Below are positions 1 through 64,000 of a stretch of 64,000 nt of DNA, one piece after another. The position numbers and the translations under genes are program-made. The DNA lies in the NCBI GenBank assembly GCA_944392955.1, contig CALXYK010000008.1, positions 1 to 64,000 on the forward strand. The letters are read 5' to 3'. Under the pieces are notes generated by a model that was not told where the DNA came from, made no database searches, and worked only from the letters and a program-made list of their open reading frames with translations. This DNA comes from an uncultured Alphaproteobacteria bacterium. GTDB lineage: Bacteria; Pseudomonadota; Alphaproteobacteria; Rs-D84; CACZYB01. Numbering within the stretch: the stretch's first letter is position 1; the number at the start of each line of letters is the position of its first letter.

Positions 1-239
1 CAAATACCATTTATATAATAGTTCATCAACTCAGTTTCTTCGCCATCTGCTTGACAAGATTGAGCAGCCAAAGTTCTTTGAAGTTTGTTAAGAGAAGAGA
101 TTTGAGTTTTAGAAAGTCCAGTAGAAGAAGAAGAAACAGGATTATCATCAGAGAAACCATTCATACAAATTTGATGAGCCCTATCAAAAACTGTTTCAGG
201 AAGTAAAGAACCTGCTCCTGATGGCGGAACTACACTTAC
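1..239 (-). CDS. Partial secreted-type reading frame, cut by the left edge, no visible start
   Basis: A leftward frame stays open from about 287 to the window edge and reads like a real protein: Ser-rich stretch, then SKTQISSLNKLQRTLAAQ and two Cys (QIC, QSC). No ATG, GTG or TTG lies at its upstream end; the first ATG is internal, at MNGFSDD. A stem-loop with a T-run (242-265) sits directly upstream, so it is unlikely to be translated from the gene to its right. It may be the 3' part of a degraded gene, or a gene broken by rearrangement. The composition (Ser-rich, scattered Cys) recalls the large secreted protein at 11458-13389, but I could not align the two. Function unknown. Confidence 0.35.
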
Positions 240-241
240 TG

Positions 242-265
242 AAAAAAGTCCGTGCGAAGCACGGA
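242..265 (-). terminator. Intrinsic terminator of the 119-aa gene
   Basis: A 7-bp perfect stem (TCCGTGC / GCACGGA around a GAA/TTC loop) is followed on the minus strand by six T. It lies about 70 nt past the stop of the gene at 332-691. A second, weaker inverted repeat (ATTTTTGC / GCAAAAAT) lies between the two. Confidence 0.7.
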
Positions 266-331
266 GACAGATATGTAATTTATTACATTAGCTGTATTTT
301 TGCTTTTACGATGCAAAAATGGAGGCTTTTT

Positions 332-691
332 TTAGTAAAGGACTTTCTTTTCTTTTTTTAATTTTTTTTGAAGTTGCGAATCGTAAATTATTCTTGCGCT
401 ATATTGTCTTATGGGTTCGCTTTGTTCATTCATTTCGGTTATTGATATTTCATCGGTTGATTTCAGAACTTTTAACACTTTTTTAGGGATTTCCGTCAGT
501 TTTATTATTTCCCTTTTGTCGCGGAATAATGCTAATGTCTTTTTCCTGTCGTAGACAATGAATGGGTTTTGTGGAATATCTGCACGAGCCAGCAATATCA
601 ACATAACTGAATTATTTTGATTGATTAGGATATCAAATGATGGTTCTAATATTACTATTATTTTATTTCTCCTTTTTTTTGAATATAGCAT
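332..691 (-). CDS. Hypothetical protein, 119 aa
   Basis: I do not recognise this family. The protein is basic, has no signal peptide or membrane helix, and alternates short beta-like stretches (IIVILEPSFDILI, VMLILLARADI) with a Lys-rich tail ending KKLKKEKK. The centre carries FIVYDRKKTLALFRDKR. The pattern would suit a small cytoplasmic nucleic-acid or protein-binding factor, but that is only a guess. It is transcribed divergently from popZ across an 87-bp gap and ends at its own terminator (242-265). Confidence 0.6.
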   Translation of the reverse strand: MLYSKKRRNKIIVILEPSFDILINQNNSVMLILLARADIPQNPFIVYDRKKTLALFRDKREIIKLTEIPKKVLKVLKSTDEISITEMNEQSEPIRQYSARIIYDSQLQKKLKKEKKVLY

Positions 692-778
692 ATTTTTTAT
701 AGTTTTTAAATCTTTTTATTCTTTATTTTATATTTAAAATCTGTTATGATATATCTGTGAACTTTTGATGAGGTGATT

Positions 779-1255
779 ATGGATAATTATTCTGATACTC
801 CGTCTATGGATGAAATTTTGACTAGGATTAAAAAGGCTTTGGCTGAACGGGAGAGAAAAATTCAGCAAGAGGCTTTTCCCGAAGAAGAAGGTGTTGTTGT
901 TGAAAATTTTAATGATGTTCGTGAAAAAAATCATAATCCTTCGTTAGAGGAGATTAAGGATTTTTCTTCTAAACCGGAAGTGGCTTCTCAGATTGTGGAT
1001 AATATTGTTAAAGATGATATTTTTATTAAGCCTAACTTGAAAAATAACGAAAATGACGATGTTTTTGTTCTTACGAAGGAGATGAAGTTGGACTCTTATT
1101 CTAAATTTTTAGATGTGGATTTTAATTTATTTTGTAAGTATCTTTCTTCGCAAATGTCCAAGGATTTGGCAATTGCCTATATGAGTCCTAAAATAGAATC
1201 TTGGCTTTTGAATAATTTTTGGGAAGTGGTGGCGAAGTCAAAAAGAAAGAATTAA
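779..1255 (+). CDS. popZ: PopZ-like cell-pole organising protein (DUF2497)
   Basis: PopZ proteins form a polar matrix in Alphaproteobacteria that tethers the ParB-parS centromere and recruits cell-cycle regulators. The 158-aa product has the family layout: an N-terminal helix with the signature SMDEILTRIKKAL, an acidic disordered linker of about 80 residues, and a C-terminal helical segment (MSPKIESWLLNNFWEVV) matching the conserved oligomerisation region. A GTG at 773 is in frame, but GAGG at 770-773 is well spaced for the ATG at 779, which I chose. It converges on leuS and shares its terminator. The family call rests on the two ends, since the linker is not conserved. Confidence 0.82.
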   Translation: MDNYSDTPSMDEILTRIKKALAERERKIQQEAFPEEEGVVVENFNDVREKNHNPSLEEIKDFSSKPEVASQIVDNIVKDDIFIKPNLKNNENDDVFVLTKEMKLDSYSKFLDVDFNLFCKYLSSQMSKDLAIAYMSPKIESWLLNNFWEVVAKSKRKN

Positions 1256-1280
1256 AAAAACCTCCGTGATGGAGGCTTTT
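1256..1280. terminator. Bidirectional terminator, popZ/leuS
   Basis: CCTCC-GTGAT-GGAGG is flanked by seven A on the left and six T on the right. It fills the 25-bp gap between the convergent stops of popZ and leuS, so it can serve both strands. Confidence 0.85.
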
Positions 1281-3683
1281 TTATATTACCAAGTTTACGA
1301 GTTTGTTTGGAACTACTATTACTTTTTTTACATTTTTCCCTTTTATATATTCCTTTACATTTTCAAGGGATAGTATTTTTTCCTTTGTTTCTTCTTCTGA
1401 TAAATTAGTTGGGATTTCGGTTTCGAATCGTTTCTTTCCGTTTACCGAAACTACTATGTTTACAGATGTTGTTTGTAGTGCCTTTTCATCGTATTGAGGC
1501 CAATTTTCGTATGCCAAGCGGTTATTATGTCCTAATATCTCCCACATTTCATCAGATATGTGTGGGGCAAATGGGGATAATAACTTTGTGAATGTTTCCA
1601 TCATTGTTTTAGGAATTGCCTCTTTTTCACCCATGTAGTTAGAGCATATCATCAATGCGGATACGGCGGTATTGAATTTCATTTCTTCTATTCTTTCGCT
1701 TACATCCTTTATTGTTTGATGTATGATTTGGGTATCCTTTTGTGTCATAGGTATATCCTTTACCTTTTCGGTAAGGTCAAAAACGCGGTTTAGGAATCTG
1801 TATATACCTATCATAGAATTTGTAGACCAAGCAGCAGCCTGATCAAATGGACCTATAAACATTTCATAAATTCTTAAAGTATCTGCACCATATTGTGATA
1901 CTATTGTATCAGGATTTACGACGTTACCCTTTGACTTACTCATTTTTTCCCCATTTTCAGCCAATATCATTCCGTGAACAGAACGTTTTTTATATGGTTC
2001 GTCGTATGGAACTAATCCCATATCGTAAAGAGCTTTATGCCAGAATCGAGAATACAAAAGGTGTCTGGTAACATGTTCGGTTCCACCTTCGTACCAATCT
2101 ACCTGTCCCCAATAGTTAAGGGCTTCTTTTGATGCAAACTCCTTATCATTATGTGGATCCATATATCTTAGGTAATACCATGAAGAGCCTGCCCATGTTG
2201 GCATAGTGTCGGTTTCCCTTTTTGCAGGGCCTCCACAATGAGGGCATGTTGTATTTACCCAATCGGTTGCCTTTGCCAAAGGTGATAGTCCTTCGTCGGT
2301 TGGCATATAATCGCTTACATCAGGTAAGGTTAATGGTAAATCCTTTTCATCAAGAGGAACCCAACCGCATTTTTCGCAATATACCATTGGAATAGGTTCT
2401 CCCCAATAGCGTTGACGGGTGAAAACCCAATCAGTCATTTTATATTTTACGGATTGTTTGCCTATACCAAGTTTTTCTATTTCTGTATTTATTTTATTTA
2501 TTGCTTCTTCGTTATTTAATCCGTTTAAAAATTCGGAGTTTATATGAGGCCCATCCTTTGTATATGCGGTTTCGTTTATATTACCACCGGCTATAACTTC
2601 TATCATAGGGATATTGAATTTTTTTGCAAATTCGTAATCGCGGTCGTCGTGTGCAGGTACTGCCATAATTGCACCAGTTCCGTATCCCATCAAAACATAG
2701 TCAGATGTGTATATAGGTATTTCCTTTTTATTAAATGGATTTATAACTACTAAACCTTCTATTTTAACACCAGTTTTATTTTTTTGTAATTGTGTTCTTT
2801 CAAAATCAGATTTTTTACTTGCCTTTGATTGATAATCTTTTACAGCATCTAAGTTTTTTATTTTTGATGATAGTTTTTCAATCAAAGGATGTTCCGGAGA
2901 AATTACCATATATGTTGCACCAAATATTGTATCTGGACGAGTGGTAAAAATTTTTAATTTTTCGTTTGTATCTTTTATCTCGAAATCAATTTCACTTCCG
3001 GTTGATTTACCAATCCAATCAATTTGCATTTTCTTTATATTTTCAGGAAAATCAACAGACTTTAATCCTTCTATCAATTTATCAGAGTAAGATTGCATTT
3101 TTAAAATCCATGCTGATTTTTTCTTTTTTACAACCTCACTTCCGCATCTTTCACAATGTCCGTTTTCTAGTTCTTCGTTGGCAATTCCTATTTTACATTC
3201 AGGGCACCATGAGATTGTTTCTTCTCCTTTATAAGCAAGTCCAGCCTTAAACATTTGTATGAACATCCATTGAGTCCATTTGTAATATCTAGGGTCGGTT
3301 GTGTTTATTACACCGCCCCAATTAAATGAAAATCCCATGGATTTTAATTGTCTTGTAAAGTTTTCTATGTTTTGTTTTGTGGCAACTGCGGGATGAATGC
3401 CTGCCTTTATCGCATATCGTTCAGTAGGAAGTCCAAAAGCATCAAATCCGATAGGAAATAAGACATTGTATCCTTGCATACGACGTTTTCTTGAAATTAT
3501 ATCCATTGCAGTAAATGAACGGGGATGCCCAACATGTAGTCCAGCACCAGATGGATAAGGAAATTCTATAAGTCCAAAAAATTTCTTTTTAGTTTTATCT
3601 ATTGTTGTGTCAAATAACTTTTCCTGTTCCCAGATTGTTTGCCATTTTTTTTCTATTGATTTAAAATCATATTTTTTTGTCAT
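1281..3683 (-). CDS. leuS: Leucyl-tRNA synthetase
   Basis: Charges tRNA-Leu with leucine (class Ia synthetase). The 800-residue product has the HIGH-type motif as HVGH at 50-53 in GLHVGHPR and the KMSKS loop in GEKMSKSKGNVVNPD. Two Cys-rich zinc-ribbon-like insertions are visible (CPECKIGIANEE...CERCG and CEKCGW...CPHCGG), and the CP1 editing domain contains the TTRPDTIFG motif. The length is slightly below the usual 820-870. It is transcribed divergently from the RND efflux operon. Confidence 0.97.
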   Translation of the reverse strand: MTKKYDFKSIEKKWQTIWEQEKLFDTTIDKTKKKFFGLIEFPYPSGAGLHVGHPRSFTAMDIISRKRRMQGYNVLFPIGFDAFGLPTERYAIKAGIHPAVATKQNIENFTRQLKSMGFSFNWGGVINTTDPRYYKWTQWMFIQMFKAGLAYKGEETISWCPECKIGIANEELENGHCERCGSEVVKKKKSAWILKMQSYSDKLIEGLKSVDFPENIKKMQIDWIGKSTGSEIDFEIKDTNEKLKIFTTRPDTIFGATYMVISPEHPLIEKLSSKIKNLDAVKDYQSKASKKSDFERTQLQKNKTGVKIEGLVVINPFNKKEIPIYTSDYVLMGYGTGAIMAVPAHDDRDYEFAKKFNIPMIEVIAGGNINETAYTKDGPHINSEFLNGLNNEEAINKINTEIEKLGIGKQSVKYKMTDWVFTRQRYWGEPIPMVYCEKCGWVPLDEKDLPLTLPDVSDYMPTDEGLSPLAKATDWVNTTCPHCGGPAKRETDTMPTWAGSSWYYLRYMDPHNDKEFASKEALNYWGQVDWYEGGTEHVTRHLLYSRFWHKALYDMGLVPYDEPYKKRSVHGMILAENGEKMSKSKGNVVNPDTIVSQYGADTLRIYEMFIGPFDQAAAWSTNSMIGIYRFLNRVFDLTEKVKDIPMTQKDTQIIHQTIKDVSERIEEMKFNTAVSALMICSNYMGEKEAIPKTMMETFTKLLSPFAPHISDEMWEILGHNNRLAYENWPQYDEKALQTTSVNIVVSVNGKKRFETEIPTNLSEEETKEKILSLENVKEYIKGKNVKKVIVVPNKLVNLVI

Positions 3684-3750
3684 ATTGTTGCCTTTTTTCC
3701 AAATTGTTGACAGATTAAAAAAATAATTTAAAAAACCTTAGTTTTTTCTA

Positions 3751-3779
3751 TTTACAAATTATATTTAAAAGCATATACT
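3751..3779 (+). promoter_or_regulatory. Sigma70-type promoter of the RND operon
   Basis: TTTACA (3751-3756), a 17-bp spacer and TATACT (3774-3779), 46 bp upstream of the ATG at 3826. Confidence 0.55.
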
Positions 3780-3825
3780 CCTTTTTCCATATTGGCAATA
3801 AATTTTTTATAAAAAGAGGGTTAAA

Positions 3826-4971
3826 ATGATCCGTCAGCTACATTATAAATATGTGAATTCAAAATTTGGAAAACAAAAAAATTCTACTCAGTTTGTTTAT
3901 TTTATACTTTTTGGTCTTATCCTTTGGTTTGGAATAGGAATGATTTTTTCTTCGGACGAAGTTGTTGAAAATCCTGTTCCTGAAATAGTTAGTGTTAATG
4001 TAGAAAGGTTGTCGGAAAAAAATATTGTTTCTGATATTTTGATTTATGGTCATACAGAGGCAAGTGAAAAAGTTGATTTGAAAGTTAGAACCTCTGGTAT
4101 CGTTGAAAAAATAAATAAGAAAAAAGGTCAATATGTTAAAAAGGGAGATATAATCTTAACTATTAAAATGGAAGATAGAGGTGCAAAACTTTTGGCTGCA
4201 CAATCTGCAAAAGATAAGGCAGAAATTGAATTTAATACTGCGAAAAGTCTTTTGGCAAATGATTTGATTTCAAAGGTGGATTTTGTTTCTAATGAAGCAA
4301 ATTATAAGACTGCGAAAGTAAATTTGGATCAGATAGTATTAGATATAGAACATACTACTTTGCGTGCACCATTTGATGGTGTAATAAATGAATTAAATGT
4401 GGAGGAGGGTTCTTATGTAAGTATGGCGGAAAATGTTGGAGTCTTTTTGAATCTTAATCCTGTAAAAATAAGTGCAGAAGTGCCTGAAAAATATGTTTCT
4501 CGTATTAACAAAGGTGTGGTTGCAGGAGTTGATTTATCAAACAAGATGAAGGTTGATGCATTGCTTACTTATGTTGCTTCTATTGCTAATACTTCTACTA
4601 GAACTTTTTCAATAGAATTAGAAGCAGAAAATAAAAATAATAAAATTGTTGAAGGATTAACTGCGGAAATAAGGTTGCCTTTGGATACAATTCCAGCAAC
4701 TAAATTAACAGTTTCTTCTTGTTTAACTTTTGGTGATGATGGTTCTGTTGGTGTAAAAACTGTTAATGATGAAAACAAAGTTGAATTTTATCCGATTGAA
4801 ATAATTAAAGAGGAAAAAGATGGTTTATGGGTTTCTGGACTTCCAAAAACTGCAAATGTTATTGTCGCAGGTGGTGAATTTGTTAGTGTAGGTGAGGTGG
4901 TGGATCCAAAGTTCCCTAAACAATTAAATACTGAAACAACAGAAATTATTGATAATAATGAACAACAATAA
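3826..4971 (+). CDS. RND efflux periplasmic adaptor subunit (AcrA/MexA family)
   Basis: Membrane-fusion protein that links an inner-membrane RND pump to an outer-membrane channel. The 381-aa product has one N-terminal transmembrane anchor (about residues 23-41), a lipoyl half-motif around GIVEKINKKKGQYVKKGDIIL, a short helical hairpin, the second lipoyl half (TTLRAPFDGVINELNVEEGS), then beta-barrel and membrane-proximal domains. GAGGG precedes the ATG. The pump gene follows 40 nt downstream, so the two form an operon. No TolC-like channel gene is nearby; it must be supplied from elsewhere. Confidence 0.9.
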   Translation: MIRQLHYKYVNSKFGKQKNSTQFVYFILFGLILWFGIGMIFSSDEVVENPVPEIVSVNVERLSEKNIVSDILIYGHTEASEKVDLKVRTSGIVEKINKKKGQYVKKGDIILTIKMEDRGAKLLAAQSAKDKAEIEFNTAKSLLANDLISKVDFVSNEANYKTAKVNLDQIVLDIEHTTLRAPFDGVINELNVEEGSYVSMAENVGVFLNLNPVKISAEVPEKYVSRINKGVVAGVDLSNKMKVDALLTYVASIANTSTRTFSIELEAENKNNKIVEGLTAEIRLPLDTIPATKLTVSSCLTFGDDGSVGVKTVNDENKVEFYPIEIIKEEKDGLWVSGLPKTANVIVAGGEFVSVGEVVDPKFPKQLNTETTEIIDNNEQQ

Positions 4972-5011
4972 ACATTTAAAATATAGTGTTTGTGTAATAT
5001 AGGAGAATATT

Positions 5012-8000
5012 ATGTCTTTTATTAAATCTGCTATGAATAGAACAAGAATTTTTATGTTTTCTTTGTTCTTGCTTACTATACTTGGGTTAAATACTTATAT
5101 TACTATGCCTAAAGAGTCTTTCCCTGATGTTAACATTCCTATGATGATTACAACTGTTACTTATACCGGAATTTCTCCTGAAGATGGTGAAAGGTTGATT
5201 GCAAAACCTTTGGAAAAGGAATTTAAAACTATCAGTGGTTTAAAGGAAATGGATAGTAGATGTTACGAAGGTTATTGTCAGGTAATGTTGGAATTTGATG
5301 CAGGATATGATATTGAAAAAGGTCTTCGTGAAACAAAAGATGCTGTTGATGATGCAAAGGCAACTATGCCAAAAGATATTGATGAACCTATTATAAAAGA
5401 AATAAATACTTCGGAATTTGCTATTGCTATTGTTAATATTTATGGAAGTGCACCAGAAAAAACTTTGATGAATATTGCAAAAGAAATGCAAGATGTGTTA
5501 GAGGCTATACCTGGTGTTTTGGAGGCAGAAATAGGTGGTGAACGCGATGAACAGGTAGAAATTTTGATAGATCCTGCAAAACTTAATTCTTATAAATTAT
5601 CTATAAGTGATATTGGAAATTTCTTTGCGGGGTCTAATATGCTTATTCCTGCTGGAAATATTGAAAGTGAAAATGGTGCATTTCCTATAAAAGTTCCAGG
5701 CTTGATAGAAGATGTGAATGATGTTTTGAATCTTCCTATTAAGGTGCAAGGTGATGCAGTTATAAAACTTTCTGATATTGCAGAGGTGCGAAGAAATTTT
5801 GAAAATGCCCAGGAATTTGTTAGAATGAATAAGGAACCAAGTCTTTCCTTAGAAATAAAAAAACGTTCCGGTGGTAATACTATTAACACCATTGCCTTAG
5901 TAGAAAAAGCCTTGGACGAGATGAGAGAGGTTCTTCCTAAAAATATTGTTGTGAAGTTGACTAATAATTCTGCGGAAACTATTAAGGATAATTTAACAGA
6001 TCTTCAAAATAATGTTATTTCCTCCATAGTCCTTGTTATGGTTTGTGTGGTTTTGATGTTAGGTATCAGAACTGGTTTATTGGTTGGTTTTTCTATTCCT
6101 ATATCCTTTTTAATTGGAATCTTATTTTTGGGGGCATTAGGTGTTGGAATAAATATGGTGGTTTTATTCGGTTTGATTTTAGCCGTTGGTATGTTGGTTG
6201 ATGGTGCGATTGTTATTACCGAATATGCCGATAAAAAAATGACAGAAGGTGTTAACAGAAGAGATGCATATGCAGAAGCATCAAGTAGAATGGCTTTGCC
6301 TGTTATTGCTTCTACGGTTACTACTTTGATTGCATTTGCTCCGCTTTTGTTTTGGCCTGGTGTTATTGGTGAATTTATGAAATATTTACCTTTGACAGTT
6401 ATTTGTATATTAACTGCTTCGTTGATTGTGGCATTAGTCTTTATCCCAGTTTTAGGTGCATTGTTTGGTAAGGCTGGTGCTATGAGTGAACAGGAAAAAG
6501 AGCGTTTAATTGCTACGGAAACTGGACATTATGAAACTTTGACTGGGTATATGAAGGTTTACTATAACATATTAAATTGGGCTTTGAAACGTCCTTGGAA
6601 GGTTATTTTGGGAATCGTATTTATGTTATTTTTCTCCTTCTTTATTTATGCAAAATTTGGAGTAGGAGTTGAATTTTTCCCAGAATCAGAACCTGATTTC
6701 ATAAATATAAATGTTCATGCCAGAGGAAATTTAGCGATAGAAGAGAAGGATAAGTTTGTTAGTCAAGTGGAAGATCTTATCTTTGAACTTCCTTATTTCA
6801 AAGATGTATATTCTAGAACTGGTGCAAAATCTTTCCGTGCAGCAGAAGATGTTATAGGTTATATTCAGGTGGAATTAAAAGATTGGCAGGAGAGACCTAG
6901 GGCTGATTTCATTATACAAGAAATGGAAAATAAGTTAAAAGATGTTTCAGGTGTTATTTTGGAAATTTCAAAAGAGGAAAAAGGGCCTGTTTCTGGAAAA
7001 CCTATTGAGATAGAAATTTCTTCTACTTATGACGATGTGGACGTCATTACAAAAGGTTTCAAATATGTTGAAAATGCAATGAATGAAATAGGTGGTTTTG
7101 TAAACAGAGAAGATACCTTGCCTTTGCCTGGTATACAATGGGAAATGTCTATTAACAAGGCTCAAGCGGCAAAGTTTGGTGTAAGTATTTCGTCAATAGG
7201 AACGGTTGTTCAAATGTTGACCAGAGGTGCAACTGTTTCAAATTATATGCCTATTGATTCAGATGAAGAAATAGATATACTTGTTCGTTTTCCAAAGGAA
7301 TTTAGGGCTTTGGATATGATAGACAACCTTTATGTTGTAACATCTTCGGGTGTATCAGTTCCTATATCAACATTTGTGAATATTGTTCCTGCACCAAAGG
7401 TTAATATGGTTCAACGTATTGATGGAAAAAGAGTTTATAAAATATCTTCGGATGTAGAAGCGGGAAGTTTTGCTGCGGAAAAGATTACTGCTTTGAAACA
7501 ATATCAGAAGGATAATCCTCCTCCTGAGGGTGCAAATATAACATTTAAGGGAGAAGATGAAGATAGTCAGGAAAGTTCTTCGTTCATAGGGGTTGCATTT
7601 ATGGCGGCAGTATTCTTTATTGGATTTGTATTGCTTTTGCAATTCAATAGTTTCTATTCAACATTTATGATATTGTTCTCTATATTACTTTCTACCATAG
7701 GTGTGTTGCTTGGATTAGTGATTATGAGAGATCCTTTCTCTATTGTTATGACTGGATTGGCGGTGGTTTCTTTGGCTGGTATTGTTGTTAATAATAACAT
7801 TGTGCTTATTGATGCTTTTGATGAGTTAAAAGAAAAGGTTAGCGATCCGTTAGATGCAGTTATTAGAACTGGGCTTCAAAGACTTAGACCAGTGTATTTG
7901 ACTACGGCAACTACTATTTTAGGTTTGGTTCCTATGGCATTAAAACTTAATATTGATTTTATAAATGCAAATATTACGATTGGAGCACCTTCTATGGATA

Positions 8001-8164
8001 TGTGGTCTGCCTTTTCAAAATCCTTAATCTTTGGACTTGGATTTGCGACTATTTTAACTTTGGTTGTTACACCTTGTATGATTCTTGTCGGAGTTCATTT
8101 AAGACAGAGATTTAAAATCTGGTGGAATGCAAAGTTTCATAAAGAAAGTGAGATTTCCTCCTAA
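5012..8164 (+). CDS. RND efflux transporter permease (AcrB/HAE family)
   Basis: Proton-driven inner-membrane pump for drugs or other amphiphiles. At 1050 residues it has the full RND length: TM1 at about 12-30, a large periplasmic loop, TM2-6, a second large loop and TM7-12. The TM4 motif reads GMLVDGAIVITEYAD (about residues 390-405), so the second Asp of the AcrB-type DD pair is Gly. The TM10 region reads GIVVNNNIVLID without the AcrB Lys, which is a known variant of the superfamily. GGAG precedes the ATG. The substrate cannot be read from sequence. Confidence 0.93.
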   Translation: MSFIKSAMNRTRIFMFSLFLLTILGLNTYITMPKESFPDVNIPMMITTVTYTGISPEDGERLIAKPLEKEFKTISGLKEMDSRCYEGYCQVMLEFDAGYDIEKGLRETKDAVDDAKATMPKDIDEPIIKEINTSEFAIAIVNIYGSAPEKTLMNIAKEMQDVLEAIPGVLEAEIGGERDEQVEILIDPAKLNSYKLSISDIGNFFAGSNMLIPAGNIESENGAFPIKVPGLIEDVNDVLNLPIKVQGDAVIKLSDIAEVRRNFENAQEFVRMNKEPSLSLEIKKRSGGNTINTIALVEKALDEMREVLPKNIVVKLTNNSAETIKDNLTDLQNNVISSIVLVMVCVVLMLGIRTGLLVGFSIPISFLIGILFLGALGVGINMVVLFGLILAVGMLVDGAIVITEYADKKMTEGVNRRDAYAEASSRMALPVIASTVTTLIAFAPLLFWPGVIGEFMKYLPLTVICILTASLIVALVFIPVLGALFGKAGAMSEQEKERLIATETGHYETLTGYMKVYYNILNWALKRPWKVILGIVFMLFFSFFIYAKFGVGVEFFPESEPDFININVHARGNLAIEEKDKFVSQVEDLIFELPYFKDVYSRTGAKSFRAAEDVIGYIQVELKDWQERPRADFIIQEMENKLKDVSGVILEISKEEKGPVSGKPIEIEISSTYDDVDVITKGFKYVENAMNEIGGFVNREDTLPLPGIQWEMSINKAQAAKFGVSISSIGTVVQMLTRGATVSNYMPIDSDEEIDILVRFPKEFRALDMIDNLYVVTSSGVSVPISTFVNIVPAPKVNMVQRIDGKRVYKISSDVEAGSFAAEKITALKQYQKDNPPPEGANITFKGEDEDSQESSSFIGVAFMAAVFFIGFVLLLQFNSFYSTFMILFSILLSTIGVLLGLVIMRDPFSIVMTGLAVVSLAGIVVNNNIVLIDAFDELKEKVSDPLDAVIRTGLQRLRPVYLTTATTILGLVPMALKLNIDFINANITIGAPSMDMWSAFSKSLIFGLGFATILTLVVTPCMILVGVHLRQRFKIWWNAKFHKESEISS

Positions 8165-8166
8165 AA

Positions 8167-8197
8167 CAAAAACACCAACTTAAAAGTTGGTGTTTTT
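8167..8197. terminator. Bidirectional terminator, RND operon/ftsY
   Basis: An 11-bp perfect stem (AAACACCAACT / AGTTGGTGTTT, TAAA loop) with T-rich flanks on either side lies between convergent genes. Confidence 0.88.
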
Positions 8198-8215
8198 AAA
8201 TTTTAAATTTTAAAC

Positions 8216-9082
8216 TTAAAGTTCAAGAAGATTGTTTATAAAATTATTTGCATTAAACTCCCTTATATCAGAAATTTTTTCTCCATCTGTTATAAAGTAG
8301 ATAGGAGTATTATATTTTTTTGCCAAAGAAATTATAAAACCAGATTTTGAACTTCCTTCGGTTTTAGTTAATATTATTCCAGTTATTTTTATATCCTTGC
8401 TGAATTTTTCCATTTGCATTATGCTGTTTTGTCCGCCGTTACCATCTAGGACAAGGATTGTTTCATCAGGGGCGGTATCAGATATTTTATTTATAGTTTT
8501 TATTATTTTTTTTAATTCTGCCATCAATGATTCATTGTTGGATAGTCTTCCTGCTGTGTCAATCATAACAATGTCATCGTTTCGGGATTTTGATTGGTTA
8601 TAGCCGTCATAGGCTAAACCTGATGGATCTGATTTATCCTTTGAAATTAAATTTGTATTAGATTTTTCGGTCCATTCCTTTAATTGTTCGGTGGCTGAAA
8701 TTCTGAATGTATCACATGCAATGACGGATACCTGTTTCCCCATAGATGCGAATTTATAGGCAAGTTTGCCGATTGTGGTTGTTTTACCACTACCATTTAC
8801 ACCTATCATTATTATTGAAAAGGGTTTTGTGTCTTTTATTTCTAATTTCTTTTCACAAGGTGATAATATTTTATATAACTCATCTTTTAATATGTTTTTT
8901 ACATCTTTTTCATTTGTTTCTTTGTTAAATCTTTGAGATTTTATTTTTTCAATTAAATCACAAACAATGTCATAAGATATATCAGATGTGATTAAAAGTT
9001 CTTCTAACTCTTCTAATGTATTATTATCTAATTTTTTTCCAGTGAATATATTGGAAAGTTTTTGCCCAAATTTACCAAACAT
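8216..9082 (-). CDS. ftsY: Signal recognition particle receptor FtsY
   Basis: GTPase that docks SRP-ribosome complexes at the inner membrane. The 288 residues cover the N domain (1-85) and G domain only; the long acidic A domain of E. coli FtsY is absent. Visible motifs are GVNGSGKTTTIGKL (94-107), DTFRISATEQL (124-134) and DTAGR (175-179). The guanine-specificity motif, normally TKLDGTAKGG, reads TKTEGSSKSG (239-248), and the preceding DATTGQ-type element reads DGNGGQ. These changes are unusual for such a conserved protein, but fold and order are intact. Confidence 0.93.
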   Translation of the reverse strand: MFGKFGQKLSNIFTGKKLDNNTLEELEELLITSDISYDIVCDLIEKIKSQRFNKETNEKDVKNILKDELYKILSPCEKKLEIKDTKPFSIIMIGVNGSGKTTTIGKLAYKFASMGKQVSVIACDTFRISATEQLKEWTEKSNTNLISKDKSDPSGLAYDGYNQSKSRNDDIVMIDTAGRLSNNESLMAELKKIIKTINKISDTAPDETILVLDGNGGQNSIMQMEKFSKDIKITGIILTKTEGSSKSGFIISLAKKYNTPIYFITDGEKISDIREFNANNFINNLLEL

Positions 9083-9165
9083 AAAAATCCTTTGCTTATA
9101 TCAAAATTTACTTTATTATTGTTATAATTATTGCTAAACTATTTAGAAATTTCAAGGAAAAAACT

Positions 9166-10032
9166 ATGGTGGAGAAAAAGGTATTTATAATTTGCGGACC
9201 AACAGCAAGTGGAAAAAGTGCAGTTGCTATGGATATGGCATTGGCAAATAACGGAGTGATTATAAATGCCGATAGTCAACAAGTGTATAAAGAATTACCT
9301 ATATTAACCGCCTGTCCAACAAAAGAAGATTATGCAAAAATTCCTCATAAACTATATCAATTTAATTCAGGGACAGATAGAATGTCTGTTGCCGTTTGGG
9401 TTGAGTTGGCAGTCAAAGAAATAAATAATGCTTTTGAATGTGGGAAAACTCCGTTTGTTGTAGGAGGAACTGGATTTTATATAAAAGCCCTTACCGAAGG
9501 ATTGTCTGTTATTCCTAATATACCTGAAAATATTAGGGTATTAGTTAGGAAAGAAGCAAGGTATGCAAAAAATTCTGATTTGTTTGAAATACTGAAAAAA
9601 TATGATATGGATTTGGCAAAAAAAATTTCTTCATCAGATAGGCAAAGAATTTTGCGAGGTATAGAGGTGTTTAGGGCTACGGGGACTCCGTTGTCGGTAT
9701 GGCAAAGGCAAAGTAAAATAAAACCCATGCCAGATGTGAATTTTGAATTTAAGATTGTGAATTTTGAAATGCCAGAATTAGAGCGACGCATTCAAAATAG
9801 AACAAAACTTATGTTTGAAAATGGAGTGGTTGAGGAAGTTGTTAATCTGTTTGCTTTGGGATATTCGGAAAATGCACCGGTGTTTAAGGTTATTGGTGTT
9901 GAAACAATAAAAAAGTATATAGATGGTGTCATTTCAAAAGATGAAATGTTAAAAGAAATAGTTTTGTTAACAAGGCAATATGCAAAACGACAAAGAACTT
10001 TTTTCAGAACTCAGTTTCCAAATTTTTTATAA
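9166..10032 (+). CDS. miaA: tRNA dimethylallyltransferase MiaA
   Basis: Transfers a dimethylallyl group to A37 of tRNAs that read UNN codons, the substrate for later methylthiolation. The 288-aa product opens with the P-loop GPTASGKS (11-18), followed by INADSQQVYKELPILTACPT and the substrate-channel motif VVGGTGFYIKALTEGL. It is slightly shorter than the usual 300-316. AAGGA lies upstream of the ATG. It is transcribed divergently from ftsY across an 83-bp gap. Confidence 0.96.
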   Translation: MVEKKVFIICGPTASGKSAVAMDMALANNGVIINADSQQVYKELPILTACPTKEDYAKIPHKLYQFNSGTDRMSVAVWVELAVKEINNAFECGKTPFVVGGTGFYIKALTEGLSVIPNIPENIRVLVRKEARYAKNSDLFEILKKYDMDLAKKISSSDRQRILRGIEVFRATGTPLSVWQRQSKIKPMPDVNFEFKIVNFEMPELERRIQNRTKLMFENGVVEEVVNLFALGYSENAPVFKVIGVETIKKYIDGVISKDEMLKEIVLLTRQYAKRQRTFFRTQFPNFL

Positions 10033-10036
10033 CAAG

Positions 10037-10065
10037 TTGACTACTTTTCTTTTTTATGATAATAT
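10037..10065 (+). promoter_or_regulatory. Sigma70-type promoter
   Basis: TTGACT (10037-10042), a 17-bp spacer and TAATAT (10060-10065), 30 bp before the ATG at 10096. It gives the downstream gene its own promoter after miaA. Confidence 0.6.
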
Positions 10066-10095
10066 ATTCCGTATATAGGATATAGGAGGTCTTTT

Positions 10096-11391
10096 ATGAA
10101 TATTATTGATCAAAGAAGGGCGTGGGCAACCAATATTTCAAGCCATATGAAAAACAAAGATGAATCATCTGCTGTTTTAACAAATTTAGTAGATTATTTG
10201 AATCAAATCAGTTCAAGGGTGGAAATGGATGAAAAAATAAAAACCATATCTGATTTTATTTCTGTTTCAGATGAGGTATTTAATCGTATGACATCTGTGG
10301 ATTGGGAAAAGGTTGGTGTAGAAAAAAAAGAATATTGGAAGGATAGTATCCGTTCGGCTTTGGTTAAATTACAGACAACACCTTTAAAGGAAAAGGTAGT
10401 TGATGGTGTGTTCCGTGAAATTTCAGTGTTAAGAAAAAATTTCTTAGATGAGTTTTCTGATTTCCTATTACAACCTAAAACAGAAAAAAAGACTACTTCT
10501 TCTCGTAAAACTACAAAAAAGACTGCGGAAAAACAAACAGAAAAGAAAGAAGAGGTGGTGAAAGAAGAAGCTTCGGCAACTATTGTAGATAAGGTTGAAC
10601 CTCAATCTCCAGTTGCGAATATAAAGGATAGTGTTTTGTCCGTTCATCCGTTGGCTTATGTTTTATCTGCTTTTGAAGATAAGGTGGAGTTGACTAAGGA
10701 CAGAGATGAAAAGGAAAAAATAAAACCAGAAGAAATTGTTGTAAATCAAGATGTGAATTCTCCTGAAAAAGTGGAGTTTCAAAAACAATTATATGGAATT
10801 AGTGATATTGCATCTATTGATTTTAGGAAAAATAATATTTCCGCAGAGGAAAAAACAAATACCTTTAAAATTTCACACAAAAAAAATAATGCGGTGGATT
10901 TTCATTCTGCATCTGCGGTTTTTAATGCTACATTAAAGTATATGTATGACACGAATCAGAAAGATTTTACCTTGAATTTAGATATAAATTCTGTAAGTTT
11001 CGCAACGAATATATCATTTATTTTATTTACATATACAGATGCATCGTTGGAAAAATTCGGTGCAGAGGCAAAGGAAATCAAAAAAATCAGAGATAATATT
11101 TCAAAATTTAATATAGGTGGGGTAGAAATACCAGCAAAGGAAATGTTTGCAAAAAAATCTTTGAACGAAATTGTTGCCCTTATTTCCCAAATAAAAAGTC
11201 ATTTAAAGGAACAGGATTTTCAAAATGCGACAGAAATGTTAAAAAATGTTTCGGGTGAAGATGTTGAAAAACCTTTGGGTAATGATGGGGTAAAATCTGA
11301 TGCAAAAATAGATAGTGAAAAAGAAGATAAAGGAAAAAATCCAACTAATGAAGACATAATAGATAAAATCAAAAAAGGAAAAGAATATTAA
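10096..11391 (+). CDS. Hypothetical cytosolic protein with a charged linker, 431 aa
   Basis: No recognised family. There is no signal peptide or membrane helix. Three parts can be seen: a helical N-terminal region (1-135), a low-complexity Lys/Thr/Glu linker with SSRKTTKKTAEKQTEKKEE (about 140-165), and a second folded-looking region (about 190-395) with mixed hydrophobic stretches such as NSVSFATNISFILFTY. It ends in an acidic Lys/Glu/Asp tail. AGGAGG precedes the ATG. It could be a structural or scaffold protein. The next gene starts 66 nt downstream but has its own strong promoter. Confidence 0.7.
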   Translation: MNIIDQRRAWATNISSHMKNKDESSAVLTNLVDYLNQISSRVEMDEKIKTISDFISVSDEVFNRMTSVDWEKVGVEKKEYWKDSIRSALVKLQTTPLKEKVVDGVFREISVLRKNFLDEFSDFLLQPKTEKKTTSSRKTTKKTAEKQTEKKEEVVKEEASATIVDKVEPQSPVANIKDSVLSVHPLAYVLSAFEDKVELTKDRDEKEKIKPEEIVVNQDVNSPEKVEFQKQLYGISDIASIDFRKNNISAEEKTNTFKISHKKNNAVDFHSASAVFNATLKYMYDTNQKDFTLNLDINSVSFATNISFILFTYTDASLEKFGAEAKEIKKIRDNISKFNIGGVEIPAKEMFAKKSLNEIVALISQIKSHLKEQDFQNATEMLKNVSGEDVEKPLGNDGVKSDAKIDSEKEDKGKNPTNEDIIDKIKKGKEY

Positions 11392-11404
11392 TTTTTGAAA
11401 AGTG

Positions 11405-11433
11405 TTTACAAGTGTTTGAAAAAGTGTTATAAT
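11405..11433 (+). promoter_or_regulatory. Strong promoter overlapped by an AGTGTT direct repeat
   Basis: TTTACA (11405-11410), a 17-bp spacer and a consensus TATAAT (11428-11433). Three AGTGTT copies start at 11401, 11411 and 11423, about one helical turn apart, and cover the -35 and spacer. The 14-nt string TTTTGAAAAGTGTT at 11393-11406 recurs exactly at 40843-40856, at the promoter of another secreted-protein gene. Confidence 0.65.
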
Positions 11434-11457
11434 ACACTTAATTGCACGGAGGAGATT

Positions 11458-13389
11458 ATGAAGAGAAGAACTAAATTTTTTGCTTTTGTTGTATTTGTTT
11501 TGGGTGGTGTTTTGCCATTCGTTCCCGAATTATATGCAGCAAGGCCAAGGTCGTCTACTATGAAAAAGGTATCTGGTAGTTCCAAAAAGAAAACGGTTAC
11601 TTCCTCGGGAAGTGTGGTTTCTGCGGGTTCTGAATCTTCGGAAAGGGCAAATTCCTCTGGCTCACGTGCAACAACTTCATCTTCAAGGGGGACTTCTTCA
11701 ACTTCTTCAACATCAAATGCGGTTGATGAGGCAACGGAAATTTCAAATTTGACTGCGAATTTATTAAGTTGTTTGGTTTCTCCATGTCAGGGGACCGTTG
11801 ATTATGAACGTTGTTTTAAAACTTCTAATATTGATATATATTTATCTTCTACACAGGAATGTCAGGATTATTTAGATGATGCATCGTCAGATACGGTAAG
11901 GGTTTTAGCAAAAAGTAATGTAACCTCTAAAATTAAGGGGTATTTAACCGAATATTGTGAAGCCGCAGGTGGATATTTGGATGGAACAACATGTAAATTT
12001 GATGTTTATTATTATGCAAAATCTCCGGATGGGGCACATTCTGTAAAAAAATCAAAGACTTATTCTATGGGAAACACGGTTACCTGTGATCCAACATATT
12101 TCGGACTTAGCCAAACTGATTTGGAATACAAAGAAGAAATGACAACAGAACAAAAAATGCAACTTATTACTGCGGGTATTGAGGCGGGAACTGGGGCTAT
12201 TAACCTTGCGGTAAAAGGTATTGGAATGATAAATGCCAAAAACGAATTGCGACAGAAAAACCGAATAATTGGTGATATATGGTATAAGTTTGATGGAAAA
12301 GATTTGGTAGAGGTTTGTAAGGTAAGGGAATATAACTATTGTGAAAATGATGATGGTTGTAGCAAATCGGAAATAAAAAAATTAAAGGCGAAAGACCCCA
12401 ACTGGACGGAGGGAACCGATGAAAATGGTGCAGTTTATTTAAGGGGAGATGAAAGTGATACTTGTAAGAAAGATAAATATCCAATAACAGACCCTTCTGA
12501 AAAACAGTTATGTTCAGATGTTGATTCATCAAATTTTGAATCAAAGAAAGAATGTTATGTTTATATAGAAAAGGCGACAGAGTTAAGTAGAATGGAAAAG
12601 TTATCCAGTTTAATAAGAAGTGTTGGTGGTTTAGATGAAAAGGCTGTTTGGGCAGCAGATGCACAAAAAATAAAATCAAGGTATTTAACTTTATCAGATG
12701 CAGAAAGTATGCAGTCCCTTGCAACTACTGTTTCTGGTGGTGGAAAATATTGTTCAGTAAGTGAATGTAGTGCAGGCAATATAAGTAGTGCAGAAGTGTG
12801 CTTTGTATCGGGGGAGAATCTATATACACCTGATAGTGCAAAGCAGAAGTTAAAAACAGAAATTCCTACTGCAATTATTGTTGAATGTAAGAAAAGTGAT
12901 AACGTATATCATTGCCTTACATCAGAAGGTAAAGAGAAAAAATGTTCTTGGAATGGTCAGTATTACATGAAGTCGGGAACAAGTTCGGGTATTGCAGATG
13001 AGTATGGAAAGACTGCTTTTGATGCCTTGGATAAACAAGCACAAGGAAATGAAGATCAAAATGATTCTGTTTTGGGAAGAGCAAATAACTATATTTCAGA
13101 TTATAATAAGGTTCGTTCGCAATATGATTCAAATCAGGATGAACTTAATAAACACAAGAAGGAATTAGAGGAATTAGAAGCAAAAAGTGGTGCTGGTGTT
13201 CAATCTATTATTTCCGAAGGTGTAAGCACAATTGGTAAATCTGCTATAACTTTGGTTACCACAAGTATGGAAGCATCTAATAACAAAGGAATTATGACTG
13301 GAAATTGTTATTTGGGTGATCCGGCAAATGGAAACTTATTCATGGTTGGTGGTGAAAGTAAGAAGTTAACCTGGAAGTTATTTAACTAG
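11458..13389 (+). CDS. Large Cys-rich secreted protein, unknown family
   Basis: The 643-aa product is exported. A signal peptide (MKRRTKFFAFVVFVLGG...) ends near ELYA-A at residue 27. Then come a basic Ser/Thr-rich low-complexity region (28-90) and a long domain with more than 20 Cys, often paired (LLSCLVSPC, NYCENDDGC, YCSVSEC). A Gly-rich helix AGIEAGTGAINLAVKGIG lies mid-protein, and a coiled-coil-like stretch (ELNKHKKELEELEAKS) near the C-terminus is followed by another Gly/Ser-rich helix. GGAGGAG before the ATG at 11458 decides the start over an upstream in-frame codon. The layout resembles the two paralogues at 39.8-42.0 kb. Disulphide bonding in the periplasm is inferred; function unknown. 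Confidence 0.8.
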   Translation: MKRRTKFFAFVVFVLGGVLPFVPELYAARPRSSTMKKVSGSSKKKTVTSSGSVVSAGSESSERANSSGSRATTSSSRGTSSTSSTSNAVDEATEISNLTANLLSCLVSPCQGTVDYERCFKTSNIDIYLSSTQECQDYLDDASSDTVRVLAKSNVTSKIKGYLTEYCEAAGGYLDGTTCKFDVYYYAKSPDGAHSVKKSKTYSMGNTVTCDPTYFGLSQTDLEYKEEMTTEQKMQLITAGIEAGTGAINLAVKGIGMINAKNELRQKNRIIGDIWYKFDGKDLVEVCKVREYNYCENDDGCSKSEIKKLKAKDPNWTEGTDENGAVYLRGDESDTCKKDKYPITDPSEKQLCSDVDSSNFESKKECYVYIEKATELSRMEKLSSLIRSVGGLDEKAVWAADAQKIKSRYLTLSDAESMQSLATTVSGGGKYCSVSECSAGNISSAEVCFVSGENLYTPDSAKQKLKTEIPTAIIVECKKSDNVYHCLTSEGKEKKCSWNGQYYMKSGTSSGIADEYGKTAFDALDKQAQGNEDQNDSVLGRANNYISDYNKVRSQYDSNQDELNKHKKELEELEAKSGAGVQSIISEGVSTIGKSAITLVTTSMEASNNKGIMTGNCYLGDPANGNLFMVGGESKKLTWKLFN

Positions 13390-13407
13390 TTCAAGTTATT
13401 GTTATTA

Positions 13408-13434
13408 AAAAAACCTCTGTATAGAGGTTTTTTT
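13408..13434. terminator. Bidirectional terminator
   Basis: AAACCTCT-GTAT-AGAGGTTT with A-run and T-run flanks, between the convergent secreted-protein gene and tkt. Confidence 0.85.
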
Positions 13435-13450
13435 GTTTTTTATGTTTGTA

Positions 13451-15442
13451 TTATTTTATTTCCTTTATTATTCGTTTTACAATTTGTTCAGGGGAAAATC
13501 CAAAATCTGTTTGTAAATTGTGTGCGGGTGCGGATTTTCCGAATCTATCCAAACCTATATTTATATCAGCATATTTGTGCCAACCGAATGTGGAACCTGC
13601 CTCTATTGAAATAGTGATAGTTTCGTCCCTATCTATTACAGATTTTTTGTATTTATCACTTTGCTCTTCAAATAAATTCATTGATGACATGGAAACTACC
13701 TTTGAATTTATATTGTGTTTAGATAGCAATAAATTTTTTACCTGTAATGCAATGTTGACTTCGCTACCACTGGCAATAAGGGTTAGTAAATTTTCCTTAT
13801 GCTTTTCAAAATTACTTATTACATAGGCACCCTTTGATACATAATTTGCCTTTATATCCCTATGTGGAAGTAGGGGGGTGGATTGTCGTGATAGAATCAA
13901 AATTGTTGGTTTTGTTGTTTCCTGTATTGCAATTTGCCATGCATCGCAAGTTTCTATTGCATCGGCGGGACGAATCACATTTATGTTTGGTATGGCACGA
14001 AGGCTTGCCAAATGTTCAATTGGTTGATGGGTTGGTCCATCTTCGCCTACGAAAAAACTATCGTGTGTGAATATGTAAATTGTGTCCTGATGCATTAGGG
14101 CGGATAACCTTAATGCAGGTTTAAGGTAATCAAAGAAAGTTAAAAATGTTGAACCGTATGCCTTAAACCCGCCAAGTGAAAGTCCGTTCATACAGGCTGA
14201 CATTTCGTGTTCCCTTATCCCGTATGAAATATAATTTCCATCAAAATTTTGCTTATTTATTTCCTTTGTATATTTATTTTTGGTGAAGGTTGGTCCTGTT
14301 AAATCTGCACTGCCTCCTATTAAATTATTTATAGCCGGTGTGATTTGTTCCAATATAATACCATTTGCATTGCGGGTTGCCTTTGCAAAATTGGTGTTTT
14401 GAAATTCCGTTTTTAACTTTGTAAAGATATTGTTTAAATTTGGAATTTTTTTTGTTTGGATTGTGGATAAAAATTCCCTTTGTTTTTTGGTTAGGTGGGT
14501 TATTTGTTTGTTCCAATCTTTTACCTGTGGTTCGTATTGTTTACCAACTTTTTCCCAATCATTTTTTATTTGTGTAGGAATTTCAAATGGGGTTAGTGGA
14601 TAATTTGCCATGGTTTTTGCCTGTTTTACCTGTTCTTCGGTCAATGGGGATCCGTGAACAGAACTTTTGTTTTCAAGTTCGGGGTATCCCTTTCCTATTA
14701 TTGTTTTTACATCTATGAATGTCGGCTTTTTTGATTTTCGTGCCTTGGTTAAGATTTTATCAATTTCCTTTATATTATATCCGTTTTTTATTTGTAGGAC
14801 ATTCCAATTATTTGCACGGAACCTTGCCTGCATATTGACAGAGTTTGTCATTGTTGCGGTGCCGTCTATTGTAATATTGTTGTTGTCCCATATCACAATC
14901 AGATTATTTAATCCCAATGTGCCAGCCAGAGAGATTGCCTCCTCTGATATGCCTTCCATAAGACAGCCATCACCTGTAAGGACATAGATTTTATTGTTTA
15001 TTATTTTTTCGGATAGTTTAGATGCTTTTATTTTATCTGATATTGCTATACCTACGGCGGTGCCTAAGCCTTGACCAAGGGGGCCTGTTGTTGTTTCTAT
15101 TCCATTTAGAAGATTGTATTCGGGGTGTCCCGCAGTTTTGGAATTAAGTTGTCGGAAATTTTTTATTTCATTTAAACTTATGCTTTCATAACCTGTTAAA
15201 TGTAGCAAAGAATAAAGTAATGCGGAGCCATGACCTGCGGATAAGATGAACTTATCCCTGTTTTCCCAGGTGGGATATTTGGCTGCGAATCGTAGGTGTT
15301 TCGCGAATAGGACACTTGACAATTCAGCCGTTCCCATAGGAAGCCCAGGGTGTCCTGATTTTGCCTTTGTTATCATATCAAGTGATAAAAATCTTATGGC
15401 GTTTGCCATTTTCTTTAATTTTTCAACTTCTTTTTGTTGCAT
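13451..15442 (-). CDS. tkt: Transketolase
   Basis: Thiamine-diphosphate enzyme that moves two-carbon units between sugar phosphates in the non-oxidative pentose phosphate pathway. The 663-aa protein has the N-terminal signature KSGHPGLPMGTAEL, the ThDP motif GDGCLMEGISEEA followed by the NN of DNNNITIDG, the pyrimidine domain with GIREHEMSACMNGL and HDSFFVGEDGPTHQP, and a C-terminal transketolase domain. GGAG precedes the ATG. It is divergent from rnhA with a 59-bp gap. Confidence 0.97.
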   Translation of the reverse strand: MQQKEVEKLKKMANAIRFLSLDMITKAKSGHPGLPMGTAELSSVLFAKHLRFAAKYPTWENRDKFILSAGHGSALLYSLLHLTGYESISLNEIKNFRQLNSKTAGHPEYNLLNGIETTTGPLGQGLGTAVGIAISDKIKASKLSEKIINNKIYVLTGDGCLMEGISEEAISLAGTLGLNNLIVIWDNNNITIDGTATMTNSVNMQARFRANNWNVLQIKNGYNIKEIDKILTKARKSKKPTFIDVKTIIGKGYPELENKSSVHGSPLTEEQVKQAKTMANYPLTPFEIPTQIKNDWEKVGKQYEPQVKDWNKQITHLTKKQREFLSTIQTKKIPNLNNIFTKLKTEFQNTNFAKATRNANGIILEQITPAINNLIGGSADLTGPTFTKNKYTKEINKQNFDGNYISYGIREHEMSACMNGLSLGGFKAYGSTFLTFFDYLKPALRLSALMHQDTIYIFTHDSFFVGEDGPTHQPIEHLASLRAIPNINVIRPADAIETCDAWQIAIQETTKPTILILSRQSTPLLPHRDIKANYVSKGAYVISNFEKHKENLLTLIASGSEVNIALQVKNLLLSKHNINSKVVSMSSMNLFEEQSDKYKKSVIDRDETITISIEAGSTFGWHKYADINIGLDRFGKSAPAHNLQTDFGFSPEQIVKRIIKEIK

Positions 15443-15501
15443 TTTTCTCTCCTTTATTTATAATGTTTTATATATCAACCTTTTAAGGAAAATGCAAGAA
15501 A

Positions 15502-15942
15502 ATGAATGAAAAAATTATCATATATACTGATGGTGCATGTAGTGGAAATCCAGGTATTGGTGGTTGGGGGGCTTTGATAATTACTGATGATAATTGTCAG
15601 GAATTTTATGGTGGTGAAAAGGCGACTACTAATAATCAGATGGAGTTGACTGCGGTAATTAAGGCTTTGGAGTTTGTGGGGGATACAGACAGAGATATTT
15701 CTGTTTGGACTGATAGCCAATATGTCAAAAATGGTATGACAGAGTGGATAATTAACTGGAAAAAAAATGGTTGGAGAAATGCCCAGAAAAAAGATGTGAA
15801 AAACAAAGATCTTTGGATTCAATTAGATAAACTTACATCTAATAAAAATGTGTCTTGGCATTGGATTAAAGGGCATAATGGTCATCCTGAAAATGAAAGA
15901 GTTGATGAGTTGGCAAGGTTAGGTATGTCCGAAGTTATATAG
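15502..15942 (+). CDS. rnhA: Ribonuclease HI
   Basis: Degrades the RNA strand of RNA-DNA hybrids in replication and R-loop removal. At 146 aa it is family length. The catalytic DEDD residues are visible in YTDGACSGNPG, NNQMELTA, WTDSQYV and NERVDELA, and the basic handle is present (KKNGWRNAQKKDVKN). It ends in TAG four bases before the next ATG, so it is probably co-transcribed with the metallopeptidase gene. Confidence 0.97.
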   Translation: MNEKIIIYTDGACSGNPGIGGWGALIITDDNCQEFYGGEKATTNNQMELTAVIKALEFVGDTDRDISVWTDSQYVKNGMTEWIINWKKNGWRNAQKKDVKNKDLWIQLDKLTSNKNVSWHWIKGHNGHPENERVDELARLGMSEVI

Positions 15943-15946
15943 TAAA

Positions 15947-16663
15947 ATGAAACCTTATGAATATTCTTTTGTTATAAAAAGAGGTGGTGAAAATGTTGAG
16001 GTTTTCCCAGTGGAATTTAGTTGTTCATTGCGTGCAAAATCTATAAAAATTACTCCGGTGCTGGCGAAAAAAGTTATAAAAGTTTCTTATCCAATTTATG
16101 TATTAAGGTCAAAGGCAGTTGCTTTTTTAGAAGCACAGAAAGATTGGGTTGCAAAGCAATTACAAAAAATTCCTGAACCTGTTGTTATTAAGGATGGGGC
16201 AAAAATTACTTTCTTAGATAAGGAATATAAAATTTCTAATATTCCAAATGCAAGAAGGGGGGTGTGGTTTGAAGATGACTATATCTTTGTGTCTGGGGAT
16301 AAGGAATTTCTTAATAGAAGGGTTAAGGATTTTCTTAAATCCGAACTTAAAAAATATATTTCAACTCGTGTTCGTTATTATGCAAAAAAGGTTGGAAAAG
16401 ATTTTGGTAAAATATCTTTGAAAGATACTTCGTCCAGATGGGGAAGTTGTGCAAGTAATGGAAATCTTTCTTTTTCCTGGCGATTGGCATTTGCTCCGCA
16501 ATTTGTTGTGGACTATATTGTGGCGCATGAGGTGGCTCATTTAGTAGAATTAAATCATTCTTATAAATTTTGGAATGTGGTAAGGGATATATATGCAAAA
16601 GATATTGATGAACCTCAGAAATGGTTAGTTAGGAATGCTACGTTTTTATATTCTTTTGACTAA
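15947..16663 (+). CDS. YgjP-like zinc metallopeptidase (DUF45)
   Basis: The 238-aa cytosolic protein belongs to the YgjP/SprT-like metallopeptidase group. The C-terminal half shows the family block SSRWGSCASNGNLSFSWRLA and the zinc motif HEVAH (194-198) with a third ligand His at 204 in ELNHSYKFW. The N-terminal half is the usual beta-rich domain with the KSIKITP element. The substrate is unknown in most members. Four bases separate it from rnhA, suggesting an operon. Confidence 0.88.
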   Translation: MKPYEYSFVIKRGGENVEVFPVEFSCSLRAKSIKITPVLAKKVIKVSYPIYVLRSKAVAFLEAQKDWVAKQLQKIPEPVVIKDGAKITFLDKEYKISNIPNARRGVWFEDDYIFVSGDKEFLNRRVKDFLKSELKKYISTRVRYYAKKVGKDFGKISLKDTSSRWGSCASNGNLSFSWRLAFAPQFVVDYIVAHEVAHLVELNHSYKFWNVVRDIYAKDIDEPQKWLVRNATFLYSFD

Positions 16664-16674
16664 TTTTTATCTTG

Positions 16675-16703
16675 CAACATATAATTTTTATAGATAGAAT
16701 ATC
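16675..16703 (+). promoter_or_regulatory. Sigma70-type promoter of the PBP1A operon
   Basis: TTGCAA (16675-16680), a 17-bp spacer and TAGAAT (16698-16703), 42 bp before the PBP1A ATG. Confidence 0.55.
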
Positions 16704-16745
16704 GTCTTATGTGTATCCACATGTTTTAAAAAGGGTATTTAAACA

Positions 16746-19370
16746 ATGGAAAATAAAGAAGAAATACAAAATATTGATATAAGACCAACAGAAAATAATT
16801 TATATGACAATGCGAAAGAATCTGCTGTTATTAATTTGAAAAATAAAGTTTTTTCTTTGAAAACAAAAAAGAAAAGAAGTAAGTTAGAAATATTTTTTAT
16901 GTCTTTGTTTTTTGTTTCATTGTTTTGCTTCTTTACATTTGTTTTTGTTTTTATGCGATATGGTGTAAATCTTCCGGACTATAATCAATTATCGGAATAT
17001 AAACCTCCTGTTACAAGTAGATTTTATGCTGGCGATGGTAGTTTGTTGACAGAATATGCTACAGAACAACGAATATATGTTCCTTTGAAGGATGTGCCTC
17101 CGAATCTTATAAATGCGTTTATTTCCGCCGAAGATAAGAAATTCTGGACTCACTCTGGGATTGATTTAGTAGGTATAGGTAGGGCTGTTATTGTAAATAT
17201 AAAAAATAAACTTTTGGGTGGTGGTCGTCGTATGGTTGGGGCTTCTACTATTACTCAGCAGGTGGCAAAAAATTTCTTTTTATCTTCGGAACAATCGCTG
17301 ACAAGAAAGATAAAGGAAATTATATTGGCATTGAAGATGGAAAGGGCTTTTTCAAAGCGACATATTTTAACATTGTATTTTAATCAGATATTTTTAGGGT
17401 TTAGGTCTTATGGTGTTGCAGCAGCGGCGTTAAACTATTTTAATAAGTCCTTAGATGAGTTGACATTATCCGAATGTGCATTTTTGGCGGCTTTGCCAAA
17501 GGCTCCGAATAACTATAATCCTATTACTCATAAGGACAGGGCAATAACTCGTCGTAATTGGGTATTGGATAGAATGGTGGAAGATGGTTATATTTCCGAA
17601 GAAGAGGCAGAAGTTGCAAAAAATGATGATATTGAAGTTAGTGAAAATTTCATTTCTAAAAATCAAAGATATTCGTTGTATTTTTCAGAGGAAGTAAGGA
17701 AGTATTTGTCTGATATTTATGGGGAGGAACAATTATATAGTGGTGGGTTGGCAGTTAGAACAACGGTTGATCCTGAATACCAAAGAATTGCGACAAATGT
17801 TTTAAGAAAAGCCTTGTTAAACTTTGATAAAAAGAAAGGTTGGAGAGGGGCTGAAAAAAATATAGATCTTGATGATTCTGCTTGGTTAGAAGATGTGGCA
17901 ATTAAAAAACAATTAGAAACTTCGGACAAGGAGTTGTGGCAGATACTTCTTACTAAAAGTGAATTGACATCAGGTGTAGAAGATGATGGTTGGAGAAAGG
18001 CAATAGTTTTAAATGTTTCTCCTGATAGTGCAGAAATAGGATTAAGTAAAGGGGAAAAGGGTTCCATTACATTAGGAAGTTTGGGCTGGACTAAATATGT
18101 TGTGGGAAAAAATGGTGAAACTGCTTCTATAAAATCTATGCAAGATGTGTTGAAAAAAGGAGATATTATATTTGTTAAACTATCTAATGCAGAATCTTCG
18201 TTGTATTCTTTGCAACAAATTCCAGAATTAAATGGTGCAATGGTTGTTTTGGATCCTCATACAGGTAGAGTCTTTGCTATGGTGGGAGGTTTTTCGTATA
18301 ATAGAAGTAAATTCAATCGTGCAACACAGGCTTATCGTCAGCCAGGATCTACTATAAAACCATTTGTTTATTTAACAGCATTAGAACATGGGTATACTCC
18401 ATCTACTGTTATTTTAGATGCTCCGGTTGTTTTGGAAAAGGCAGATGGTGAATTATGGCGTCCTGAAAATTATGATAATGCATTTGCTGGTGAAATTACT
18501 TTGCGTAGAGCCTTAGAAAAATCTAAAAATAATCCTACTATACGTATTGCAAAAGATATTGGAGTTAAAACCTTTTTAGAAAATGCTTTGAAGTTTGGAG
18601 TGTATAAGAAAGTGGAAGATCCAAACTTGTCTATGGCTTTGGGTAGTGGGGATACCACCTTGATTGATTTGACTTCGGCATTTGCAAAACTTATTAATGG
18701 AGGAAAAAATATTTCTACATACCTTATTGATAGGGTGCAAGATAGAAATGGAAAAACTATTTACACAAATGATGATAGAAAATGTGAAAATTGTTCAAAC
18801 ATAGAATGGGTTGAAAATTCCTTACCACCAGAGGTGGAAGATAATAAAGAACAACTTTCGGATCCAGTTTCTTTGTATCAAATTGTTAATATCCTTCAAG
18901 GCGTTGTAGAAAGAGGTAGCGGTTGGATGGCAAGGATACCTGGAAAAACAATAGGTGGAAAAACAGGAACTTCTAATGATCAAAAAGATGTTTGGTTTGT
19001 TGGTGGAACACCTGATTTGGTTGCGGGAGTTTTCCTTGGGTATGATCAACCTAAAAGTTTAGGTAGTTATGCGGCGGGTGGTTCCTTGGCTGCACCTGTA
19101 TTTAAGGAGTTTATGGAACAAGTTTTAAGAAATAAAAAAGATGTTGCTTTCCGTGTGCCAGAAGGTGTCAAGTTAATTAGGGTTAATAGGGAAACTGGAA
19201 AACCTGCAACTGTTAATGATAGTAATTTTAATGTTGTTTTAGAAGCATTCAGAGAAGGAACAGAACCATTTAAGTATGATACAACAACTACTTCTTCCAC
19301 TTCTTTTGATGAAAATGGATCTGTGGGAAAAGATGATAGTGAAACAACAAATTTTGATGGAATTTATTAA
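16746..19370 (+). CDS. mrcA: Penicillin-binding protein 1A
   Basis: Bifunctional class A PBP that polymerises and cross-links peptidoglycan. The 874-aa product has a cytoplasmic N-terminus, one membrane anchor (about 47-70) and a glycosyltransferase domain with catalytic Glu129 in SAEDKKFW, GASTITQQVAKN and RKIKEIILALKMER. An OB-like insertion follows, then a transpeptidase domain with Ser535 in GSTIKPF, the SKN triad at 593-595 and KTG at 739-741. The tail is Ser/Thr-rich. murA follows 25 nt downstream, so two wall-synthesis genes are probably co-transcribed. Confidence 0.96.
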   Translation: MENKEEIQNIDIRPTENNLYDNAKESAVINLKNKVFSLKTKKKRSKLEIFFMSLFFVSLFCFFTFVFVFMRYGVNLPDYNQLSEYKPPVTSRFYAGDGSLLTEYATEQRIYVPLKDVPPNLINAFISAEDKKFWTHSGIDLVGIGRAVIVNIKNKLLGGGRRMVGASTITQQVAKNFFLSSEQSLTRKIKEIILALKMERAFSKRHILTLYFNQIFLGFRSYGVAAAALNYFNKSLDELTLSECAFLAALPKAPNNYNPITHKDRAITRRNWVLDRMVEDGYISEEEAEVAKNDDIEVSENFISKNQRYSLYFSEEVRKYLSDIYGEEQLYSGGLAVRTTVDPEYQRIATNVLRKALLNFDKKKGWRGAEKNIDLDDSAWLEDVAIKKQLETSDKELWQILLTKSELTSGVEDDGWRKAIVLNVSPDSAEIGLSKGEKGSITLGSLGWTKYVVGKNGETASIKSMQDVLKKGDIIFVKLSNAESSLYSLQQIPELNGAMVVLDPHTGRVFAMVGGFSYNRSKFNRATQAYRQPGSTIKPFVYLTALEHGYTPSTVILDAPVVLEKADGELWRPENYDNAFAGEITLRRALEKSKNNPTIRIAKDIGVKTFLENALKFGVYKKVEDPNLSMALGSGDTTLIDLTSAFAKLINGGKNISTYLIDRVQDRNGKTIYTNDDRKCENCSNIEWVENSLPPEVEDNKEQLSDPVSLYQIVNILQGVVERGSGWMARIPGKTIGGKTGTSNDQKDVWFVGGTPDLVAGVFLGYDQPKSLGSYAAGGSLAAPVFKEFMEQVLRNKKDVAFRVPEGVKLIRVNRETGKPATVNDSNFNVVLEAFREGTEPFKYDTTTTSSTSFDENGSVGKDDSETTNFDGIY

Positions 19371-19395
19371 ACTATAATTATTTAGAGGTTATATT

Positions 19396-20721
19396 ATGGA
19401 TTTTTTTAAAATAAGGGGTGGAAAACCTTTGAATGGAATCGTGAAAATAAAAGGTGCAAAAAATTCTATATTAGAGTTGATGCCTGCGGCATTGTTGACT
19501 GATGAACCTGTTATTTTACATAATGTTCCAACATTATCGGATATAAATACATTAAAGGGATTATTGGAAATTTTTGGTTCCGTTGTTAGTTGGGATAAGG
19601 AAAATCATACTATTACTATACATACTCCGGTTATTAAAAATATAAAGGCTCCTTATGACTTTGTAAAAAAAATGAGGGCTTCTATATATGTATTAGGTGC
19701 CTTAATGGGAAGATGTGGTGAAGCGAAGGTATCGGCTCCGGGTGGGTGTGTTATTGGGCAACGTCCTGTTAATATTCATTTAGAAGCATTAGAGGCATTA
19801 GGGGCAGATATTCAAATTCATCATGGTTATATTGTTGGAAATGCTCCGATAAATAATGGTAAAAAACGTTTAGTTGGTGGAAAAATAAATGGTTTGGTTA
19901 GGGTGCAAGATGGTGTAAATATTACTACTCATGGTGGAACGGTAAATGCTATTGAGGCGGCAGTTCTTGCAGATGGTGAAACTATTATAGAATATGCTTC
20001 TATTGAACCGGAAGTTGATGATTTAATAAATATGTTAAATTCTATGGGTGCAAAAATTGCCCGAGATAGAAAAGGTGATATAGATGTTATTAAAATTCAA
20101 GGAGTGGAAAAACTTCATGGTTGTGAATATTCTGTTATGCCAGATAGGTTAGAGGCAGGCACTTATGCTATTGCTGGCATAATAACAAAAGGTGTAGTAG
20201 AAGTTCAAGATGCTGATGTTTCAACTATGGATATTGTTATTGAAAAATTAAAACAGGCTGGGGCTAAAATAACACCTACGGCAAATGGGTTTATTGCAGA
20301 TGGGCGTGGTTGTGATTTGCATGCTGTGAATATTGATGTAGAGCAATATCCTGGTTTTCCTACGGACATGCAATCTCAGTTTATGACCTTGATGTGTTTA
20401 GCAAAAGGGACTTCGGTATTAAAGGAAAGTCTTTTTGAAAATAGGTTGATGTATGTTCCTGAACTTATGCGTATGGGTGCGGATATTGAAATACTTGGTG
20501 ATAATATGGCAAAATTTAAGGGAGTAAAAAATTTGAATGCGGCTGATGTGATGGCTTCGGATTTAAGAGGTGGTGCGGCATTGACTATTGCAGGATTGGT
20601 TGCAGATGGTGAAACTATTTTGCATAGGGTTTATCATATTTATCGTGGTTATGAAAATTTTGCTGAAAATTTAAAAAATTTAGGTGCTGATATAGAAGTA
20701 TGTCAGGAAGATATTGTATAA
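19396..20721 (+). CDS. murA: UDP-N-acetylglucosamine 1-carboxyvinyltransferase
   Basis: First committed step of peptidoglycan synthesis: enolpyruvyl transfer from PEP to UDP-GlcNAc in the cytosol. The 441-aa product has KGAKNSILELMPAALL near the start, and the catalytic Cys is retained at 118 in PGGCVIGQRPVNIHLE, so classical fosfomycin sensitivity at this residue is expected. TDMQSQFMTL and the C-terminal DLRGGAALTIAGLVADGET are also present. GAGG precedes the ATG. It sits between PBP1A and nrdR. Confidence 0.97.
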   Translation: MDFFKIRGGKPLNGIVKIKGAKNSILELMPAALLTDEPVILHNVPTLSDINTLKGLLEIFGSVVSWDKENHTITIHTPVIKNIKAPYDFVKKMRASIYVLGALMGRCGEAKVSAPGGCVIGQRPVNIHLEALEALGADIQIHHGYIVGNAPINNGKKRLVGGKINGLVRVQDGVNITTHGGTVNAIEAAVLADGETIIEYASIEPEVDDLINMLNSMGAKIARDRKGDIDVIKIQGVEKLHGCEYSVMPDRLEAGTYAIAGIITKGVVEVQDADVSTMDIVIEKLKQAGAKITPTANGFIADGRGCDLHAVNIDVEQYPGFPTDMQSQFMTLMCLAKGTSVLKESLFENRLMYVPELMRMGADIEILGDNMAKFKGVKNLNAADVMASDLRGGAALTIAGLVADGETILHRVYHIYRGYENFAENLKNLGADIEVCQEDIV

Positions 20722-20734
20722 ATAGGAGGTTTAA

Positions 20735-21292
20735 ATGCGTTGTCCATTTTGTGCTTCGCCAGATACTCAGGTAAAAGATTCTCGTATTGCAGAAGATGGC
20801 TCTTATATCAAAAGGCGACGTTTTTGCACAGAGTGTGGTTCAAGGTTTACAACTTTTGAACGGGTTCAACTGAAAGATATTATGGTTAAAAAATCAAATG
20901 GTCTTGTTGTTCCTTTTGAAAGGGAAAAACTTTTGAAATCTATACAAATTGCATGTAAAAAAAGACCTATATCAGATGAAAGAATTGAAAAAATAGTTTC
21001 TTCTATCCAAAGACAACTTGAAACCACAGGTGAAGGCGAAGTTAGTTCAAGGGAAATAGGTGTGTTGGCAATGGAAATTTTATTATCATTGGATATTGTT
21101 GCATATATAAGGTTTGCTTCGGTTTATTATAATTTTGATAATAAAGAAGATTTTTCCAAGTTTATTGATACAATTCAAAAAGAAGCATTGGAAGAAAATA
21201 CTGATAAAATTTTAGAAAAATCTTATGATAAATGTTCCTTAAATCCTGAATTTGAACCAATTGCAAAAGAAGTAAAGGACGAATTGTTTTAA
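20735..21292 (+). CDS. nrdR: Transcriptional repressor NrdR
   Basis: ATP/dATP-sensing repressor of ribonucleotide reductase genes. The 185-aa product has a zinc ribbon with Cys at 3, 6, 31 and 34 (CPFC, CTEC) and an ATP-cone domain (about 46-136) starting [20 protein letters not shown]. The tail of about 35 residues is longer than in the 150-aa E. coli protein. It lies 13 nt after murA with an AGGAGG Shine-Dalgarno, so it belongs to the same operon. No ribonucleotide reductase gene is in the window. Confidence 0.96.
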
Positions 21293-21395
21293 ATCTTTGT
21301 TTTAAATTTTTTCTTTGATTATTAGGAAATTTTTCTTTACATATTAGATAAAATTTTTTATCTTTGTTCTTAGTTTATAAGGAGAATAATTTTAC

Positions 21396-22907
21396 ATGTT
21401 AGCAAAGGTTTTAACCCCAGCATTTAAAGGTATTGAGGTTATAAAAGTTTCTGTTGAAGTAATGATTTCATCGGGGTTGCCAAAGTTTGCAATTGTTGGA
21501 TTACCAGATAAGGCAATTAGTGAAGCAAAGGAAAGAATCCATTCTGCATTTTCTGCGATGGGATTTTCATTACCTGCAAAAAGAATTGTTGTGAACCTTG
21601 CTCCGGCAGATGTTGTTAAGGAGGGGACTCACTTTGATTTACCTATTGCAGTTGCGATTTTGACTGCATTAAATGTTATTCCCTTAGAAGAAATACAAAA
21701 TTATATGATATTAGGTGAATTAGGACTTGATGGTAGCATAAAGTCTGTTAATGGAATTTTGCCTACTTCTATTACTGCAAATAGTTTGGGGTTAGGTATA
21801 ATTTGTCCCGAAAGTCAAGTAAGTGAGGCATTATGGGCTGGTAATTCAGCGGTATTGGGACCTGATAGTTTACTTTCTCTTATCAATCATTTTAAGGGGA
21901 CTCAGATTATTTCAAATATATATAATCCGTTGACCGTGTCAGAAAAATATTCTGTGGATATGGCTGAAATTAAAGGGCAGGATATGGCCAAAAAGGCATT
22001 AGAAATTGCCGCGGTTGGTGGGCATCATATGCTTATGATTGGACCACCAGGTGTTGGAAAGTCAATGTTGGCATCTAGGCTTCCTACTATATTACCTCCT
22101 ATGACAGCGAAAGAGGCATTAGAGGTATCAACTATTAAATCGGTGTCAGGGGAACTTTCACAAAGTGGTTTTTCAATAGTAAGACCTTTTAGATCTCCTC
22201 ATCATACTGCTTCACAGGTAGCATTGACCGGTGGTGGTTTGCATGCAAAACCAGGCGAGGTTTCCTTGGCTCATAATGGGGTATTGTTTTTAGATGAGTT
22301 GCCTGAATTTTCCTCTCAGGCTTTGGATAGTTTAAGGCAACCTTTGGAAAATGGAGTAGTTAGTGTTGCAAGGGCAAATGGACACATTACATATCCTGCA
22401 AAGTTTCAATTGATTGCTGCGATGAATCCTTGTAAATGTGGGCATTTTGGGGAACCTGATTGTAAGTGTTCTATGGCTCCGTTATGTGCACAGAAGTATC
22501 AAAATAGGATAAGTGGTCCACTATATGACAGGATTGATTTAGTTGTTGGTGTTGAAAATATTACTCCATGGGAATTGGTAAAATTAAAAGGAGGGGATTC
22601 TTCCGAAGTAATAAGAAATAGGGTGATTAAAGCAAGGGAGTTTCAACAAAAACGTTTAAAGCGTTTTTATGGACAGGATTTTGAAAAAGTTAATGCATTA
22701 TTATCAGGAAGTGAGATTGAAAATTCGGCTTGTCTAACTGAAAAGGCAAAAGATTTGCTTAATTCCTCTGCTGAAAAGTTAAAACTATCCGCCAGAGGAT
22801 ATTATAAAACTATGAGGGTGGCAAGGACTATTGCTGATATGAATTTATCTGATGAGGTGATGCCGTTTGATGTGTCTATGGCTTTGAATTTTAGACGCAA
22901 GGTTTAA
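21396..22907 (+). CDS. comM: ComM/YifB-family AAA+ (Mg-chelatase-like) protein
   Basis: The 503-aa protein has a Lon-like N-terminal domain (about 1-170, with IVGLPDKAISEAKERI and PADVVKEGTHFDLPIA), a Mg-chelatase-type AAA+ core with Walker A GPPGVGKSMLASRLP and Walker B FLDELPEF, a Cys cluster (CKCGHFGEPDCKC) and a C-terminal helical domain. In naturally transformable bacteria ComM is a hexameric helicase that extends recombination intermediates; in others its role is less clear. AAGGAG lies upstream of the ATG. Confidence 0.93.
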   Translation: MLAKVLTPAFKGIEVIKVSVEVMISSGLPKFAIVGLPDKAISEAKERIHSAFSAMGFSLPAKRIVVNLAPADVVKEGTHFDLPIAVAILTALNVIPLEEIQNYMILGELGLDGSIKSVNGILPTSITANSLGLGIICPESQVSEALWAGNSAVLGPDSLLSLINHFKGTQIISNIYNPLTVSEKYSVDMAEIKGQDMAKKALEIAAVGGHHMLMIGPPGVGKSMLASRLPTILPPMTAKEALEVSTIKSVSGELSQSGFSIVRPFRSPHHTASQVALTGGGLHAKPGEVSLAHNGVLFLDELPEFSSQALDSLRQPLENGVVSVARANGHITYPAKFQLIAAMNPCKCGHFGEPDCKCSMAPLCAQKYQNRISGPLYDRIDLVVGVENITPWELVKLKGGDSSEVIRNRVIKAREFQQKRLKRFYGQDFEKVNALLSGSEIENSACLTEKAKDLLNSSAEKLKLSARGYYKTMRVARTIADMNLSDEVMPFDVSMALNFRRKV

Positions 22908-22999
22908 TTTTTTTATAAATTTCTTTTTTTTCTTCTTGCAAAATATTTCTTTATGAATAAATTATTCTGATATTTAAAATAAAGTAAAGGGTATGCGAA

Positions 23000-23323
23000 A
23001 TGAAAAAAAATTATACTGATGTAAATGATTTGTATTTTAAAATTATTAAAACGGATATTTTAAAATATATTGATACAAATAAAAAATTATCTAATTGTGA
23101 GGATTGTTTGGAAAAGGTTGGTTCAAAATTAAATTGTTTTGAATGTTTGCTTCCAAATTTACAATTAAGAGGTATTTTGATAAATTTACTTTCTAATACA
23201 AAAATAGAAACAATTTATAAATGCCAAGATTTCTTAGATTATAAAGCAAAAAAAACTATGGATAACAAGTTCAAAAGAATAGAAGATATTATAGAATCTT
23301 ATTTGTTTTTTAATTATTTATAA
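23000..23323 (+). CDS. Small hypothetical protein with a double CxxC motif, 107 aa
   Basis: Unrecognised. The protein is mostly helical and Lys/Asn-rich, with CEDC at 33-36 and CFEC at 46-49 plus a later single Cys (YKCQDF). The CxxC-x9-CxxC spacing is compatible with a small zinc-binding knuckle. There is no signal peptide. AAGGG sits upstream of the ATG. It converges on rnc with only four bases between the stops and no terminator hairpin. Confidence 0.6.
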   Translation: MKKNYTDVNDLYFKIIKTDILKYIDTNKKLSNCEDCLEKVGSKLNCFECLLPNLQLRGILINLLSNTKIETIYKCQDFLDYKAKKTMDNKFKRIEDIIESYLFFNYL

Positions 23324-23327
23324 AAGA

Positions 23328-24026
23328 TTATTCTTCTTCGGTTTTAACTAGTCCTAATTTTTTTACAAGTTCGGCAGCAACTAATTGTTCGGCTTCTTTT
23401 TTAGAGGAGCCTTTTGCCCTGGCTGTTGTATCATTTATTGTTGCGGAAACGGTAAATGTTGGAGCATGTGCGGGACCTGTTTTCCCGACAAGTATATATT
23501 CGGGATGAGTTTGAAAATTTTTTTGTGTGTATTCTTGCAACATAGTTTTAAAATCTTTTATAGGAGTTTTGGAAGCCTCTATACGTTTTTTCCAAAACCT
23601 TTCTATTATTTTGAACACGGTGTCAAAATCGCTGTCTAAAAAAATTGCACCCAAAATTGCCTCTACGCAATCGGCAAGGATATTTCTGTTTTTATAACCT
23701 TTTCTTTTTTGTTCTTGTGGAGAAAGTTCTATTATATCAGGAATACACATGGATTCAGCAATACTGGCCAAAGTTTTTGCAGATACCAAGTTTGCATGTC
23801 TTATGGCAAGGGCACCTTCGTCATCAAGTGGATATTTTTGGTATAACATTTTTGCGATGGATAAACCTAAAACTCGGTCGCCCAAAAATTCCAATCGTTC
23901 GTTGTTATCCTGTTTGGATTGAGAAAAACTGGAATGAGTAAGGGCTCTTTTGAATAAAATTACCCGAGAAAATTTATATCCTAAAATTTCGCAAAAATCA
24001 TCATAATTTAAATCCATCCTAGGCAT
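23328..24026 (-). CDS. rnc: Ribonuclease III
   Basis: Double-strand-specific endonuclease for rRNA and mRNA processing. The 232-aa product has the signature NERLEFLGDRVL (42-53), the second catalytic acidic cluster in DCVEAILGAIFLDSDFD, and a C-terminal dsRNA-binding domain (about 160-228, ending GSSKKEAEQLVAAELVKKLG). It is the last gene of the long leftward operon and follows lepB by 16 nt, an order common in Alphaproteobacteria. era, often next to rnc, is not here. Confidence 0.96.
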   Translation of the reverse strand: MPRMDLNYDDFCEILGYKFSRVILFKRALTHSSFSQSKQDNNERLEFLGDRVLGLSIAKMLYQKYPLDDEGALAIRHANLVSAKTLASIAESMCIPDIIELSPQEQKRKGYKNRNILADCVEAILGAIFLDSDFDTVFKIIERFWKKRIEASKTPIKDFKTMLQEYTQKNFQTHPEYILVGKTGPAHAPTFTVSATINDTTARAKGSSKKEAEQLVAAELVKKLGLVKTEEE

Positions 24027-24042
24027 TTGAAATTCCTTTTTA

Positions 24043-24942
24043 CTATTTTATTTTCTTTAATATTCTGTCGTATCTTATTGGACTGAAATACTTCCAAAAT
24101 TCATATAGTCTTACAGAGTTATTATGAGAGAAGAAAATTATTTTTGCTTTTCCTATTAAATCTCGTTTATGTATGTATCCTACTTCATCTAGAAAACGGC
24201 TGTCTTCGGACATATCTCTGTTATCGCCCATCATAAAATAATGGTTTTCAGGCACTATGTATTCAGGGGTGTTATCAGCAAGTTCGTTATCGCTGATTTC
24301 TATTATATCAAAACTTTTTCCATTTGGTAAAGTTTGCTTATACTTATTTAATTCTATTGCTTCGCCTTGGAAATTTTTTCCTGGTTTATATGCAATAGTG
24401 TATTGATTGTTATTTAAAAGTCTGCCGTTTAGGTATAATTTTTTTGTATCAATAACGGTTAATACCTGATTATTTGTAGTATTTATTGTTAGGCTATCTG
24501 CCTTTCTTAAACTATATGGTAGGTTTATTATGTAAAATTTTTCTATGAACTCCCTTTTTACAGGAACATCATTTATATATAAAAGTCCACCTTTCATTTG
24601 AATTTTATCACCTGGTTTTCCTATTAACCTTTTGATATAATTATCGGGATGTCCCTTTATCTTTTTGAAAACTATTACATCACCGGCTTCGGGTTCTGTT
24701 TCAAATATCCTGTTTTTTACCAAAGGCAATGAGAAAGGAAATGATTGACGTGAATAACCATACGAAGTTTTGGAAACGAATAAATGATCGCCTACCAAAA
24801 GATTAGGTATCATAGAATCCGATGGAATATGAAAAGGTTCTATTAAAAAAGTTCGGATAATTATTGCAAAAAATATAGCCCAAAGTATTGCCTTTAATGT
24901 ATCTGTAAATTCGTGTTTTACTCTTTTGTTCCTTTTAGTCAT
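24043..24942 (-). CDS. lepB: Signal peptidase I
   Basis: Removes signal peptides from exported proteins at the outer face of the inner membrane. The 299-aa product has one N-terminal membrane segment (about 15-33), the catalytic Ser43 in IPSDSMIPNLLVGD, the general-base Lys104 in NYIKRLIGKPGD, and the box with MMGDNRDMSEDSR. It begins directly after the acpS stop, so translation is probably coupled. The stop is TAG. Its substrates should include the secreted proteins in this window. Confidence 0.96.
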   Translation of the reverse strand: MTKRNKRVKHEFTDTLKAILWAIFFAIIIRTFLIEPFHIPSDSMIPNLLVGDHLFVSKTSYGYSRQSFPFSLPLVKNRIFETEPEAGDVIVFKKIKGHPDNYIKRLIGKPGDKIQMKGGLLYINDVPVKREFIEKFYIINLPYSLRKADSLTINTTNNQVLTVIDTKKLYLNGRLLNNNQYTIAYKPGKNFQGEAIELNKYKQTLPNGKSFDIIEISDNELADNTPEYIVPENHYFMMGDNRDMSEDSRFLDEVGYIHKRDLIGKAKIIFFSHNNSVRLYEFWKYFSPIRYDRILKKIK

Positions 24943-25353
24943 TTATGCTCCTTTGTATTCTATGACTACAAATGCGATTCCCGTAGGATTGTCATCAGAA
25001 AGGCTTATGTAGTAATTTAAATTATTTATATCATTATATTGTTTTACAATAAATTCTTTTGTTTTTCCATTTATTTTTATATAAGGTTTACCAAGTTCAT
25101 CAGATAATATTGCGATATCTTTTAAACTGATACCGAATCTGAATCCTGTTCCTAATGCTTTTACAAATGCTTCTTTTCCTGCGAAAAGTTTTGCAAGTTT
25201 AGAAGCGAATTGCTTTGTATTTAGATTTTGTTTTTTATATCGGGCTAATTCCTCATTTGAAAAGTATTTGTTTTCAAAAGAATTAGGATATTTTTTTAAA
25301 ATATTTTCTATCCTATTTATTTGTATTATGTCGGTTCCTATACCCAATATCAT
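24943..25353 (-). CDS. acpS: Holo-[acyl-carrier-protein] synthase
   Basis: Transfers 4'-phosphopantetheine from CoA to apo-ACP for fatty acid synthesis. The 136-aa product has the metal-binding Asp in ILGIGTDIIQINRI, the second motif LFAGKEAFVKALGTGFR, and SLSDDNPTGIAFVVIE at the C-terminus. It lies within the leftward operon, directly upstream of lepB and 11 nt after the DUF2062 gene. Confidence 0.95.
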   Translation of the reverse strand: MILGIGTDIIQINRIENILKKYPNSFENKYFSNEELARYKKQNLNTKQFASKLAKLFAGKEAFVKALGTGFRFGISLKDIAILSDELGKPYIKINGKTKEFIVKQYNDINNLNYYISLSDDNPTGIAFVVIEYKGA

Positions 25354-25364
25354 TATAGTCCTGT

Positions 25365-25919
25365 TTAATTTTTAGTTTTATTATTTTTATATTTTTTTAA
25401 TGTTTTTAACATAAATATATATGATACGAATCCAAAAAATATAGCCATTATAATACCACCTATTAACATAGGGGTAAGTATGGAAAATAAATTTTCTTTT
25501 ATCACATACCAATTAGAATTGGTAATTGCATTTTTTATTTCCTCTATCTTTTGTAAAAATGATGTTTTTTCTATTGTATCGTTTAAGAAAAATAACGAAC
25601 CAAGTTTGTAATTTGCCAACCATATAAATGGAAAAGTAAATGGGTTGCCTATAACACTTGATATTATACTAGCGGTAATGTTTGCTTTGAAAATTATATC
25701 TAACAAAATAGTTATTACTATTTGTAAGCCGAATAGTGGAGTTAGGGCAACAGATATACCGAATGCGACTCCTAATGCAATGGAATGGTTACTTCCTTTT
25801 AGGTTAAATAATTTTTCTAAATTTTCAGAATACCAATTTAGTATCTTATTTTTTAATGAAAAAGATTTTTTAGAATTTTGACTTGATACAGATTTTTTTT
25901 TTGTATTAAATTCTTTCAT
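25365..25919 (-). CDS. DUF2062 membrane protein
   Basis: The 184-aa product fits the DUF2062 family of small inner-membrane proteins of unknown role. After a basic Ser/Lys-rich N-terminus there is the typical Gly/Pro-containing hydrophobic block (HSIALGVAFGISVALTPLFG), followed by VIGNPFTFPFIWLANYKLG, another family hallmark, and a final transmembrane helix near the C-terminus. It lies between the DUF2155 gene and acpS with gaps of 7 and 11 nt. Confidence 0.85.
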   Translation of the reverse strand: MKEFNTKKKSVSSQNSKKSFSLKNKILNWYSENLEKLFNLKGSNHSIALGVAFGISVALTPLFGLQIVITILLDIIFKANITASIISSVIGNPFTFPFIWLANYKLGSLFFLNDTIEKTSFLQKIEEIKNAITNSNWYVIKENLFSILTPMLIGGIIMAIFFGFVSYIFMLKTLKKYKNNKTKN

Positions 25920-25926
25920 CTTGTTT

Positions 25927-26439
25927 TTATTCTGTTTGATTTGTGTTTATAGTATCGTTTGTATCTTCGGTTGATTGTGTTGCAGTAGCTGTATTATCAA
26001 CAGGAGATGGTAATTCTATTTTTGGAAGGTTGGGATTATCCTTGCATTCCAATAGCCATATATCATAGTTTGGATGTTCCATTGCAACCAAACTTGGGGA
26101 AGAAGAAAACATCCATCCGGAAAAAACAGTTTGACCTAATTTTACAGAATTTAATTCTTCTTTGAATGATGCATTTGTTTCGTTAACTTTTACAAATACA
26201 GAGTTTTCGGGGGTTTCATCTTCGGGGCGGGTATAACATGCAAATACATGTATTAAAATATTTTCAAATATTTGTTCGTCGCCGACAGGAATTTCAATAT
26301 CTTTTGTTTTTCCGGTTTGTTTGTTTAGGGCCCTTATTTTTGCAGTGTTTTGAGGGATATTAGTAAAAGCTTTGACCTGTAAGGAGAAAGTAAATACAAA
26401 CATAAATAAGACTAAAACTTTGAGTGATGTATTTTTCAT
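25927..26439 (-). CDS. DUF2155 periplasmic protein
   Basis: The 170-aa exported protein has a clear signal peptide (MKNTSLKVLVLFMFVFTFSLQVKA). The DUF2155 core is recognisable from ACYTRPEDETPENSVFVKV and VFSGWMFSSSPSLVAMEHP followed by YDIWLLEC. The family is largely alphaproteobacterial, often encoded beside mla genes as here. The tail is Thr/Asn-rich. A role with MlaD in envelope lipid homeostasis is a context inference only. Confidence 0.87.
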   Translation of the reverse strand: MKNTSLKVLVLFMFVFTFSLQVKAFTNIPQNTAKIRALNKQTGKTKDIEIPVGDEQIFENILIHVFACYTRPEDETPENSVFVKVNETNASFKEELNSVKLGQTVFSGWMFSSSPSLVAMEHPNYDIWLLECKDNPNLPKIELPSPVDNTATATQSTEDTNDTINTNQTE

Positions 26440-26449
26440 ATAATATCCT

Positions 26450-26977
26450 TTATTTGTTTTCTTCGGTTTTAAAAATTAGGTCACCGATAATTTCTTCTAT
26501 TGGTTTAAATGGTGTAGATTTTATTTTGCCATTTGGTTTTATTAAATCCTTTGAACTTCCTATTTCCAATTTTATATATTTGTTTCCTATTATTCCATAG
26601 GTAGAAATTTTTGCGATAGTATCTTCGGGAAACTTATAATTGGAATCTATGGACATCATTACATCAACACTGAAATCATCAGGATTTAGTTTTGTTTCTA
26701 TTACTGAGCCAACCTTTACCCCGTTTACAGATACATCAGATCCGCGAGTTAGTCCACCAATAGAGGTAAAGTTTGTAAATATGTTATAACCAGAAATATT
26801 ATTTGTTTTTGCAGTTAATATTCCCCATATTAAAAAATATAAGGCAATAAATAGTATTGCGAATCCTGCAATAGTTTCTAATGGATTTTTATTTTTTGTG
26901 AGGGTTATAAAGAAATCCAAAATAGATTTTGAAAAGTTGTTGTAAAACTTTTTGAAATCAGAACTATGTTTTTCCAT
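26450..26977 (-). CDS. mlaD: MlaD-type MCE-domain lipid-transport protein
   Basis: Periplasmic, membrane-anchored substrate-binding subunit of the Mla phospholipid transporter, which maintains outer-membrane lipid asymmetry. The 175-aa product has one transmembrane helix (about 35-53) and an MCE domain with GGLTRGSDVSVNGVKVGSV and ISTYGIIGNKYIKLEIG. No mlaE, mlaF or mlaC genes are adjacent. It lies 59 nt after rplS, probably in the same transcript. Confidence 0.9.
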   Translation of the reverse strand: MEKHSSDFKKFYNNFSKSILDFFITLTKNKNPLETIAGFAILFIALYFLIWGILTAKTNNISGYNIFTNFTSIGGLTRGSDVSVNGVKVGSVIETKLNPDDFSVDVMMSIDSNYKFPEDTIAKISTYGIIGNKYIKLEIGSSKDLIKPNGKIKSTPFKPIEEIIGDLIFKTEENK

Positions 26978-27036
26978 TTATAACCCCCTTATAAAGTTTT
27001 CTATATATTAACAATAAAAGTCAAAAATATAAAAAT

Positions 27037-27432
27037 TTATTTTTCTTCTTTTTTCTCTTCGTTCATTTTTTGAGAAGTTGCTAAATCTTCTGCTATTCTT
27101 GCCTTTTTACCGAATAGTGAACGTAGGTAATAAAGTTTTGCTCTTCTTACCTTTCCGTATTTTACAACTTCTATTTTTGCAACATTTGGAGAGTAAAGAG
27201 GAAATACCTTTTCTACACCTTCACCAAATGAAATTTTACGAACGGTGAACGATGAATTGATGCCATCATTTTTACGAGCGATACAAACTCCTTCAAAAAT
27301 TTGTATTCTTTCGTTTTTTCCTTCAATAACTTTTGTGTGAACTTTTATAGTATCACCAGCATTGAAAGTTGGTATTTTATGAGTAGATAATTTTTCTATA
27401 TTTTTCTTTTCTATAAGTTTTAATAAATTCAT
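27037..27432 (-). CDS. rplS: 50S ribosomal protein L19
   Basis: L19 sits at the 30S-50S interface. The 131-aa product has [24 protein letters not shown], the conserved FEGVCIARK, and [28 protein letters not shown]. It has a short charged tail. It is the fourth gene of the rpsP-rimM-trmD-rplS order conserved across Proteobacteria. Confidence 0.98.
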
Positions 27433-27478
27433 TTTTTTACCTTTCTTTTATATGTTGTTAATTCTACTTTATTGTTTT

Positions 27479-28192
27479 TTAAAATTCAATATCTTTTACT
27501 AAATCAGGTCGGTTTCTTTTCGTTATTTCCAAAGATTTTTCATGTCGCCATTTTTCTATGTTTTTGTGATGTCCTGTTTTCAAAACATCAGGGACATTTA
27601 ATCCTTTCCATATTTCTGGCCTTGTGTAATGAGGATATTCCAACAATCCGTTTAGTTTTGGACTGAAACTTTCCTCTTCTAATGATGCAGATGAACCTAA
27701 AACATTTGGAAGCAATCTTGTTATACTATCTATGATAGGAAGTAATGCATATTCGCCACCTGATAATACAAAATCACCAAGACTTATTTCCTGTATGTTA
27801 TAGTATTCAATTACACGTTCGTCTATACCTTCGTAATGACCACAAATGAAAGTTGTTTCGGTTTCTTTGGCTAAATTTTCAGCCAAAGTTTGATTGAAAA
27901 TTTTTCCGCGTGGTGAAAGGTATATGATAGAACCAGAAGGATTTTCCTTGTTATAAACGGAATCTATTGCACTACCTAAAACATCGGGTTTTATAACTTG
28001 TCCTGCACCACCACCATAAGGAGTATCATCAACTGTTTTATAATTATCAGTTGCAAAATCCCTTATGTTTACTATGTTTAATTCTAATATATTCCTTTCT
28101 AATGCGCGTTTGCACATAGAACATTCCAATGCCTTAAAAACATCTGGAAATAGTGTCAATATATTAGCTTTCCAACAAGTGTTCTGTGTCAA
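27479..28192 (-). CDS. trmD: tRNA (guanine-N1)-methyltransferase
   Basis: Makes m1G37 in tRNAs, which prevents +1 frameshifting. The 237-aa SPOUT-class protein has the knotted-fold motifs LSPRGKIFNQ, CGHYEGIDERVIE and EISLGDFVLSGGEYA. Its start lies inside the end of rimM (29-nt overlap), implying translational coupling. Confidence 0.97.
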   Translation of the reverse strand: MTQNTCWKANILTLFPDVFKALECSMCKRALERNILELNIVNIRDFATDNYKTVDDTPYGGGAGQVIKPDVLGSAIDSVYNKENPSGSIIYLSPRGKIFNQTLAENLAKETETTFICGHYEGIDERVIEYYNIQEISLGDFVLSGGEYALLPIIDSITRLLPNVLGSSASLEEESFSPKLNGLLEYPHYTRPEIWKGLNVPDVLKTGHHKNIEKWRHEKSLEITKRNRPDLVKDIEF

Positions 28193-28670
28193 TTTTTACA
28201 AACCCTTTTTCTTTGTTTTGGTTTAGTATTGAATGTTTATTGTATGAAATAAGTGCAGTTTTTTCCTTGTTATATAATTTTATTTCAAGAATATCACCGG
28301 CACCGAAATTTAAAATATCTATTATTTCACCTATTTCATTCTCGTTATTATCTAAGACTTTGAAATGTAGTAAATCAGACAATAACATTTCATCATCATT
28401 AGAGAGTATTGAAGTTTTAAGGGTGAATAATTCTGTTCCCTTTAAAGTTTCGGCCTTATTTCTATCATCTATATTTTCAATACTTGCAATTATAACATCA
28501 GAATTTGACTTACTTCTTAATTTGATTTTTAATTCAGTATCATCTTGTTTTAAAATAGGAGTATAATTACACAAATCACAAGGATTGGTTGTAAAAGATT
28601 TTATTTTTACATCACCTTTTATTCCGTGTGCATTAATTATTTTCCCAATTAAAACTTTTTCCGATGTCAT
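28164..28670 (-). CDS. rimM: 16S rRNA processing protein RimM
   Basis: Assembly factor for the 30S head that binds S19. The 168-aa product has the N-terminal RimM domain opening KVLIGKIINAHGIKGDVKIKS and a C-terminal PRC-barrel domain with EIGEIIDILNFGAGDILEI. It overlaps trmD by 29 nt and follows rpsP by 21 nt. Confidence 0.95.
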   Translation of the reverse strand: MTSEKVLIGKIINAHGIKGDVKIKSFTTNPCDLCNYTPILKQDDTELKIKLRSKSNSDVIIASIENIDDRNKAETLKGTELFTLKTSILSNDDEMLLSDLLHFKVLDNNENEIGEIIDILNFGAGDILEIKLYNKEKTALISYNKHSILNQNKEKGFVKIDTEHLLES

Positions 28671-28691
28671 TTAAACCTTCCGTCTTTTGTA

Positions 28692-29177
28692 TTAAGAAGC
28701 GGTTGAATCAGTTGTTGTTTCTGTTTTTTCCTCAGAAGCATTTTCTGTTTCTGTTGTAACAGGTGCTTCTTCGGCAGGTTGTTCAAATTCAGCCTTTGCT
28801 GCTTCTTCTGCTTGTTTTTTTGCTTCTTCTTCTGCAAGTCTTTTTTCTTCTAATTCTTTAAGTCTTGCTTGTGCTTTTGCTTTTGGAAGAGGTTTTTTAG
28901 TTTGTTTTGTATTAACAACATATTTTTCGGTTAAACCTGCATCGCTTAAAAATCTTGAAACTTTATCAGTTGGTTGAGCACCTTGTGATAACCAATATTT
29001 TATTCTTTCTGTTACCAAAGTTATTCTTTTTGAATCTTCTCTGGCAAGCATTGGATTATATGTTCCAACTTTTTCTATAAAACTTCCATCACGAGGATCA
29101 CGGCTGTTTGCTACAACAATGTGATAGAATGGACGTTTTTTTGTTCCTTTTCTTGATAATCTTATTTTTACTGACAT
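28692..29177 (-). CDS. rpsP: 30S ribosomal protein S16 with acidic C-terminal extension
   Basis: S16 is an early-binding 30S assembly protein. From [20 protein letters not shown] the first 85 or so residues are canonical ([21 protein letters not shown]). After them comes a tail of about 75 residues, rich in Ala, Glu and Lys then Thr, with [19 protein letters not shown], so the protein is 161 aa instead of about 80-90. An in-frame ATG lies 15 nt upstream, but AAAGGA is well placed for the ATG at 29177. First gene of the leftward operon. Confidence 0.96.
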
Positions 29178-29210
29178 ATTTTTTCCTTTCATTTTTGTTT
29201 AATATATAGC

Positions 29211-29252
29211 AAAAAAGCGATAAAGAGTGAAAACTCACCATTTATCGTAATC
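29211..29252 (-). terminator. Terminator-like hairpin in the rpsP leader (candidate attenuator)
   Basis: On the minus strand CGATAAA (247-241) pairs with TTTATCG (224-218), with an inner GTGA/TCAC stem, followed by C and six T. No leftward gene ends here, since the neighbour to the right runs rightwards. The hairpin lies about 35 nt before the rpsP ATG and downstream of a good promoter, so it would end transcription early unless relieved. Confidence 0.6.
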
Positions 29253-29289
29253 TCAATTTCCTTATTCATAATATATGGAAATCGCTTAA

Positions 29290-29318
29290 ATCCTAGCATT
29301 ATCAAATGTATAAGTCAA
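29290..29318 (-). promoter_or_regulatory. Promoter of the rpsP operon
   Basis: On the minus strand TTGACT (29318-29313), a 17-bp spacer and TAGGAT (29295-29290). A start near 29283 gives a leader of about 105 nt that contains the hairpin at 29211-29252. Confidence 0.6.
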
Positions 29319-29365
29319 GTAAAAACTATTTTATTTTGAGTTTATTATTTAAGTATAATTCCTTG

Positions 29366-29393
29366 TTGCTTTTTTTATTTATGTTTTTATAAT
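29366..29393 (+). promoter_or_regulatory. Promoter of the ArsP_2-like permease gene
   Basis: TTGCTT (29366-29371), a 16-bp spacer and a consensus TATAAT (29388-29393). A start near 29400 favours the ATG at 29421 over that at 29409. Confidence 0.5.
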
Positions 29394-29420
29394 TTAGATG
29401 TTTTTATTATGGGGTATATT

Positions 29421-30266
29421 ATGAATTTTACACATATTTTTATGCATAGTTTATCAGATGTGTTAGGAATTTTGCCTTTTTTATTTATTTCTTATGTGAT
29501 TTTGGAATATATAGAACATAAATCACAAGATAAAGTTTCTAATATTTTGGTAAAATCAAAAAGAATTGCTCCGTTATTTGGTGGGTTGGCTGGATTATTT
29601 CCTTCGTGTGGGTTTTCTGCGATGGCATCTAGTTTTTATGCTACCAGAGTGATTAGTTTGGGAACTTTGTTTGCGGTATATTTATCTACTTCGGACGAGA
29701 TGATACCTATATTTTTATCAGAAGGGGTGGATTTATCTTTTTTATTTTATATTTTGTTTATTAAATTTTTGGTAGCGGTTGTTTGTGGTTTTATAATAGA
29801 TGCGATTTTTTTTAAAAATCGTCAATATAGTATTAGGATAAAAGATTTTTGTGAATGTGAAAAATGTTCCTGTCATAATGGTATAATTTTATCTGCATTA
29901 AGGCATAGCATCAAAATATTTCTTTGGGTATTTGTTATTACCTTTGTTTTGGGGATTTTGATTGAAATGATAGGGGAAGATGCGATATTAGTTTTCCTTT
30001 CGGATAAGGGTGTAATAGTAAAATTTATTACTGCTTTTATTGGGCTTATACCTAATTGTGCATCTTCTGTAATACTATCTAAATTGTATATATCAGGAGT
30101 TATAGATTTTTCTTCGTTGATTACAGGATTATTAGTAGGTAGTGGTGTTGGTTTGATAGTTTTGTTTAAAATGAATAAAAGTTTTAAAGAAAATCTTTAT
30201 ATTGCTGTGGGACTTTATTTTATTGCTGTATTGACAGGTTTTTTAATACAAAGTATTTGGTATTAA
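29421..30266 (+). CDS. ArsP_2-family (putative 10-TM heavy-metal exporter) permease
   Basis: The 281-aa polytopic protein shows the hallmark blocks of the putative manganese or heavy-metal exporter family: PFLFISYVILEYIEHKS near the start, GGLAGLFPSCGFSAMASSFYATR, LFAVYLSTSDEMIPIFLSEG, and the repeat-like IGLIPNCASSVILSKLY in the second half. The paired P(S/N)C motifs in the two halves suggest an inverted-repeat fold with metal-binding Cys. Charged Cys residues (CECEKCSC) lie in the central loop. The substrate is uncertain. Its TAA overlaps the TAA of xseA on the other strand. Confidence 0.82.
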   Translation: MNFTHIFMHSLSDVLGILPFLFISYVILEYIEHKSQDKVSNILVKSKRIAPLFGGLAGLFPSCGFSAMASSFYATRVISLGTLFAVYLSTSDEMIPIFLSEGVDLSFLFYILFIKFLVAVVCGFIIDAIFFKNRQYSIRIKDFCECEKCSCHNGIILSALRHSIKIFLWVFVITFVLGILIEMIGEDAILVFLSDKGVIVKFITAFIGLIPNCASSVILSKLYISGVIDFSSLITGLLVGSGVGLIVLFKMNKSFKENLYIAVGLYFIAVLTGFLIQSIWY

Positions 30267-31636
30267 AATAAATCGCCTTGTAAATTTGAAGTAGGTTCTG
30301 GCTTTTCTGTTTTTTTATGAGAAGTTTTTTTGTTGGTGTTTGTATTGTTTTGTTGTGTAAAAATATTCGTTTTCCCATCATAAAATTGAATTGTAGCAGT
30401 AGATAGTTTTTCAAGTTCGTCCTTTGTAGAAATAACTTTATCCTTATCCCAAATGATAGAATAACCTCGCTTTAATACATTTTTAAAAGAATAACTTTCC
30501 AACATTTTATCTATGTAATTTAGTTTTTCATTTAATGTATTTGCCTTAGTGTTCATGAGAAAATTTAATCTGTTTGTTTTATCATCAAGTCGTTGCATAG
30601 CATCTGTGATAAATTGAGTAGGGCTTTTTATTGCATTTGATAAACTTTGAATTTTAAGTTTAAAATTATCAAATAATCGTAGTATTGTATTAGTTAAAAA
30701 ATTACCTTTTTCATTTATATTTACCAAAAGTTCACTGCGGACGGGAACTGCCTTTTCGGCGGCACCTGTGGGAGTAGGGGCACGCAAATCGGAAACATAA
30801 TCTATAAGTGTAGTATCAGTTTCATGTCCAACCGCAGATATTATTGGAATAGTTGAATTAAAAACACTGCGAACGACATTTTCTTCGTTAAATGGCATAA
30901 GATCTTGGACACTGCCACCACCACGGGCAACTATTATTACATCAGGACGATTTTCATCTTGTATTTTATTAAAATTATCTATGGCCGAAGATATTTGTAT
31001 ATCCGCACCTTCGCCTTGGACAGCGACGGGGTATAGTAAAATTCGTGTTGGAAATCTTTCACTTATTCTGTGGATTATATCTTGGATAACTGCGCCTGTT
31101 TGCGAAGTAATGACACCTATTGTTTTTGGTAATAGAGGAATAGTTTTTTTATGAATTGGGTCAAAAAGACCTTCTTTGCTTAATCTTTGTTTTCTTTCCT
31201 CTATTATTTTCAAAAGACTTCCTATGCCGGATATATCAATTGTTTCCGCGGTTATTTGGTATGATGAACGACCGGTGTATGCGGTTATTTTTCCACCTAT
31301 TATGACTTCTAGTCCATCTTCTAGTTTTATATTTATTTTAGTCCATTTCCACAAAACACAATTTAAAATATAATCTTTTCCATTGGAACTTTCCTTTAAA
31401 TCAAAATAATAATTTCCAGAATAGTGTTTTTTTAAACCTTGGATTTCACCTTTGATTTTTATTTTTTTGAAGGTGTCTTCTATTACTGATTTAAATAGGT
31501 TTGAAAATTCAGAAACGGAAAATATTTTTTCTTCTTCTTTACTACCTTCTGTTATTACAGGAGTTTGTTCCGAGATACAATTTATTTTCTCATCAGAAGA
31601 TATTTCTGAAACTATATCATCAAATAAGTTATTCAT
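30263..31636 (-). CDS. xseA: Exodeoxyribonuclease VII large subunit
   Basis: Catalytic large subunit of the single-strand nuclease ExoVII. The 457-aa product has the N-terminal OB domain (SVSEFSNLFKSVIEDTF, then IKGEIQGLKKHYSGNYYFDLK), the catalytic core with GVITSQTGAVIQDI, VIIVARGGGSVQDLMPFNEE and SAVGHETDTTLIDYVSDLRAPTP, a long coiled-coil and a C-terminal domain with RGYSIIWD. Its start overlaps the end of tsaD by 8 nt, so the two are coupled. xseB is not in the window. Confidence 0.95.
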   Translation of the reverse strand: MNNLFDDIVSEISSDEKINCISEQTPVITEGSKEEEKIFSVSEFSNLFKSVIEDTFKKIKIKGEIQGLKKHYSGNYYFDLKESSNGKDYILNCVLWKWTKINIKLEDGLEVIIGGKITAYTGRSSYQITAETIDISGIGSLLKIIEERKQRLSKEGLFDPIHKKTIPLLPKTIGVITSQTGAVIQDIIHRISERFPTRILLYPVAVQGEGADIQISSAIDNFNKIQDENRPDVIIVARGGGSVQDLMPFNEENVVRSVFNSTIPIISAVGHETDTTLIDYVSDLRAPTPTGAAEKAVPVRSELLVNINEKGNFLTNTILRLFDNFKLKIQSLSNAIKSPTQFITDAMQRLDDKTNRLNFLMNTKANTLNEKLNYIDKMLESYSFKNVLKRGYSIIWDKDKVISTKDELEKLSTATIQFYDGKTNIFTQQNNTNTNKKTSHKKTEKPEPTSNLQGDLF

Positions 31637-32657
31637 TTTTTAACTCCTGTAATGGCCAACGTGGGCGGGGTGTTATATCGTAGTTTGAGATGTTGCCCTT
31701 TTTATAATTTTCCTGTCCTGCGAAGGCAATCATTACTCCGTTATCTGAACAATATTGAGGTTCTGCAAATATAGTTTGTATGTGATTGTTTTGGGCAATT
31801 TTATTTAAGGTATCTCTGATTTTTTGATTTCGTGCTACACCACCACTTGCAACAATATATTTTATGTTTTTATTTTGTATTTGTTTTAGGGCTGTTTTGA
31901 ATTTTTTTTCTATTATATCACATATTGCAGATTGAAAGCTGGCACAGATATCTGACTTTATTTTATCAGTCATATTAGAGCCAATTTTTTCTATTGTTTG
32001 GCGGACAGATGTTTTTAATCCAGAAAATGAAAAATTACAATCCTTTGAATATATTAAAGGTCTAGGAAAATCAAAGGCATTTGGGTTTCCGTTTTGTGCA
32101 AATTCTTCTATATATTTTCCGCCCATATATTCCCATCCCAACATTTTTGCAACCTTGTCAAAACACTCACCACAAGCATCGTCTATTGTTGTGCCAAGCA
32201 ATTCATAGTCGCCAACACCTTTTACTATTAAAATTTGGGTGTGTCCGCCAGATGCAAGTAATAGCAAGTATGGAAATGTTAATTCTTTATTAAAAAACTT
32301 TGGCATAAGGGCGTGGGCTTCTAAATGATTTACTGCAATAAATGGTTTTTTCAATGCAAAAGCAAGAGATTTTGCAATGTTTAATCCTACTATCAGTCCT
32401 CCTATTAGTCCTGGACCAGCACCACTTGCAAAAATGTCAATGTCGTTGATAGTTATGTTTGCTTCGGTTAAAGATTTGTTTATAAGTTTATCTATATATT
32501 CCAAATGGGCACGAGAGGCAATTTCAGGCACAACACCACCATACAAAGAATGTTCTTTGTATTGTGTAATTAACTGATGTGAGAGGATTTTTCCTGTATC
32601 AGTTATTATAGCAACTGCGGTTTCATCACAACTACTTTCTATACCCAATGTAATCAT
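31629..32657 (-). CDS. tsaD: tRNA N6-threonylcarbamoyladenosine synthase subunit TsaD
   Basis: Transfers threonylcarbamoyl to A37 of ANN-decoding tRNAs, with TsaB, TsaC and TsaE. The 342-aa ASKHA-fold protein begins LGIESSCDETAVAI; the metal ligands His111 and His115 are in VNHLEAHALMP, followed by LLASGGHTQI and, late, SDNGVMIAF. Together with MiaA and the MtaB-like gene, three tRNA A37 modification enzymes lie in this window. Confidence 0.96.
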   Translation of the reverse strand: MITLGIESSCDETAVAIITDTGKILSHQLITQYKEHSLYGGVVPEIASRAHLEYIDKLINKSLTEANITINDIDIFASGAGPGLIGGLIVGLNIAKSLAFALKKPFIAVNHLEAHALMPKFFNKELTFPYLLLLASGGHTQILIVKGVGDYELLGTTIDDACGECFDKVAKMLGWEYMGGKYIEEFAQNGNPNAFDFPRPLIYSKDCNFSFSGLKTSVRQTIEKIGSNMTDKIKSDICASFQSAICDIIEKKFKTALKQIQNKNIKYIVASGGVARNQKIRDTLNKIAQNNHIQTIFAEPQYCSDNGVMIAFAGQENYKKGNISNYDITPRPRWPLQELKNE

Positions 32658-32740
32658 TTTTTTATTTGCTTTTTTTTAATTTTATTTCTATGATTTGATT
32701 ATATAGACTTTTTTTAACTTTGCAAATAAGAAAGTGTAAA

Positions 32741-33355
32741 ATGAAAAAATTTATTTATGTATTACTTTTGTTGTTTGTTTTTTCCTGTACTTTGGATAGT
32801 GGTAAAGAAAGTGTGTCTGTAAATTATTCCAATGCGAATTTATCCGCTTTGACTGGTAAAAATAAGATTGTTCAAAAACCAACACTGATAAAACTTGGGA
32901 TACAACCATTGTCTATGACAGAGGCAAAAGGTTATATGTTAAATTTGTTTAATCTCCTTATCCCAGATTTAGAAAAGACGAATATCACTTATCAAATGGC
33001 GGGTAATGATATAATACTTACTATACAATCTCATATAATACTTGATAAAAATATGAATATTTTAGATAGTATTGCTCCTCAGTTGGATAATATTATTTCT
33101 GCATTGGCTTTGAATAATAGGTGTTTTATTGAGATAATGGGACATACATCAAGTGTTGGACCTAGTGCAGAAAACCTTGTGAAATCTAAGAATATGTCAA
33201 TTTCTGTTGGTAAATATTTTATGGATAGGGGGATTGCTCCGGAAAGAATATTTATGGATGGTATGGGCGAATATCAATGGATTGCAGATAATTCTACAAG
33301 AGAAGGGCGGTTGCTTAACCATAGAATAGAGATAAGAATTTCGCCTTTGATATAA
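32741..33355 (+). CDS. OmpA-domain lipoprotein with altered peptidoglycan-binding residues
   Basis: A lipoprotein signal is clear (MKKFIYVLLLLFVFSC, lipid-modified Cys16), making the 204-aa product a likely Lgt substrate. Residues about 75-204 form an OmpA/Pal-like domain ending GEGRLL-type REGRLLNHRIEIRIS. The motif that binds diaminopimelate is changed: the usual GHTD reads GHTSSVG and the Arg of LSxxRA is missing (VKSKNMSISV). Peptidoglycan binding may therefore be lost or different. The ATG at 32741 is chosen because it opens the signal peptide. It is divergent from tsaD. Confidence 0.8.
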   Translation: MKKFIYVLLLLFVFSCTLDSGKESVSVNYSNANLSALTGKNKIVQKPTLIKLGIQPLSMTEAKGYMLNLFNLLIPDLEKTNITYQMAGNDIILTIQSHIILDKNMNILDSIAPQLDNIISALALNNRCFIEIMGHTSSVGPSAENLVKSKNMSISVGKYFMDRGIAPERIFMDGMGEYQWIADNSTREGRLLNHRIEIRISPLI

Positions 33356-33370
33356 AATTTCTGTATTTTA

Positions 33371-33919
33371 TTAAACTATAACAGCAAGGTTTTCAGGTGT
33401 TCCCTTTGATGCCTTGATAGTGATGGTTATTATTATTAATAATTCATAATCCCTGTTTTTTTTCGGAGATTCTTCTTTGTATAATAAATGACTTGTATTT
33501 ATTGTCATCTTTGTTACTAAGTGATCGTCGTCTAAAAGAGTATAGCATATTTCATCTTTGTTAATACTTTCGGATAATTCGTGTGAACTTTGAGGTCTTT
33601 TTAGTGCATCAAGTAAAGTTTTCATTCTGTTATCAATATCTGCACGGGGAGTTTCCAAAAGTTCAGGGTGTAAAATTTGTATATCTAGTTCTGCGAGTAA
33701 ATCCAAATCCTGAGTTATAAGGGGGCAAAATTTTACTCCACCAACTTCCTTTATCGCTTTGCCTTTTGCATCAAGACGCTTTTTTATTTCGTTATAAGGT
33801 GATATTTCAGATAGTCGTTGTAGTTGAGGGGATAGTATATCACGAATGTCTTGAAGATGTTGACTTCGTTTTTTAGGGTTTATTTTTACCTCTCCCACAT
33901 ATACAAGTTTGAATTTCAT
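33371..33919 (-). CDS. RusA-like nuclease-fold protein, 182 aa
   Basis: The central block RADIDNRMKTLLDALK (92-107) matches the catalytic segment of RusA Holliday-junction resolvases (DLDNLxKxxxDAL): D94, D96, N97, K100 and D104 align with RusA D70, D72, N73, K76 and the following Asp. After an insertion of about 16 residues comes LLDDDHLVTKMTI (129-140), like RusA WLDDAQVV with D91. The N-terminal strand FKLVYVGEVKI and C-terminal strands LLIIITITIKA suit the fold. Family membership is inferred from motif order; no phage genes are near. Cellular role unknown. Confidence 0.6.
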   Translation of the reverse strand: MKFKLVYVGEVKINPKKRSQHLQDIRDILSPQLQRLSEISPYNEIKKRLDAKGKAIKEVGGVKFCPLITQDLDLLAELDIQILHPELLETPRADIDNRMKTLLDALKRPQSSHELSESINKDEICYTLLDDDHLVTKMTINTSHLLYKEESPKKNRDYELLIIITITIKASKGTPENLAVIV

Positions 33920-33985
33920 ATTTACCCCCTTTTTTATTCCATTATTAGATAATTATATCATAAAAAAAAGATGTTTTCTATAAAA

Positions 33986-34258
33986 TTATTTTGATTGTAA
34001 AAAGTAATTTTCTATTATTTGTAAAGATTTATTATAAAGTTGTTTTTCGGCAGGTGTTAAATCGGAATAAACGGTTTCTAAATTTATTCGCAATTGTTCT
34101 GCATTTTTATATTCGTCTTCGGTTATTATTGTATCAGGGATTTTTTTGTTTGAAGTATAAAAAAACTCTTTGTTAAAACAAAGAGTTCGAAAGTTTGAGA
34201 AAAATAAAAAGCGGGACAATGTTTTATATTTTTTATATTTTAACATAGTTCTTTTCAT
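33986..34258 (-). CDS. Small hypothetical protein, 90 aa
   Basis: Unrecognised. The C-terminal half (TEDEYKNAEQLRINLETVYS, then LTPAEKQLYNKSL) is amphipathic helical and protein-like. The N-terminal third is basic and Phe-rich (KYKTLSRFLFFSNFRTLCF). An intrinsic-terminator-like stem lies within codons 24-34, and no start codon follows it, so only an upstream start can serve. The start could also be the ATG at 34246. It follows pgk and its terminator. Confidence 0.45.
   Translation of the reverse strand: MKRTMLKYKKYKTLSRFLFFSNFRTLCFNKEFFYTSNKKIPDTIITEDEYKNAEQLRINLETVYSDLTPAEKQLYNKSLQIIENYFLQSK
34159..34187 (-). terminator. Terminator-like hairpin inside a short gene
   Basis: AACTCTTTGTT / AACAAAGAGTT form an 11-bp perfect inverted repeat (34164-34174 and 34177-34187), followed on the minus strand by a run of T (34163-34159). 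It lies within the coding frame at 33986-34258. Confidence 0.6.
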
Positions 34259-34310
34259 CTTTTTACCCTCTTGTTTTATTTTACTATTTCCTTATTGTAT
34301 AAGTCAACTA

Positions 34311-34340
34311 AAAAAAAGTCTGATAAAAATATCAGACTTT
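34311..34340 (-). terminator. Terminator of pgk
   Basis: A 10-bp perfect stem AAAGTCTGAT / ATCAGACTTT followed on the minus strand by T8, about 20 nt after the pgk stop. Confidence 0.88.
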
Positions 34341-34361
34341 GGTTTTAATAGTAAATTTATA

Positions 34362-35555
34362 TTATTTTTTTAAAGGTGGAATTGCGGGAAGTTCCTTTCC
34401 TTCTAGCCATTCAAGGAATGCACCACCTGCCGTTGAAATATAGGTGAAGTCAGATTCAACACCTGCATTTTTAAGGGCAGATACTGTATCACCGCCACCT
34501 GCAACTGATGTTATTTTTCCATCGGTTGTAAGTTTTGCAACTGTATGAGCGAGTTCGTTTGTTCCTCTGTCAAATGGTTTTAATTCAAATACACCAAGAG
34601 GTCCATTCCACAAAACAGTTTTTGCAGTGGCGAATTTTTCATCTAACATTTTTGAAGTTTCTGGACCAACATCAAAAATTTTCCAATCACCATTTACATC
34701 ATCTATGCCAACGAATTTGTTTTCAGCATTTTCTTTAAACTCTTTTGCTACACAAACATCTATTGGAAGTATGATTTCACAATTATTTTTGCTTGCTTCC
34801 TCTATTATATTTAGAGCAGTTTCTTTCATTTCAGGTTCACTCATAGAAGCACCTATATCATATCCTTTTGCAGAAAGGAATGTGTTTGCCATAGCACCGC
34901 CTATTACTATTGCATCTACTTTTTGAGTTATGTTTTTAAGAACGGCAAGTTTTGTTGATACCTTAGATCCTCCTACTACTGCAATCGCAGGATGTGCAGG
35001 ATTTTCAAGTGCTTTTGTTAATGCATCTATTTCTTCTTCCATAAGAAGTCCTGCATAAGAAGGAAGGTATTTTGTTATTCCTTCGGTTGATGCATGTGCT
35101 CTGTGTGCAGTTGAGAAAGCATCGTTTATATATATATCGCCAAGTGAACCGAGTTCTTTTGAAAAGTTTGCATCGTTTGCTTCTTCTTCTTTATAAAAAC
35201 GAACATTTTCCAGCAACAATATATCGCCATCATTCATTAAATTTATTTTTTCTTTTACCTTATCGCCTATTGTATCATCTATGAAATCAACAGGTTTGGT
35301 AATTTCTTTTGATAATTCGTTTAATAAAATTTTGTTTGAAAATTCTTCGGATTTACCTTTTGGTCTTCCGAAGTGGGTAATGATTATTACTTTTGCCCCT
35401 TTATCAGATAAAAGTTTTGCAGTTGGAGCGAATCTTGCAATACGGCTGTTGTCAGTTATAGTTCCGTTTTCGGTTGGAACATTTAAATCTGCACGAACAA
35501 CTATTTTTTTACCTTTTATATTTTCTATGTCGTTAATTGTCTTTAATATAGACAT
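34362..35555 (-). CDS. pgk: Phosphoglycerate kinase
   Basis: Glycolytic ATP-forming step from 1,3-bisphosphoglycerate. The 397-aa monomer starts with the substrate motif KKIVVRADLNVPTENG, followed by ITHFGRPKG, the helix ALENPAHPAIAVVGGSKVSTKL, and the nucleotide-binding end VAGGGDTVSAL and STAGGAFLEWLEGKELP. With gpmI, it is one of two lower-glycolysis enzymes in the window. Confidence 0.98.
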   Translation of the reverse strand: MSILKTINDIENIKGKKIVVRADLNVPTENGTITDNSRIARFAPTAKLLSDKGAKVIIITHFGRPKGKSEEFSNKILLNELSKEITKPVDFIDDTIGDKVKEKINLMNDGDILLLENVRFYKEEEANDANFSKELGSLGDIYINDAFSTAHRAHASTEGITKYLPSYAGLLMEEEIDALTKALENPAHPAIAVVGGSKVSTKLAVLKNITQKVDAIVIGGAMANTFLSAKGYDIGASMSEPEMKETALNIIEEASKNNCEIILPIDVCVAKEFKENAENKFVGIDDVNGDWKIFDVGPETSKMLDEKFATAKTVLWNGPLGVFELKPFDRGTNELAHTVAKLTTDGKITSVAGGGDTVSALKNAGVESDFTYISTAGGAFLEWLEGKELPAIPPLKK

Positions 35556-35640
35556 TTTAGTTTCCTTTCGTTTTGTTAATTATTATTTCTTTGAATTATA
35601 ATATAAAACTTTTTACCTTACAATAGGATTTTATGTTGAA

Positions 35641-37068
35641 TTATTTTATTACAACTCGTCGGTTTTCAGGTTTTTTAACACCATCTTTTGTAGGGATTTT
35701 TTGATCTTCGGAGCCAAGTCCTTGGATTATTATTTTTTCCTTTGGAATGCCATAAGATGTGATTATTTTTCCAACATTTTCGGCACGTTCGGTTGATAAT
35801 TTTTGGTTGTGTTCTTTTGTTCCACTGGTATCTGTGTGACCTTGGATTATGATTATTTCCTTTGAACTTAATGCCTTTTCAGAAATATCCTTTAATTGAG
35901 GTAGGAATTTATAATCCACATCGGATTTATCCCAATCAAAGAATATTTCAAAAGGAAGCAAGTCTGATGGTGCAGAAATAATTTCTGTTTCAACATAGTC
36001 GCCTTCGTCAATTGTGTTAAATTCTTCCTCTTCGGGATAATATGTATTTATTTCATCTATTTTATCTTCTAGAATAAATAGTTGATTTTGTAAATTTGTT
36101 AACTCTTCGGTATTATCTATTGGTTTTGTATTTTGAATTTCCTGTATTTTAGAATCAAGGTCGGTTATTGCCTGTTTTAATAAATCAATATCTTGTTTTG
36201 TGGCACTATTTGGATTTGATACGACAATTGTTTTTTCACCATCAGAATTTTGAATTACAGGTGGGTTTGAATTTATTGATGTAATAAGGTCTTCAATTTT
36301 TATGAGTGAATTTTCAATCTCGCTTGTATCAACCTTGGTAATAGTAGGGGTTGGTTGAGTAGTGCTGTTTGCAGTTTCCTTTACTATTGTGTGTCGTATA
36401 GTTGGAATAGGTGGATTGTTCGCAATTACAGGTAAGTTAGGCCATTTTGGTATAGGTAAAAACTTTCCAGAAAATTTACTTTGTTTTTTGGTTATTTTTG
36501 TTTCTGGTTTTTTGCAATTGTTGCATTCAGGATTAAGTTTGTTAAATAAATGTTTTCTAGCCTTCATAAATCGGTTTAAACAATTTATTGATTGTTTTTG
36601 GCTTAGTCCATTTGACTCGCTGTCAACCCAACAATCAAATTTTGCCTGTGCTTCGGCCATTAGTTGCGGGTATTGTATTACCAAATCAGTTTCTAACAAA
36701 TACAATAAATCATCATAATAGTTGCTTATTTCTATTATAGATGTTTCTGGTAATCGTTTTTTATATATGTTATCAGGTTTTACCCTTTCCCCATGGTATG
36801 CATTTAAAGCCTTTGCTGCAAAATGATTTGCATTTGCATAATCAGGAGTATATTGAGCCTTATACAAAGCATAAGATTTATATTCGTTTGCCAATGCATT
36901 TGCGAATTTGTCGTTTGATCTATTGGAATAGAAATCTGTTTTCCTTATTGTATCAACATAATCTTGTGGAGGAAGAGTTATAGTTGCCTGAGCAGAAGAA
37001 GAAAGAAATACAAACAAAAGGATAAAATATCCTTTTTTTACTATGCTATTATTTTTTAGGTTTAGCAT
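35641..37068 (-). CDS. OmpA-family outer-membrane/peptidoglycan-anchoring protein
   Basis: The 475-aa exported protein has a signal peptide (KKGYFILLFVFLSSSAQA), a helical N-terminal domain (30-165) rich in Tyr/Ala with Cys pairs (PECNNCKK), a Pro/Thr linker, a short coiled coil (about 275-325) and a C-terminal OmpA domain (about 360-475). Here the peptidoglycan-binding residues are intact: GHTDTSG and KLSTERAENVGKII, ending ENRRVVI. There is no eight-strand barrel, so it resembles a periplasmic linker more than porin-type OmpA. Confidence 0.85.
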   Translation of the reverse strand: MLNLKNNSIVKKGYFILLFVFLSSSAQATITLPPQDYVDTIRKTDFYSNRSNDKFANALANEYKSYALYKAQYTPDYANANHFAAKALNAYHGERVKPDNIYKKRLPETSIIEISNYYDDLLYLLETDLVIQYPQLMAEAQAKFDCWVDSESNGLSQKQSINCLNRFMKARKHLFNKLNPECNNCKKPETKITKKQSKFSGKFLPIPKWPNLPVIANNPPIPTIRHTIVKETANSTTQPTPTITKVDTSEIENSLIKIEDLITSINSNPPVIQNSDGEKTIVVSNPNSATKQDIDLLKQAITDLDSKIQEIQNTKPIDNTEELTNLQNQLFILEDKIDEINTYYPEEEEFNTIDEGDYVETEIISAPSDLLPFEIFFDWDKSDVDYKFLPQLKDISEKALSSKEIIIIQGHTDTSGTKEHNQKLSTERAENVGKIITSYGIPKEKIIIQGLGSEDQKIPTKDGVKKPENRRVVIK

Positions 37069-37134
37069 CTCTCTCTCCTTGTCCTACATTATATACTTGT
37101 TTTTTTTATATAATCAATAGAAAAATTAAGAATT

Positions 37135-37764
37135 TTACTCCTGGTTTATATTATCAAAAATTACAGGTATTTTATTTTGAAATTCCTTCATAAGAGGTAT
37201 CATTAACTCCCTCATACTTGGGTGAGCAGCAGGGCTGGTTCGTAATTTGAAAATATGTTTCCATTCCCTTAGGTTTGTTGTTATAACAATTTCTGTTTTA
37301 ATGTCAATAGGAAGAACACCACGGGCGTTTTCTGGTTTTGAGCCGTTTGCAATCATTTCCATATATGATTTTTCGGCATTTTCCATTGCATTTTTCCATA
37401 TTTCAAATTCTGTTGTTCCTTCGTTTAATTCATAAGGTTTTATTACGGTTATTTCAGAGCCAAATTTATCCTTTGTATAATTACAATACCTTGTTGACTC
37501 TTGAGAATATGCAGCAAGTCTGTGTCTTACAAGTTCATGGGTGAAACCTCTGTTGCAAATAAATCTTACGGTTATGTTATAGTGTTCTATTACCGATTCA
37601 TGTCCACGTTGGGCGATTTTACTTACAAAATTTTTGGCGGAATCAGGAGTGATTAAATCGTTGGATTTATAGCATGTTCGCCCTGCTATTTCTATTAGTT
37701 TTAAAATTTCATCCCCGTTTATAGGTGTTAAAATTTCAAATGAAGGTTTTATTATTTTTACCAT
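37135..37764 (-). CDS. thyX: Flavin-dependent thymidylate synthase ThyX
   Basis: Makes dTMP from dUMP using methylene-tetrahydrofolate and FADH2, replacing ThyA. The 209-aa protein carries the ThyX motif RHRx7S as RHRLAAYSQES (80-90), plus SVIEHYNITVRF and a C-terminal TNLREWKHIFKLR. GGAGAGA precedes the ATG. It follows the 311-aa lipoprotein gene by 22 nt. It suggests the genome lacks thyA, although a few bacteria carry both. Confidence 0.97.
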   Translation of the reverse strand: MVKIIKPSFEILTPINGDEILKLIEIAGRTCYKSNDLITPDSAKNFVSKIAQRGHESVIEHYNITVRFICNRGFTHELVRHRLAAYSQESTRYCNYTKDKFGSEITVIKPYELNEGTTEFEIWKNAMENAEKSYMEMIANGSKPENARGVLPIDIKTEIVITTNLREWKHIFKLRTSPAAHPSMRELMIPLMKEFQNKIPVIFDNINQE

Positions 37765-37786
37765 GCTTTCTCTCCTTTATTTAAGC

Positions 37787-38722
37787 TTAAAATTTGGGTG
37801 GTATTTTGAAATCTATTTCTTTGTTATTAGTTTCTTTGTTTAATTTGTGCTGTTCCTTTTTCGTTTTTATATAAACTTTTAGTGAGGTTATGGCAAATAA
37901 ACTTGCCTTACAAAGTTGTTTTATTAAACATAAACATATAATGAAAAGGATTATGTGAATATAGTCTAATATAAATATTATTCCGTTTTGTATTCTGGAT
38001 TTTACGTAATTTAGGGCGGAGTTATAGCCACGTTCAATTTTTATTTGTATAAATCTTTTATCTTTGCATGAATTTAAGTGCTTTATATCACTTTCCAATA
38101 ATGATATTTTTCTATTTAAATCTGATGAATATTTTTGAATTTCTTTTAACTTTTTTAGGTTGTAAACTCCATCTTTGTTAAGTTGGGCATTAGTTTTTGT
38201 AAGAGAATCTTGTAATATTGCAAGTTCTGTATAAAAATAAGTTAGATCTTTTTCTATATTTTCATCTTTGCTATAATTGTTTTCTACTATGTTACCATAT
38301 TTTTTTATTGCAGTTAAGAAAGATTCTGCATTTATTGTAGGAATTTCAATATCTATTATTGCAGTTATATTTTCTGGGAATATTAAGTTTTTATTTACAT
38401 CCTGTGCCTTTATAGAACAATTGTATGTGGCACATTCATTTAAAATGCTTTGGTATGCGGATATTTGAGTATTACGAGAGGTTTCTATTTTTATTTTTTG
38501 TGTTTCAATATAACGAAATTGTTTTGCAGTATTGTAAGATGTTTTTATCTTATACCAAAAATCAGAAAAGTTAAATTCCTTAATGTCATAAAAAAGTTGT
38601 TTTGCCGATAGTTCAGTGTTTTTCATTAACTGAGGGAAAAAGTTGGCATCACATCCTGAAAGCATCAGAATTGTAAAAAATGCAAGCAATACCTTATTAA
38701 ATTTATAGTAAAATTTTCTCAT
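37787..38722 (-). CDS. Lipoprotein with DUF4349-like layout
   Basis: The N-terminus is a lipoprotein signal with lipobox LSGC (Cys24). The 311-aa product then has a helical region, a beta segment with NITAIIDIEIPTINAESFL, a long coiled coil (about 150-225), a late transmembrane helix (about 250-275) and a basic cytoplasmic tail. A beta motif, then paired helices, then a C-terminal membrane anchor is the order seen in DUF4349 proteins; I assign it by layout only. No known function. It lies 22 nt upstream of thyX. Confidence 0.6.
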   Translation of the reverse strand: MRKFYYKFNKVLLAFFTILMLSGCDANFFPQLMKNTELSAKQLFYDIKEFNFSDFWYKIKTSYNTAKQFRYIETQKIKIETSRNTQISAYQSILNECATYNCSIKAQDVNKNLIFPENITAIIDIEIPTINAESFLTAIKKYGNIVENNYSKDENIEKDLTYFYTELAILQDSLTKTNAQLNKDGVYNLKKLKEIQKYSSDLNRKISLLESDIKHLNSCKDKRFIQIKIERGYNSALNYVKSRIQNGIIFILDYIHIILFIICLCLIKQLCKASLFAITSLKVYIKTKKEQHKLNKETNNKEIDFKIPPKF

Positions 38723-38840
38723 AAGTGTATGTTTAGCACATAGTTTCTTAAAATAAAAGACAAATTTTCAAAAAAATCTTGACAAAGTTTCTTTTTTTAT
38801 ATAAATTACAGAAAAGTTTAAAATTTTTTTTAAAATATAC

Positions 38841-38869
38841 TAGACAAGTGTGATTATTTATGGTATATT
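38841..38869 (+). promoter_or_regulatory. Promoter of the 58-aa gene
   Basis: TAGACA (38841-38846), a 17-bp spacer and TATATT (38864-38869), 30 bp before the ATG at 38900. A further TTGACA lies upstream at 38779-38784 without a good -10. Confidence 0.5.
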
Positions 38870-38899
38870 CAAAAAAGAAATTAAGAAAAGAGGTTTAAT

Positions 38900-39076
38900 A
38901 TGACTGATAAGAAAAATATGTTTGAAACTGGAGTGGTTAAGCTTGATTTTCTAGCGAAAGAAGATACAGATTTTGAAAAAGGAATTGCCGCTTTGGATAA
39001 AAAAATAGAAAGTGATGGTAATGTTGACCTTAATAATGTAATTTCCAGTAAGGTTAAGTCCGAATCTTCTAAGTAA
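38900..39076 (+). CDS. Small acidic protein, 58 aa
   Basis: A short gene with its own promoter, a GAGG Shine-Dalgarno (38890-38893) seven bases before ATG, and an intrinsic terminator just after the TAA. The product begins MTDKKNMFETGVVKLDFLAK and is rich in Lys, Asp and Glu, with no Cys and no membrane helix. The monocistronic, well-bounded arrangement and normal codon choice argue for a real gene. Family and function unknown. Confidence 0.7.
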   Translation: MTDKKNMFETGVVKLDFLAKEDTDFEKGIAALDKKIESDGNVDLNNVISSKVKSESSK

Positions 39077-39092
39077 AGATTTAAAATAGTTC

Positions 39093-39124
39093 AAAATAAC
39101 CTCGGGAAGAGGTTATTTTTTTTT
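39093..39124 (+). terminator. Terminator of the 58-aa gene
   Basis: AATAACCTC-GGGAA-GAGGTTATT followed by at least eight T, beginning 17 nt after the stop codon. Confidence 0.9.
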
Positions 39125-39207
39125 GTTATTAACGATTTTGTTTTTTCTTGATTATTTTTTTGTTTTGATTTATCTTTTTTTTTGATTTAACCAAAAGGAA
39201 ATGTAAA

Positions 39208-39615
39208 ATGATAAATATTCTTCTTGTTCTTAATATTATAGTAGTTGCTCTTCTTATAGGAATTATTCTTCTTCAAAAATCCGAAGGTGGTGTTTTGGGA
39301 ATGGGTGGTTCTGGTAGTAAAAATGGTTTGTTTACGGTTAGAAGTGCAGGTAACCTTATTACTAAGATAACTTATATATTAGCTACTTTATTCTTTGTGA
39401 TATGTATATTGCTTGCGTTTTTAGTTTCCAGAAGGGAACGATCAAAATCTTTTATGCAAACTATGATGGAAAAGGACAGAGTCGAATCTGTAAAGGAGGT
39501 CAAAAAACCTTTGGTTAACAAGATTCCAGAAGATTCTGTTAAGGAAGAGTTGAAAAAGGAATTGATTAAGCAAGAGGCTTTGAAAACAAAACCTGTTGTA
39601 CCAACTTCTAAATAA
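39208..39615 (+). CDS. secG: Preprotein translocase subunit SecG
   Basis: Auxiliary subunit of the SecYEG channel. The 135-aa product has two membrane helices (about 3-21 and 50-70) around the hallmark loop LLQKSEGGVLGMGGSGSKNGLF, then a charged Lys/Glu C-terminal tail of about 60 residues. AAAGGAA precedes the ATG. It sits next to genes for exported proteins, though it is separated from them by a terminator. Confidence 0.95.
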   Translation: MINILLVLNIIVVALLIGIILLQKSEGGVLGMGGSGSKNGLFTVRSAGNLITKITYILATLFFVICILLAFLVSRRERSKSFMQTMMEKDRVESVKEVKKPLVNKIPEDSVKEELKKELIKQEALKTKPVVPTSK

Positions 39616-39632
39616 ATATTTTAGATTTCTGA

Positions 39633-39666
39633 AATCTCCCTTTTTTTTGAAAAGGGGGATTTTTTG
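39633..39666 (+). terminator. Terminator of secG
   Basis: ATCTCCCTTTT pairs with AAAAGGGGGAT (one mismatch), followed by T6. Confidence 0.75.
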
Positions 39667-39697
39667 TATATAATTCATTTGTGGAATAATAATCTGC

Positions 39698-39726
39698 TTG
39701 CATATATGTGTTTTTTGTGGTATGAT
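39698..39726 (+). promoter_or_regulatory. Promoter of the first secreted paralogue
   Basis: TTGCAT (39698-39703), a 17-bp spacer and TATGAT (39721-39726), 34 bp before the ATG at 39761. Confidence 0.6.
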
Positions 39727-39760
39727 ATAGACAATTTGGTAAAATTTATAAGGAGATGAG

Positions 39761-40834
39761 ATGAATAGAAAAATTAGTTCCTTAGTTTTAATTTCTTTGT
39801 TTGTGGGAGAATTGTTTGTTTTTAACCCTGTTTTTGCACAAAGGGCGAAACGAAATACAAAGCGGGCTTCTGGTGGAACAAGACGGGCTGCATCATCCAT
39901 AAGGTCTGCGGCTGCGACTAATGTTTCAACTACTACAACTCAGCAGGAGGTGGTGGAGGAACAGCCTGCAACACCGGCAGTGGTAGAGGAAGTTGCTCCG
40001 GTTGTTGAAGCGGTTGTGGAACAACCTGCACCAGTGACTGAAACAAAGGTTGTTATTGTAAAGGATTCTGTCGATTCAGAATTGGCAAATAATATTAATG
40101 TGCTAAGGTCAGAAGTTTTGAAAATAATGGATGAGGCGAAAAATGCATGTGTTGGAATTGCATCGTCGTTGTCTTCTATTTCATCAAATATGAGTACTTC
40201 AACAGGTTTTTCTGGATTGGGAACTGTGGTAAGTGGAGCTGATTTTACCGCTGATTTTACAAAAAATTCTTCAAATGACGCGGTTGGGAAGGTTTCAAAT
40301 GTGATTGATAAAGGGTCTACTATTTTACAGGGGGCAGCAGGTGTTGCGAATGTAGGTGCAATGATTTCATCTAGTACAGCAAGTGCTAATACCTCTAAGG
40401 TTGCAGATAAAATGGATGAGTGTAATAAGAAAGTAAAGGAATTAAATGTTAAAAAGAATGAATTGGCAATGGAAATAGAAAAGGCAAACCAAAATCCGTA
40501 TGATGATGCAACTATTTCAAAGTCAGAGACTATAATTGAATCGTGTGAGGCATTTAGTTCTGCTGATATGGCGGCATTAAAAGGATTGTCAACTACCGCA
40601 GCGGTTTCTTCGGCTGTTGGTACGGCGGCTTCTATTGCAGGTGTTGTTTCAAATGTTTTTGTTGGTAAAGATTCTAGTAATAAAGCGGCAGATGTTAGTG
40701 CAAAAGTTTCCGGTGGAGTTGGAACTGGTGCAGCAGCATTAAGTACTACGGTTTCTGCTATTGCTGTTAATAAGGCAAAGGCAAATTTGGCAAAGGCGAC
40801 AAAGTGTGAAAAAGCATTTTCTGTTTTATATTAG
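39761..40834 (+). CDS. Secreted four-Cys protein, paralogue 1
   Basis: The 357-aa exported protein has a signal peptide ending FAQ-R near residue 27, an Arg-rich patch (AKRNTKRAS, TRRAASS), a Glu/Pro/Val linker (60-100), then a helical domain with Cys at 130, 221, 262 and 349. Gly/Ala/Ser-rich helices (GAAGVANVGAMISSS, AVGTAASIAGVVSNVF, GGVGTGAAALSTTVSA) alternate with charged ones (DKMDECNKKVKELNVKKNEL). It is paralogous to the next gene: the spacing between the second and third Cys is 41 residues in both. AAGGAG precedes the ATG; the stop is TAG. No known family recognised. Confidence 0.8.
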   Translation: MNRKISSLVLISLFVGELFVFNPVFAQRAKRNTKRASGGTRRAASSIRSAAATNVSTTTTQQEVVEEQPATPAVVEEVAPVVEAVVEQPAPVTETKVVIVKDSVDSELANNINVLRSEVLKIMDEAKNACVGIASSLSSISSNMSTSTGFSGLGTVVSGADFTADFTKNSSNDAVGKVSNVIDKGSTILQGAAGVANVGAMISSSTASANTSKVADKMDECNKKVKELNVKKNELAMEIEKANQNPYDDATISKSETIIESCEAFSSADMAALKGLSTTAAVSSAVGTAASIAGVVSNVFVGKDSSNKAADVSAKVSGGVGTGAAALSTTVSAIAVNKAKANLAKATKCEKAFSVLY

Positions 40835-40844
40835 AAAATTTGTT

Positions 40845-40873
40845 TTGAAAAGTGTTCGTTTTTGTGATATTAT
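40845..40873 (+). promoter_or_regulatory. Promoter of the second secreted paralogue
   Basis: TTGAAA (40845-40850), a 17-bp spacer and TATTAT (40868-40873). The 14-nt TTTTGAAAAGTGTT around the -35 (40843-40856) is identical to that at 11393-11406. Confidence 0.55.
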
Positions 40874-40911
40874 AAGAATAGGTTGTATAAATTAAAAAGA
40901 AGGAGAAAGTT

Positions 40912-42024
40912 ATGAATAAAAAAATAAGTGTTATTACATTAACATTGTTAGTCGTTGGGGCGGTTACCACGACTGATGTATTTGCACAAAGGGGATTTAG
41001 AACCAAGGTTAGAACGGCTGCTAATAATTTATCACTTACAACTAATGCATCAAAGATAGAGGATGCTTCTGATTATGAACATTCTCCAGGTTTGGATGCA
41101 TCTAATGGAAATACAGTAGAAACACCGGAAAATCCAGGTGATACTGGAGATGGTGGTAATACAGAAACTCCTGTTGATCCAGATGTTAGTGCAACTATCA
41201 GAGAATTAAAAAATCAAATATCTTTGAAAATGTCTAATGTTTCTAATAGTTGTGGTGGTATTTATAATTCTTTGAAAGATTTAAAGGGATTGTTAACAGG
41301 AACAGCAGTGTCTAGTGGTGTTGGAATAGCTGCTGCTGGTGTTGCTACGGCTAGTGATGCTACATCTGCACTTACTGCTGTACCTAGAGTTTTGGGAAGT
41401 GCTGGTTATATAGGTGGAGTTGCAAGTGTTGCAACTTCGGCTGTGTCAACAGGAACTTCATTTGCATCAGTTGCGAATGTTGATAAATTGATTGATAAAA
41501 TGTCCGATTGTAATGAAAAGGTAAAAGATTTGGAACTTATGAAAGGTAAGTTAAAAGCGGAGATGGATGATGCGGAGATAGATTCTTCTAATGATAGAAT
41601 TGTTAAGAGGGTTGATGAGATAGTTGGGGCTTGTACTGGTGATTTTGATATACAGGATATGAAGGTTATTAAAGGTAATATGATTGCTTCGGGTGTCGTT
41701 TCCGGTGTTGGAACAGGAACTTCTCTTGCGGGACAATTTCATAATCGTGTTACTGGTGCTGTTTTGAATGGTATTACAACAGGAACTTCTGTAATTAGTA
41801 CTATAAATTCAGGTGTTTCTTTGAGTAAATTAGATGATAATATTTCCTTGGCTGAAAAATGTCAAAATGCATTATCTAATGATACAGTTAAGCTGAATAC
41901 TGGAGTTGTTTCTATTACTTATACAGATGAAGAAGAAGATGCAGATGCAGGTAATAAAAATGAAAATCAGGATAATGCATCTGGTGATACATCTACTAAT
42001 TTATCTACAACACCTGCAGAATAA
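40912..42024 (+). CDS. Secreted four-Cys protein, paralogue 2
   Basis: The 370-aa exported protein has a signal peptide ending VFAQ-R at about 26, a basic patch (RGFRTKVRTA), an Asn/Pro/Thr/Gly linker (55-92) and a helical domain with Cys at 114, 200, 241 and 317. It shares with paralogue 1 the LxxxSNSCGG/AKNACVG opening, DKMSDCNEKVKDL, and Gly-rich segments (AASGVVSGVGTGTSLAG-like). After residue 325 there is an acidic Asp/Asn/Glu tail absent from paralogue 1. AAGGAG precedes the ATG. Likely periplasmic or outer-membrane-associated; function unknown. Confidence 0.8.
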   Translation: MNKKISVITLTLLVVGAVTTTDVFAQRGFRTKVRTAANNLSLTTNASKIEDASDYEHSPGLDASNGNTVETPENPGDTGDGGNTETPVDPDVSATIRELKNQISLKMSNVSNSCGGIYNSLKDLKGLLTGTAVSSGVGIAAAGVATASDATSALTAVPRVLGSAGYIGGVASVATSAVSTGTSFASVANVDKLIDKMSDCNEKVKDLELMKGKLKAEMDDAEIDSSNDRIVKRVDEIVGACTGDFDIQDMKVIKGNMIASGVVSGVGTGTSLAGQFHNRVTGAVLNGITTGTSVISTINSGVSLSKLDDNISLAEKCQNALSNDTVKLNTGVVSITYTDEEEDADAGNKNENQDNASGDTSTNLSTTPAE

Positions 42025-42046
42025 TTGTCTGTTTGTTTATTTCTTT

Positions 42047-42076
42047 ACAAAAGCCCTTTTTTACAGGGCTTTTTTT
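42047..42076 (+). terminator. Terminator of the secreted paralogue pair
   Basis: AAGCCC and GGGCTT pair around a short T-rich loop, followed by T7. Confidence 0.8.
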
Positions 42077-42096
42077 ATTTTAGGAATATTGATTTG

Positions 42097-42125
42097 TTGA
42101 CATATCGTTATTTATTTAGTATTAC
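42097..42125 (+). promoter_or_regulatory. Promoter of the YgiW-like gene
   Basis: Consensus TTGACA (42097-42102), a 17-bp spacer and TATTAC (42120-42125), 38 bp before ATG. Confidence 0.6.
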
Positions 42126-42163
42126 ATTTTTGTGTTTAATTTATTAACAATGGAGGTATAAAT

Positions 42164-42568
42164 ATGAAAACTAATTTAAAATTTAAGGTTTGTTTTGCTG
42201 TTTTAGTATCTTGCCTTACGATGTCTACTTTGGTAGAGGCAAAAAAGTATAACAGAGGTGGTTTTGTTGATAATAGATCAGGTGCTTTTGAGGTAATTTC
42301 TGTTGAAAAGGCAAAAGATTCTCCGGATGATAGTTATGTTGTATTACAAGGTTATATTGACAGCACTGTTGGTAATGAAAAATATTTGTTCCGTGATGAA
42401 ACTGGTACTATAAAAATTGAAATAGATGATGAAGATTTTCGTGGCTTAACAGTTTATCCAGACGATCTTGTCCAAATTTCAGGTGAAGTTGATAAAGATT
42501 GGTGGAGTGAAACTGAAATAGATGTGAAAAATATTTCAAAGGTTAATCCAGAAACTTCTAAACAATAA
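42164..42568 (+). CDS. YgiW/YdeI-family (BOF) periplasmic OB-fold protein
   Basis: The 134-aa exported protein has a signal peptide ending near VEAKK (about 27) and a BOF domain: DDSYVVLQGYIDSTVGNEKYLFRDETGTIKIEI, with the late signature VQISGEVDKDWWSETEIDVKNI. Members are implicated in stress tolerance and sometimes adhesion or virulence; the ligand is not established. Monocistronic, with its own promoter and terminator. (Residues are quoted here in segments of the domain at about 50-125.). Confidence 0.87.
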   Translation: MKTNLKFKVCFAVLVSCLTMSTLVEAKKYNRGGFVDNRSGAFEVISVEKAKDSPDDSYVVLQGYIDSTVGNEKYLFRDETGTIKIEIDDEDFRGLTVYPDDLVQISGEVDKDWWSETEIDVKNISKVNPETSKQ

Positions 42569-42583
42569 ATTTATTTCTAACTT

Positions 42584-42612
42584 TAAAAAAACTCCCAAAA
42601 GGGAGTTTTTTT
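42584..42612. terminator. Bidirectional terminator, ygiW-like gene/udg
   Basis: AACTCCC-AAAA-GGGAGTT with A-run and T-run flanks, between convergent genes. Confidence 0.87.
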
Positions 42613-43186
42613 ATATTTCATCATATACTCGTTTTACCTCTTTTATATCCTGCCACATTTGCCATTTTGGTTTATCCTTTTCATTTGATGGATTTCGTAG
42701 TAAATAAGCAGGGTGGTATATTGGCATCATTTTTGAATTATATGGTCCGTCAAACCATTTCCCATGTATTTTTGTTATTCCTAATTTATTATTGGGAATC
42801 ATAGATGATACTGCGACTGCTCCACAAAGAAGTATTATCTTTGGTTTTATTATTTCAATTTGTTCATCAAGATATTCACGGCATGCTTCTTTTTCTTCGG
42901 GTAATGGATTATGATTGTTTGGAGGTCTGCATTTTATTGTGTTGCAGATATAAATATTTTCATTTCTGGAAAAACCTACACATTCCAATATTTTATCAAG
43001 CAATTGTCCGGAACGACCCACGAATGGTTTTCCCTGTAAATCCTCCTGTTCACCTGGTGCTTCGCCAATAAGCATTATTTTAGATTGGGGATTGCCATAG
43101 GAAAATACAATGTTTGTCCTTGTTTTATATAGTGGGCATTTTGTGCAATTTTCACATTTTGCTTTGATTATATCAAGTTTGTCCAT
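42611..43186 (-). CDS. Uracil-DNA glycosylase, family 4 (4Fe-4S)
   Basis: Removes uracil from DNA to start base-excision repair. The 191-aa product has the family 4 active-site motif GEAPGEQED (41-49), FVGRSGQLLD and the late motif YHPAYLLRNP. Cys14, Cys17, Cys86 and Cys102 match the C-x2-C...C-x15-C iron-sulphur pattern of thermophilic family 4 enzymes. This family is common in Alphaproteobacteria, where it may replace E. coli-type Ung. Confidence 0.93.
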   Translation of the reverse strand: MDKLDIIKAKCENCTKCPLYKTRTNIVFSYGNPQSKIMLIGEAPGEQEDLQGKPFVGRSGQLLDKILECVGFSRNENIYICNTIKCRPPNNHNPLPEEKEACREYLDEQIEIIKPKIILLCGAVAVSSMIPNNKLGITKIHGKWFDGPYNSKMMPIYHPAYLLRNPSNEKDKPKWQMWQDIKEVKRVYDEI

Positions 43187-43285
43187 AATAATTCCTTATG
43201 ATAATTATATGTTTTTATTATAATACTTTTGCTTAAAAAGGCAATTATTCTTTTGTAATTATGGAAAATTTTTATGGAAAAGAAG

Positions 43286-43375
43286 TGGCGGATGGGGAGG
43301 GATTCGAACCCCCGGTGAAGTTGCCCCCACAACGGTTTTCAAGACCGCCGCATTCGACCACTCTGCCACCCATCC
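43286..43375 (-). tRNA. tRNA-Ser (anticodon UGA)
   Basis: The acceptor stem GGATGGG (5' end at 43375) pairs with CCCATCC (43290-43296); discriminator G and an encoded CCA (43286-43288) follow. The anticodon stem-loop CGGTCTTGAAAACCG carries TGA. A long variable arm, typical of tRNA-Ser, and the T-loop GGTTCGAATCC are present. Reads UCA and related serine codons. Confidence 0.97.
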
Positions 43376-43453
43376 GTTTAATGACTTGGTAGATTATAAT
43401 TTATTTTTATTTTTTTGTAAAGGGAAATTTTTCTATATTTGATTTTTATTTAA

Positions 43454-43484
43454 TAAAAAAAAGCCTCTTAACAGAGGCTTTTTA
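43454..43484 (-). terminator. Terminator of the DsbA-like gene
   Basis: AAAGCCTCT / AGAGGCTTT with a 4-nt loop and a T8 run on the minus strand, downstream of the stop at 43501. Confidence 0.85.
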
Positions 43485-43500
43485 AAATTTAGTTGCAATG

Positions 43501-44352
43501 TTATTTTGCCTGGTTAATTGCTTCTAACATTACAGATTTATCAACATAACCATTGTAGAAGTTATCGCCAATGATTATTGCAGGAGTTCCTTGGATACCC
43601 AATTTTGATGCAAGTTGACGAGTTCTTAACAATTCTTCTTCAACAGATGGGTTTTCCATATCTTTTTTCAATTTTTCAACATCAAGACCTGCCTTTTCTG
43701 CAAGACCGAATACTATTGCTTCTATTTGTGCAGTTATTTCTTGTTCTGTTGCTTTTGGATTAGATTCTGGAACCAAACGTGTTGTGAACAATAATTTATG
43801 CAAATCTTCTGCTTTGCCTTGTTCCTTTGCTGCGATTACAGCCTTTGCAGGAATAAGTGAAGGTGGGAAGATTGGGAAGTTTTTAAGAACAACTTTTAAA
43901 TCACTTTCTGTTTTTAAAATTTCCTCTAATGCTAAATCTGCACCTTTACAATATCCACAGTTGTAATCATAGAATATGTATGCAACAACTTTACCATCTG
44001 CATTTCCCATGATTGGAGCATATTTAGAATCATCTTCGGTAATATTTTTTAATGCTTGTTTTGCAGCATCTTGTTGTTTTTGTTTTTCAACTTCTTCTAA
44101 TCTTTTTATAGTATCTGTTAAAATTTCAGGATCGTTTAACATAGCCTTTCTTGTATTTGTACTTACAACCAAAGATGCAGTTGTATAAATTGCAAGAAAT
44201 AAAATAACAATAGGTGCAACAATTGTAGCAAGTATTGTTGTTGATTTCTTTGTAAATGTTTTGTTTGCTATCTTCCTTGGGTAAAGGATAAATAGAACGG
44301 TGAATGCTAGTGCTAATACTAACATAATTATATTCATTATAAGTGTATTCAT
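43501..44352 (-). CDS. DsbA-family membrane-anchored thiol-disulphide oxidoreductase
   Basis: The 283-aa product has two N-terminal hydrophobic helices (about 5-24 and 40-65), a Lys/Glu helical stretch, and a thioredoxin-fold domain with active site CGYC at 132-135 in FYDYNCGYCKGADLAL and the cis-Pro loop QGTPAIIIGDNFYNGYV. It is similar to DsbA-like proteins of the Com1/BdbD type. It would act in the periplasm on disulphides, and the several Cys-rich secreted proteins in this window are plausible substrates (inference). Confidence 0.9.
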   Translation of the reverse strand: MNTLIMNIIMLVLALAFTVLFILYPRKIANKTFTKKSTTILATIVAPIVILFLAIYTTASLVVSTNTRKAMLNDPEILTDTIKRLEEVEKQKQQDAAKQALKNITEDDSKYAPIMGNADGKVVAYIFYDYNCGYCKGADLALEEILKTESDLKVVLKNFPIFPPSLIPAKAVIAAKEQGKAEDLHKLLFTTRLVPESNPKATEQEITAQIEAIVFGLAEKAGLDVEKLKKDMENPSVEEELLRTRQLASKLGIQGTPAIIIGDNFYNGYVDKSVMLEAINQAK

Positions 44353-44445
44353 ATTTTTTCTCCTTTTCTTGTTTATGAAACTTTTTTATGCTATAATCTA
44401 TTTTTAAACTTGTAAAGAGTTTTTTCTTATTTTATAAATTTTTTA

Positions 44446-44473
44446 TTGCATTATTTGTATTTTGTGATAATTT
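44446..44473 (+). promoter_or_regulatory. Candidate promoter of lepA
   Basis: TTGCAT (44446-44451), a 16-bp spacer and TAATTT (44468-44473), 28 bp before the ATG. Confidence 0.4.
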
Positions 44474-44501
44474 TAGACAATGAAAAAATATGAGGTAATT
44501 T

Positions 44502-46307
44502 ATGTCTTTCCCAAAAGAAAATATTAGAAATTTTTCAATAGTTGCTCATATAGATCATGGTAAGTCAACCTTGGCAGATAGGCTTATTCAAAAATGTGGG
44601 GCGGTGTCTGAAAGAGAGATGAAAGATCAAATCCTTGATAATATGGATATTGAAAGGGAACGTGGTATTACTATAAAATCTCAGACTTGTCGTTTAGAGT
44701 ATAAGGCCAAAGATGGGAAGGTGTATCAACTTAATTTAATAGATACACCAGGGCATGTTGATTTTTCGTATGAGGTGTCGAGATCTTTATCTGCATGTGA
44801 AGGGGCGTTGTTAGTTGTTGATGCTTCGCAAGGTGTAGAGGCTCAGACATTGGCAAATGTTTATAAGGCAATTGATGCAAATTTACAGATAGAAGTTGTT
44901 TTAAATAAAATAGATTTACCCGCAGCAGATCCTGAAAAGGTAAAAAAGCAAATAGAAGATGTTATTGGAATTGATGCTTCGGAAGCAGTTTTAATTTCTG
45001 CTAAAACTGGATTGGGTATAGATGAGGTGTTGGAAACTATTGTTAATAAATTGCCTCCTCCTAAAAATATGGATGATAATCCGTTGAAGGCATTATTGGT
45101 TGATAGTTGGTATGATGTATACCTTGGTGTAGTAATGCTTGTCCGTATAGTAGAAGGTAAATTGAAAAAATTTGATGAGATAAAAATGATGTCAACTGGT
45201 GCAACCTATAAGGCAGAGCAGATAGGTATTTTTACACCTAAAATGAAACAGGTTGATGAATTGGCTTCGGGTGAAGTTGGTTATGTGATAAGTGGTATTA
45301 AACAACTTTCGGATTGTAAGGTTGGTGATACAATTACATTAGTTAAAAATCCGACAAGTGAACCTTTGCCTGGGTTTAAACCTTCTGTGCCGGTTGTGTT
45401 TTCATCTATATTTCCAGTAGATGCTTCGGATTATCCTTTGTTAAAAGAGGCTGTTGCAAAACTTTCCTTAAACGATGCGAGTTTTGTTTATGAGGTGGAA
45501 AATTCTCCGGCATTGGGTTTTGGGTTTAGATGTGGATTTTTAGGATTGCTTCATATGGAAATTATTGAGGAGCGATTGGAAAGAGAATTTAATCTGGATA
45601 TTATTACAACTGCACCTTCGGTAGCATATAAACTTCATCTTACAAATGGCGAAGATATTGTTCTTACTACACCTGCGGATATGCCAGAGCCTTCTAAAAT
45701 AAAAAGTATGGAAGAACCTCTTGTAAGGGCTACTATAATGACACCAGATGAATATTTAGGTGCCATAATGAAATTGTGTACTGATAGACGTGGAATCCAG
45801 GAAAATCTTACCTATGTTGGAAATAGGGCGATGGTAGTTTATAAATTACCATTAAATGAAATTGTCTTTGATTTTTATGATAGACTTAAATCTATTAGTT
45901 CTGGTTATGCAAGTTTTGATTACGAATTGTGTGAATATCAAGAGGCTGAATTGGCAAAAGTTTCCATATTGATTAACGAAGAACCTGTTGAGGCATTATC
46001 TTTTATTGCTCATAAAACGGAAGTGGAAAAAAGAGGTAGGGCAATTTGTGAAAAATTAAAAAATCTTATCCCTAGGCATATGTTCAAAATTCCTATACAG
46101 GCTGCAATAGGGGGAAAGGTTATTGCAAGGGAAACTATTTCTGCTTATAGAAAAGATGTGCTTGCAAAATGTTATGGTGGTGATATTTCTAGAAAAAGAA
46201 AACTTCTTGAAAAACAGAAAAAAGGAAAGAAAAGAATGCGTACTTTTGGTTCTGTTGAAATTCCGCAAGAAGCATTTATACAGGCACTTAAAATAGGAGA
46301 TGATTAA
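44502..46307 (+). CDS. lepA: Elongation factor 4 (LepA)
   Basis: Ribosome-dependent GTPase that acts in initiation and on stalled ribosomes. The 601-aa product has the GTPase motifs [32 protein letters not shown] and NKIDLP, the EF-G-like domain with [16 protein letters not shown], and the LepA-specific C-terminal domain ending [24 protein letters not shown] lies upstream of the ATG. Monocistronic. Confidence 0.98.
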
Positions 46308-46322
46308 ATTTTCGTGTTGTTT

Positions 46323-46356
46323 AAAAAAAAACTCCTCTGTTAGAGGAGTTTTTTTA
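46323..46356. terminator. Bidirectional terminator, lepA/gpmI
   Basis: AACTCCTCT-GTT-AGAGGAGTT with A9 and T7 flanks, between convergent genes. Confidence 0.88.
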
Positions 46357-46367
46357 AGTCCTATTTT

Positions 46368-47894
46368 TTAAAATAGTGGAGTGCCGTCCATTTCTGATGG
46401 AATTGGTAAATTTAAGATTTTTAATAAGGTAGGTGCGATATCAGCCAACTTTCCTTTGTTTAATGTTTTTACATTAGAATCACCAATTAAAATAGCCTGA
46501 ACTGGATTTGATGTGTGTGCAGTAAATGGTTTACCATCTTCATCAACCATTTTTTCACAATTACCATGATCAGCAGTTATCAAAAGGACACCACCTTTTG
46601 AAAGGACGGATTTTTCCAATCGTGCGATACATGTATCAACGGTTTCGGTTGCCTTTTTACTTGCATCCATTATTCCGGTATGTCCGACCATATCTCCGTT
46701 TGCATAGTTTACGATTATTACATCATATTTTTCTTCGGCAATTACCTTTTCCAAAGTGTCTGTTATTTCTATTGCTGACATTTCTGGCTTTAAATCGTAT
46801 GTTGCAACAGATGGTGAAGGTATTAAAATTCTGTCTTCGCCTTCAAAAACTTTTTCTTCGCCACCATTAAAGAAGAATGTAACATGTGCATATTTTTCGG
46901 TTTCTGCGATGCGAAGTTGTTTTAAGCCAGCCTTTGCAATTTCTTCACCGAAAATTCCCTTTAATGATACAGCAGGGAAAAGAGTTTTATATAATTTATT
47001 TAACTCTTCCGAATATTCAGCCATTCCTAAAAGGCTTGAAAATTTAATAACTTTTTCTCTTTTGAATTCGTTGAAGTTTGGATCTGCAAATGCAGTTGCA
47101 ATTTGGCGAACTCTATCAGCACGGAAGTTTGCTATTAGTATTCCGTCGCCATCTTTCATACCTTTGTAATTTTCGTTTGCGGTTGGGATTATAAATTCAT
47201 CAGTTTTTCCATTTGCATAAGATTTTTCTATTGCTGATATTGGATCCGTGAATTTATCAGAAGTTTTACCTTGGGTCATTGCATCGTATGCAAGTTCAGT
47301 TCTGTCCCATGTTTTGTTTCTATCCATAGCATAATATCTTCCTGATATTGTTGCGATAGATGCATTTTTACAATCCTTTGTTTTTGAGATAAATTCTTCT
47401 ATATAAATTTTTGCAGAACTAGGCGGAGTATCTCTTCCATCTGTTATAAGGTGGATATTGGTTTTAATTTCGTTTGCATTAAGTGCCTTTGTCAATGCTA
47501 TTATATGGTCTATATGTGCATGAACTCCACCATCTGAGATTAAACCAAGAAGGTGGCATTCTCCATTATTATCCTTTATGTTTTTAATAAATTCTAATAA
47601 GTGTGGATTTGTTTTTAAGGTGTCAGTTTTGATAGATTTTTCTATTTGTCCCAAAAGTTGAAGAACAACTCTTCCTGCACCTATGTTGGTATGTCCTACT
47701 TCGGAATTTCCCATTTGTCCTTCTGGTAGTCCAACGGCAGTTCCACTTGCATCTAAAAAGTTATTAGGATATTCCTTTAACATTCTGTGCCAGTTTGGAG
47801 TGTGGCCTTCTTCTACTGCATTTCCGTTTGTATTTGGGTTATAACCCCATCCATCAAGTATACATAAAACTACTGGTTTTGGTCTATTTGCCAT
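46368..47894 (-). CDS. gpmI: 2,3-bisphosphoglycerate-independent phosphoglycerate mutase
   Basis: Manganese-dependent interconversion of 3- and 2-phosphoglycerate. The 508-aa product has ILDGWGYN with Asp14, the phosphorylated Ser64 in GQMGNSEVGHTNIGAG, HITDGRDTPP-type ITDGRDTPPSSA, and the metal-binding end LLITADHGNCEKM with TAHTSNPV. GGAG precedes the ATG. Confidence 0.98.
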   Translation of the reverse strand: MANRPKPVVLCILDGWGYNPNTNGNAVEEGHTPNWHRMLKEYPNNFLDASGTAVGLPEGQMGNSEVGHTNIGAGRVVLQLLGQIEKSIKTDTLKTNPHLLEFIKNIKDNNGECHLLGLISDGGVHAHIDHIIALTKALNANEIKTNIHLITDGRDTPPSSAKIYIEEFISKTKDCKNASIATISGRYYAMDRNKTWDRTELAYDAMTQGKTSDKFTDPISAIEKSYANGKTDEFIIPTANENYKGMKDGDGILIANFRADRVRQIATAFADPNFNEFKREKVIKFSSLLGMAEYSEELNKLYKTLFPAVSLKGIFGEEIAKAGLKQLRIAETEKYAHVTFFFNGGEEKVFEGEDRILIPSPSVATYDLKPEMSAIEITDTLEKVIAEEKYDVIIVNYANGDMVGHTGIMDASKKATETVDTCIARLEKSVLSKGGVLLITADHGNCEKMVDEDGKPFTAHTSNPVQAILIGDSNVKTLNKGKLADIAPTLLKILNLPIPSEMDGTPLF

Positions 47895-48023
47895 AGATAT
47901 TCTCCTTTATCATTTATTGAAAATTTTTAATTTATGTTTCTGTATGATAGTATTTATTAAATAAAAAATCAATAAGCATTTTTTATTATAAATATAAAAT
48001 TTATAGTGGATTCAAGATTTTAC

Positions 48024-48051
48024 TTGAAAATTTGTAATATATTCTTATAAT
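48024..48051 (+). promoter_or_regulatory. Promoter of the IMPase-like operon
   Basis: TTGAAA (48024-48029), a 16-bp spacer and a consensus TATAAT (48046-48051), 40 bp before the ATG at 48092. Confidence 0.6.
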
Positions 48052-48091
48052 TGCTTTTAGTTTAAGTTAAATCGTAAATAGGAGTGTTCAA

Positions 48092-48862
48092 ATGGACAAT
48101 AATTTATCTGCTAATCTTAATGTTATGATGTCAATATGTCAGAAAGTATCAAAATTTATCCTTAGGGATTTTGGTGAAATAGAACAACTCCAATCTTCGG
48201 TTCATGGTGCAGATAGTTTTGCATCAGCGTCAAAGTTAAAAATTCAAAAAATACTAATTGAAAATTTATTAGAGGCAAGACCTAAATATGGCATTCTTTC
48301 TGAGAATCAAGAAGTTAAGGGTACTGATATTTCTCATAGATTTATTATAAATGTCAGTGATGGTTTTGATAATTTTTCCAGGGGGCTTCCTTTCTTTACT
48401 ATCTCAATTGCTTTACAAGAACAAAAAAATCTTGTTGCAGGTGTGATATATAACCCTGTATTAGATAAGATGTTCTATGCAGAAAAGGGAAGTGGTGCCT
48501 TTGTTTCCGAGGTTAGAATGAACAGGAGAATTAGAATTTCATCTAAACGTGAACTTTTTAATGCGAGTGTTTTAGAATCAGGAAACTTTTTAAGGTTATC
48601 TACTGCAAAAATTATGGATTTAGGTAGTGTGGGATTATCATTGGGTTATGTAGCCTCTGGTATGGCTGATGTTTTTGTCGGTTTTTCTAAAAACCTTTTT
48701 GATTTATCTGCTGGTCTTTTGATTGTAAAAGAAGCAGGTGGTTTTGTAAGATCGTATGATAAGGATTGGAAGGAAACTCCGGAATTGTTTAAGTCTGATA
48801 TAATTGTTTGTGCAAATAGTTATTTACAATCTGAAATTAAAAGTTATATAATGAAAAAGTAG
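48092..48862 (+). CDS. Inositol-monophosphatase-fold protein with altered metal ligands (SuhB-like)
   Basis: The 256-aa product has the IMPase fold from end to end but changed catalytic motifs. The usual WIIDPLDGTTNF reads FIINVSDGFDNF (84-95): the first metal Asp is Asn87, the second (Asp90) is kept, and the Thr after DG is Phe. The LAEE element reads LSEN (69-72). The final motif WDxAAG reads FDLSAG, with Asp204 kept. Two-metal phosphatase activity is therefore doubtful. SuhB has a non-catalytic role in rRNA transcription in E. coli, so a similar role is possible (inference). GGAG precedes the ATG, and an OmpA-like gene follows by 18 nt. Confidence 0.8.
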   Translation: MDNNLSANLNVMMSICQKVSKFILRDFGEIEQLQSSVHGADSFASASKLKIQKILIENLLEARPKYGILSENQEVKGTDISHRFIINVSDGFDNFSRGLPFFTISIALQEQKNLVAGVIYNPVLDKMFYAEKGSGAFVSEVRMNRRIRISSKRELFNASVLESGNFLRLSTAKIMDLGSVGLSLGYVASGMADVFVGFSKNLFDLSAGLLIVKEAGGFVRSYDKDWKETPELFKSDIIVCANSYLQSEIKSYIMKK

Positions 48863-48880
48863 AAATTAGGAGATGGAAAA

Positions 48881-49672
48881 ATGAAAAAATATTTCTTATT
48901 ATTTGTTGCTTTCTTTTCTTATGTTAATGCAACTTTTGCTCAGGGGTATAGATTAAGTTTAAATAATGACTCCAATTTTAGTAAAGATATTTTAGTAAAT
49001 AAAGACGATGATTTCGTTTTAATGAGAAAAGTTTATTTGAAGAATCCAGAAAATTCTAAACTTGGGTTAGAAGCAGGTGGACCGAAGTATTCTGTTTATA
49101 AACCTGTTGTAAAGGTTAAAACAATTGTTGAACCTGTGCCTGTTATTGAAAATGTTGATGTGGTAGAAGATGTAAATGTTATAGAAGATAAACCTGTGGC
49201 AGAAGAAAAACCGGTTGTTGATAATAATAAGGTAGAACCTGTTATTGAGAAATCTCAGACGGATAAAAATATAGAAGAGGCAAAAAAACTTTTGAAAGTT
49301 GCAGAAAAAATTGCAAATTCTGTTGCAGAGGAAGATTTTGAAGCAAAACCTGTGAAAAGTGATGTTTCTTCGGTAAAAAAGAATCCTGATTTTTCTATGA
49401 AATTTACTGCTGATAACGATGAACTTAAAAAAGTAGATGAGGAACGATTGTCCCGTATGGTTCCAAAAATTTTGGAAAATCCAGATATTAGTGTAAAGAT
49501 GATTTCTTATTATTCCGTTATAGGCGATAGAAATGTTGCTTTTTCAAGATTACTTAATGCAAGAAAAGTCTTACTTGAAAAAAACGTTCCAACTTCTCAG
49601 ATTATGATTTTGGTTTTGGAAGACGAAGATCAATCTAAAAATAATACTATTGATGTTTTTATAAATAAGTAA
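48881..49672 (+). CDS. Exported protein with a degenerate OmpA-like C-terminus
   Basis: The 263-aa product has a signal peptide (MKKYFLLFVAFFSYVNATFA), a Val/Glu/Pro/Asn linker (about 70-135), a short helical stretch (EEAKKLLKVAEKIANSV) and a C-terminal region that aligns to the OmpA domain: FTADNDELKK, then SYYSVIGDRNVAFSRLLNARKVLL. The usual GHTD of that site reads SYYS, so the diaminopimelate-binding Asp is missing, while the Arg of the ARKV segment remains. It is followed by kdsD 19 nt downstream. Function uncertain; probably periplasmic. Confidence 0.7.
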   Translation: MKKYFLLFVAFFSYVNATFAQGYRLSLNNDSNFSKDILVNKDDDFVLMRKVYLKNPENSKLGLEAGGPKYSVYKPVVKVKTIVEPVPVIENVDVVEDVNVIEDKPVAEEKPVVDNNKVEPVIEKSQTDKNIEEAKKLLKVAEKIANSVAEEDFEAKPVKSDVSSVKKNPDFSMKFTADNDELKKVDEERLSRMVPKILENPDISVKMISYYSVIGDRNVAFSRLLNARKVLLEKNVPTSQIMILVLEDEDQSKNNTIDVFINK

Positions 49673-49691
49673 TTTTAAAGAGGTTTTTTAA

Positions 49692-50675
49692 ATGATATAT
49701 TCAAATGAGGTTATTCACGATCTTGTGCAAAGTGTTATTAAACAAGAAATGGATGCTATACAAAAATTAGATGATAATTTTCCAATAGTAGATTTTGTGA
49801 ATGTTGTAAATTATATTACAAATGAATTAAAGGGTAAAGTTGTTATTACAGGTTTAGGAAAATCAGGTGATGTTGCAAAACGACTTGCTACTACTTTGAC
49901 TTCTACTGGAACAAGGGCAATTTTCCTTCATTGCACAGAGGCTTCTCATGGTGATATGGGAATAATTTGTGATGATGATTGTGTTATTGCTGTTTCAAAT
50001 AGCGGTGAAACAAAAGAAATGAGTGATGTTATAGATTATACCAGACGTTTTGGAATAAAGTTGATTGCTATTTGTTCTAATCCTAACTCTTCGTTGGGTA
50101 AACATGCTGATATAAACCTAACAATTCCTGATGTCCCAGAGGCTTGTTTGATAGGAAAAGCTCCTACTACTTCTATTATTTTATTGACTACTATGGCAAA
50201 CTTGTTAATTGTTGCTTTAGAAAAGACAAAGGGCTTTACCTCAGATATGTATAAAAATTATCATCCACATGGTAAGTTGGGGGCTTCGTTATTAAAGGTA
50301 TCAGAACTTATGCATACAGGAACTGAACTTCCGCTAGTTGATGAGACTGCCTCTATGTATGATGTTGTTTCTGTTATGAGTAGAAGGGTTAGATTTGGTT
50401 GTGTTGGTGTAGTTGATAAAGATGGACGTTTAGTTGGTGTATTTACTGATGGAGATATTCGTCGTCGTCTTTGTGAAGGTGTTAATTTAATGGAAAAAAA
50501 GATTTCTGATGTTATGGGGAAATCTCCGAAAACTATTTCATGTGATGCTTTGGCTTCATCTGCTCTTTTACAAATCAATGAAAATCAAGTTCAGGTGTTA
50601 TTTGTTGTTGATGCAGACAATAAACCTGTTGGTGTAATTAGTTTCCACGATTTATTAAAAGCGGGTTTGGTTTAA
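49692..50675 (+). CDS. kdsD: Arabinose-5-phosphate isomerase KdsD/KpsF
   Basis: Converts ribulose-5-phosphate to arabinose-5-phosphate, the entry to Kdo and so to LPS. The 327-aa product has an N-terminal SIS domain (about 35-180: KVVITGLGKSGDVAKRLATTL, then AVSNSGETKEM) and two CBS motifs (about 205-325: RFGCVGVVDKDGRLVGVFTDGDIRR). It is directly followed by lptC. Confidence 0.95.
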   Translation: MIYSNEVIHDLVQSVIKQEMDAIQKLDDNFPIVDFVNVVNYITNELKGKVVITGLGKSGDVAKRLATTLTSTGTRAIFLHCTEASHGDMGIICDDDCVIAVSNSGETKEMSDVIDYTRRFGIKLIAICSNPNSSLGKHADINLTIPDVPEACLIGKAPTTSIILLTTMANLLIVALEKTKGFTSDMYKNYHPHGKLGASLLKVSELMHTGTELPLVDETASMYDVVSVMSRRVRFGCVGVVDKDGRLVGVFTDGDIRRRLCEGVNLMEKKISDVMGKSPKTISCDALASSALLQINENQVQVLFVVDADNKPVGVISFHDLLKAGLV

Positions 50676-51347
50676 TTGGTAAAAAAAAATACAAAAATAC
50701 ATAAAAAAGTTAGAATATATAAAAGGGCTTTTTCTTCTGTATATAAAAAGATGACCTTTCATAGTCGTATTGTGTTTTTGTTGAAAATTGCTTTACCAAG
50801 TATTACGGCATTGTTTTTAGGTGTTGTCGTTTTAATACCGCAAATTGATGAAAAAATAAAAAATATAAAAATAGATATCCCAAGTATTGATACAACTGAT
50901 AAAATTTCTTTTACTATGGATAATGGTAATTTTTATGGACAGGGTGAAGATGGTGCAGTATTTTCCTTAAATGTTGAAAATTTTAAGGAAGATAGGGAAA
51001 ATATGGTTATGTTGTTTTCAAAAATTACTGCAAAAATCTTTCTTAAAGATGGTAGTTGGATTAATGTATCTACAGATAAGGGAAATTATATTAAAAAAGA
51101 TAATCTTTTCTTTATGAATGGTAATATTGTTATTACAGATAGTGATGATAACAAAGTTTATACAGATGAAGCGATTGTAAATATTGATGATATGTCTGTA
51201 TCTGGTGATAAACCTATAAGAGCGTTTACCAATTTTGGTCAAATAAATGGGCAGGGGTTCAATTTTAAACAAAACGAAAAATATTCATTTTTTGGTAAGG
51301 TAAGCGGAAATATTGATACTGCAAAAATAGAAAAACAACACAAATAA
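50676..51347 (+). CDS. lptC: LPS export ABC transporter periplasmic protein LptC
   Basis: Bitopic inner-membrane protein that passes LPS from LptBFG to LptA. The 223-aa product has a basic N-terminus, one transmembrane helix (about 33-54) and a beta-jellyroll region rich in alternating hydrophobics, as in alphaproteobacterial LptC (with TDKGNYIKKDNLFFMNGNI). The start codon is TTG, placed directly after the kdsD TAA with a weak GCGGG upstream, so translation is probably coupled. lptA and lptB, often next, are absent here. Confidence 0.85.
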   Translation: MVKKNTKIHKKVRIYKRAFSSVYKKMTFHSRIVFLLKIALPSITALFLGVVVLIPQIDEKIKNIKIDIPSIDTTDKISFTMDNGNFYGQGEDGAVFSLNVENFKEDRENMVMLFSKITAKIFLKDGSWINVSTDKGNYIKKDNLFFMNGNIVITDSDDNKVYTDEAIVNIDDMSVSGDKPIRAFTNFGQINGQGFNFKQNEKYSFFGKVSGNIDTAKIEKQHK

Positions 51348-51348
51348 C

Positions 51349-52935
51349 TTATTTCATAACTATCATTGATAGTTGGCGTCCTTCGTCAGTTGGTGTGTCG
51401 TTTGCATATTCTTTGTTTATTAAACTTCTTCTGTAACTGAAAAATAAATCTGTATTTTTATATGTGTCAAAATTAAGAATTTCTATGGTTTTTATACCTT
51501 CTTCTTTTAATTTCATAATACAATAAGTAGTGCAATCAAATAAATATTTTTCGTTAGATATTTTTTTAAATAATTTTTTGTATTTGATATTTTGTTTTAT
51601 TATATCCTTAACAAAATCATAAGAAACTTCGTATGATTTTTGTTTTAAACAAGGTCCAAGAGCAACCTTTATATTTTTAGGGCAGGATCCTAGTTCAGAC
51701 ATTTTTGTTATGGTGTTGTGAATTATATTTTTGTAAATGCCTTGCCAACCGCAATGTATTGCACCTATTAAATTGTTCTTTTCATCACATAGCAAAACAG
51801 GCACACAATCAGCAGTTAATATACCAACTGCAATATTTTTTTTGTTTGTTATTATACCATCGGCTTCTGTATTTAAATATTTTTCAACAGAAGAAATAGG
51901 TTTATTTATAACAATTATTTCGTTTGTGTGTTTTTGATTTAAAGTTATTAGTTGAGAATCTGCATCTAAGCCTATTGTTGATAATAGTAATTTTCTATTT
52001 TGTTTTACATTATCTTTTAAATCAGAAGTTTCAAATTTGCAATTCGCATTTGCAAATACACCTTTTGATACTCCGTTTTGTCGTGTGAAAAATCTGGTGG
52101 TTATTTTATCTGAATCTAGTAAAGGTGAAGATGTGTATATTTCTATATTTTTTCCTTTTTTAAATAAATATATTATCATAAATACAGATATTACAATCAT
52201 AGGTATTGTTAGAATTTGTCCCATGGTTAAACCATATTTAAAAAAACCCAGTTGGACATCAGGTTGTCTGAAATTTTCCATGCTTACCCTTGCTACTCCA
52301 TAAAGGCAGATGAAAGAAAATGCAATAACGCCATATCTGTTTTTTATTGATTTTATTTTCCTTAAACTATAAAGAATTATAAATAAAAGTAGACCTTCGG
52401 TTAATGCTTCGTAAAGTTGGCTTGGGTGTCGTGGTAATCCGTTGGTATTAGGAAATATAATGCCTATTTTAGAGGTAGTAATTCGTCCATATAATTCACC
52501 ATTTACAAAGTTTGCAATACGACCGAAAAATAATCCTATTGGTGCCGCCATACATAGAATGTCTGCTATGTATAAAAAATTTTTATTATGTTTTTTGCAC
52601 CATAAAAACAAGGTGATTATACAGCCTAATAAACCTCCATGAAAGGACATTCCTCCCTCCCAAATTTTTAGTATGTTTAGGGGATGAGAAAAATAAAAAT
52701 TAAAATTGTAAAATAGGGTATAGCCAATTCGTCCACCCAATATAACTCCGATAATCATATAAGTAAATAAATCATCAAGTTCGGTATAGGATAATATATT
52801 ATTTGTGCTGTTCCTTAAAATATGTTTTATATAATAAAACCCCAAAATAAAACTGAATATATAGGCAAGGGCATACCATCTTATGTCAAAACCTAAAATA
52901 CTAAATGCGATAGGTGATATATTAGGGAATAACAT
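51349..52935 (-). CDS. lgt: Fused prolipoprotein diacylglyceryl transferase (Lgt) and PgeF/YfiH protein
   Basis: One continuous 528-aa frame joins two normally separate proteins. Residues 1-262 are Lgt, which attaches diacylglycerol to lipobox Cys: about seven membrane helices, MSFHGGLLG (97-104) and the signature GRIANFVNGELYGR (138-151). Residues 265-528 are a PgeF/YfiH (laccase-domain) protein: TRQNGVSKG, QKHTNE with His336, ADGIITNKK, LTADCVPV with Cys377, GAIHCGWQG with His394, GPCL and FFSYRR. PgeF acts on purine nucleosides and edits peptidoglycan precursors. Lgt ends in the cytoplasm, which suits a cytosolic fusion partner. It follows the membrane-protein gene by 14 nt. Confidence 0.93.
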   Translation of the reverse strand: MLFPNISPIAFSILGFDIRWYALAYIFSFILGFYYIKHILRNSTNNILSYTELDDLFTYMIIGVILGGRIGYTLFYNFNFYFSHPLNILKIWEGGMSFHGGLLGCIITLFLWCKKHNKNFLYIADILCMAAPIGLFFGRIANFVNGELYGRITTSKIGIIFPNTNGLPRHPSQLYEALTEGLLLFIILYSLRKIKSIKNRYGVIAFSFICLYGVARVSMENFRQPDVQLGFFKYGLTMGQILTIPMIVISVFMIIYLFKKGKNIEIYTSSPLLDSDKITTRFFTRQNGVSKGVFANANCKFETSDLKDNVKQNRKLLLSTIGLDADSQLITLNQKHTNEIIVINKPISSVEKYLNTEADGIITNKKNIAVGILTADCVPVLLCDEKNNLIGAIHCGWQGIYKNIIHNTITKMSELGSCPKNIKVALGPCLKQKSYEVSYDFVKDIIKQNIKYKKLFKKISNEKYLFDCTTYCIMKLKEEGIKTIEILNFDTYKNTDLFFSYRRSLINKEYANDTPTDEGRQLSMIVMK

Positions 52936-52949
52936 AAGAATCCTCCGAT

Positions 52950-53942
52950 TTATTTGTTTGTTTTACCTTTGATTTCTACAAAAGCTTTTTTGAAATCTGG
53001 GAAATAATAACCAGTCATAATTGCACTTAGTAAAATTATTATGAACAAGCCTGTTAATATGCCAATTATACCAAGTTCAATACTTATAAACATGAATTTA
53101 AATATGGTATATTTTTCCAAATCATCAGAATTTTTTTGTGAAAAGTAAAATAATGATGTTAAACATGCAAAAATATAAAGTAGAACTAAGGCAACACTGG
53201 ATTCCGTGAAAAAGAAAAATAGTAAGCCTGTTAATGAGAAGGTTAGCAAACTTTTTTCCAAGAAATCTATACCAGAGAAAGTTTGTCGTTTATTTTTAAA
53301 AATTATATTTTTTTCTTTGGCCTTTTTTATTATTAAAAACATTATTAAAAATGCATTTATTATTATAAATATTCCAAATTCAAACATTGTAAATATATCA
53401 ATGGCTCCGGAAATTCCAGTTCCGAAAAACAAAGGATATGAAAAGATTGTAAATGTTAAAGCAAGTCCTAATACATTTAAAATTCCACAATGTTTTGAAA
53501 TTATATTTGTTATTTTTTCTATAAATTTATTGAAATATTTTTTCTTAAAAAATATTAAAAGCATTGCAACAGATATAAAAACCAAAACCATATTACATTT
53601 ATCTATTGTAGAAATGATATTGGTCTTACATTCGGTTGTTTGTTTTGTAATATCTGGAACTTCGGTATATGTAGAAACACCAGTTTGTTTTTCCTTTTTA
53701 ACATTTTTTGAATTTTCGTTAATTTCTTTTTCTGATGTGGATAGATCCTTTTTTCCTGAGGAGGTTGTTTGTGTAGAGGTATCCTGTTTATTGTTTGATT
53801 TTTCAGCATCTGGATAATTTGTTATATCAGATGGTTCATCAACAGCAGTGGCTTCGTTATCCTGTTCTGTTGTATAAATTTCGTTTGTATTGTCTTCGTT
53901 ATCTACAAATTCTACTGAATAAAATGGATTGTCTTCAAACAT
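52950..53942 (-). CDS. Multi-pass membrane protein with acidic N-terminal tail, 330 aa
   Basis: Unrecognised. Residues 1-110 are hydrophilic, rich in Asp, Glu, Asn, Thr and Lys, and look disordered. Residues about 117-325 hold six or seven hydrophobic helices (NMVLVFISVAMLLIFF, ILNVLGLALTFTIFSYPLFF, and a last one with GIIGILTGLFIIILLSAIM). There is no signal peptide. It is the first gene of a two-gene unit with lgt-pgeF, so it may act in the inner membrane alongside lipoprotein maturation (context only). Confidence 0.7.
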   Translation of the reverse strand: MFEDNPFYSVEFVDNEDNTNEIYTTEQDNEATAVDEPSDITNYPDAEKSNNKQDTSTQTTSSGKKDLSTSEKEINENSKNVKKEKQTGVSTYTEVPDITKQTTECKTNIISTIDKCNMVLVFISVAMLLIFFKKKYFNKFIEKITNIISKHCGILNVLGLALTFTIFSYPLFFGTGISGAIDIFTMFEFGIFIIINAFLIMFLIIKKAKEKNIIFKNKRQTFSGIDFLEKSLLTFSLTGLLFFFFTESSVALVLLYIFACLTSLFYFSQKNSDDLEKYTIFKFMFISIELGIIGILTGLFIIILLSAIMTGYYFPDFKKAFVEIKGKTNK

Positions 53943-54010
53943 CTTTTTCTCCTTTATAAAAAAACAAAGTTATGATATAATATAAATGTTTTAATTGCAA
54001 GAGGCAAAAT

Positions 54011-54751
54011 ATGATGACGGAAATAGATACCTTGTTAAATGGTAAAGTGAAAATTGTTCAATTTAAAAAGGGGGTAAAGGTTTCTTCGGATGCGGTTTTA
54101 CTTGCCTCTGTAATAAATGAAAAACTTTCTAAAAAAATAAAAAGTGTGTTAGATGTCGGTGTAGGTGCAGGGGGTGTTTCCTTTTGTTTATTAAATAGAT
54201 TTCCACATTTAAAAATTACAGGTATTGATATTCAAGATGAGATGTTATTGTTGGCGGAGAAGGGAATTAAGGAGAATGGTTTTTTTTCTAATATAACACT
54301 TATTAAAGAAAATATTTTAAAACCATCTAAGACTTTGAAAAACCTTGAATTTGATTTGGTGATAACAAATCCTCCGTATTACAAGGGAAATAAGTCGCCC
54401 GATTTTATTAAGGCCAATGCTCATAGTGAAAATTTTGATTTGAATGAGTGGATAAAAATGTCAGTTAAAAGACTGAAAAATTCGGGAACCTTTGCAATGA
54501 TACATAAGGCGGAACGATTAGATGATATTTTAACTGCACTAAAAACAAATGGCATGGGAAAAATTGAAATAGTATTTTTATATTCAAAAATAAATGAACT
54601 GGCAAATAGGGTTTTGATAAAGGCAAAAAAAGCTTTTAAATCGCCGGCTGTTATTTATTCACCCGTGATTTTACATAATGATGATGGTTCTTATTCTAAG
54701 GTTGCAAAATCTATATTAGAAGATGGGAAATCTGTTTTTGATTGTTTGTAA
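54011..54751 (+). CDS. TrmN6/YfiC-like SAM-dependent N6-methyltransferase
   Basis: The 246-aa class I methyltransferase has the SAM motif VLDVGVGAGGVSFCLL (46-61), the acidic ITGIDIQDEML and the adenine-N6 motif NPPY (120-123). The order and length match the tRNA1(Val) A37 methyltransferase family (COG4123), with an N-terminal VSSDAVLLAS element. The tRNA substrate is inferred from family. GAGG lies upstream of the ATG. Confidence 0.87.
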   Translation: MMTEIDTLLNGKVKIVQFKKGVKVSSDAVLLASVINEKLSKKIKSVLDVGVGAGGVSFCLLNRFPHLKITGIDIQDEMLLLAEKGIKENGFFSNITLIKENILKPSKTLKNLEFDLVITNPPYYKGNKSPDFIKANAHSENFDLNEWIKMSVKRLKNSGTFAMIHKAERLDDILTALKTNGMGKIEIVFLYSKINELANRVLIKAKKAFKSPAVIYSPVILHNDDGSYSKVAKSILEDGKSVFDCL

Positions 54752-54791
54752 AATAAAAAATCACTTTAAAGGTAATCAACCTTTCAAAGTG
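54752..54791 (-). terminator. Terminator of mtaB
   Basis: CACTTTGAAAGGT and ACCTTTAAAGTG pair on the minus strand with one bulge, followed by A then T6. It lies about 85 nt beyond the mtaB stop. Confidence 0.6.
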
Positions 54792-54874
54792 TTAAACTTA
54801 AAAACTTATTCTCAATGTATCTTTGTATAATATCACGATTCGCAACTTTTTGCAAGAGGTTTTGTAAATTTTTT

Positions 54875-56161
54875 TTAATCTATTATTTTTGCGATAGTTT
54901 CGCCTTGTTTATTTACTTTTGTAATTTTTGCATTTACTATGCTGTTGTTTGGTAAAGTTTTACCTTCTATTTTGCAAAAGATATAGTTTTCGGTGTATCC
55001 TTGGTTTTTATTTTCAACTAAGATGGTTGTTTTTTTACCTTTTTGCCTTTTTATAAATTTTAATTTTAGTTTTTCACCAAGAAGTCGTAATTTTAATGCT
55101 CGTTGTTTTTTTACTTCCATAGGAATTTGATTTTCCATTTTTGAAGCGAGAGTTCCTTGTCTTATAGAATAAGGAAACACATGTAGATGGGTGATTTTAC
55201 ATTTTTTTATAAGTTTATATGTGGTTTCAAATTCTTTGTTTGTTTCGCCTGGAAAACCAACTATTACATCTGCACCTATTGCAATATTTTTTGAAATTTT
55301 TCTTATTTTTTTACATAGTGTTATTATATCATCACTATTATGACGGCGACGCATATCTGATAATACTTTGTCATCTCCGGATTGGATGGAGAGGTGAAAA
55401 TGTGGCATAAGTCGCCTATCTTGCTTGATTAAACCTAAAATCTGATCATAACTTTTTGCAGGATCAAGAGATGATAGTCGTAATCTTTGAAGTGTTGGGA
55501 AAGTATCTAATATTTTTTTGACTAGTCCAAATAATGACTTGTTTTTTGTGTCAGAGCCGTATGCGGATATATCTACACCGGTTAGGATTATTTCCTTATA
55601 TCCTTTTTTTAAGAAAGCCTTGCACTGATTTAAAATGCTTTGTTCTGAAAAACTTTGATTTTTACCTCTGACAAGAGGGACTATACAATAAGAGCAACGA
55701 TTATTACAACCTTGTTGTATTTGAACGAATGCTTTCGTTTTTCCAGGAAATTCGAAAAGTTCTTCCTTTGCTTTTATTTCTATCATTTCGGGCGGAAATT
55801 TTAAAATATTTCCTACGAATACATAAGGTTTTTTACCCTTTTTTAAGGTTGCAAGTTTGTCATAGTATTTTTGTATTAGTTTTTCCTTATTCCCAAGTAT
55901 GGCAAAAATATTTTCCTCTGTTTGTAAAGATTCCCAGGAATTTTGAGCTGAACAACCTGTTATGATTATTTTGCTGTTAGGATTTTCCTTTATTATTTTA
56001 TGAATTTGTTGTTTTGCCTGTCTTTCGGCTTCTTTTGTTACTGCACAAGTATTGAATATTATTGTGTTTTTAAGATTGGCGTTTTCTGCCTTTTGCCTTA
56101 TTAGTTCAGATTCAAAAGTATTAAGTCTGCATCCAAATGTTATTATTTTTATATCGCTCAT
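54875..56161 (-). CDS. mtaB: tRNA (t6A37)-methylthiotransferase MtaB
   Basis: Adds a methylthio group to t6A37, downstream of TsaD. The 428-aa product has the MTTase domain with Cys11, Cys39 and Cys70 for one iron-sulphur cluster, a radical-SAM domain with CNNRCSYC (152-159), LTGVDISAYG and SIQSGDDKVLSDMRRRH, and a C-terminal TRAM-like domain. An upstream in-frame ATG would add 12 residues, but AAAGGA before the ATG at 56161 and the start MSDIKIITFGC decide the shorter form. MiaB is the main alternative; the MtaB-type RLSSLDPA motif favours MtaB. Confidence 0.88.
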   Translation of the reverse strand: MSDIKIITFGCRLNTFESELIRQKAENANLKNTIIFNTCAVTKEAERQAKQQIHKIIKENPNSKIIITGCSAQNSWESLQTEENIFAILGNKEKLIQKYYDKLATLKKGKKPYVFVGNILKFPPEMIEIKAKEELFEFPGKTKAFVQIQQGCNNRCSYCIVPLVRGKNQSFSEQSILNQCKAFLKKGYKEIILTGVDISAYGSDTKNKSLFGLVKKILDTFPTLQRLRLSSLDPAKSYDQILGLIKQDRRLMPHFHLSIQSGDDKVLSDMRRRHNSDDIITLCKKIRKISKNIAIGADVIVGFPGETNKEFETTYKLIKKCKITHLHVFPYSIRQGTLASKMENQIPMEVKKQRALKLRLLGEKLKLKFIKRQKGKKTTILVENKNQGYTENYIFCKIEGKTLPNNSIVNAKITKVNKQGETIAKIID

Positions 56162-56191
56162 TATAATTCCTTTAAAAAAACAAAAAAAATC

Positions 56192-56220
56192 TTGCAAAGA
56201 TTATATATTTATTATATATT
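56192..56220 (+). promoter_or_regulatory. Promoter of rpoZ
   Basis: TTGCAA (56192-56197), a 17-bp spacer and TATATT (56215-56220), 34 bp before the ATG. Confidence 0.6.
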
Positions 56221-56254
56221 GTGCAATGTTGTTATTATAATAGGAGTTTTTTAA

Positions 56255-56617
56255 ATGGCAAGAGTTACTGTTGAAAATTGTATAGATAAAGTACAAGATA
56301 GGTTTGAGTTGGTAATAGTTGCATCTCAACGTGCAAAGGAATTGTATAATGGATCTCCGGCTATGGTTGCGAAAGATGATGATAAAAATACAATTATTGC
56401 CCTTAGAGAAATAGAGGAAAATAAATTAAATATTCCTGAAATTAAAGCGCAAGTCATCCTTGGGTTCAGGCATAATGTTGCATTTAAAGATACAGAAGAA
56501 AATAATAAGGAATTAGAGTTTATAGAAAAAGAAATTATGAATGACGTTGTTTTTGAAGATACTAATCAAGAACTTAATAATGTATCAGAAGAAGAATTGC
56601 AAAATGTTGTTGCCTAA
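56255..56617 (+). CDS. rpoZ: RNA polymerase omega subunit
   Basis: Small subunit that stabilises beta-prime and, in many Proteobacteria, forms a (p)ppGpp site. The 120-aa product has the conserved N-terminus [20 protein letters not shown], then ASQRAKEL and [11 protein letters not shown], followed by an acidic C-terminal extension. Monocistronic, with promoter and terminator. No spoT/relA gene adjoins it. Confidence 0.96.
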
Positions 56618-56644
56618 TTCTTATTTTATCTATTAAATATTTTA

Positions 56645-56680
56645 TAAAAAAAGTGGAATTTTGTGTTCCACTTTTTTATT
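56645..56680. terminator. Bidirectional terminator, rpoZ/rne
   Basis: AAAGTGGAA / TTCCACTTT with a 7-nt loop, A-run on the left and T-run on the right, between convergent genes. Confidence 0.85.
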
Positions 56681-56707
56681 GTTTTCTATTTATTTAAATA
56701 GTTTTGT

Positions 56708-58492
56708 TTAACCAAAAAGTTTTGCAAAAAATCCCTTTTTCACTTTTTTAGTTTTCTTTAATTTATTTGCGGGACTTTTCTTTATAAGTTCTTGGTTCTT
56801 TTGTTTGCGACTATCATTTCTGAACTTTGTATTCATTGCTTCTTTCTCCCTGAAATATGTGCCAAGTTTTTTATCTAAGTCCATTTTTTCAAGGATATAA
56901 GATTTTTCATTTAAAATGCTATCATCACCGTTTATGATTATGCTTGTATTATATCTTTCTTCTAATTCAAGTAAATCATCTCTTTTTTGGTTAAGGGTAT
57001 ATAATGCAACATCAGATGAAACTGCAATATATATGCGGTTTGTAGCTTTCTTTAAAAGTTCTTCCTCTATATGTCGTAGTAAGTTGATAGATGCGGTTTG
57101 AACAGATGGAACGAATCCTGTTCCTAAACAATGAGGGCAGGTTTTATGTCCTACCTCTAAGAAACTTGGTCTTAAACGTTGACGGGATATTTCCATTAAA
57201 CCAAACTGAGATAATTTGGCCATTTGAATTTTTGCACGATCTTTTTTAAGAGCTTCTCTCATCTTTTGTTCAACGGCTTGATTATGTTTGATTTCGGTCA
57301 TGTCTATGAAATCTATTACGACAAGTCCGCCCATATCTCTTAGTCTTAATTGTCTTGCGACTTCTATGGCTGCCTCTATATTTGTTTTTAGGGCAGTTTC
57401 TTCTATATTTCTTTCTTTTGTAGCCCTGCCTGAATTAACATCTATTGCAGTTAATGCCTCGGTAGGGTTTATTACCAAATATCCACCAGATGGTAATTTC
57501 ACTATTGGATTTTGGACTGCTTCTAATTGTGCTTCTATTTTATTTTGTATGAATATAGGAGCTTTCTCATTATATTTTTTTATCTTTTTTAGTTCGTCAA
57601 AGTTTATTTGTTTTGCGAAATCAATTGCTTGTTTATATCCTTCATCACCTTCTATTAAAATTTCATCAACATCAGGGCGATACATATCCCTGATTGTTCG
57701 TTTGATTAAATCGCCTTCTTCGTGAATTAAGGCAGGAGCAGATGATGCCAATGTTGTTTTTCGGATATTATTCCATAAATCTATTGTATAATTGTAATCG
57801 TTTAAAATTTCCTTGTATGTCCTATTGCAACCAGCGGTTCTAGCAATTACGGTCATTCCTTCTGGAATTGGTAAATCCTTCAATATACCTTTAAGTTCTT
57901 TTCTTTCTTCGCCATAAGGGATTTTTCTTGAAACTCCGTATTTAACCCTTTTATTACTATTAGGCATAAGAACACAATAACGGCCAGCAAGTGAAATATA
58001 AGTTGTGATTGCAGCACCTTTGTTTCCGCGTTCTTCCTTTTCTACTTGGATAAGTAAGATTTGTCCTGATTTGATGACTTCTTGAATCTTATATTTTTTC
58101 ATAAGAAGTTTTCTTTTCTCATCAGCCTGTTTTTCGGCGATTGCATCTTCGTCTTCCGAGAAAGTTTCAACACCTGTATCCGCAGAGTCTTCTTCTTCTT
58201 CATCTTCGTCAGAGGAAGTGATTAAAAGAGCTTTTTTATCTTCTATTGGTATTTGAAAATAGTCAGGGTGAATTTCTGAAAAAGGAAGAAATCCGTGCTT
58301 TACTCCACCATATTCAACAAAAGCAGATTGTAAGGAAGGTTCAACACGAATTACCTTTGCAAGATATATATTTCCCTTTATTTCCTTTTTAGTTATTGAT
58401 TCTACTTCAAAATCTTCAAGTATATTATTTTCGGTGATAGCGACACGAGTCTCCTCGGAATGTGTTGCATCTATTAGTATTTTCTTTGTCAT
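56708..58492 (-). CDS. rne: Ribonuclease E/G family endoribonuclease (short form)
   Basis: Single-strand endoribonuclease of mRNA decay and rRNA/tRNA processing. The 594-aa product has an S1 domain (about 37-155) split by an acidic insertion (92-125, SSDEDEEEEDSADTG), catalytic Asp residues in TAIDVNSGRATKERN and VVIDFIDM, and the zinc-link CPHCLGTGF. After the catalytic half it ends within about 90 residues in a Lys-rich tail, so there is no long degradosome scaffold. The acidic insertion favours an RNase E over RNase G label. Confidence 0.9.
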   Translation of the reverse strand: MTKKILIDATHSEETRVAITENNILEDFEVESITKKEIKGNIYLAKVIRVEPSLQSAFVEYGGVKHGFLPFSEIHPDYFQIPIEDKKALLITSSDEDEEEEDSADTGVETFSEDEDAIAEKQADEKRKLLMKKYKIQEVIKSGQILLIQVEKEERGNKGAAITTYISLAGRYCVLMPNSNKRVKYGVSRKIPYGEERKELKGILKDLPIPEGMTVIARTAGCNRTYKEILNDYNYTIDLWNNIRKTTLASSAPALIHEEGDLIKRTIRDMYRPDVDEILIEGDEGYKQAIDFAKQINFDELKKIKKYNEKAPIFIQNKIEAQLEAVQNPIVKLPSGGYLVINPTEALTAIDVNSGRATKERNIEETALKTNIEAAIEVARQLRLRDMGGLVVIDFIDMTEIKHNQAVEQKMREALKKDRAKIQMAKLSQFGLMEISRQRLRPSFLEVGHKTCPHCLGTGFVPSVQTASINLLRHIEEELLKKATNRIYIAVSSDVALYTLNQKRDDLLELEERYNTSIIINGDDSILNEKSYILEKMDLDKKLGTYFREKEAMNTKFRNDSRKQKNQELIKKSPANKLKKTKKVKKGFFAKLFG

Positions 58493-58824
58493 GTCTTATA
58501 ATTCTCCAATTTTTAAAATTTTGTAATTTATTTTTGAACTTTTGTATTTCAGATTCATATTTTGTTGCATATTCGCCTACAAAAATATTATTGGTGTTAA
58601 ATAAACAAAAAGATTGTATTAAAACACCGCCATTTGATGTTTTAACTATGCTTTTTATAAATTTTGAAAACATTTTTATCATTGTAAGAGCAAAATTTCA
58701 TTTTTATTTAACTTTTGATATTATATCTTATCTTCAAAATTTTACAAGACTTTTTTATTATTTACTTTTATTTTTTATTTTATAGTATATAATTTAAGAA
58801 GGTTTTCATAGAGAAGGGGTTGTT
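58493..58824. other. Intergenic region between rne and the amidase gene
   Basis: A very AT-rich divergent intergenic stretch. A TATAAT at 58788-58793 could serve the amidase gene. On the minus strand it should contain the rne promoter and 5' leader; E. coli rne is autoregulated through such a leader, but I see no convincing conserved structure. Short open frames on both strands lack Shine-Dalgarno sequences. Confidence 0.5.
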
Positions 58825-60141
58825 GTGAATTCTTTTAAAAGAATATTGGTTAGTTGTTTGTTGTTTTGTGGACTTTTTTTAAGTCTGTCTGATGCATTTG
58901 CTGGGAATAAAGGAATCGCATTTAGGACAGGAATACAACCTATGAATGTTTCAAGGTTCGTTTTGGAAACGGAAAAAGAACCTGAGTATGCTATATTTTA
59001 TTTGGATAATCCTAAACGAATTGTTATTGATATAAATGATTTGGATATTTCTGATGTGAAAAAGGAAACTTCTAAAACTGGTTTTATTTCGGATATAAGA
59101 AGTGGGGTATTAGATGATAAAACTTCTAGATTTGTATTAGATTTATCTGCATTTGCAAAAATAAAGAAACATTTTGTCCTTAAACCATTAGGAAATAATA
59201 AGAATTATCGTTTGGTTATTGATATAGAAAGTGCTTCGGAAAATGAATTTGCTGAATTTATAAGCAAAAATTATGTGCTTCCTTCGGATGTATCATTAAA
59301 TGATGTGAAAAATACTCCGTCAGGTGTTGTTTATGAGGAGGTAGAGATAGAAGTGACGGATTCTTCTTCGGCTTCTAGTGGTAAACAGGGAAAATTTTCT
59401 AAAAAACTTGAAATAGTTGAAACAAAAACAAAGTCCTCTTCAAACAAAAATAATACCTCTAAAAATGATAAGAAGAAGGTTATTGTTATTGATGCAGGTC
59501 ATGGAGGACAGGATCCGGGGGCAATAGGTTTAGGTGGAACCTATGAAAAAAATATTGTTTTGGCTATGGCAAAACAACTTAGAGATGTGTTATCTAAAAA
59601 TTCTCAATATAAAATAATTTTAACAAGAGAAACTGACAAGTTCATAAAATTACAAGAAAGGGCAAGAATTGCTGAACGAAATAATGCGACTATATTTATT
59701 TCTATTCATGCTGATAGTAGCCCTAAAAAGACGACTAAGGGTTTTTCTGTTTATACTTTGTCCGAAAAGGCAACCGATGAGGAATCTAAGAAAATAGCGG
59801 AAAAGGAAAATGCAGCGGATTTGTTGGGTATTGGAACTTTTGATAGTTATGATCCTATTACTAAAAATATTTTAGGGGATTTGATGCAAACACAGGTTAA
59901 AATTGCTTCTGTGGAAATGGCTAATGAAATAGTGGCACAAGTAAAACAAGATGTTGTTTGTGTGGATAATCCTCATAGAGAGGCTCCGTTTATGGTGCTT
60001 AGGTCTGCTATACCTTCGGTATTGGTGGAGATGGGATTCCTTTCTAATAGAGATGAAGAAAAAAAGTTAAATCAAAAATGGTATAGGGAAAAATTGGCAT
60101 ATTCTCTTGCCAGGGCGATAGATTCTATTTTAAAAGAATAA
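58825..60141 (+). CDS. amiC: N-acetylmuramoyl-L-alanine amidase (AmiC type)
   Basis: Periplasmic enzyme that splits septal peptidoglycan. The 438-aa product has a signal peptide (ending SDAFAG near 26), an AMIN domain (about 30-140), a Ser/Lys linker and an Amidase_3 domain (about 217-435). Zinc ligands are visible: His226 in DAGHGGQDPG, Glu241 in YEKN and the His in SIHAD; the catalytic Glu is in VEMGFLSN. The start is GTG with GAAGGGG upstream. Confidence 0.94.
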   Translation: MNSFKRILVSCLLFCGLFLSLSDAFAGNKGIAFRTGIQPMNVSRFVLETEKEPEYAIFYLDNPKRIVIDINDLDISDVKKETSKTGFISDIRSGVLDDKTSRFVLDLSAFAKIKKHFVLKPLGNNKNYRLVIDIESASENEFAEFISKNYVLPSDVSLNDVKNTPSGVVYEEVEIEVTDSSSASSGKQGKFSKKLEIVETKTKSSSNKNNTSKNDKKKVIVIDAGHGGQDPGAIGLGGTYEKNIVLAMAKQLRDVLSKNSQYKIILTRETDKFIKLQERARIAERNNATIFISIHADSSPKKTTKGFSVYTLSEKATDEESKKIAEKENAADLLGIGTFDSYDPITKNILGDLMQTQVKIASVEMANEIVAQVKQDVVCVDNPHREAPFMVLRSAIPSVLVEMGFLSNRDEEKKLNQKWYREKLAYSLARAIDSILKE

Positions 60142-60231
60142 TTTCTTTTATTTTTATTTATATAATTGCTTTTTCTTTACCTTTTTGCTTAAATATATTT
60201 TAAAATTAGTTTTATTTGATAGGAGTTTTGT

Positions 60232-61260
60232 ATGCGTGTTGATTTATTTGATTTTGATTTGCCAGAATCTTTTATAGCAAAGGAACCTATTGAAAAAAGA
60301 GATGAGGCAAAATTGCTTTTGGTTCCGGAATTGCAAAATAAAAAGGTAAAAGATTTAGTTGATATTCTACCTCAAAATTCATTGATAGTTTTTAATAATA
60401 CTAAGGTTATTCCGGCAAGGTTGTTTGGAAATGCCAAAGATAGAATTTTTGAGGTAACCTTGCATAAAAATATAGCGCTTAATTCTTGGTTGGCATTTAT
60501 TAAAAACTCAAAAAAATTGTCCGAAGGTGATAAAATAGTTTTTGGTGATGGAATATTAAATGCCGTAGTAAAATCTAAACACGGGGAAAGTGGTGTTGAA
60601 TTATTGTTTGATAAATCCGGAGTGGAATTTTTTGAATTACTTCATAGGATAGGAACTTTGCCTTTGCCTCCTTATTTAAAAAGAGAGGCTACGGAAAAGG
60701 ATTTTGATGATTATCAAACGGTTTATGCATCGGTAGAAGGGGCGGTTGCGGCTCCGACAGCAGGGTTGCATTTTACAAATGAATTATTGGATAAAATAAA
60801 GGTAAAGGGAATTGACTCTGTTGAATTAACATTACATGTAGGGGCGGGGACTTTTCAACCTGTAAAAGTTGAAGATACAAAAGATCATAAAATGCATTCC
60901 GAATATGTTTTAATTACAGAGGAAGTTGCAAATAAAATAAATGAAGCCAAAAAGGCAGGTAAAAAAATTATAGCAGTTGGGACAACGGTGTTGCGTTCAT
61001 TGGAATCAGCAGTTGATGAAAATGGTTTTATAAAACCTTTTGCAAAAGAAACTGATATTTTTATAACTCCACCTTATGTATTTAAATCGGTTGATTATTT
61101 GTTAACGAATTTTCATTTGCCTAAATCAACTTTGTTTATGTTGGTGTGTGCTTTTGCAGGTATGGAGGAGATGAAACAAGCCTATGAATTTGCGAAAAAA
61201 AATAATTACAGATTTTATTCTTATGGTGATGCATCACTTTTAAAAAGGAAAGATAACTAA
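60232..61260 (+). CDS. queA: S-adenosylmethionine:tRNA ribosyltransferase-isomerase
   Basis: Penultimate-stage enzyme of queuosine synthesis in tRNA. The 342-aa product has FDLPESFIAKEPIEKRDEAKL-type N-terminus (DFDLPESFIAKEPIEKRD), FNNTKVIPARLFG, the central GAVAAPTAGLHFTNEL, and the end LLTNFHLPKSTLFMLVCAFAG. Its TAA overlaps the ATG of priA by one base. No other queuosine gene is in the window. Confidence 0.96.
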   Translation: MRVDLFDFDLPESFIAKEPIEKRDEAKLLLVPELQNKKVKDLVDILPQNSLIVFNNTKVIPARLFGNAKDRIFEVTLHKNIALNSWLAFIKNSKKLSEGDKIVFGDGILNAVVKSKHGESGVELLFDKSGVEFFELLHRIGTLPLPPYLKREATEKDFDDYQTVYASVEGAVAAPTAGLHFTNELLDKIKVKGIDSVELTLHVGAGTFQPVKVEDTKDHKMHSEYVLITEEVANKINEAKKAGKKIIAVGTTVLRSLESAVDENGFIKPFAKETDIFITPPYVFKSVDYLLTNFHLPKSTLFMLVCAFAGMEEMKQAYEFAKKNNYRFYSYGDASLLKRKDN

Positions 61261-63275
61261 TGAAAAATACTGAAATTTTTAATGGTGATATAGTTAAAGT
61301 ATTACTTCCAATAGCAAGTGATGGTTATGATTATATTGTACCTGAAAAATTGTCGGTATCTGTTGGTGATTTTGTGAAAGTCCCCCTTAGAAACAAAGAA
61401 GAAATAGGTGTAGTTTTTTCAAAAAATGTTGGCCCTTTGGATTATGATATTTCAAAAGTAAGACCTATATTATCAAAATTAGAATCGTATCATTTATCTG
61501 AAAATCAGATTGAATTTATAAAAAAAGTTGCTGATTACAATCTTACTTTTTTAGGTAATGTTTTGAAAATGGTTATGGGTTTTGATGAGTTATTTTCAGA
61601 TGTAAGACCTAGAAAAAAAATAGTGAATTATATACCTTCGTATGAATCTCCAATATTATCAGATGAACAAAAAAATGCTTCGGAAATTTTATCAACTAAA
61701 CTTTTTAAAGGTTTTTCTGTTTCTTTATTAGATGGTATTACCGGTAGTGGAAAAACCGAAGTTTATTTTAATGTTATAAATGAAGTTTTAAAAAATCCAG
61801 ATGCACAGGTTTTAATTATGCTTCCGGAAATATCTTTGACAGGACAATTTTTATCAAAATTTCAACAAAGGTTTGGAATACAGCCTGTTTTATGGCATAG
61901 TGGAATTACAAAGGCACAAAGAAGGGATAATTGGAAAGCAGTTATAAATGGTGAAGCAAAGGTTATTGTTGGAACAAGGTCTTCGTTATTCCTTCCTTAT
62001 AATAATTTGCAGTTATTGGTTTTGGACGAGGAGCATGACTCCTCCTATAAACAGGAAGATGGTGTAATTTATCAAGGTAGGGATATGGCAGTTTTAAAAG
62101 CATCTGTTGATAAAATTCCTATTATTTTGGCTTCGGCAACTCCGTCTATTGAAACAATAAATAATGTCAACCTTGGAAAATATTCTTGTGTAAAATTGAC
62201 TTCTAGGTTTGGTGTTGCAATTATGCCAGATGTAGAATTGATTGATATGAAGCAGAATAAACCACCTAAGGAAAGTTGGGGCAGAGCATGGCTTTCGTCT
62301 GTATTAGTTAAGCAAATACAGGAAAAATTGGAAAATAAAGAGCAAATTATGCTTTATATAAACAGAAGAGGTTATGCACCTTTGGTTTTATGTAATTCTT
62401 GTGGTAATAGGTTGCAATGTCCGAATTGTAATGTGTATTTAACTGCACACAGCAAAGATGAAACTATTTGTTGTTGTCATCATTGTGGTTATTCTATGAG
62501 GTTGCCTGTGAAATGTGATAAATGCGGGGCAGAAAATCCTTGGGCTTTGTGCGGGCCAGGAATAGAAAGAATTGAAGAAGAGGTAAAAAATCGTTTTCCA
62601 GATGCAAAAATTGAAACTATTTCTTCTGATATCATTACTTCACAAACTAGATTAAATGAGATTATTCGCAAAATTTCGGATAACGAGGTAGATATTATTA
62701 TAGGAACACAAATACTTGTAAAAGGTCATCATTTCCCAAATCTTACATTGGTAGGAGTGGTTGATGGAGATATGAGTTTTTCATCGTCTGATTTACGGGC
62801 AAATGAGAATACTTTTCAATTATTGACACAGGTTTCAGGTCGTGCAGGTAGAGATGTTAAAAAAGGTAAAGTTGTGATACAAACCTATAATCCTGAAAAT
62901 TCGGTTATGCAGGCTATAAAAAATAATGATAGGGATTCATTTGTGAAGCAAGAATTAGAAGATAGAAAAATTTCTTTGATGCCACCATTTGCAAAGTTAG
63001 CAGGGGTTATTATTTCTTCTAGAAAAAAAGATTTATTAGAAAAATTTTGTTATATGTTAAAGCAAAGAATGCCAATAGGAATTGATGGAATTCAATTTTA
63101 TGGTCCTATAGATTCTCCGCTATCTTATTTAAAAAATAATTATAGAAAGCGCTTTTTAATAGTGGTTGATAAAAAAATTAAAATTCAAGATGTGATAAAA
63201 AAATGGCTTTTGAATGTTAATATACCATCTTGGATAAAACTGAAAGTTGATGTGGATCCGTATAACTTTATGTAG
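61260..63275 (+). CDS. priA: Primosomal helicase PriA
   Basis: 3'-5' helicase that restarts stalled replication forks. The 671-aa product has an N-terminal DNA-binding domain, Walker A DGITGSGKTEVYF, the DEEH box in VLDEEHDSSYKQEDG, a zinc-binding insertion with eight Cys in pairs (CNSCG, CPNC, CCHHCG, CDKCG) and the helicase C domain with QILVKGHHFPNLTLVG and SGRAGR. It is shorter than the 732-aa E. coli form, mostly at the N-terminus. TAG stop. It overlaps queA by one base. Confidence 0.95.
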   Translation: MKNTEIFNGDIVKVLLPIASDGYDYIVPEKLSVSVGDFVKVPLRNKEEIGVVFSKNVGPLDYDISKVRPILSKLESYHLSENQIEFIKKVADYNLTFLGNVLKMVMGFDELFSDVRPRKKIVNYIPSYESPILSDEQKNASEILSTKLFKGFSVSLLDGITGSGKTEVYFNVINEVLKNPDAQVLIMLPEISLTGQFLSKFQQRFGIQPVLWHSGITKAQRRDNWKAVINGEAKVIVGTRSSLFLPYNNLQLLVLDEEHDSSYKQEDGVIYQGRDMAVLKASVDKIPIILASATPSIETINNVNLGKYSCVKLTSRFGVAIMPDVELIDMKQNKPPKESWGRAWLSSVLVKQIQEKLENKEQIMLYINRRGYAPLVLCNSCGNRLQCPNCNVYLTAHSKDETICCCHHCGYSMRLPVKCDKCGAENPWALCGPGIERIEEEVKNRFPDAKIETISSDIITSQTRLNEIIRKISDNEVDIIIGTQILVKGHHFPNLTLVGVVDGDMSFSSSDLRANENTFQLLTQVSGRAGRDVKKGKVVIQTYNPENSVMQAIKNNDRDSFVKQELEDRKISLMPPFAKLAGVIISSRKKDLLEKFCYMLKQRMPIGIDGIQFYGPIDSPLSYLKNNYRKRFLIVVDKKIKIQDVIKKWLLNVNIPSWIKLKVDVDPYNFM

Positions 63276-63284
63276 GATAGTTTA

Positions 63285-64000
63285 ATGATTGATAATGTAA
63301 ATTATTTTTTCAAATCGTTAATGAACCTTAAAGGTGTAGGGGAAAAGTTTTTTATTGCTTTGAAAAGATTGTTGCCTAATACCAGGTATAAAGATATTTT
63401 ATTCCATTTGCCGACAGATGTTATAGATAGAACAAATATAGTTTCTGTGAAAGATGCAAGTATTGGGTGTATTTCAACTTTGAGGGTGAAGGTGATAGAA
63501 CATATTCCTGCTTTGAAAGTAAGGGGGCGAAAATTGCCTTATAAAATTATATGTGCTGATGAAACGGAAAATATTACTCTTACTTTTTTTAATGTAAAAG
63601 ATTATCTTAAAAAACAATTACCGGTTGGGAAAAATATCTGTATTAGTGGTAAGGTGGAAGATTTTATGGGAAGTAAAACTATGGCTCATCCCGATTATAT
63701 TGTGCCTGTTGAAATGTTTGATAAGGTTGCAATTTTAGAGCCGGTTTATCCCTTAACCTTTGGAATTACTAATAAGATGATAAGATACCTTGTCCAAGAG
63801 GTGTTGAAAAATGTGCCAGAACCTCCGGAATGGCAAAAGAATCCAGAAATATCTTTTTGTAATGCTTTGAAAGTATTACATAATCCAGTTAAAGATTTAG
63901 ATGTTATGAAGAAGGCAAAAAACCGATTGATTTATGATGAAATATTGGCAAATCAACTGGCTTTGGCTTTATCAAGGAAGTTTGTAAAATCTGAAAAAGG
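63285..64000 (+). CDS. recG: ATP-dependent DNA helicase RecG, 5' part
   Basis: The first 238 codons run off the right edge. The frame begins MIDNVNYFFKSLMNLKGVGEKF and holds the RecG wedge domain (OB fold) with YKDILFHLPTDVIDRTN, ITLTFFNVKDYLKKQLPVG, ISGKVEDF and the linker LEPVYPLTFGIT, ending in LIYDEILANQLALALSRK. RecG remodels forks and recombination intermediates. It starts 9 nt after priA, so the queA-priA-recG genes are probably one operon. Confidence 0.93.
   Translation, partial: MIDNVNYFFKSLMNLKGVGEKFFIALKRLLPNTRYKDILFHLPTDVIDRTNIVSVKDASIGCISTLRVKVIEHIPALKVRGRKLPYKIICADETENITLTFFNVKDYLKKQLPVGKNICISGKVEDFMGSKTMAHPDYIVPVEMFDKVAILEPVYPLTFGITNKMIRYLVQEVLKNVPEPPEWQKNPEISFCNALKVLHNPVKDLDVMKKAKNRLIYDEILANQLALALSRKFVKSEK

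Follow-up and report, generated by a model that had tools for sequence, protein, structure and literature searches.

Two adjacent genes in the window (the whole 64,000-nucleotide stretch of DNA analysed here, from an uncultured alphaproteobacterium) encode proteins A and B, which, judging from their sequences, belong to an undescribed family of Sec-exported proteins with four conserved cysteines. The family is confined to one order of small-genome gut bacteria, where most of its genes outside the window are paired with genes for a variable second protein. This pairing suggests an unrecognised two-part secreted system, and we tentatively favour the reading that the four-Cys protein is exported together with its variable partner and is dedicated to escorting or translocating it.

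Proteins A and B and their genomic surroundings

Protein A (357 aa, 39761..40834) and protein B (370 aa, 40912..42024) are predicted to be secreted and helical, and their open reading frames, both on the forward strand, matched the family HMM with E values of 7.6e-60 and 9.4e-73, respectively, both proteins being part of its training set. Read by eye, each protein starts with a Sec-type signal peptide ending in VFA-QR (MNRKISSLVLISLFVGELFVFNPVFA at 39761..39838 in A and MNKKISVITLTLLVVGAVTTTDVFA at 40912..40986 in B, both on the forward strand). The identity between A and B is 32%, and the description of the two as tandem secreted paralogues in the first-pass annotation, which had been made from the DNA letters alone, was borne out. 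The basic patch and variable linker that it placed after the signal peptide were seen in A, where the linker is rich in Glu, Pro and Val (39839..40060, forward strand) and shows no conservation among relatives; in B, the signal peptide is followed by a basic stretch shorter than A's patch and by a low-complexity linker. B also carries an acidic, low-complexity C-terminal tail (41908..42021, forward strand) that most relatives do not have. Because linker and tail are missing or different in relatives, the exposed parts appear to evolve fast, as had been proposed, and A and B are sister genes on long branches in the tree of four-Cys proteins.

The cysteines lie exactly where they had been reported, at residues 130, 221, 262 and 349 in A and at residues 114, 200, 241 and 317 in B, and neither protein contains any other. 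They divide each protein into two halves, which we delimited by cysteine conservation, alignment of the halves and the HMM, with AlphaFold helices as additional evidence for B. In A, half 1 (Cys130-Cys221, 40148..40423) contains the first Gly-rich hairpin and half 2 (Cys262-Cys349, 40544..40807) the second; in B, the corresponding segments are Cys114-Cys200 (41251..41511) and Cys241-Cys317 (41632..41862), all four on the forward strand.

Upstream of A lies secG (39208..39615, forward strand; Pfam SecG, 2e-16), which is also found directly ahead of the four-Cys gene of one relative (locus L189). A gene for a secreted BOF (OB-fold) protein follows B (42164..42568, forward strand; Pfam BOF, 9.1e-27). 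BOF-type secreted protein genes adjoin four-Cys genes in three contexts, namely the window (42164-42568), locus L188 (7181-7573) and locus L135 (near 5533). On the reverse strand, the gene at 43501..44352 encodes a DsbA-like thioredoxin-fold protein (Pfam DSBA, 1.2e-19), which by its sequence indicates that disulphide machinery is encoded. Elsewhere in the window, positions 11395-13389 encode an apparently exported, Cys-rich protein of 664 aa, which had no Pfam match and lies outside the four-Cys family.

A four-cysteine family restricted to one order

The first reading of A and B recognised no family, and profile and structure searches gave the same outcome. In Pfam and NCBIfam, the best match of A and B had an E value of 0.0085, under the curated cut-off, and the 83 family members produced only weak, scattered matches in these databases. 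PHROGs gave no significant match (best E 0.006), PADLOC matched a Cas5fv model with A alone (E 0.0015) and nothing with B or the relatives, and a PDB sequence search returned no match under E 0.2. AlphaFold models of the B domain (38 sequences, pLDDT 70.7) and of the four-Cys protein encoded on contig C16 of the same genome (83 sequences, pLDDT 72.5) were entirely helical, in line with the earlier description of Gly/Ala helices alternating with charged helices in a hairpin layout. Confidence was high for the Cys-bearing helices, mostly above 85-90, and low for the Gly-rich hairpins, at about 35-75. Foldseek searches of the PDB with the two models yielded no match at E <= 0.001, with TM-scores of about 0.15-0.3. 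Weak matches to STAT, designed bundles and ClyA-type proteins were dismissed as generic helix matches.

One possible role for a protein of this predicted shape is that of a secreted alpha-pore former or translocator: its Gly-rich hairpins would enter a target membrane and give the partner a way across. We consider this very unlikely. In its favour, the models show a Cys-bearing head that carries two Gly/Ala hairpins, the ClyA superfamily recurred among the weak Foldseek matches, and the arms of the hairpins have only marginal hydrophobicity (Kyte-Doolittle mean about 1.0-1.6; Hessa scale sum +4 to +9 kcal), which would permit passage through Sec. Against these points, neither model, at moderate confidence, had a significant structural match to the ClyA-type alpha-pore-former fold, long helical proteins of any kind draw such weak matches, and the conserved charged tips of the hairpins are atypical of inserted segments. 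With arms of such marginal hydrophobicity and with AlphaFold least certain in just this part, the membrane insertion or self-assembly to which the first-pass annotation likened the hairpins stays hypothetical. ClyA, Hbl and Ahl resemble the four-Cys family in their long helices and in having a hairpin of hydrophobic helices; the family differs from them in its two hairpins and four cysteines.

Sequence identity within the family is mostly 25-40%, yet the cysteines are strongly conserved. Over 57 paralogues, the four cysteines, in order, are conserved in 94, 89, 96 and 100%, and all four are invariant in an alignment of 83 sequences. In this alignment, the spacing is 82-167 residues between the first and second cysteines (median 141), 31-44 between the second and third (median 35), and 76-98 between the third and fourth (median 95). 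The middle spacing of 41 residues, which the first-pass annotation had singled out, is exact in A and B, where it falls within DKMDECNKKVKEL and DKMSDCNEKVKDL, respectively, but is peculiar to this pair. Thus, of the expectation that the cysteine arrangement would recur in relatives, the near-invariance of the four residues stood and the constancy of their spacing did not.

The two halves of the domain resemble each other. When profiles of half 1 and half 2 were compared, 119 columns aligned with a probability of 98% (E 1e-13), placing the first cysteine on the third and the second on the fourth. Column-shuffled halves reached a probability of at most 0.3%. Reversed half 2 still gave 94.6%, with a score of 50 versus 83 for the true half 2, indicating that much of the match score comes from a near-palindromic block layout. 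Because this block order makes the profile score alone overstate the case for duplication, split genes weigh most. Some relatives carry the halves as neighbouring genes 2-4 bp apart (L051, 334 and 192 aa; L056, 348 and 184 aa), and in the window's own genome contig C4 has an overlapping split copy. Each of the two products in L051 retains its own Cys pair, which favours bonds within halves. The four-Cys domain therefore likely arose by tandem duplication of one half, as far as sequence comparison can tell.

The window's own genome (915 kb, 17 contigs) contains, besides A and B, four-Cys genes on contigs C10 (388 aa) and C16 (298 aa) and a split copy on contig C4, where overlapping genes encode 612 and 166 aa. 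The split C4 pair (locus L185, 4456-6745) lies beside an apparent ftsZ, with genes that look phage-like by eye on both sides. Searching with a single protein revealed relatives in 30 of 59 related genomes, a few weak ones being false; matches to ribosomal protein S1 and to an AsmA-like protein (L030, L037, L038 and L040) were judged false and excluded. In a profile search, 148 of 201 genomes of the order matched, with up to eleven match places per genome; since one protein can yield more than one place, copies are fewer than places. Among 289 genomes drawn from the class, two matched, the own genome and one more of the same order, and among 299 drawn from the phylum, the own genome alone matched. 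These counts confirm the suspected lineage-restricted, multi-copy family, with no match outside the order in either draw. Plasmid records gave no four-Cys match, and a four-Cys gene was found on two viral contigs. The named records with four-Cys loci are gut-type MAGs, mostly labelled Alphaproteobacteria, and record titles mention ruminant, deer and horse gut samples.

Coupling to a variable exported partner

For the analysis of gene neighbourhoods, loci were fetched via conserved peptides of closer relatives, as the full alignment had no pattern that was conserved enough. In f5, a large bacterial family of the order, 58 of 59 four-Cys copies have a same-strand ORF located -45..40 bp downstream, compared with 200 of 664 other ORFs in those loci (30%; Fisher p 5e-19). 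Although shared ancestry of the loci makes this p value overstate the significance, the contrast between 58/59 and 30% is still plain. A crude signal-peptide pattern was present in 56 of 58 partners versus 127 of 683 other ORFs, and in 62 of 74 members of the four-Cys family. In f1, the window's own bacterial family, the coupled gene is usually upstream of the four-Cys gene, as in the own genome on C10 (partner of 244 aa, gap 20) and C16 (364 aa, gap 26). Thus, gene order differs, with the partner 3′ in f5 and 5′ in several f1 copies, but the association persists. A four-Cys gene and a partner gene also overlap by one base on a viral contig (L193, 4611-6913), where the surrounding genes appear phage-like from their names, read by eye. 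About half of the f1 copies examined, including A and B, have no coupled gene within 60 bp.

Alternatively, family members could be structural or self-assembling proteins of the envelope or surface, their hairpins packing into oligomers on which the partners are displayed as passengers. A plain scaffold would hardly account for a coupling to one partner gene that is nearly universal in f5. The hairpins are rich in small residues, each small genome holds several copies, and partnerless copies exist, A and B with their linker extensions among them, all of which would suit such a role. Foldseek also found no structural relative, and we regard this explanation as unlikely.

The partners are 207 to 1074 aa long and diverse. 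Most of the 58 have no known domain; Pfam identified trypsin-like domains in eight and Tlde1/YkuD domains in five, the latter matching PF10908 Tlde1_dom (best 2.4e-9), with a predicted catalytic activity. An HExxH motif in the L174 partner and the lysozyme-like look of the L122 partner are by-eye readings, and Pfam was empty for both. In f1, an apparently exported ankyrin-repeat protein is encoded directly upstream of a four-Cys gene (L169, 4898-5722). The idea that all partners share one N-terminal module was dropped, since profile comparison links some types only; trypsin-like and Tlde1/YkuD partners do not have the module, except in L173.

On the four-Cys tree, partner types, which were sorted by hand from sequence, group together: 21 changes were counted versus 48.2 after shuffling, and none of 200 shuffles did as well. 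Such clustering is expected if the pairs are inherited together. When the N-terminal module of partner type X was searched in 190 genomes, 13 genes were found, each touching a four-Cys gene or lying <=6 bp from it. In 12 type X pairs, four-Cys divergence tracked divergence in the N-terminal module of the partner (rho 0.50, p 0.002, partial 0.44) and was linked more weakly to the variable C-terminus (partial 0.16), with the qualifications that numbers are small and shared species history may contribute. In type Y (8 pairs), four-Cys divergence does not distinguish the N-terminus of the partner from its C-terminus.

These patterns bear on whether the four-Cys protein is instead an inhibitor or immunity protein that shields the producer's envelope from a protease or peptidoglycan-acting partner until release. 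The trypsin-like and Tlde1/YkuD partners would fit, and so would the position of the four-Cys gene in f5, where it is nearly always present and translated first. A third coupled gene follows 13 of 56 partners, a share under the 30% background, and a separate immunity gene downstream of the partner is thus not the rule. On the other side, one conserved family adjoins many unrelated partner types, many of them with no recognisable toxic domain; in type X, divergence of the four-Cys protein goes with the constant N-terminal module more than with the C-terminus; and partnerless copies persist. An immunity function is improbable in our assessment.

A candidate escort role and export route

In the escort reading, the four-Cys protein would be the constant half of a two-gene unit in most lineages, and the other half would be variable and exported. 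Each protein would consist of two similar halves, each built as helix-Cys, Gly-rich hairpin and Cys-helix. The Cys-bearing helices would probably form a compact head from which the two Gly-rich helical hairpins project, and we infer one disulphide per half. If gene pairing reflects physical partnership of the products, the constant protein may act as a dedicated escort of its partner, whether as steric chaperone, carrier or envelope translocator. The pairing in f5, the adjacency in type X, the clustering on the tree, the persistence across gene orders, the N-terminal tracking and the viral pair all argue for this role. The partnerless A and B and about half of f1, the non-universal N-terminal module, the lack of separation in type Y, the absence of a dedicated machine and the low-confidence hairpins argue against it. 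As A and B are a partnerless tandem pair, the role assigned to them is an extrapolation from their relatives; it may since have shifted, for instance towards serving partners encoded elsewhere.

Known systems offer partial parallels. In type VII secretion, LXG toxins have a helical N-terminal part and are encoded beside Lap, a constant helical protein; the arrangement of a constant helical gene adjoining a variable toxin gene is similar, but here both proteins have Sec-type signal peptides and Cys pairs. Lif steric foldases are helical, dedicated folding partners encoded beside exported lipases, again resembling the layout described here. Unlike the four-Cys protein with its diverse partners, Lif is membrane-anchored and serves one enzyme family. 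Five partners share the Tlde1_dom (L,D-transpeptidase fold) with the type VI effector Tlde1. They differ from it in carrying Sec-type signal peptides, and VipA was found in none of 21 genomes of the order, with an E. coli control genome positive, giving no sign of a type VI system.

No dedicated machine is encoded alongside the four-Cys/partner pair. The own genome has TcpQ, secretin, PilO, T2SSE, T2SSF and PilS genes of a type IVb pilus, TcpQ occurs in 183 of 190 genomes of the order, and VirB8/9/10-type genes are present in the order. In the own genome, a pilus operon together with VirB8/CagX/TrbI genes was observed at L195 (5720-13161; contig C10, about 101.7-109.2 kb) and L196 (4592-9105). 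Two cassettes clearly lie directly behind TcpQ and secretin genes (L211, 2901-5278; L212, 3226-5597), and others are at sites unrelated to pilus genes. TcpF is recognised through its N terminus, as described in PMC9565799. Like the four-Cys pair, TcpF and CofJ are soluble, Sec-exported proteins of bacteria with a type IVb pilus; unlike them, the pair shows no apparent sequence kinship to these proteins and its cassettes rarely adjoin pilus genes. TcpF-like release through the pilus may thus be regarded as a lead, drawn from the presence of the machine and the two cassettes, and with only two clear pilus-adjacent cases the link by position remains at that level.

Taken to its full extent, the escort reading would describe a Sec-dependent constant/variable system in which a duplicated, disulphide-stapled helical protein is indispensable as the escort or translocator of many unrelated exported effectors across an order of gut alphaproteobacteria, with some copies borne by prophages. 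We consider this possible and rather doubtful. What is new here is the protein family and its gene pairing, and the mechanism may turn out to be a variation on an escort or immunity principle that is already known. A family that occupies several places in a 0.9 Mb genome and is tied to changing exported proteins represents a heavy investment. The four-Cys/partner pair may be the main exported interaction module of this lineage of uncultured, small-genome gut bacteria, and the constant gene would serve as a marker for locating new exported enzymes or effectors.

Follow-up and report, generated by a model that had tools for sequence, protein, structure and literature searches.

A conserved, lineage-specific fusion of Lgt and PgeF in a family of uncultured Alphaproteobacteria and its probable origin from an operon that lost its middle gene

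Does a single gene of an uncultured alphaproteobacterium join two known enzymes that work on the two sides of the inner membrane and, if so, how did they come together and does the cell gain from their union? The question is raised by the lgt-pgeF gene at positions 51349-52935 (minus strand) of the window, by which we mean the whole stretch of 64,000 nucleotides that was analysed. In the list of open reading frames this gene is one frame of 528 codons with an ATG start and zero internal stops, and the computed mass of its product is 60.4 kDa. Two domains score above curated cut-offs. The Pfam LGT domain (PF01790) covers residues 8-256 (52168-52914, minus strand) with 240.8 bits against a cut-off of 24.9, spanning profile positions 1-240 of 240, and the PgeF/YfiH domain (PF02578) covers residues 283-505 (51421-52089, minus strand) with 214.5 bits against a cut-off of 22.9, spanning profile positions 1-227 of 238. 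Both NCBIfam equivalogs, TIGR00544 for lgt (219.9 bits, cut-off 118.9) and TIGR00726 for PgeF (181.5 bits, cut-off 141.15), match this same protein. Among PDB sequences, the first half matches E. coli Lgt (5azb) and the second half YfiH-type proteins (1xfj, 1rv9, 1u05, 7f3v and others). The original prediction of complete Lgt and PgeF in a single 528-codon frame is thus upheld by the Pfam and NCBIfam cut-offs, and the junction, which it had put at about residue 262, near 52150, falls within the linker at residues 257-282 (52090-52167, minus strand). In the source genome (G000; 915,102 bases in 17 contigs), the only match to the fusion protein is the fusion gene itself.

The upstream gene on the same strand (52950-53942, minus strand) ends 14 bases before the fusion gene and is probably its operon partner. 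Its open reading frame encodes a 330-aa predicted membrane protein with several strongly hydrophobic stretches and no match in Pfam or NCBIfam. Relatives detected with blastp occur in the stretches of six of the eight fused genomes described below (the source genome included), and in five of the seven others they occupy the same place; L007 has no such relative, and the stretch of L002 begins too late to show one. From the other side, a SIS-CBS gene, which we take to be KdsD-like, and then lptC (49692-51347, plus strand) run towards the fusion gene, and the lptC frame stops one base short of the fusion frame. An Rfam search of the window returned one tRNA and nothing else.

To establish how widely the fusion is distributed, the whole protein was searched against genomes of the family (11), the order (201), a sample of the class (385) and a sample of the phylum (398), comprising 940 different genomes (G000-G939). 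A full-length fusion in one stop-free frame is present in 8 of the 11 family genomes, namely the source genome and seven relatives, with query coverage of 1-528, 1-527 or 2-527. The fused genomes include all six of the window's genus (its own counted) and one each from two other genera; wherever both halves are visible in a family genome, they are fused. G009 shows the PgeF half only, starting at base 11 of its contig, the remainder being lost to the contig end, and G006 and G010 gave no match to the fusion protein. Pfam placed both domains in one frame in all three relatives checked (G003, G007 and G008) of the seven. The search for the same domain pair in relatives, suggested at the outset, has therefore shown that lgt and pgeF are not separate genes in all of them, and the stop-free frame in 8 of 11 genomes contradicts a frameshift, or an overlooked stop, at the junction. 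The same observation bears on the possibility that two genes were joined by an artefact of assembly or sequencing. These genomes are fragmented assemblies, which gives that explanation some footing; yet the same in-frame fusion recurs in eight of them, seven of the copies being only 43-70% identical in protein sequence to that of the window, and the gene sits inside a contig of 71,281 bases. We rejected the artefact because of this recurrence, and consider that it has virtually no chance of being correct.

Beyond the family, 187 of the 201 genomes of the order match the query; among the matches listed, which are the best by E-value, only those of the same eight genomes reach full length, and the others cover the Lgt part alone. 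In the class and phylum samples most genomes give at least two separate matches, again among the best matches listed. Across the 940 genomes no full-length match was found outside the eight family genomes among the matches listed, in which a fusion split into two matches could escape. Searches of one genome each from two further groups added nothing, and a contig scan yielded two loci without a fusion, one with lgt and midA (L073) and the other with a relative of PgeF (L074). A long Lgt-holding frame of 626 aa in L059 was set aside as a candidate, since this locus has separate lgt, midA and pgeF genes and no fusion. A literature search, from the coverage of which subscription journals and preprints were mostly absent, found no description of an Lgt-PgeF fusion. 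The fusion is confirmed as real, conserved and rare, as unusual as had been supposed. It represents a new arrangement, specific to this lineage, of two enzymes that are themselves known, and does not amount to a new kind of system.

Are both halves likely to work? We mapped catalytic residues onto the fusion through alignments to PDB sequences and compared them over the eight copies. For Lgt, 13 of the 16 mapped role residues of the E. coli enzyme are identical in all copies (Y26, which we take to have a stated role in E. coli Lgt, and Y30, Y80, H103, R143, N146, N149, E151, G154, Y235, R239, E243 and R246). The equivalents of the catalytic H103, R143 and R239 (H99, R139 and R216 in the fusion protein), as well as HGG and G150, are likewise identical in 8/8. 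E202 is replaced by Q in G008, and the equivalents of W256 and Y259 are not kept in the fusion copies. The roles of the mapped residues, apart from Y26, are those given in excerpts of PMC4728403. These residues lead us to expect a normal Lgt, a predicted inner-membrane diacylglyceryl transferase, in the N-terminal half. This half likely has seven transmembrane helices, by homology to 5azb; a hydropathy scan detects several hydrophobic stretches in residues 9-264, in which the helices are not cleanly separated.

The PgeF half, a predicted UDP-MurNAc-L-Ser amidase, keeps most of its active-site residues in 8/8 copies. Identical throughout are the equivalents of YfiH Q69, H71, D89, A105, D106, C107, H124, W127, Y227 and R228, of which Cys107, His124, Asp89, His71 and Gln69 correspond to C377, H394, D359, H336 and Q334 in the numbering of the fusion protein. 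R128 of YfiH is Q in six of the eight copies, R in G007 and K in G008. Arg235, which binds the L-Ser carboxylate in YfiH, lies beyond the alignment, the last aligned residue being 231; its equivalent may be in a DEGR motif that all eight copies have close to the C-terminus. According to excerpts of PMC8844914, E. coli YfiH is a soluble cytoplasmic UDP-MurNAc-L-Ser amidase in which Q69 selects for L-Ser and Y227 and R228 contact UDP-MurNAc. Retention of Q69 and of the C107-H124-D89 triad speaks for the same amidase activity in the fusion. The half might instead serve purine-nucleoside metabolism: the excerpted text of PMC6978800 reports in vitro turnover of adenosine, inosine and methylthioadenosine by the DUF152 proteins YfiH and YlmD, which use the same Cys-His-His site for it; the fusion has kept this site. 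However, the L-Ser selector and the two UDP-MurNAc contacts are also kept in 8/8 copies, and MurC, the source of the PgeF substrate, scores over the cut-off in 10 of the 11 family genomes, so that a purine role in place of peptidoglycan editing appears quite unlikely. LspA, the next enzyme after Lgt, is over the cut-off in 9 of 11; with MurC and LspA present in most family genomes, both pathways that the fusion protein would serve are present. Judged by their residues, both halves look active. Most catalytic residues are invariant in 8/8; the loss of W256 and Y259 and the variability of E202 and R128 count against the bifunctional reading given below.

The stretch between the domains, from the last transmembrane helix to PgeF, behaves differently from its flanks. 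Over residues 257-278 the seven relatives are 18-46% identical to the window's copy, compared with 47-73% in the Lgt half and 41-69% in the PgeF half. Such a short and variable linker would suit a gene that is fused only as DNA and yields two separate proteins, through an internal start, slippage at an A-rich linker or proteolysis. The window indeed has a run of six A where the last Lgt helix ends, and possible in-frame starts occur within the 29 codons before PgeF in two copies, one TTG in G005 and three GTG and one TTG in G008. In the other six of the eight copies, however, these 29 codons contain no in-frame ATG, GTG or TTG, which indicates that a separate PgeF start is not conserved, and we regard the production of two proteins as highly unlikely. 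If the product is a single chain, its orientation may be predicted from E. coli Lgt, in which, by excerpts of PMC4728403, the head of about 50 residues between TM4 and TM5 is periplasmic and the N-terminal side of TM7, the last helix, lies at the periplasm. The chain should therefore emerge on the cytosolic side, the compartment in which YfiH is active (excerpts of PMC8844914). Assuming that the fusion shares this topology, PgeF would be tethered at the cytosolic face of the membrane. The original prediction of a membrane tether is to this extent supported, PgeF being expected on the cytosolic side of the inner membrane. Against a function of the tether next to lipoprotein maturation stand the unconserved linker and the lack of PF02578 in most of the order, where it occurs in 13 of 201 genomes. 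The tether might bring a benefit, but the evidence lends no support to one.

How the two genes came together is suggested by their arrangement elsewhere. It had been expected that lgt and pgeF would often be neighbours, but in the outgroups they are usually not adjacent, midA lying between them. We inspected 35 Lgt loci of genomes that do not belong to the order (L045-L073 and L075-L080); these are the best Lgt matches plus one from the contig scan and hence not a random sample. In 31 of them lgt is adjoined by midA, recognised by its relationship to the middle gene of L059; that gene matches PF02636 with 193.5 bits, which we take to be the MidA/NDUFAF7 family. When stretches chosen for having midA were extended, 18 of 19 showed lgt, midA and pgeF in this order on one strand. 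An intermediate stage, in which lgt would adjoin a pgeF still unfused, was not encountered, which counts against the scenario set out below. In two loci of family f78, L058 and L048, the place of midA between lgt and pgeF, which share one strand, is taken by another gene, a 266-aa frame in L058 and another frame in L048.

The window's order has lost the middle gene altogether. PF02636 was found in none of its 201 genomes, and the same holds for PF00346, the 49-kDa subunit of complex I, a Caulobacter control being matched by both profiles. Excerpts of PMC3829151 describe MidA as the orthologue of NDUFAF7, which methylates NDUFS2, the 49-kDa subunit, in human complex I. Most simply, the order would have lost complex I jointly with the factor presumed to methylate it. 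PgeF itself is scarce there: PF02578 is absent from 188 of the 201 genomes, and the 13 that have it comprise nine of this family, three of family f4 and one of f5, that is, only 4 of 190 genomes outside the window's family. Within the fetched flanks of about 1.5 kb on either side of these four PgeF genes no lgt was found. In a tree of 33 sequences the PgeF halves of the nine family genomes form one clade with support of 100/100 (the bootstrap being not fully settled), and a single origin of the fusion is the simplest reading of this clade. The tree does not resolve where the clade belongs; the family pgeF is likely, though not proven, to descend from the old operon neighbour and not to be a later arrival.

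Taking these results together, we consider it probable that the fusion is bifunctional, was born once through the loss of midA and complex I, and has for the most part simply been tolerated as a by-product of genome reduction. According to this scenario, the order would have lost respiratory complex I and, with it, midA from the lgt-midA-pgeF operon; lgt would then have come to abut pgeF, and the stop and start between them would have vanished in the ancestor of the window's family. In the rest of the order pgeF would have been lost or placed elsewhere, as in f4 and one f5 genome; the stand-alone f4 genes count against this scenario in that they show that pgeF can survive unfused. The fusion gene would now yield one inner-membrane protein of about 60 kDa. 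On the periplasmic side its Lgt half would modify the lipobox cysteine of prolipoproteins with diacylglyceryl taken from phosphatidylglycerol, and the last helix would end in the cytosol, followed by a short free linker and a normal PgeF (YfiH), a cysteine amidase predicted to hydrolyse UDP-MurNAc-L-Ser, the wrong precursor made by MurC.

Alternatively, the fusion may have been selected, either because PgeF is held at the membrane near the membrane steps of peptidoglycan synthesis or because its dose is locked to that of Lgt. Its persistence in every family genome showing both halves, across three genera, and the rarity of PgeF elsewhere in the order are compatible with selection. On the other hand, the linker is not conserved, the loss of the middle gene already accounts for the juxtaposition, and, once the start codon of pgeF had gone, the fusion would be retained without any benefit from a tether. 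Selection is in our view unlikely. Equally doubtful is a working coupling, in which proofreading of the cell wall would be membrane-bound and its dose locked to essential Lgt in a lineage nearly all of whose relatives in the order gave up PgeF.

If the by-product reading is correct, the family offers a clear example of how an operon can give rise to a fusion protein when its middle gene is lost, here apparently together with complex I, and the fusion of the two enzymes is in itself a well-supported natural one. Were the protein made as predicted, Lgt would tolerate a folded cytosolic domain of 250 residues at its C-terminus, and the fusion would provide a ready test of PgeF editing when tethered. 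Were such genes annotated from only one of their domains, the other would go unnoticed.

Compared with E. coli Lgt (5azb), the fusion has a full-length domain over the cut-off, with H103, R143, R239 and the other mapped network residues mostly invariant, but differs in the PgeF domain past the last helix and in the lost equivalents of W256 and Y259. A large C-terminal extension is also known from Mycobacterium tuberculosis Lgt, described in the excerpted text of PMC13251419 as without known homology. With E. coli YfiH (7f3v) the fusion shares a domain over the cut-off and, in 8/8 copies, the C107-H124-D89 triad, H71 and Q69; unlike that soluble enzyme, the fused PgeF is the tail of a membrane protein, and R128 has become Q in 6/8. 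A second fusion inside the lgt-midA-pgeF operon, also ending in PgeF, is found in genome G305 (L090:903-2966, minus strand), where MidA (PF02636, residues 77-307) and PgeF (PF02578, residues 442-685) share one open frame of 687 aa; there, however, the partner is MidA and not Lgt, and it comes from one genome only, of another family of the class. Also close is the operon itself in outgroup genomes of the same class (e.g. L059 and L093), which shares both end genes, their order and their direction, and from which the window's family differs in that its order lacks midA and the end genes are merged into one frame.
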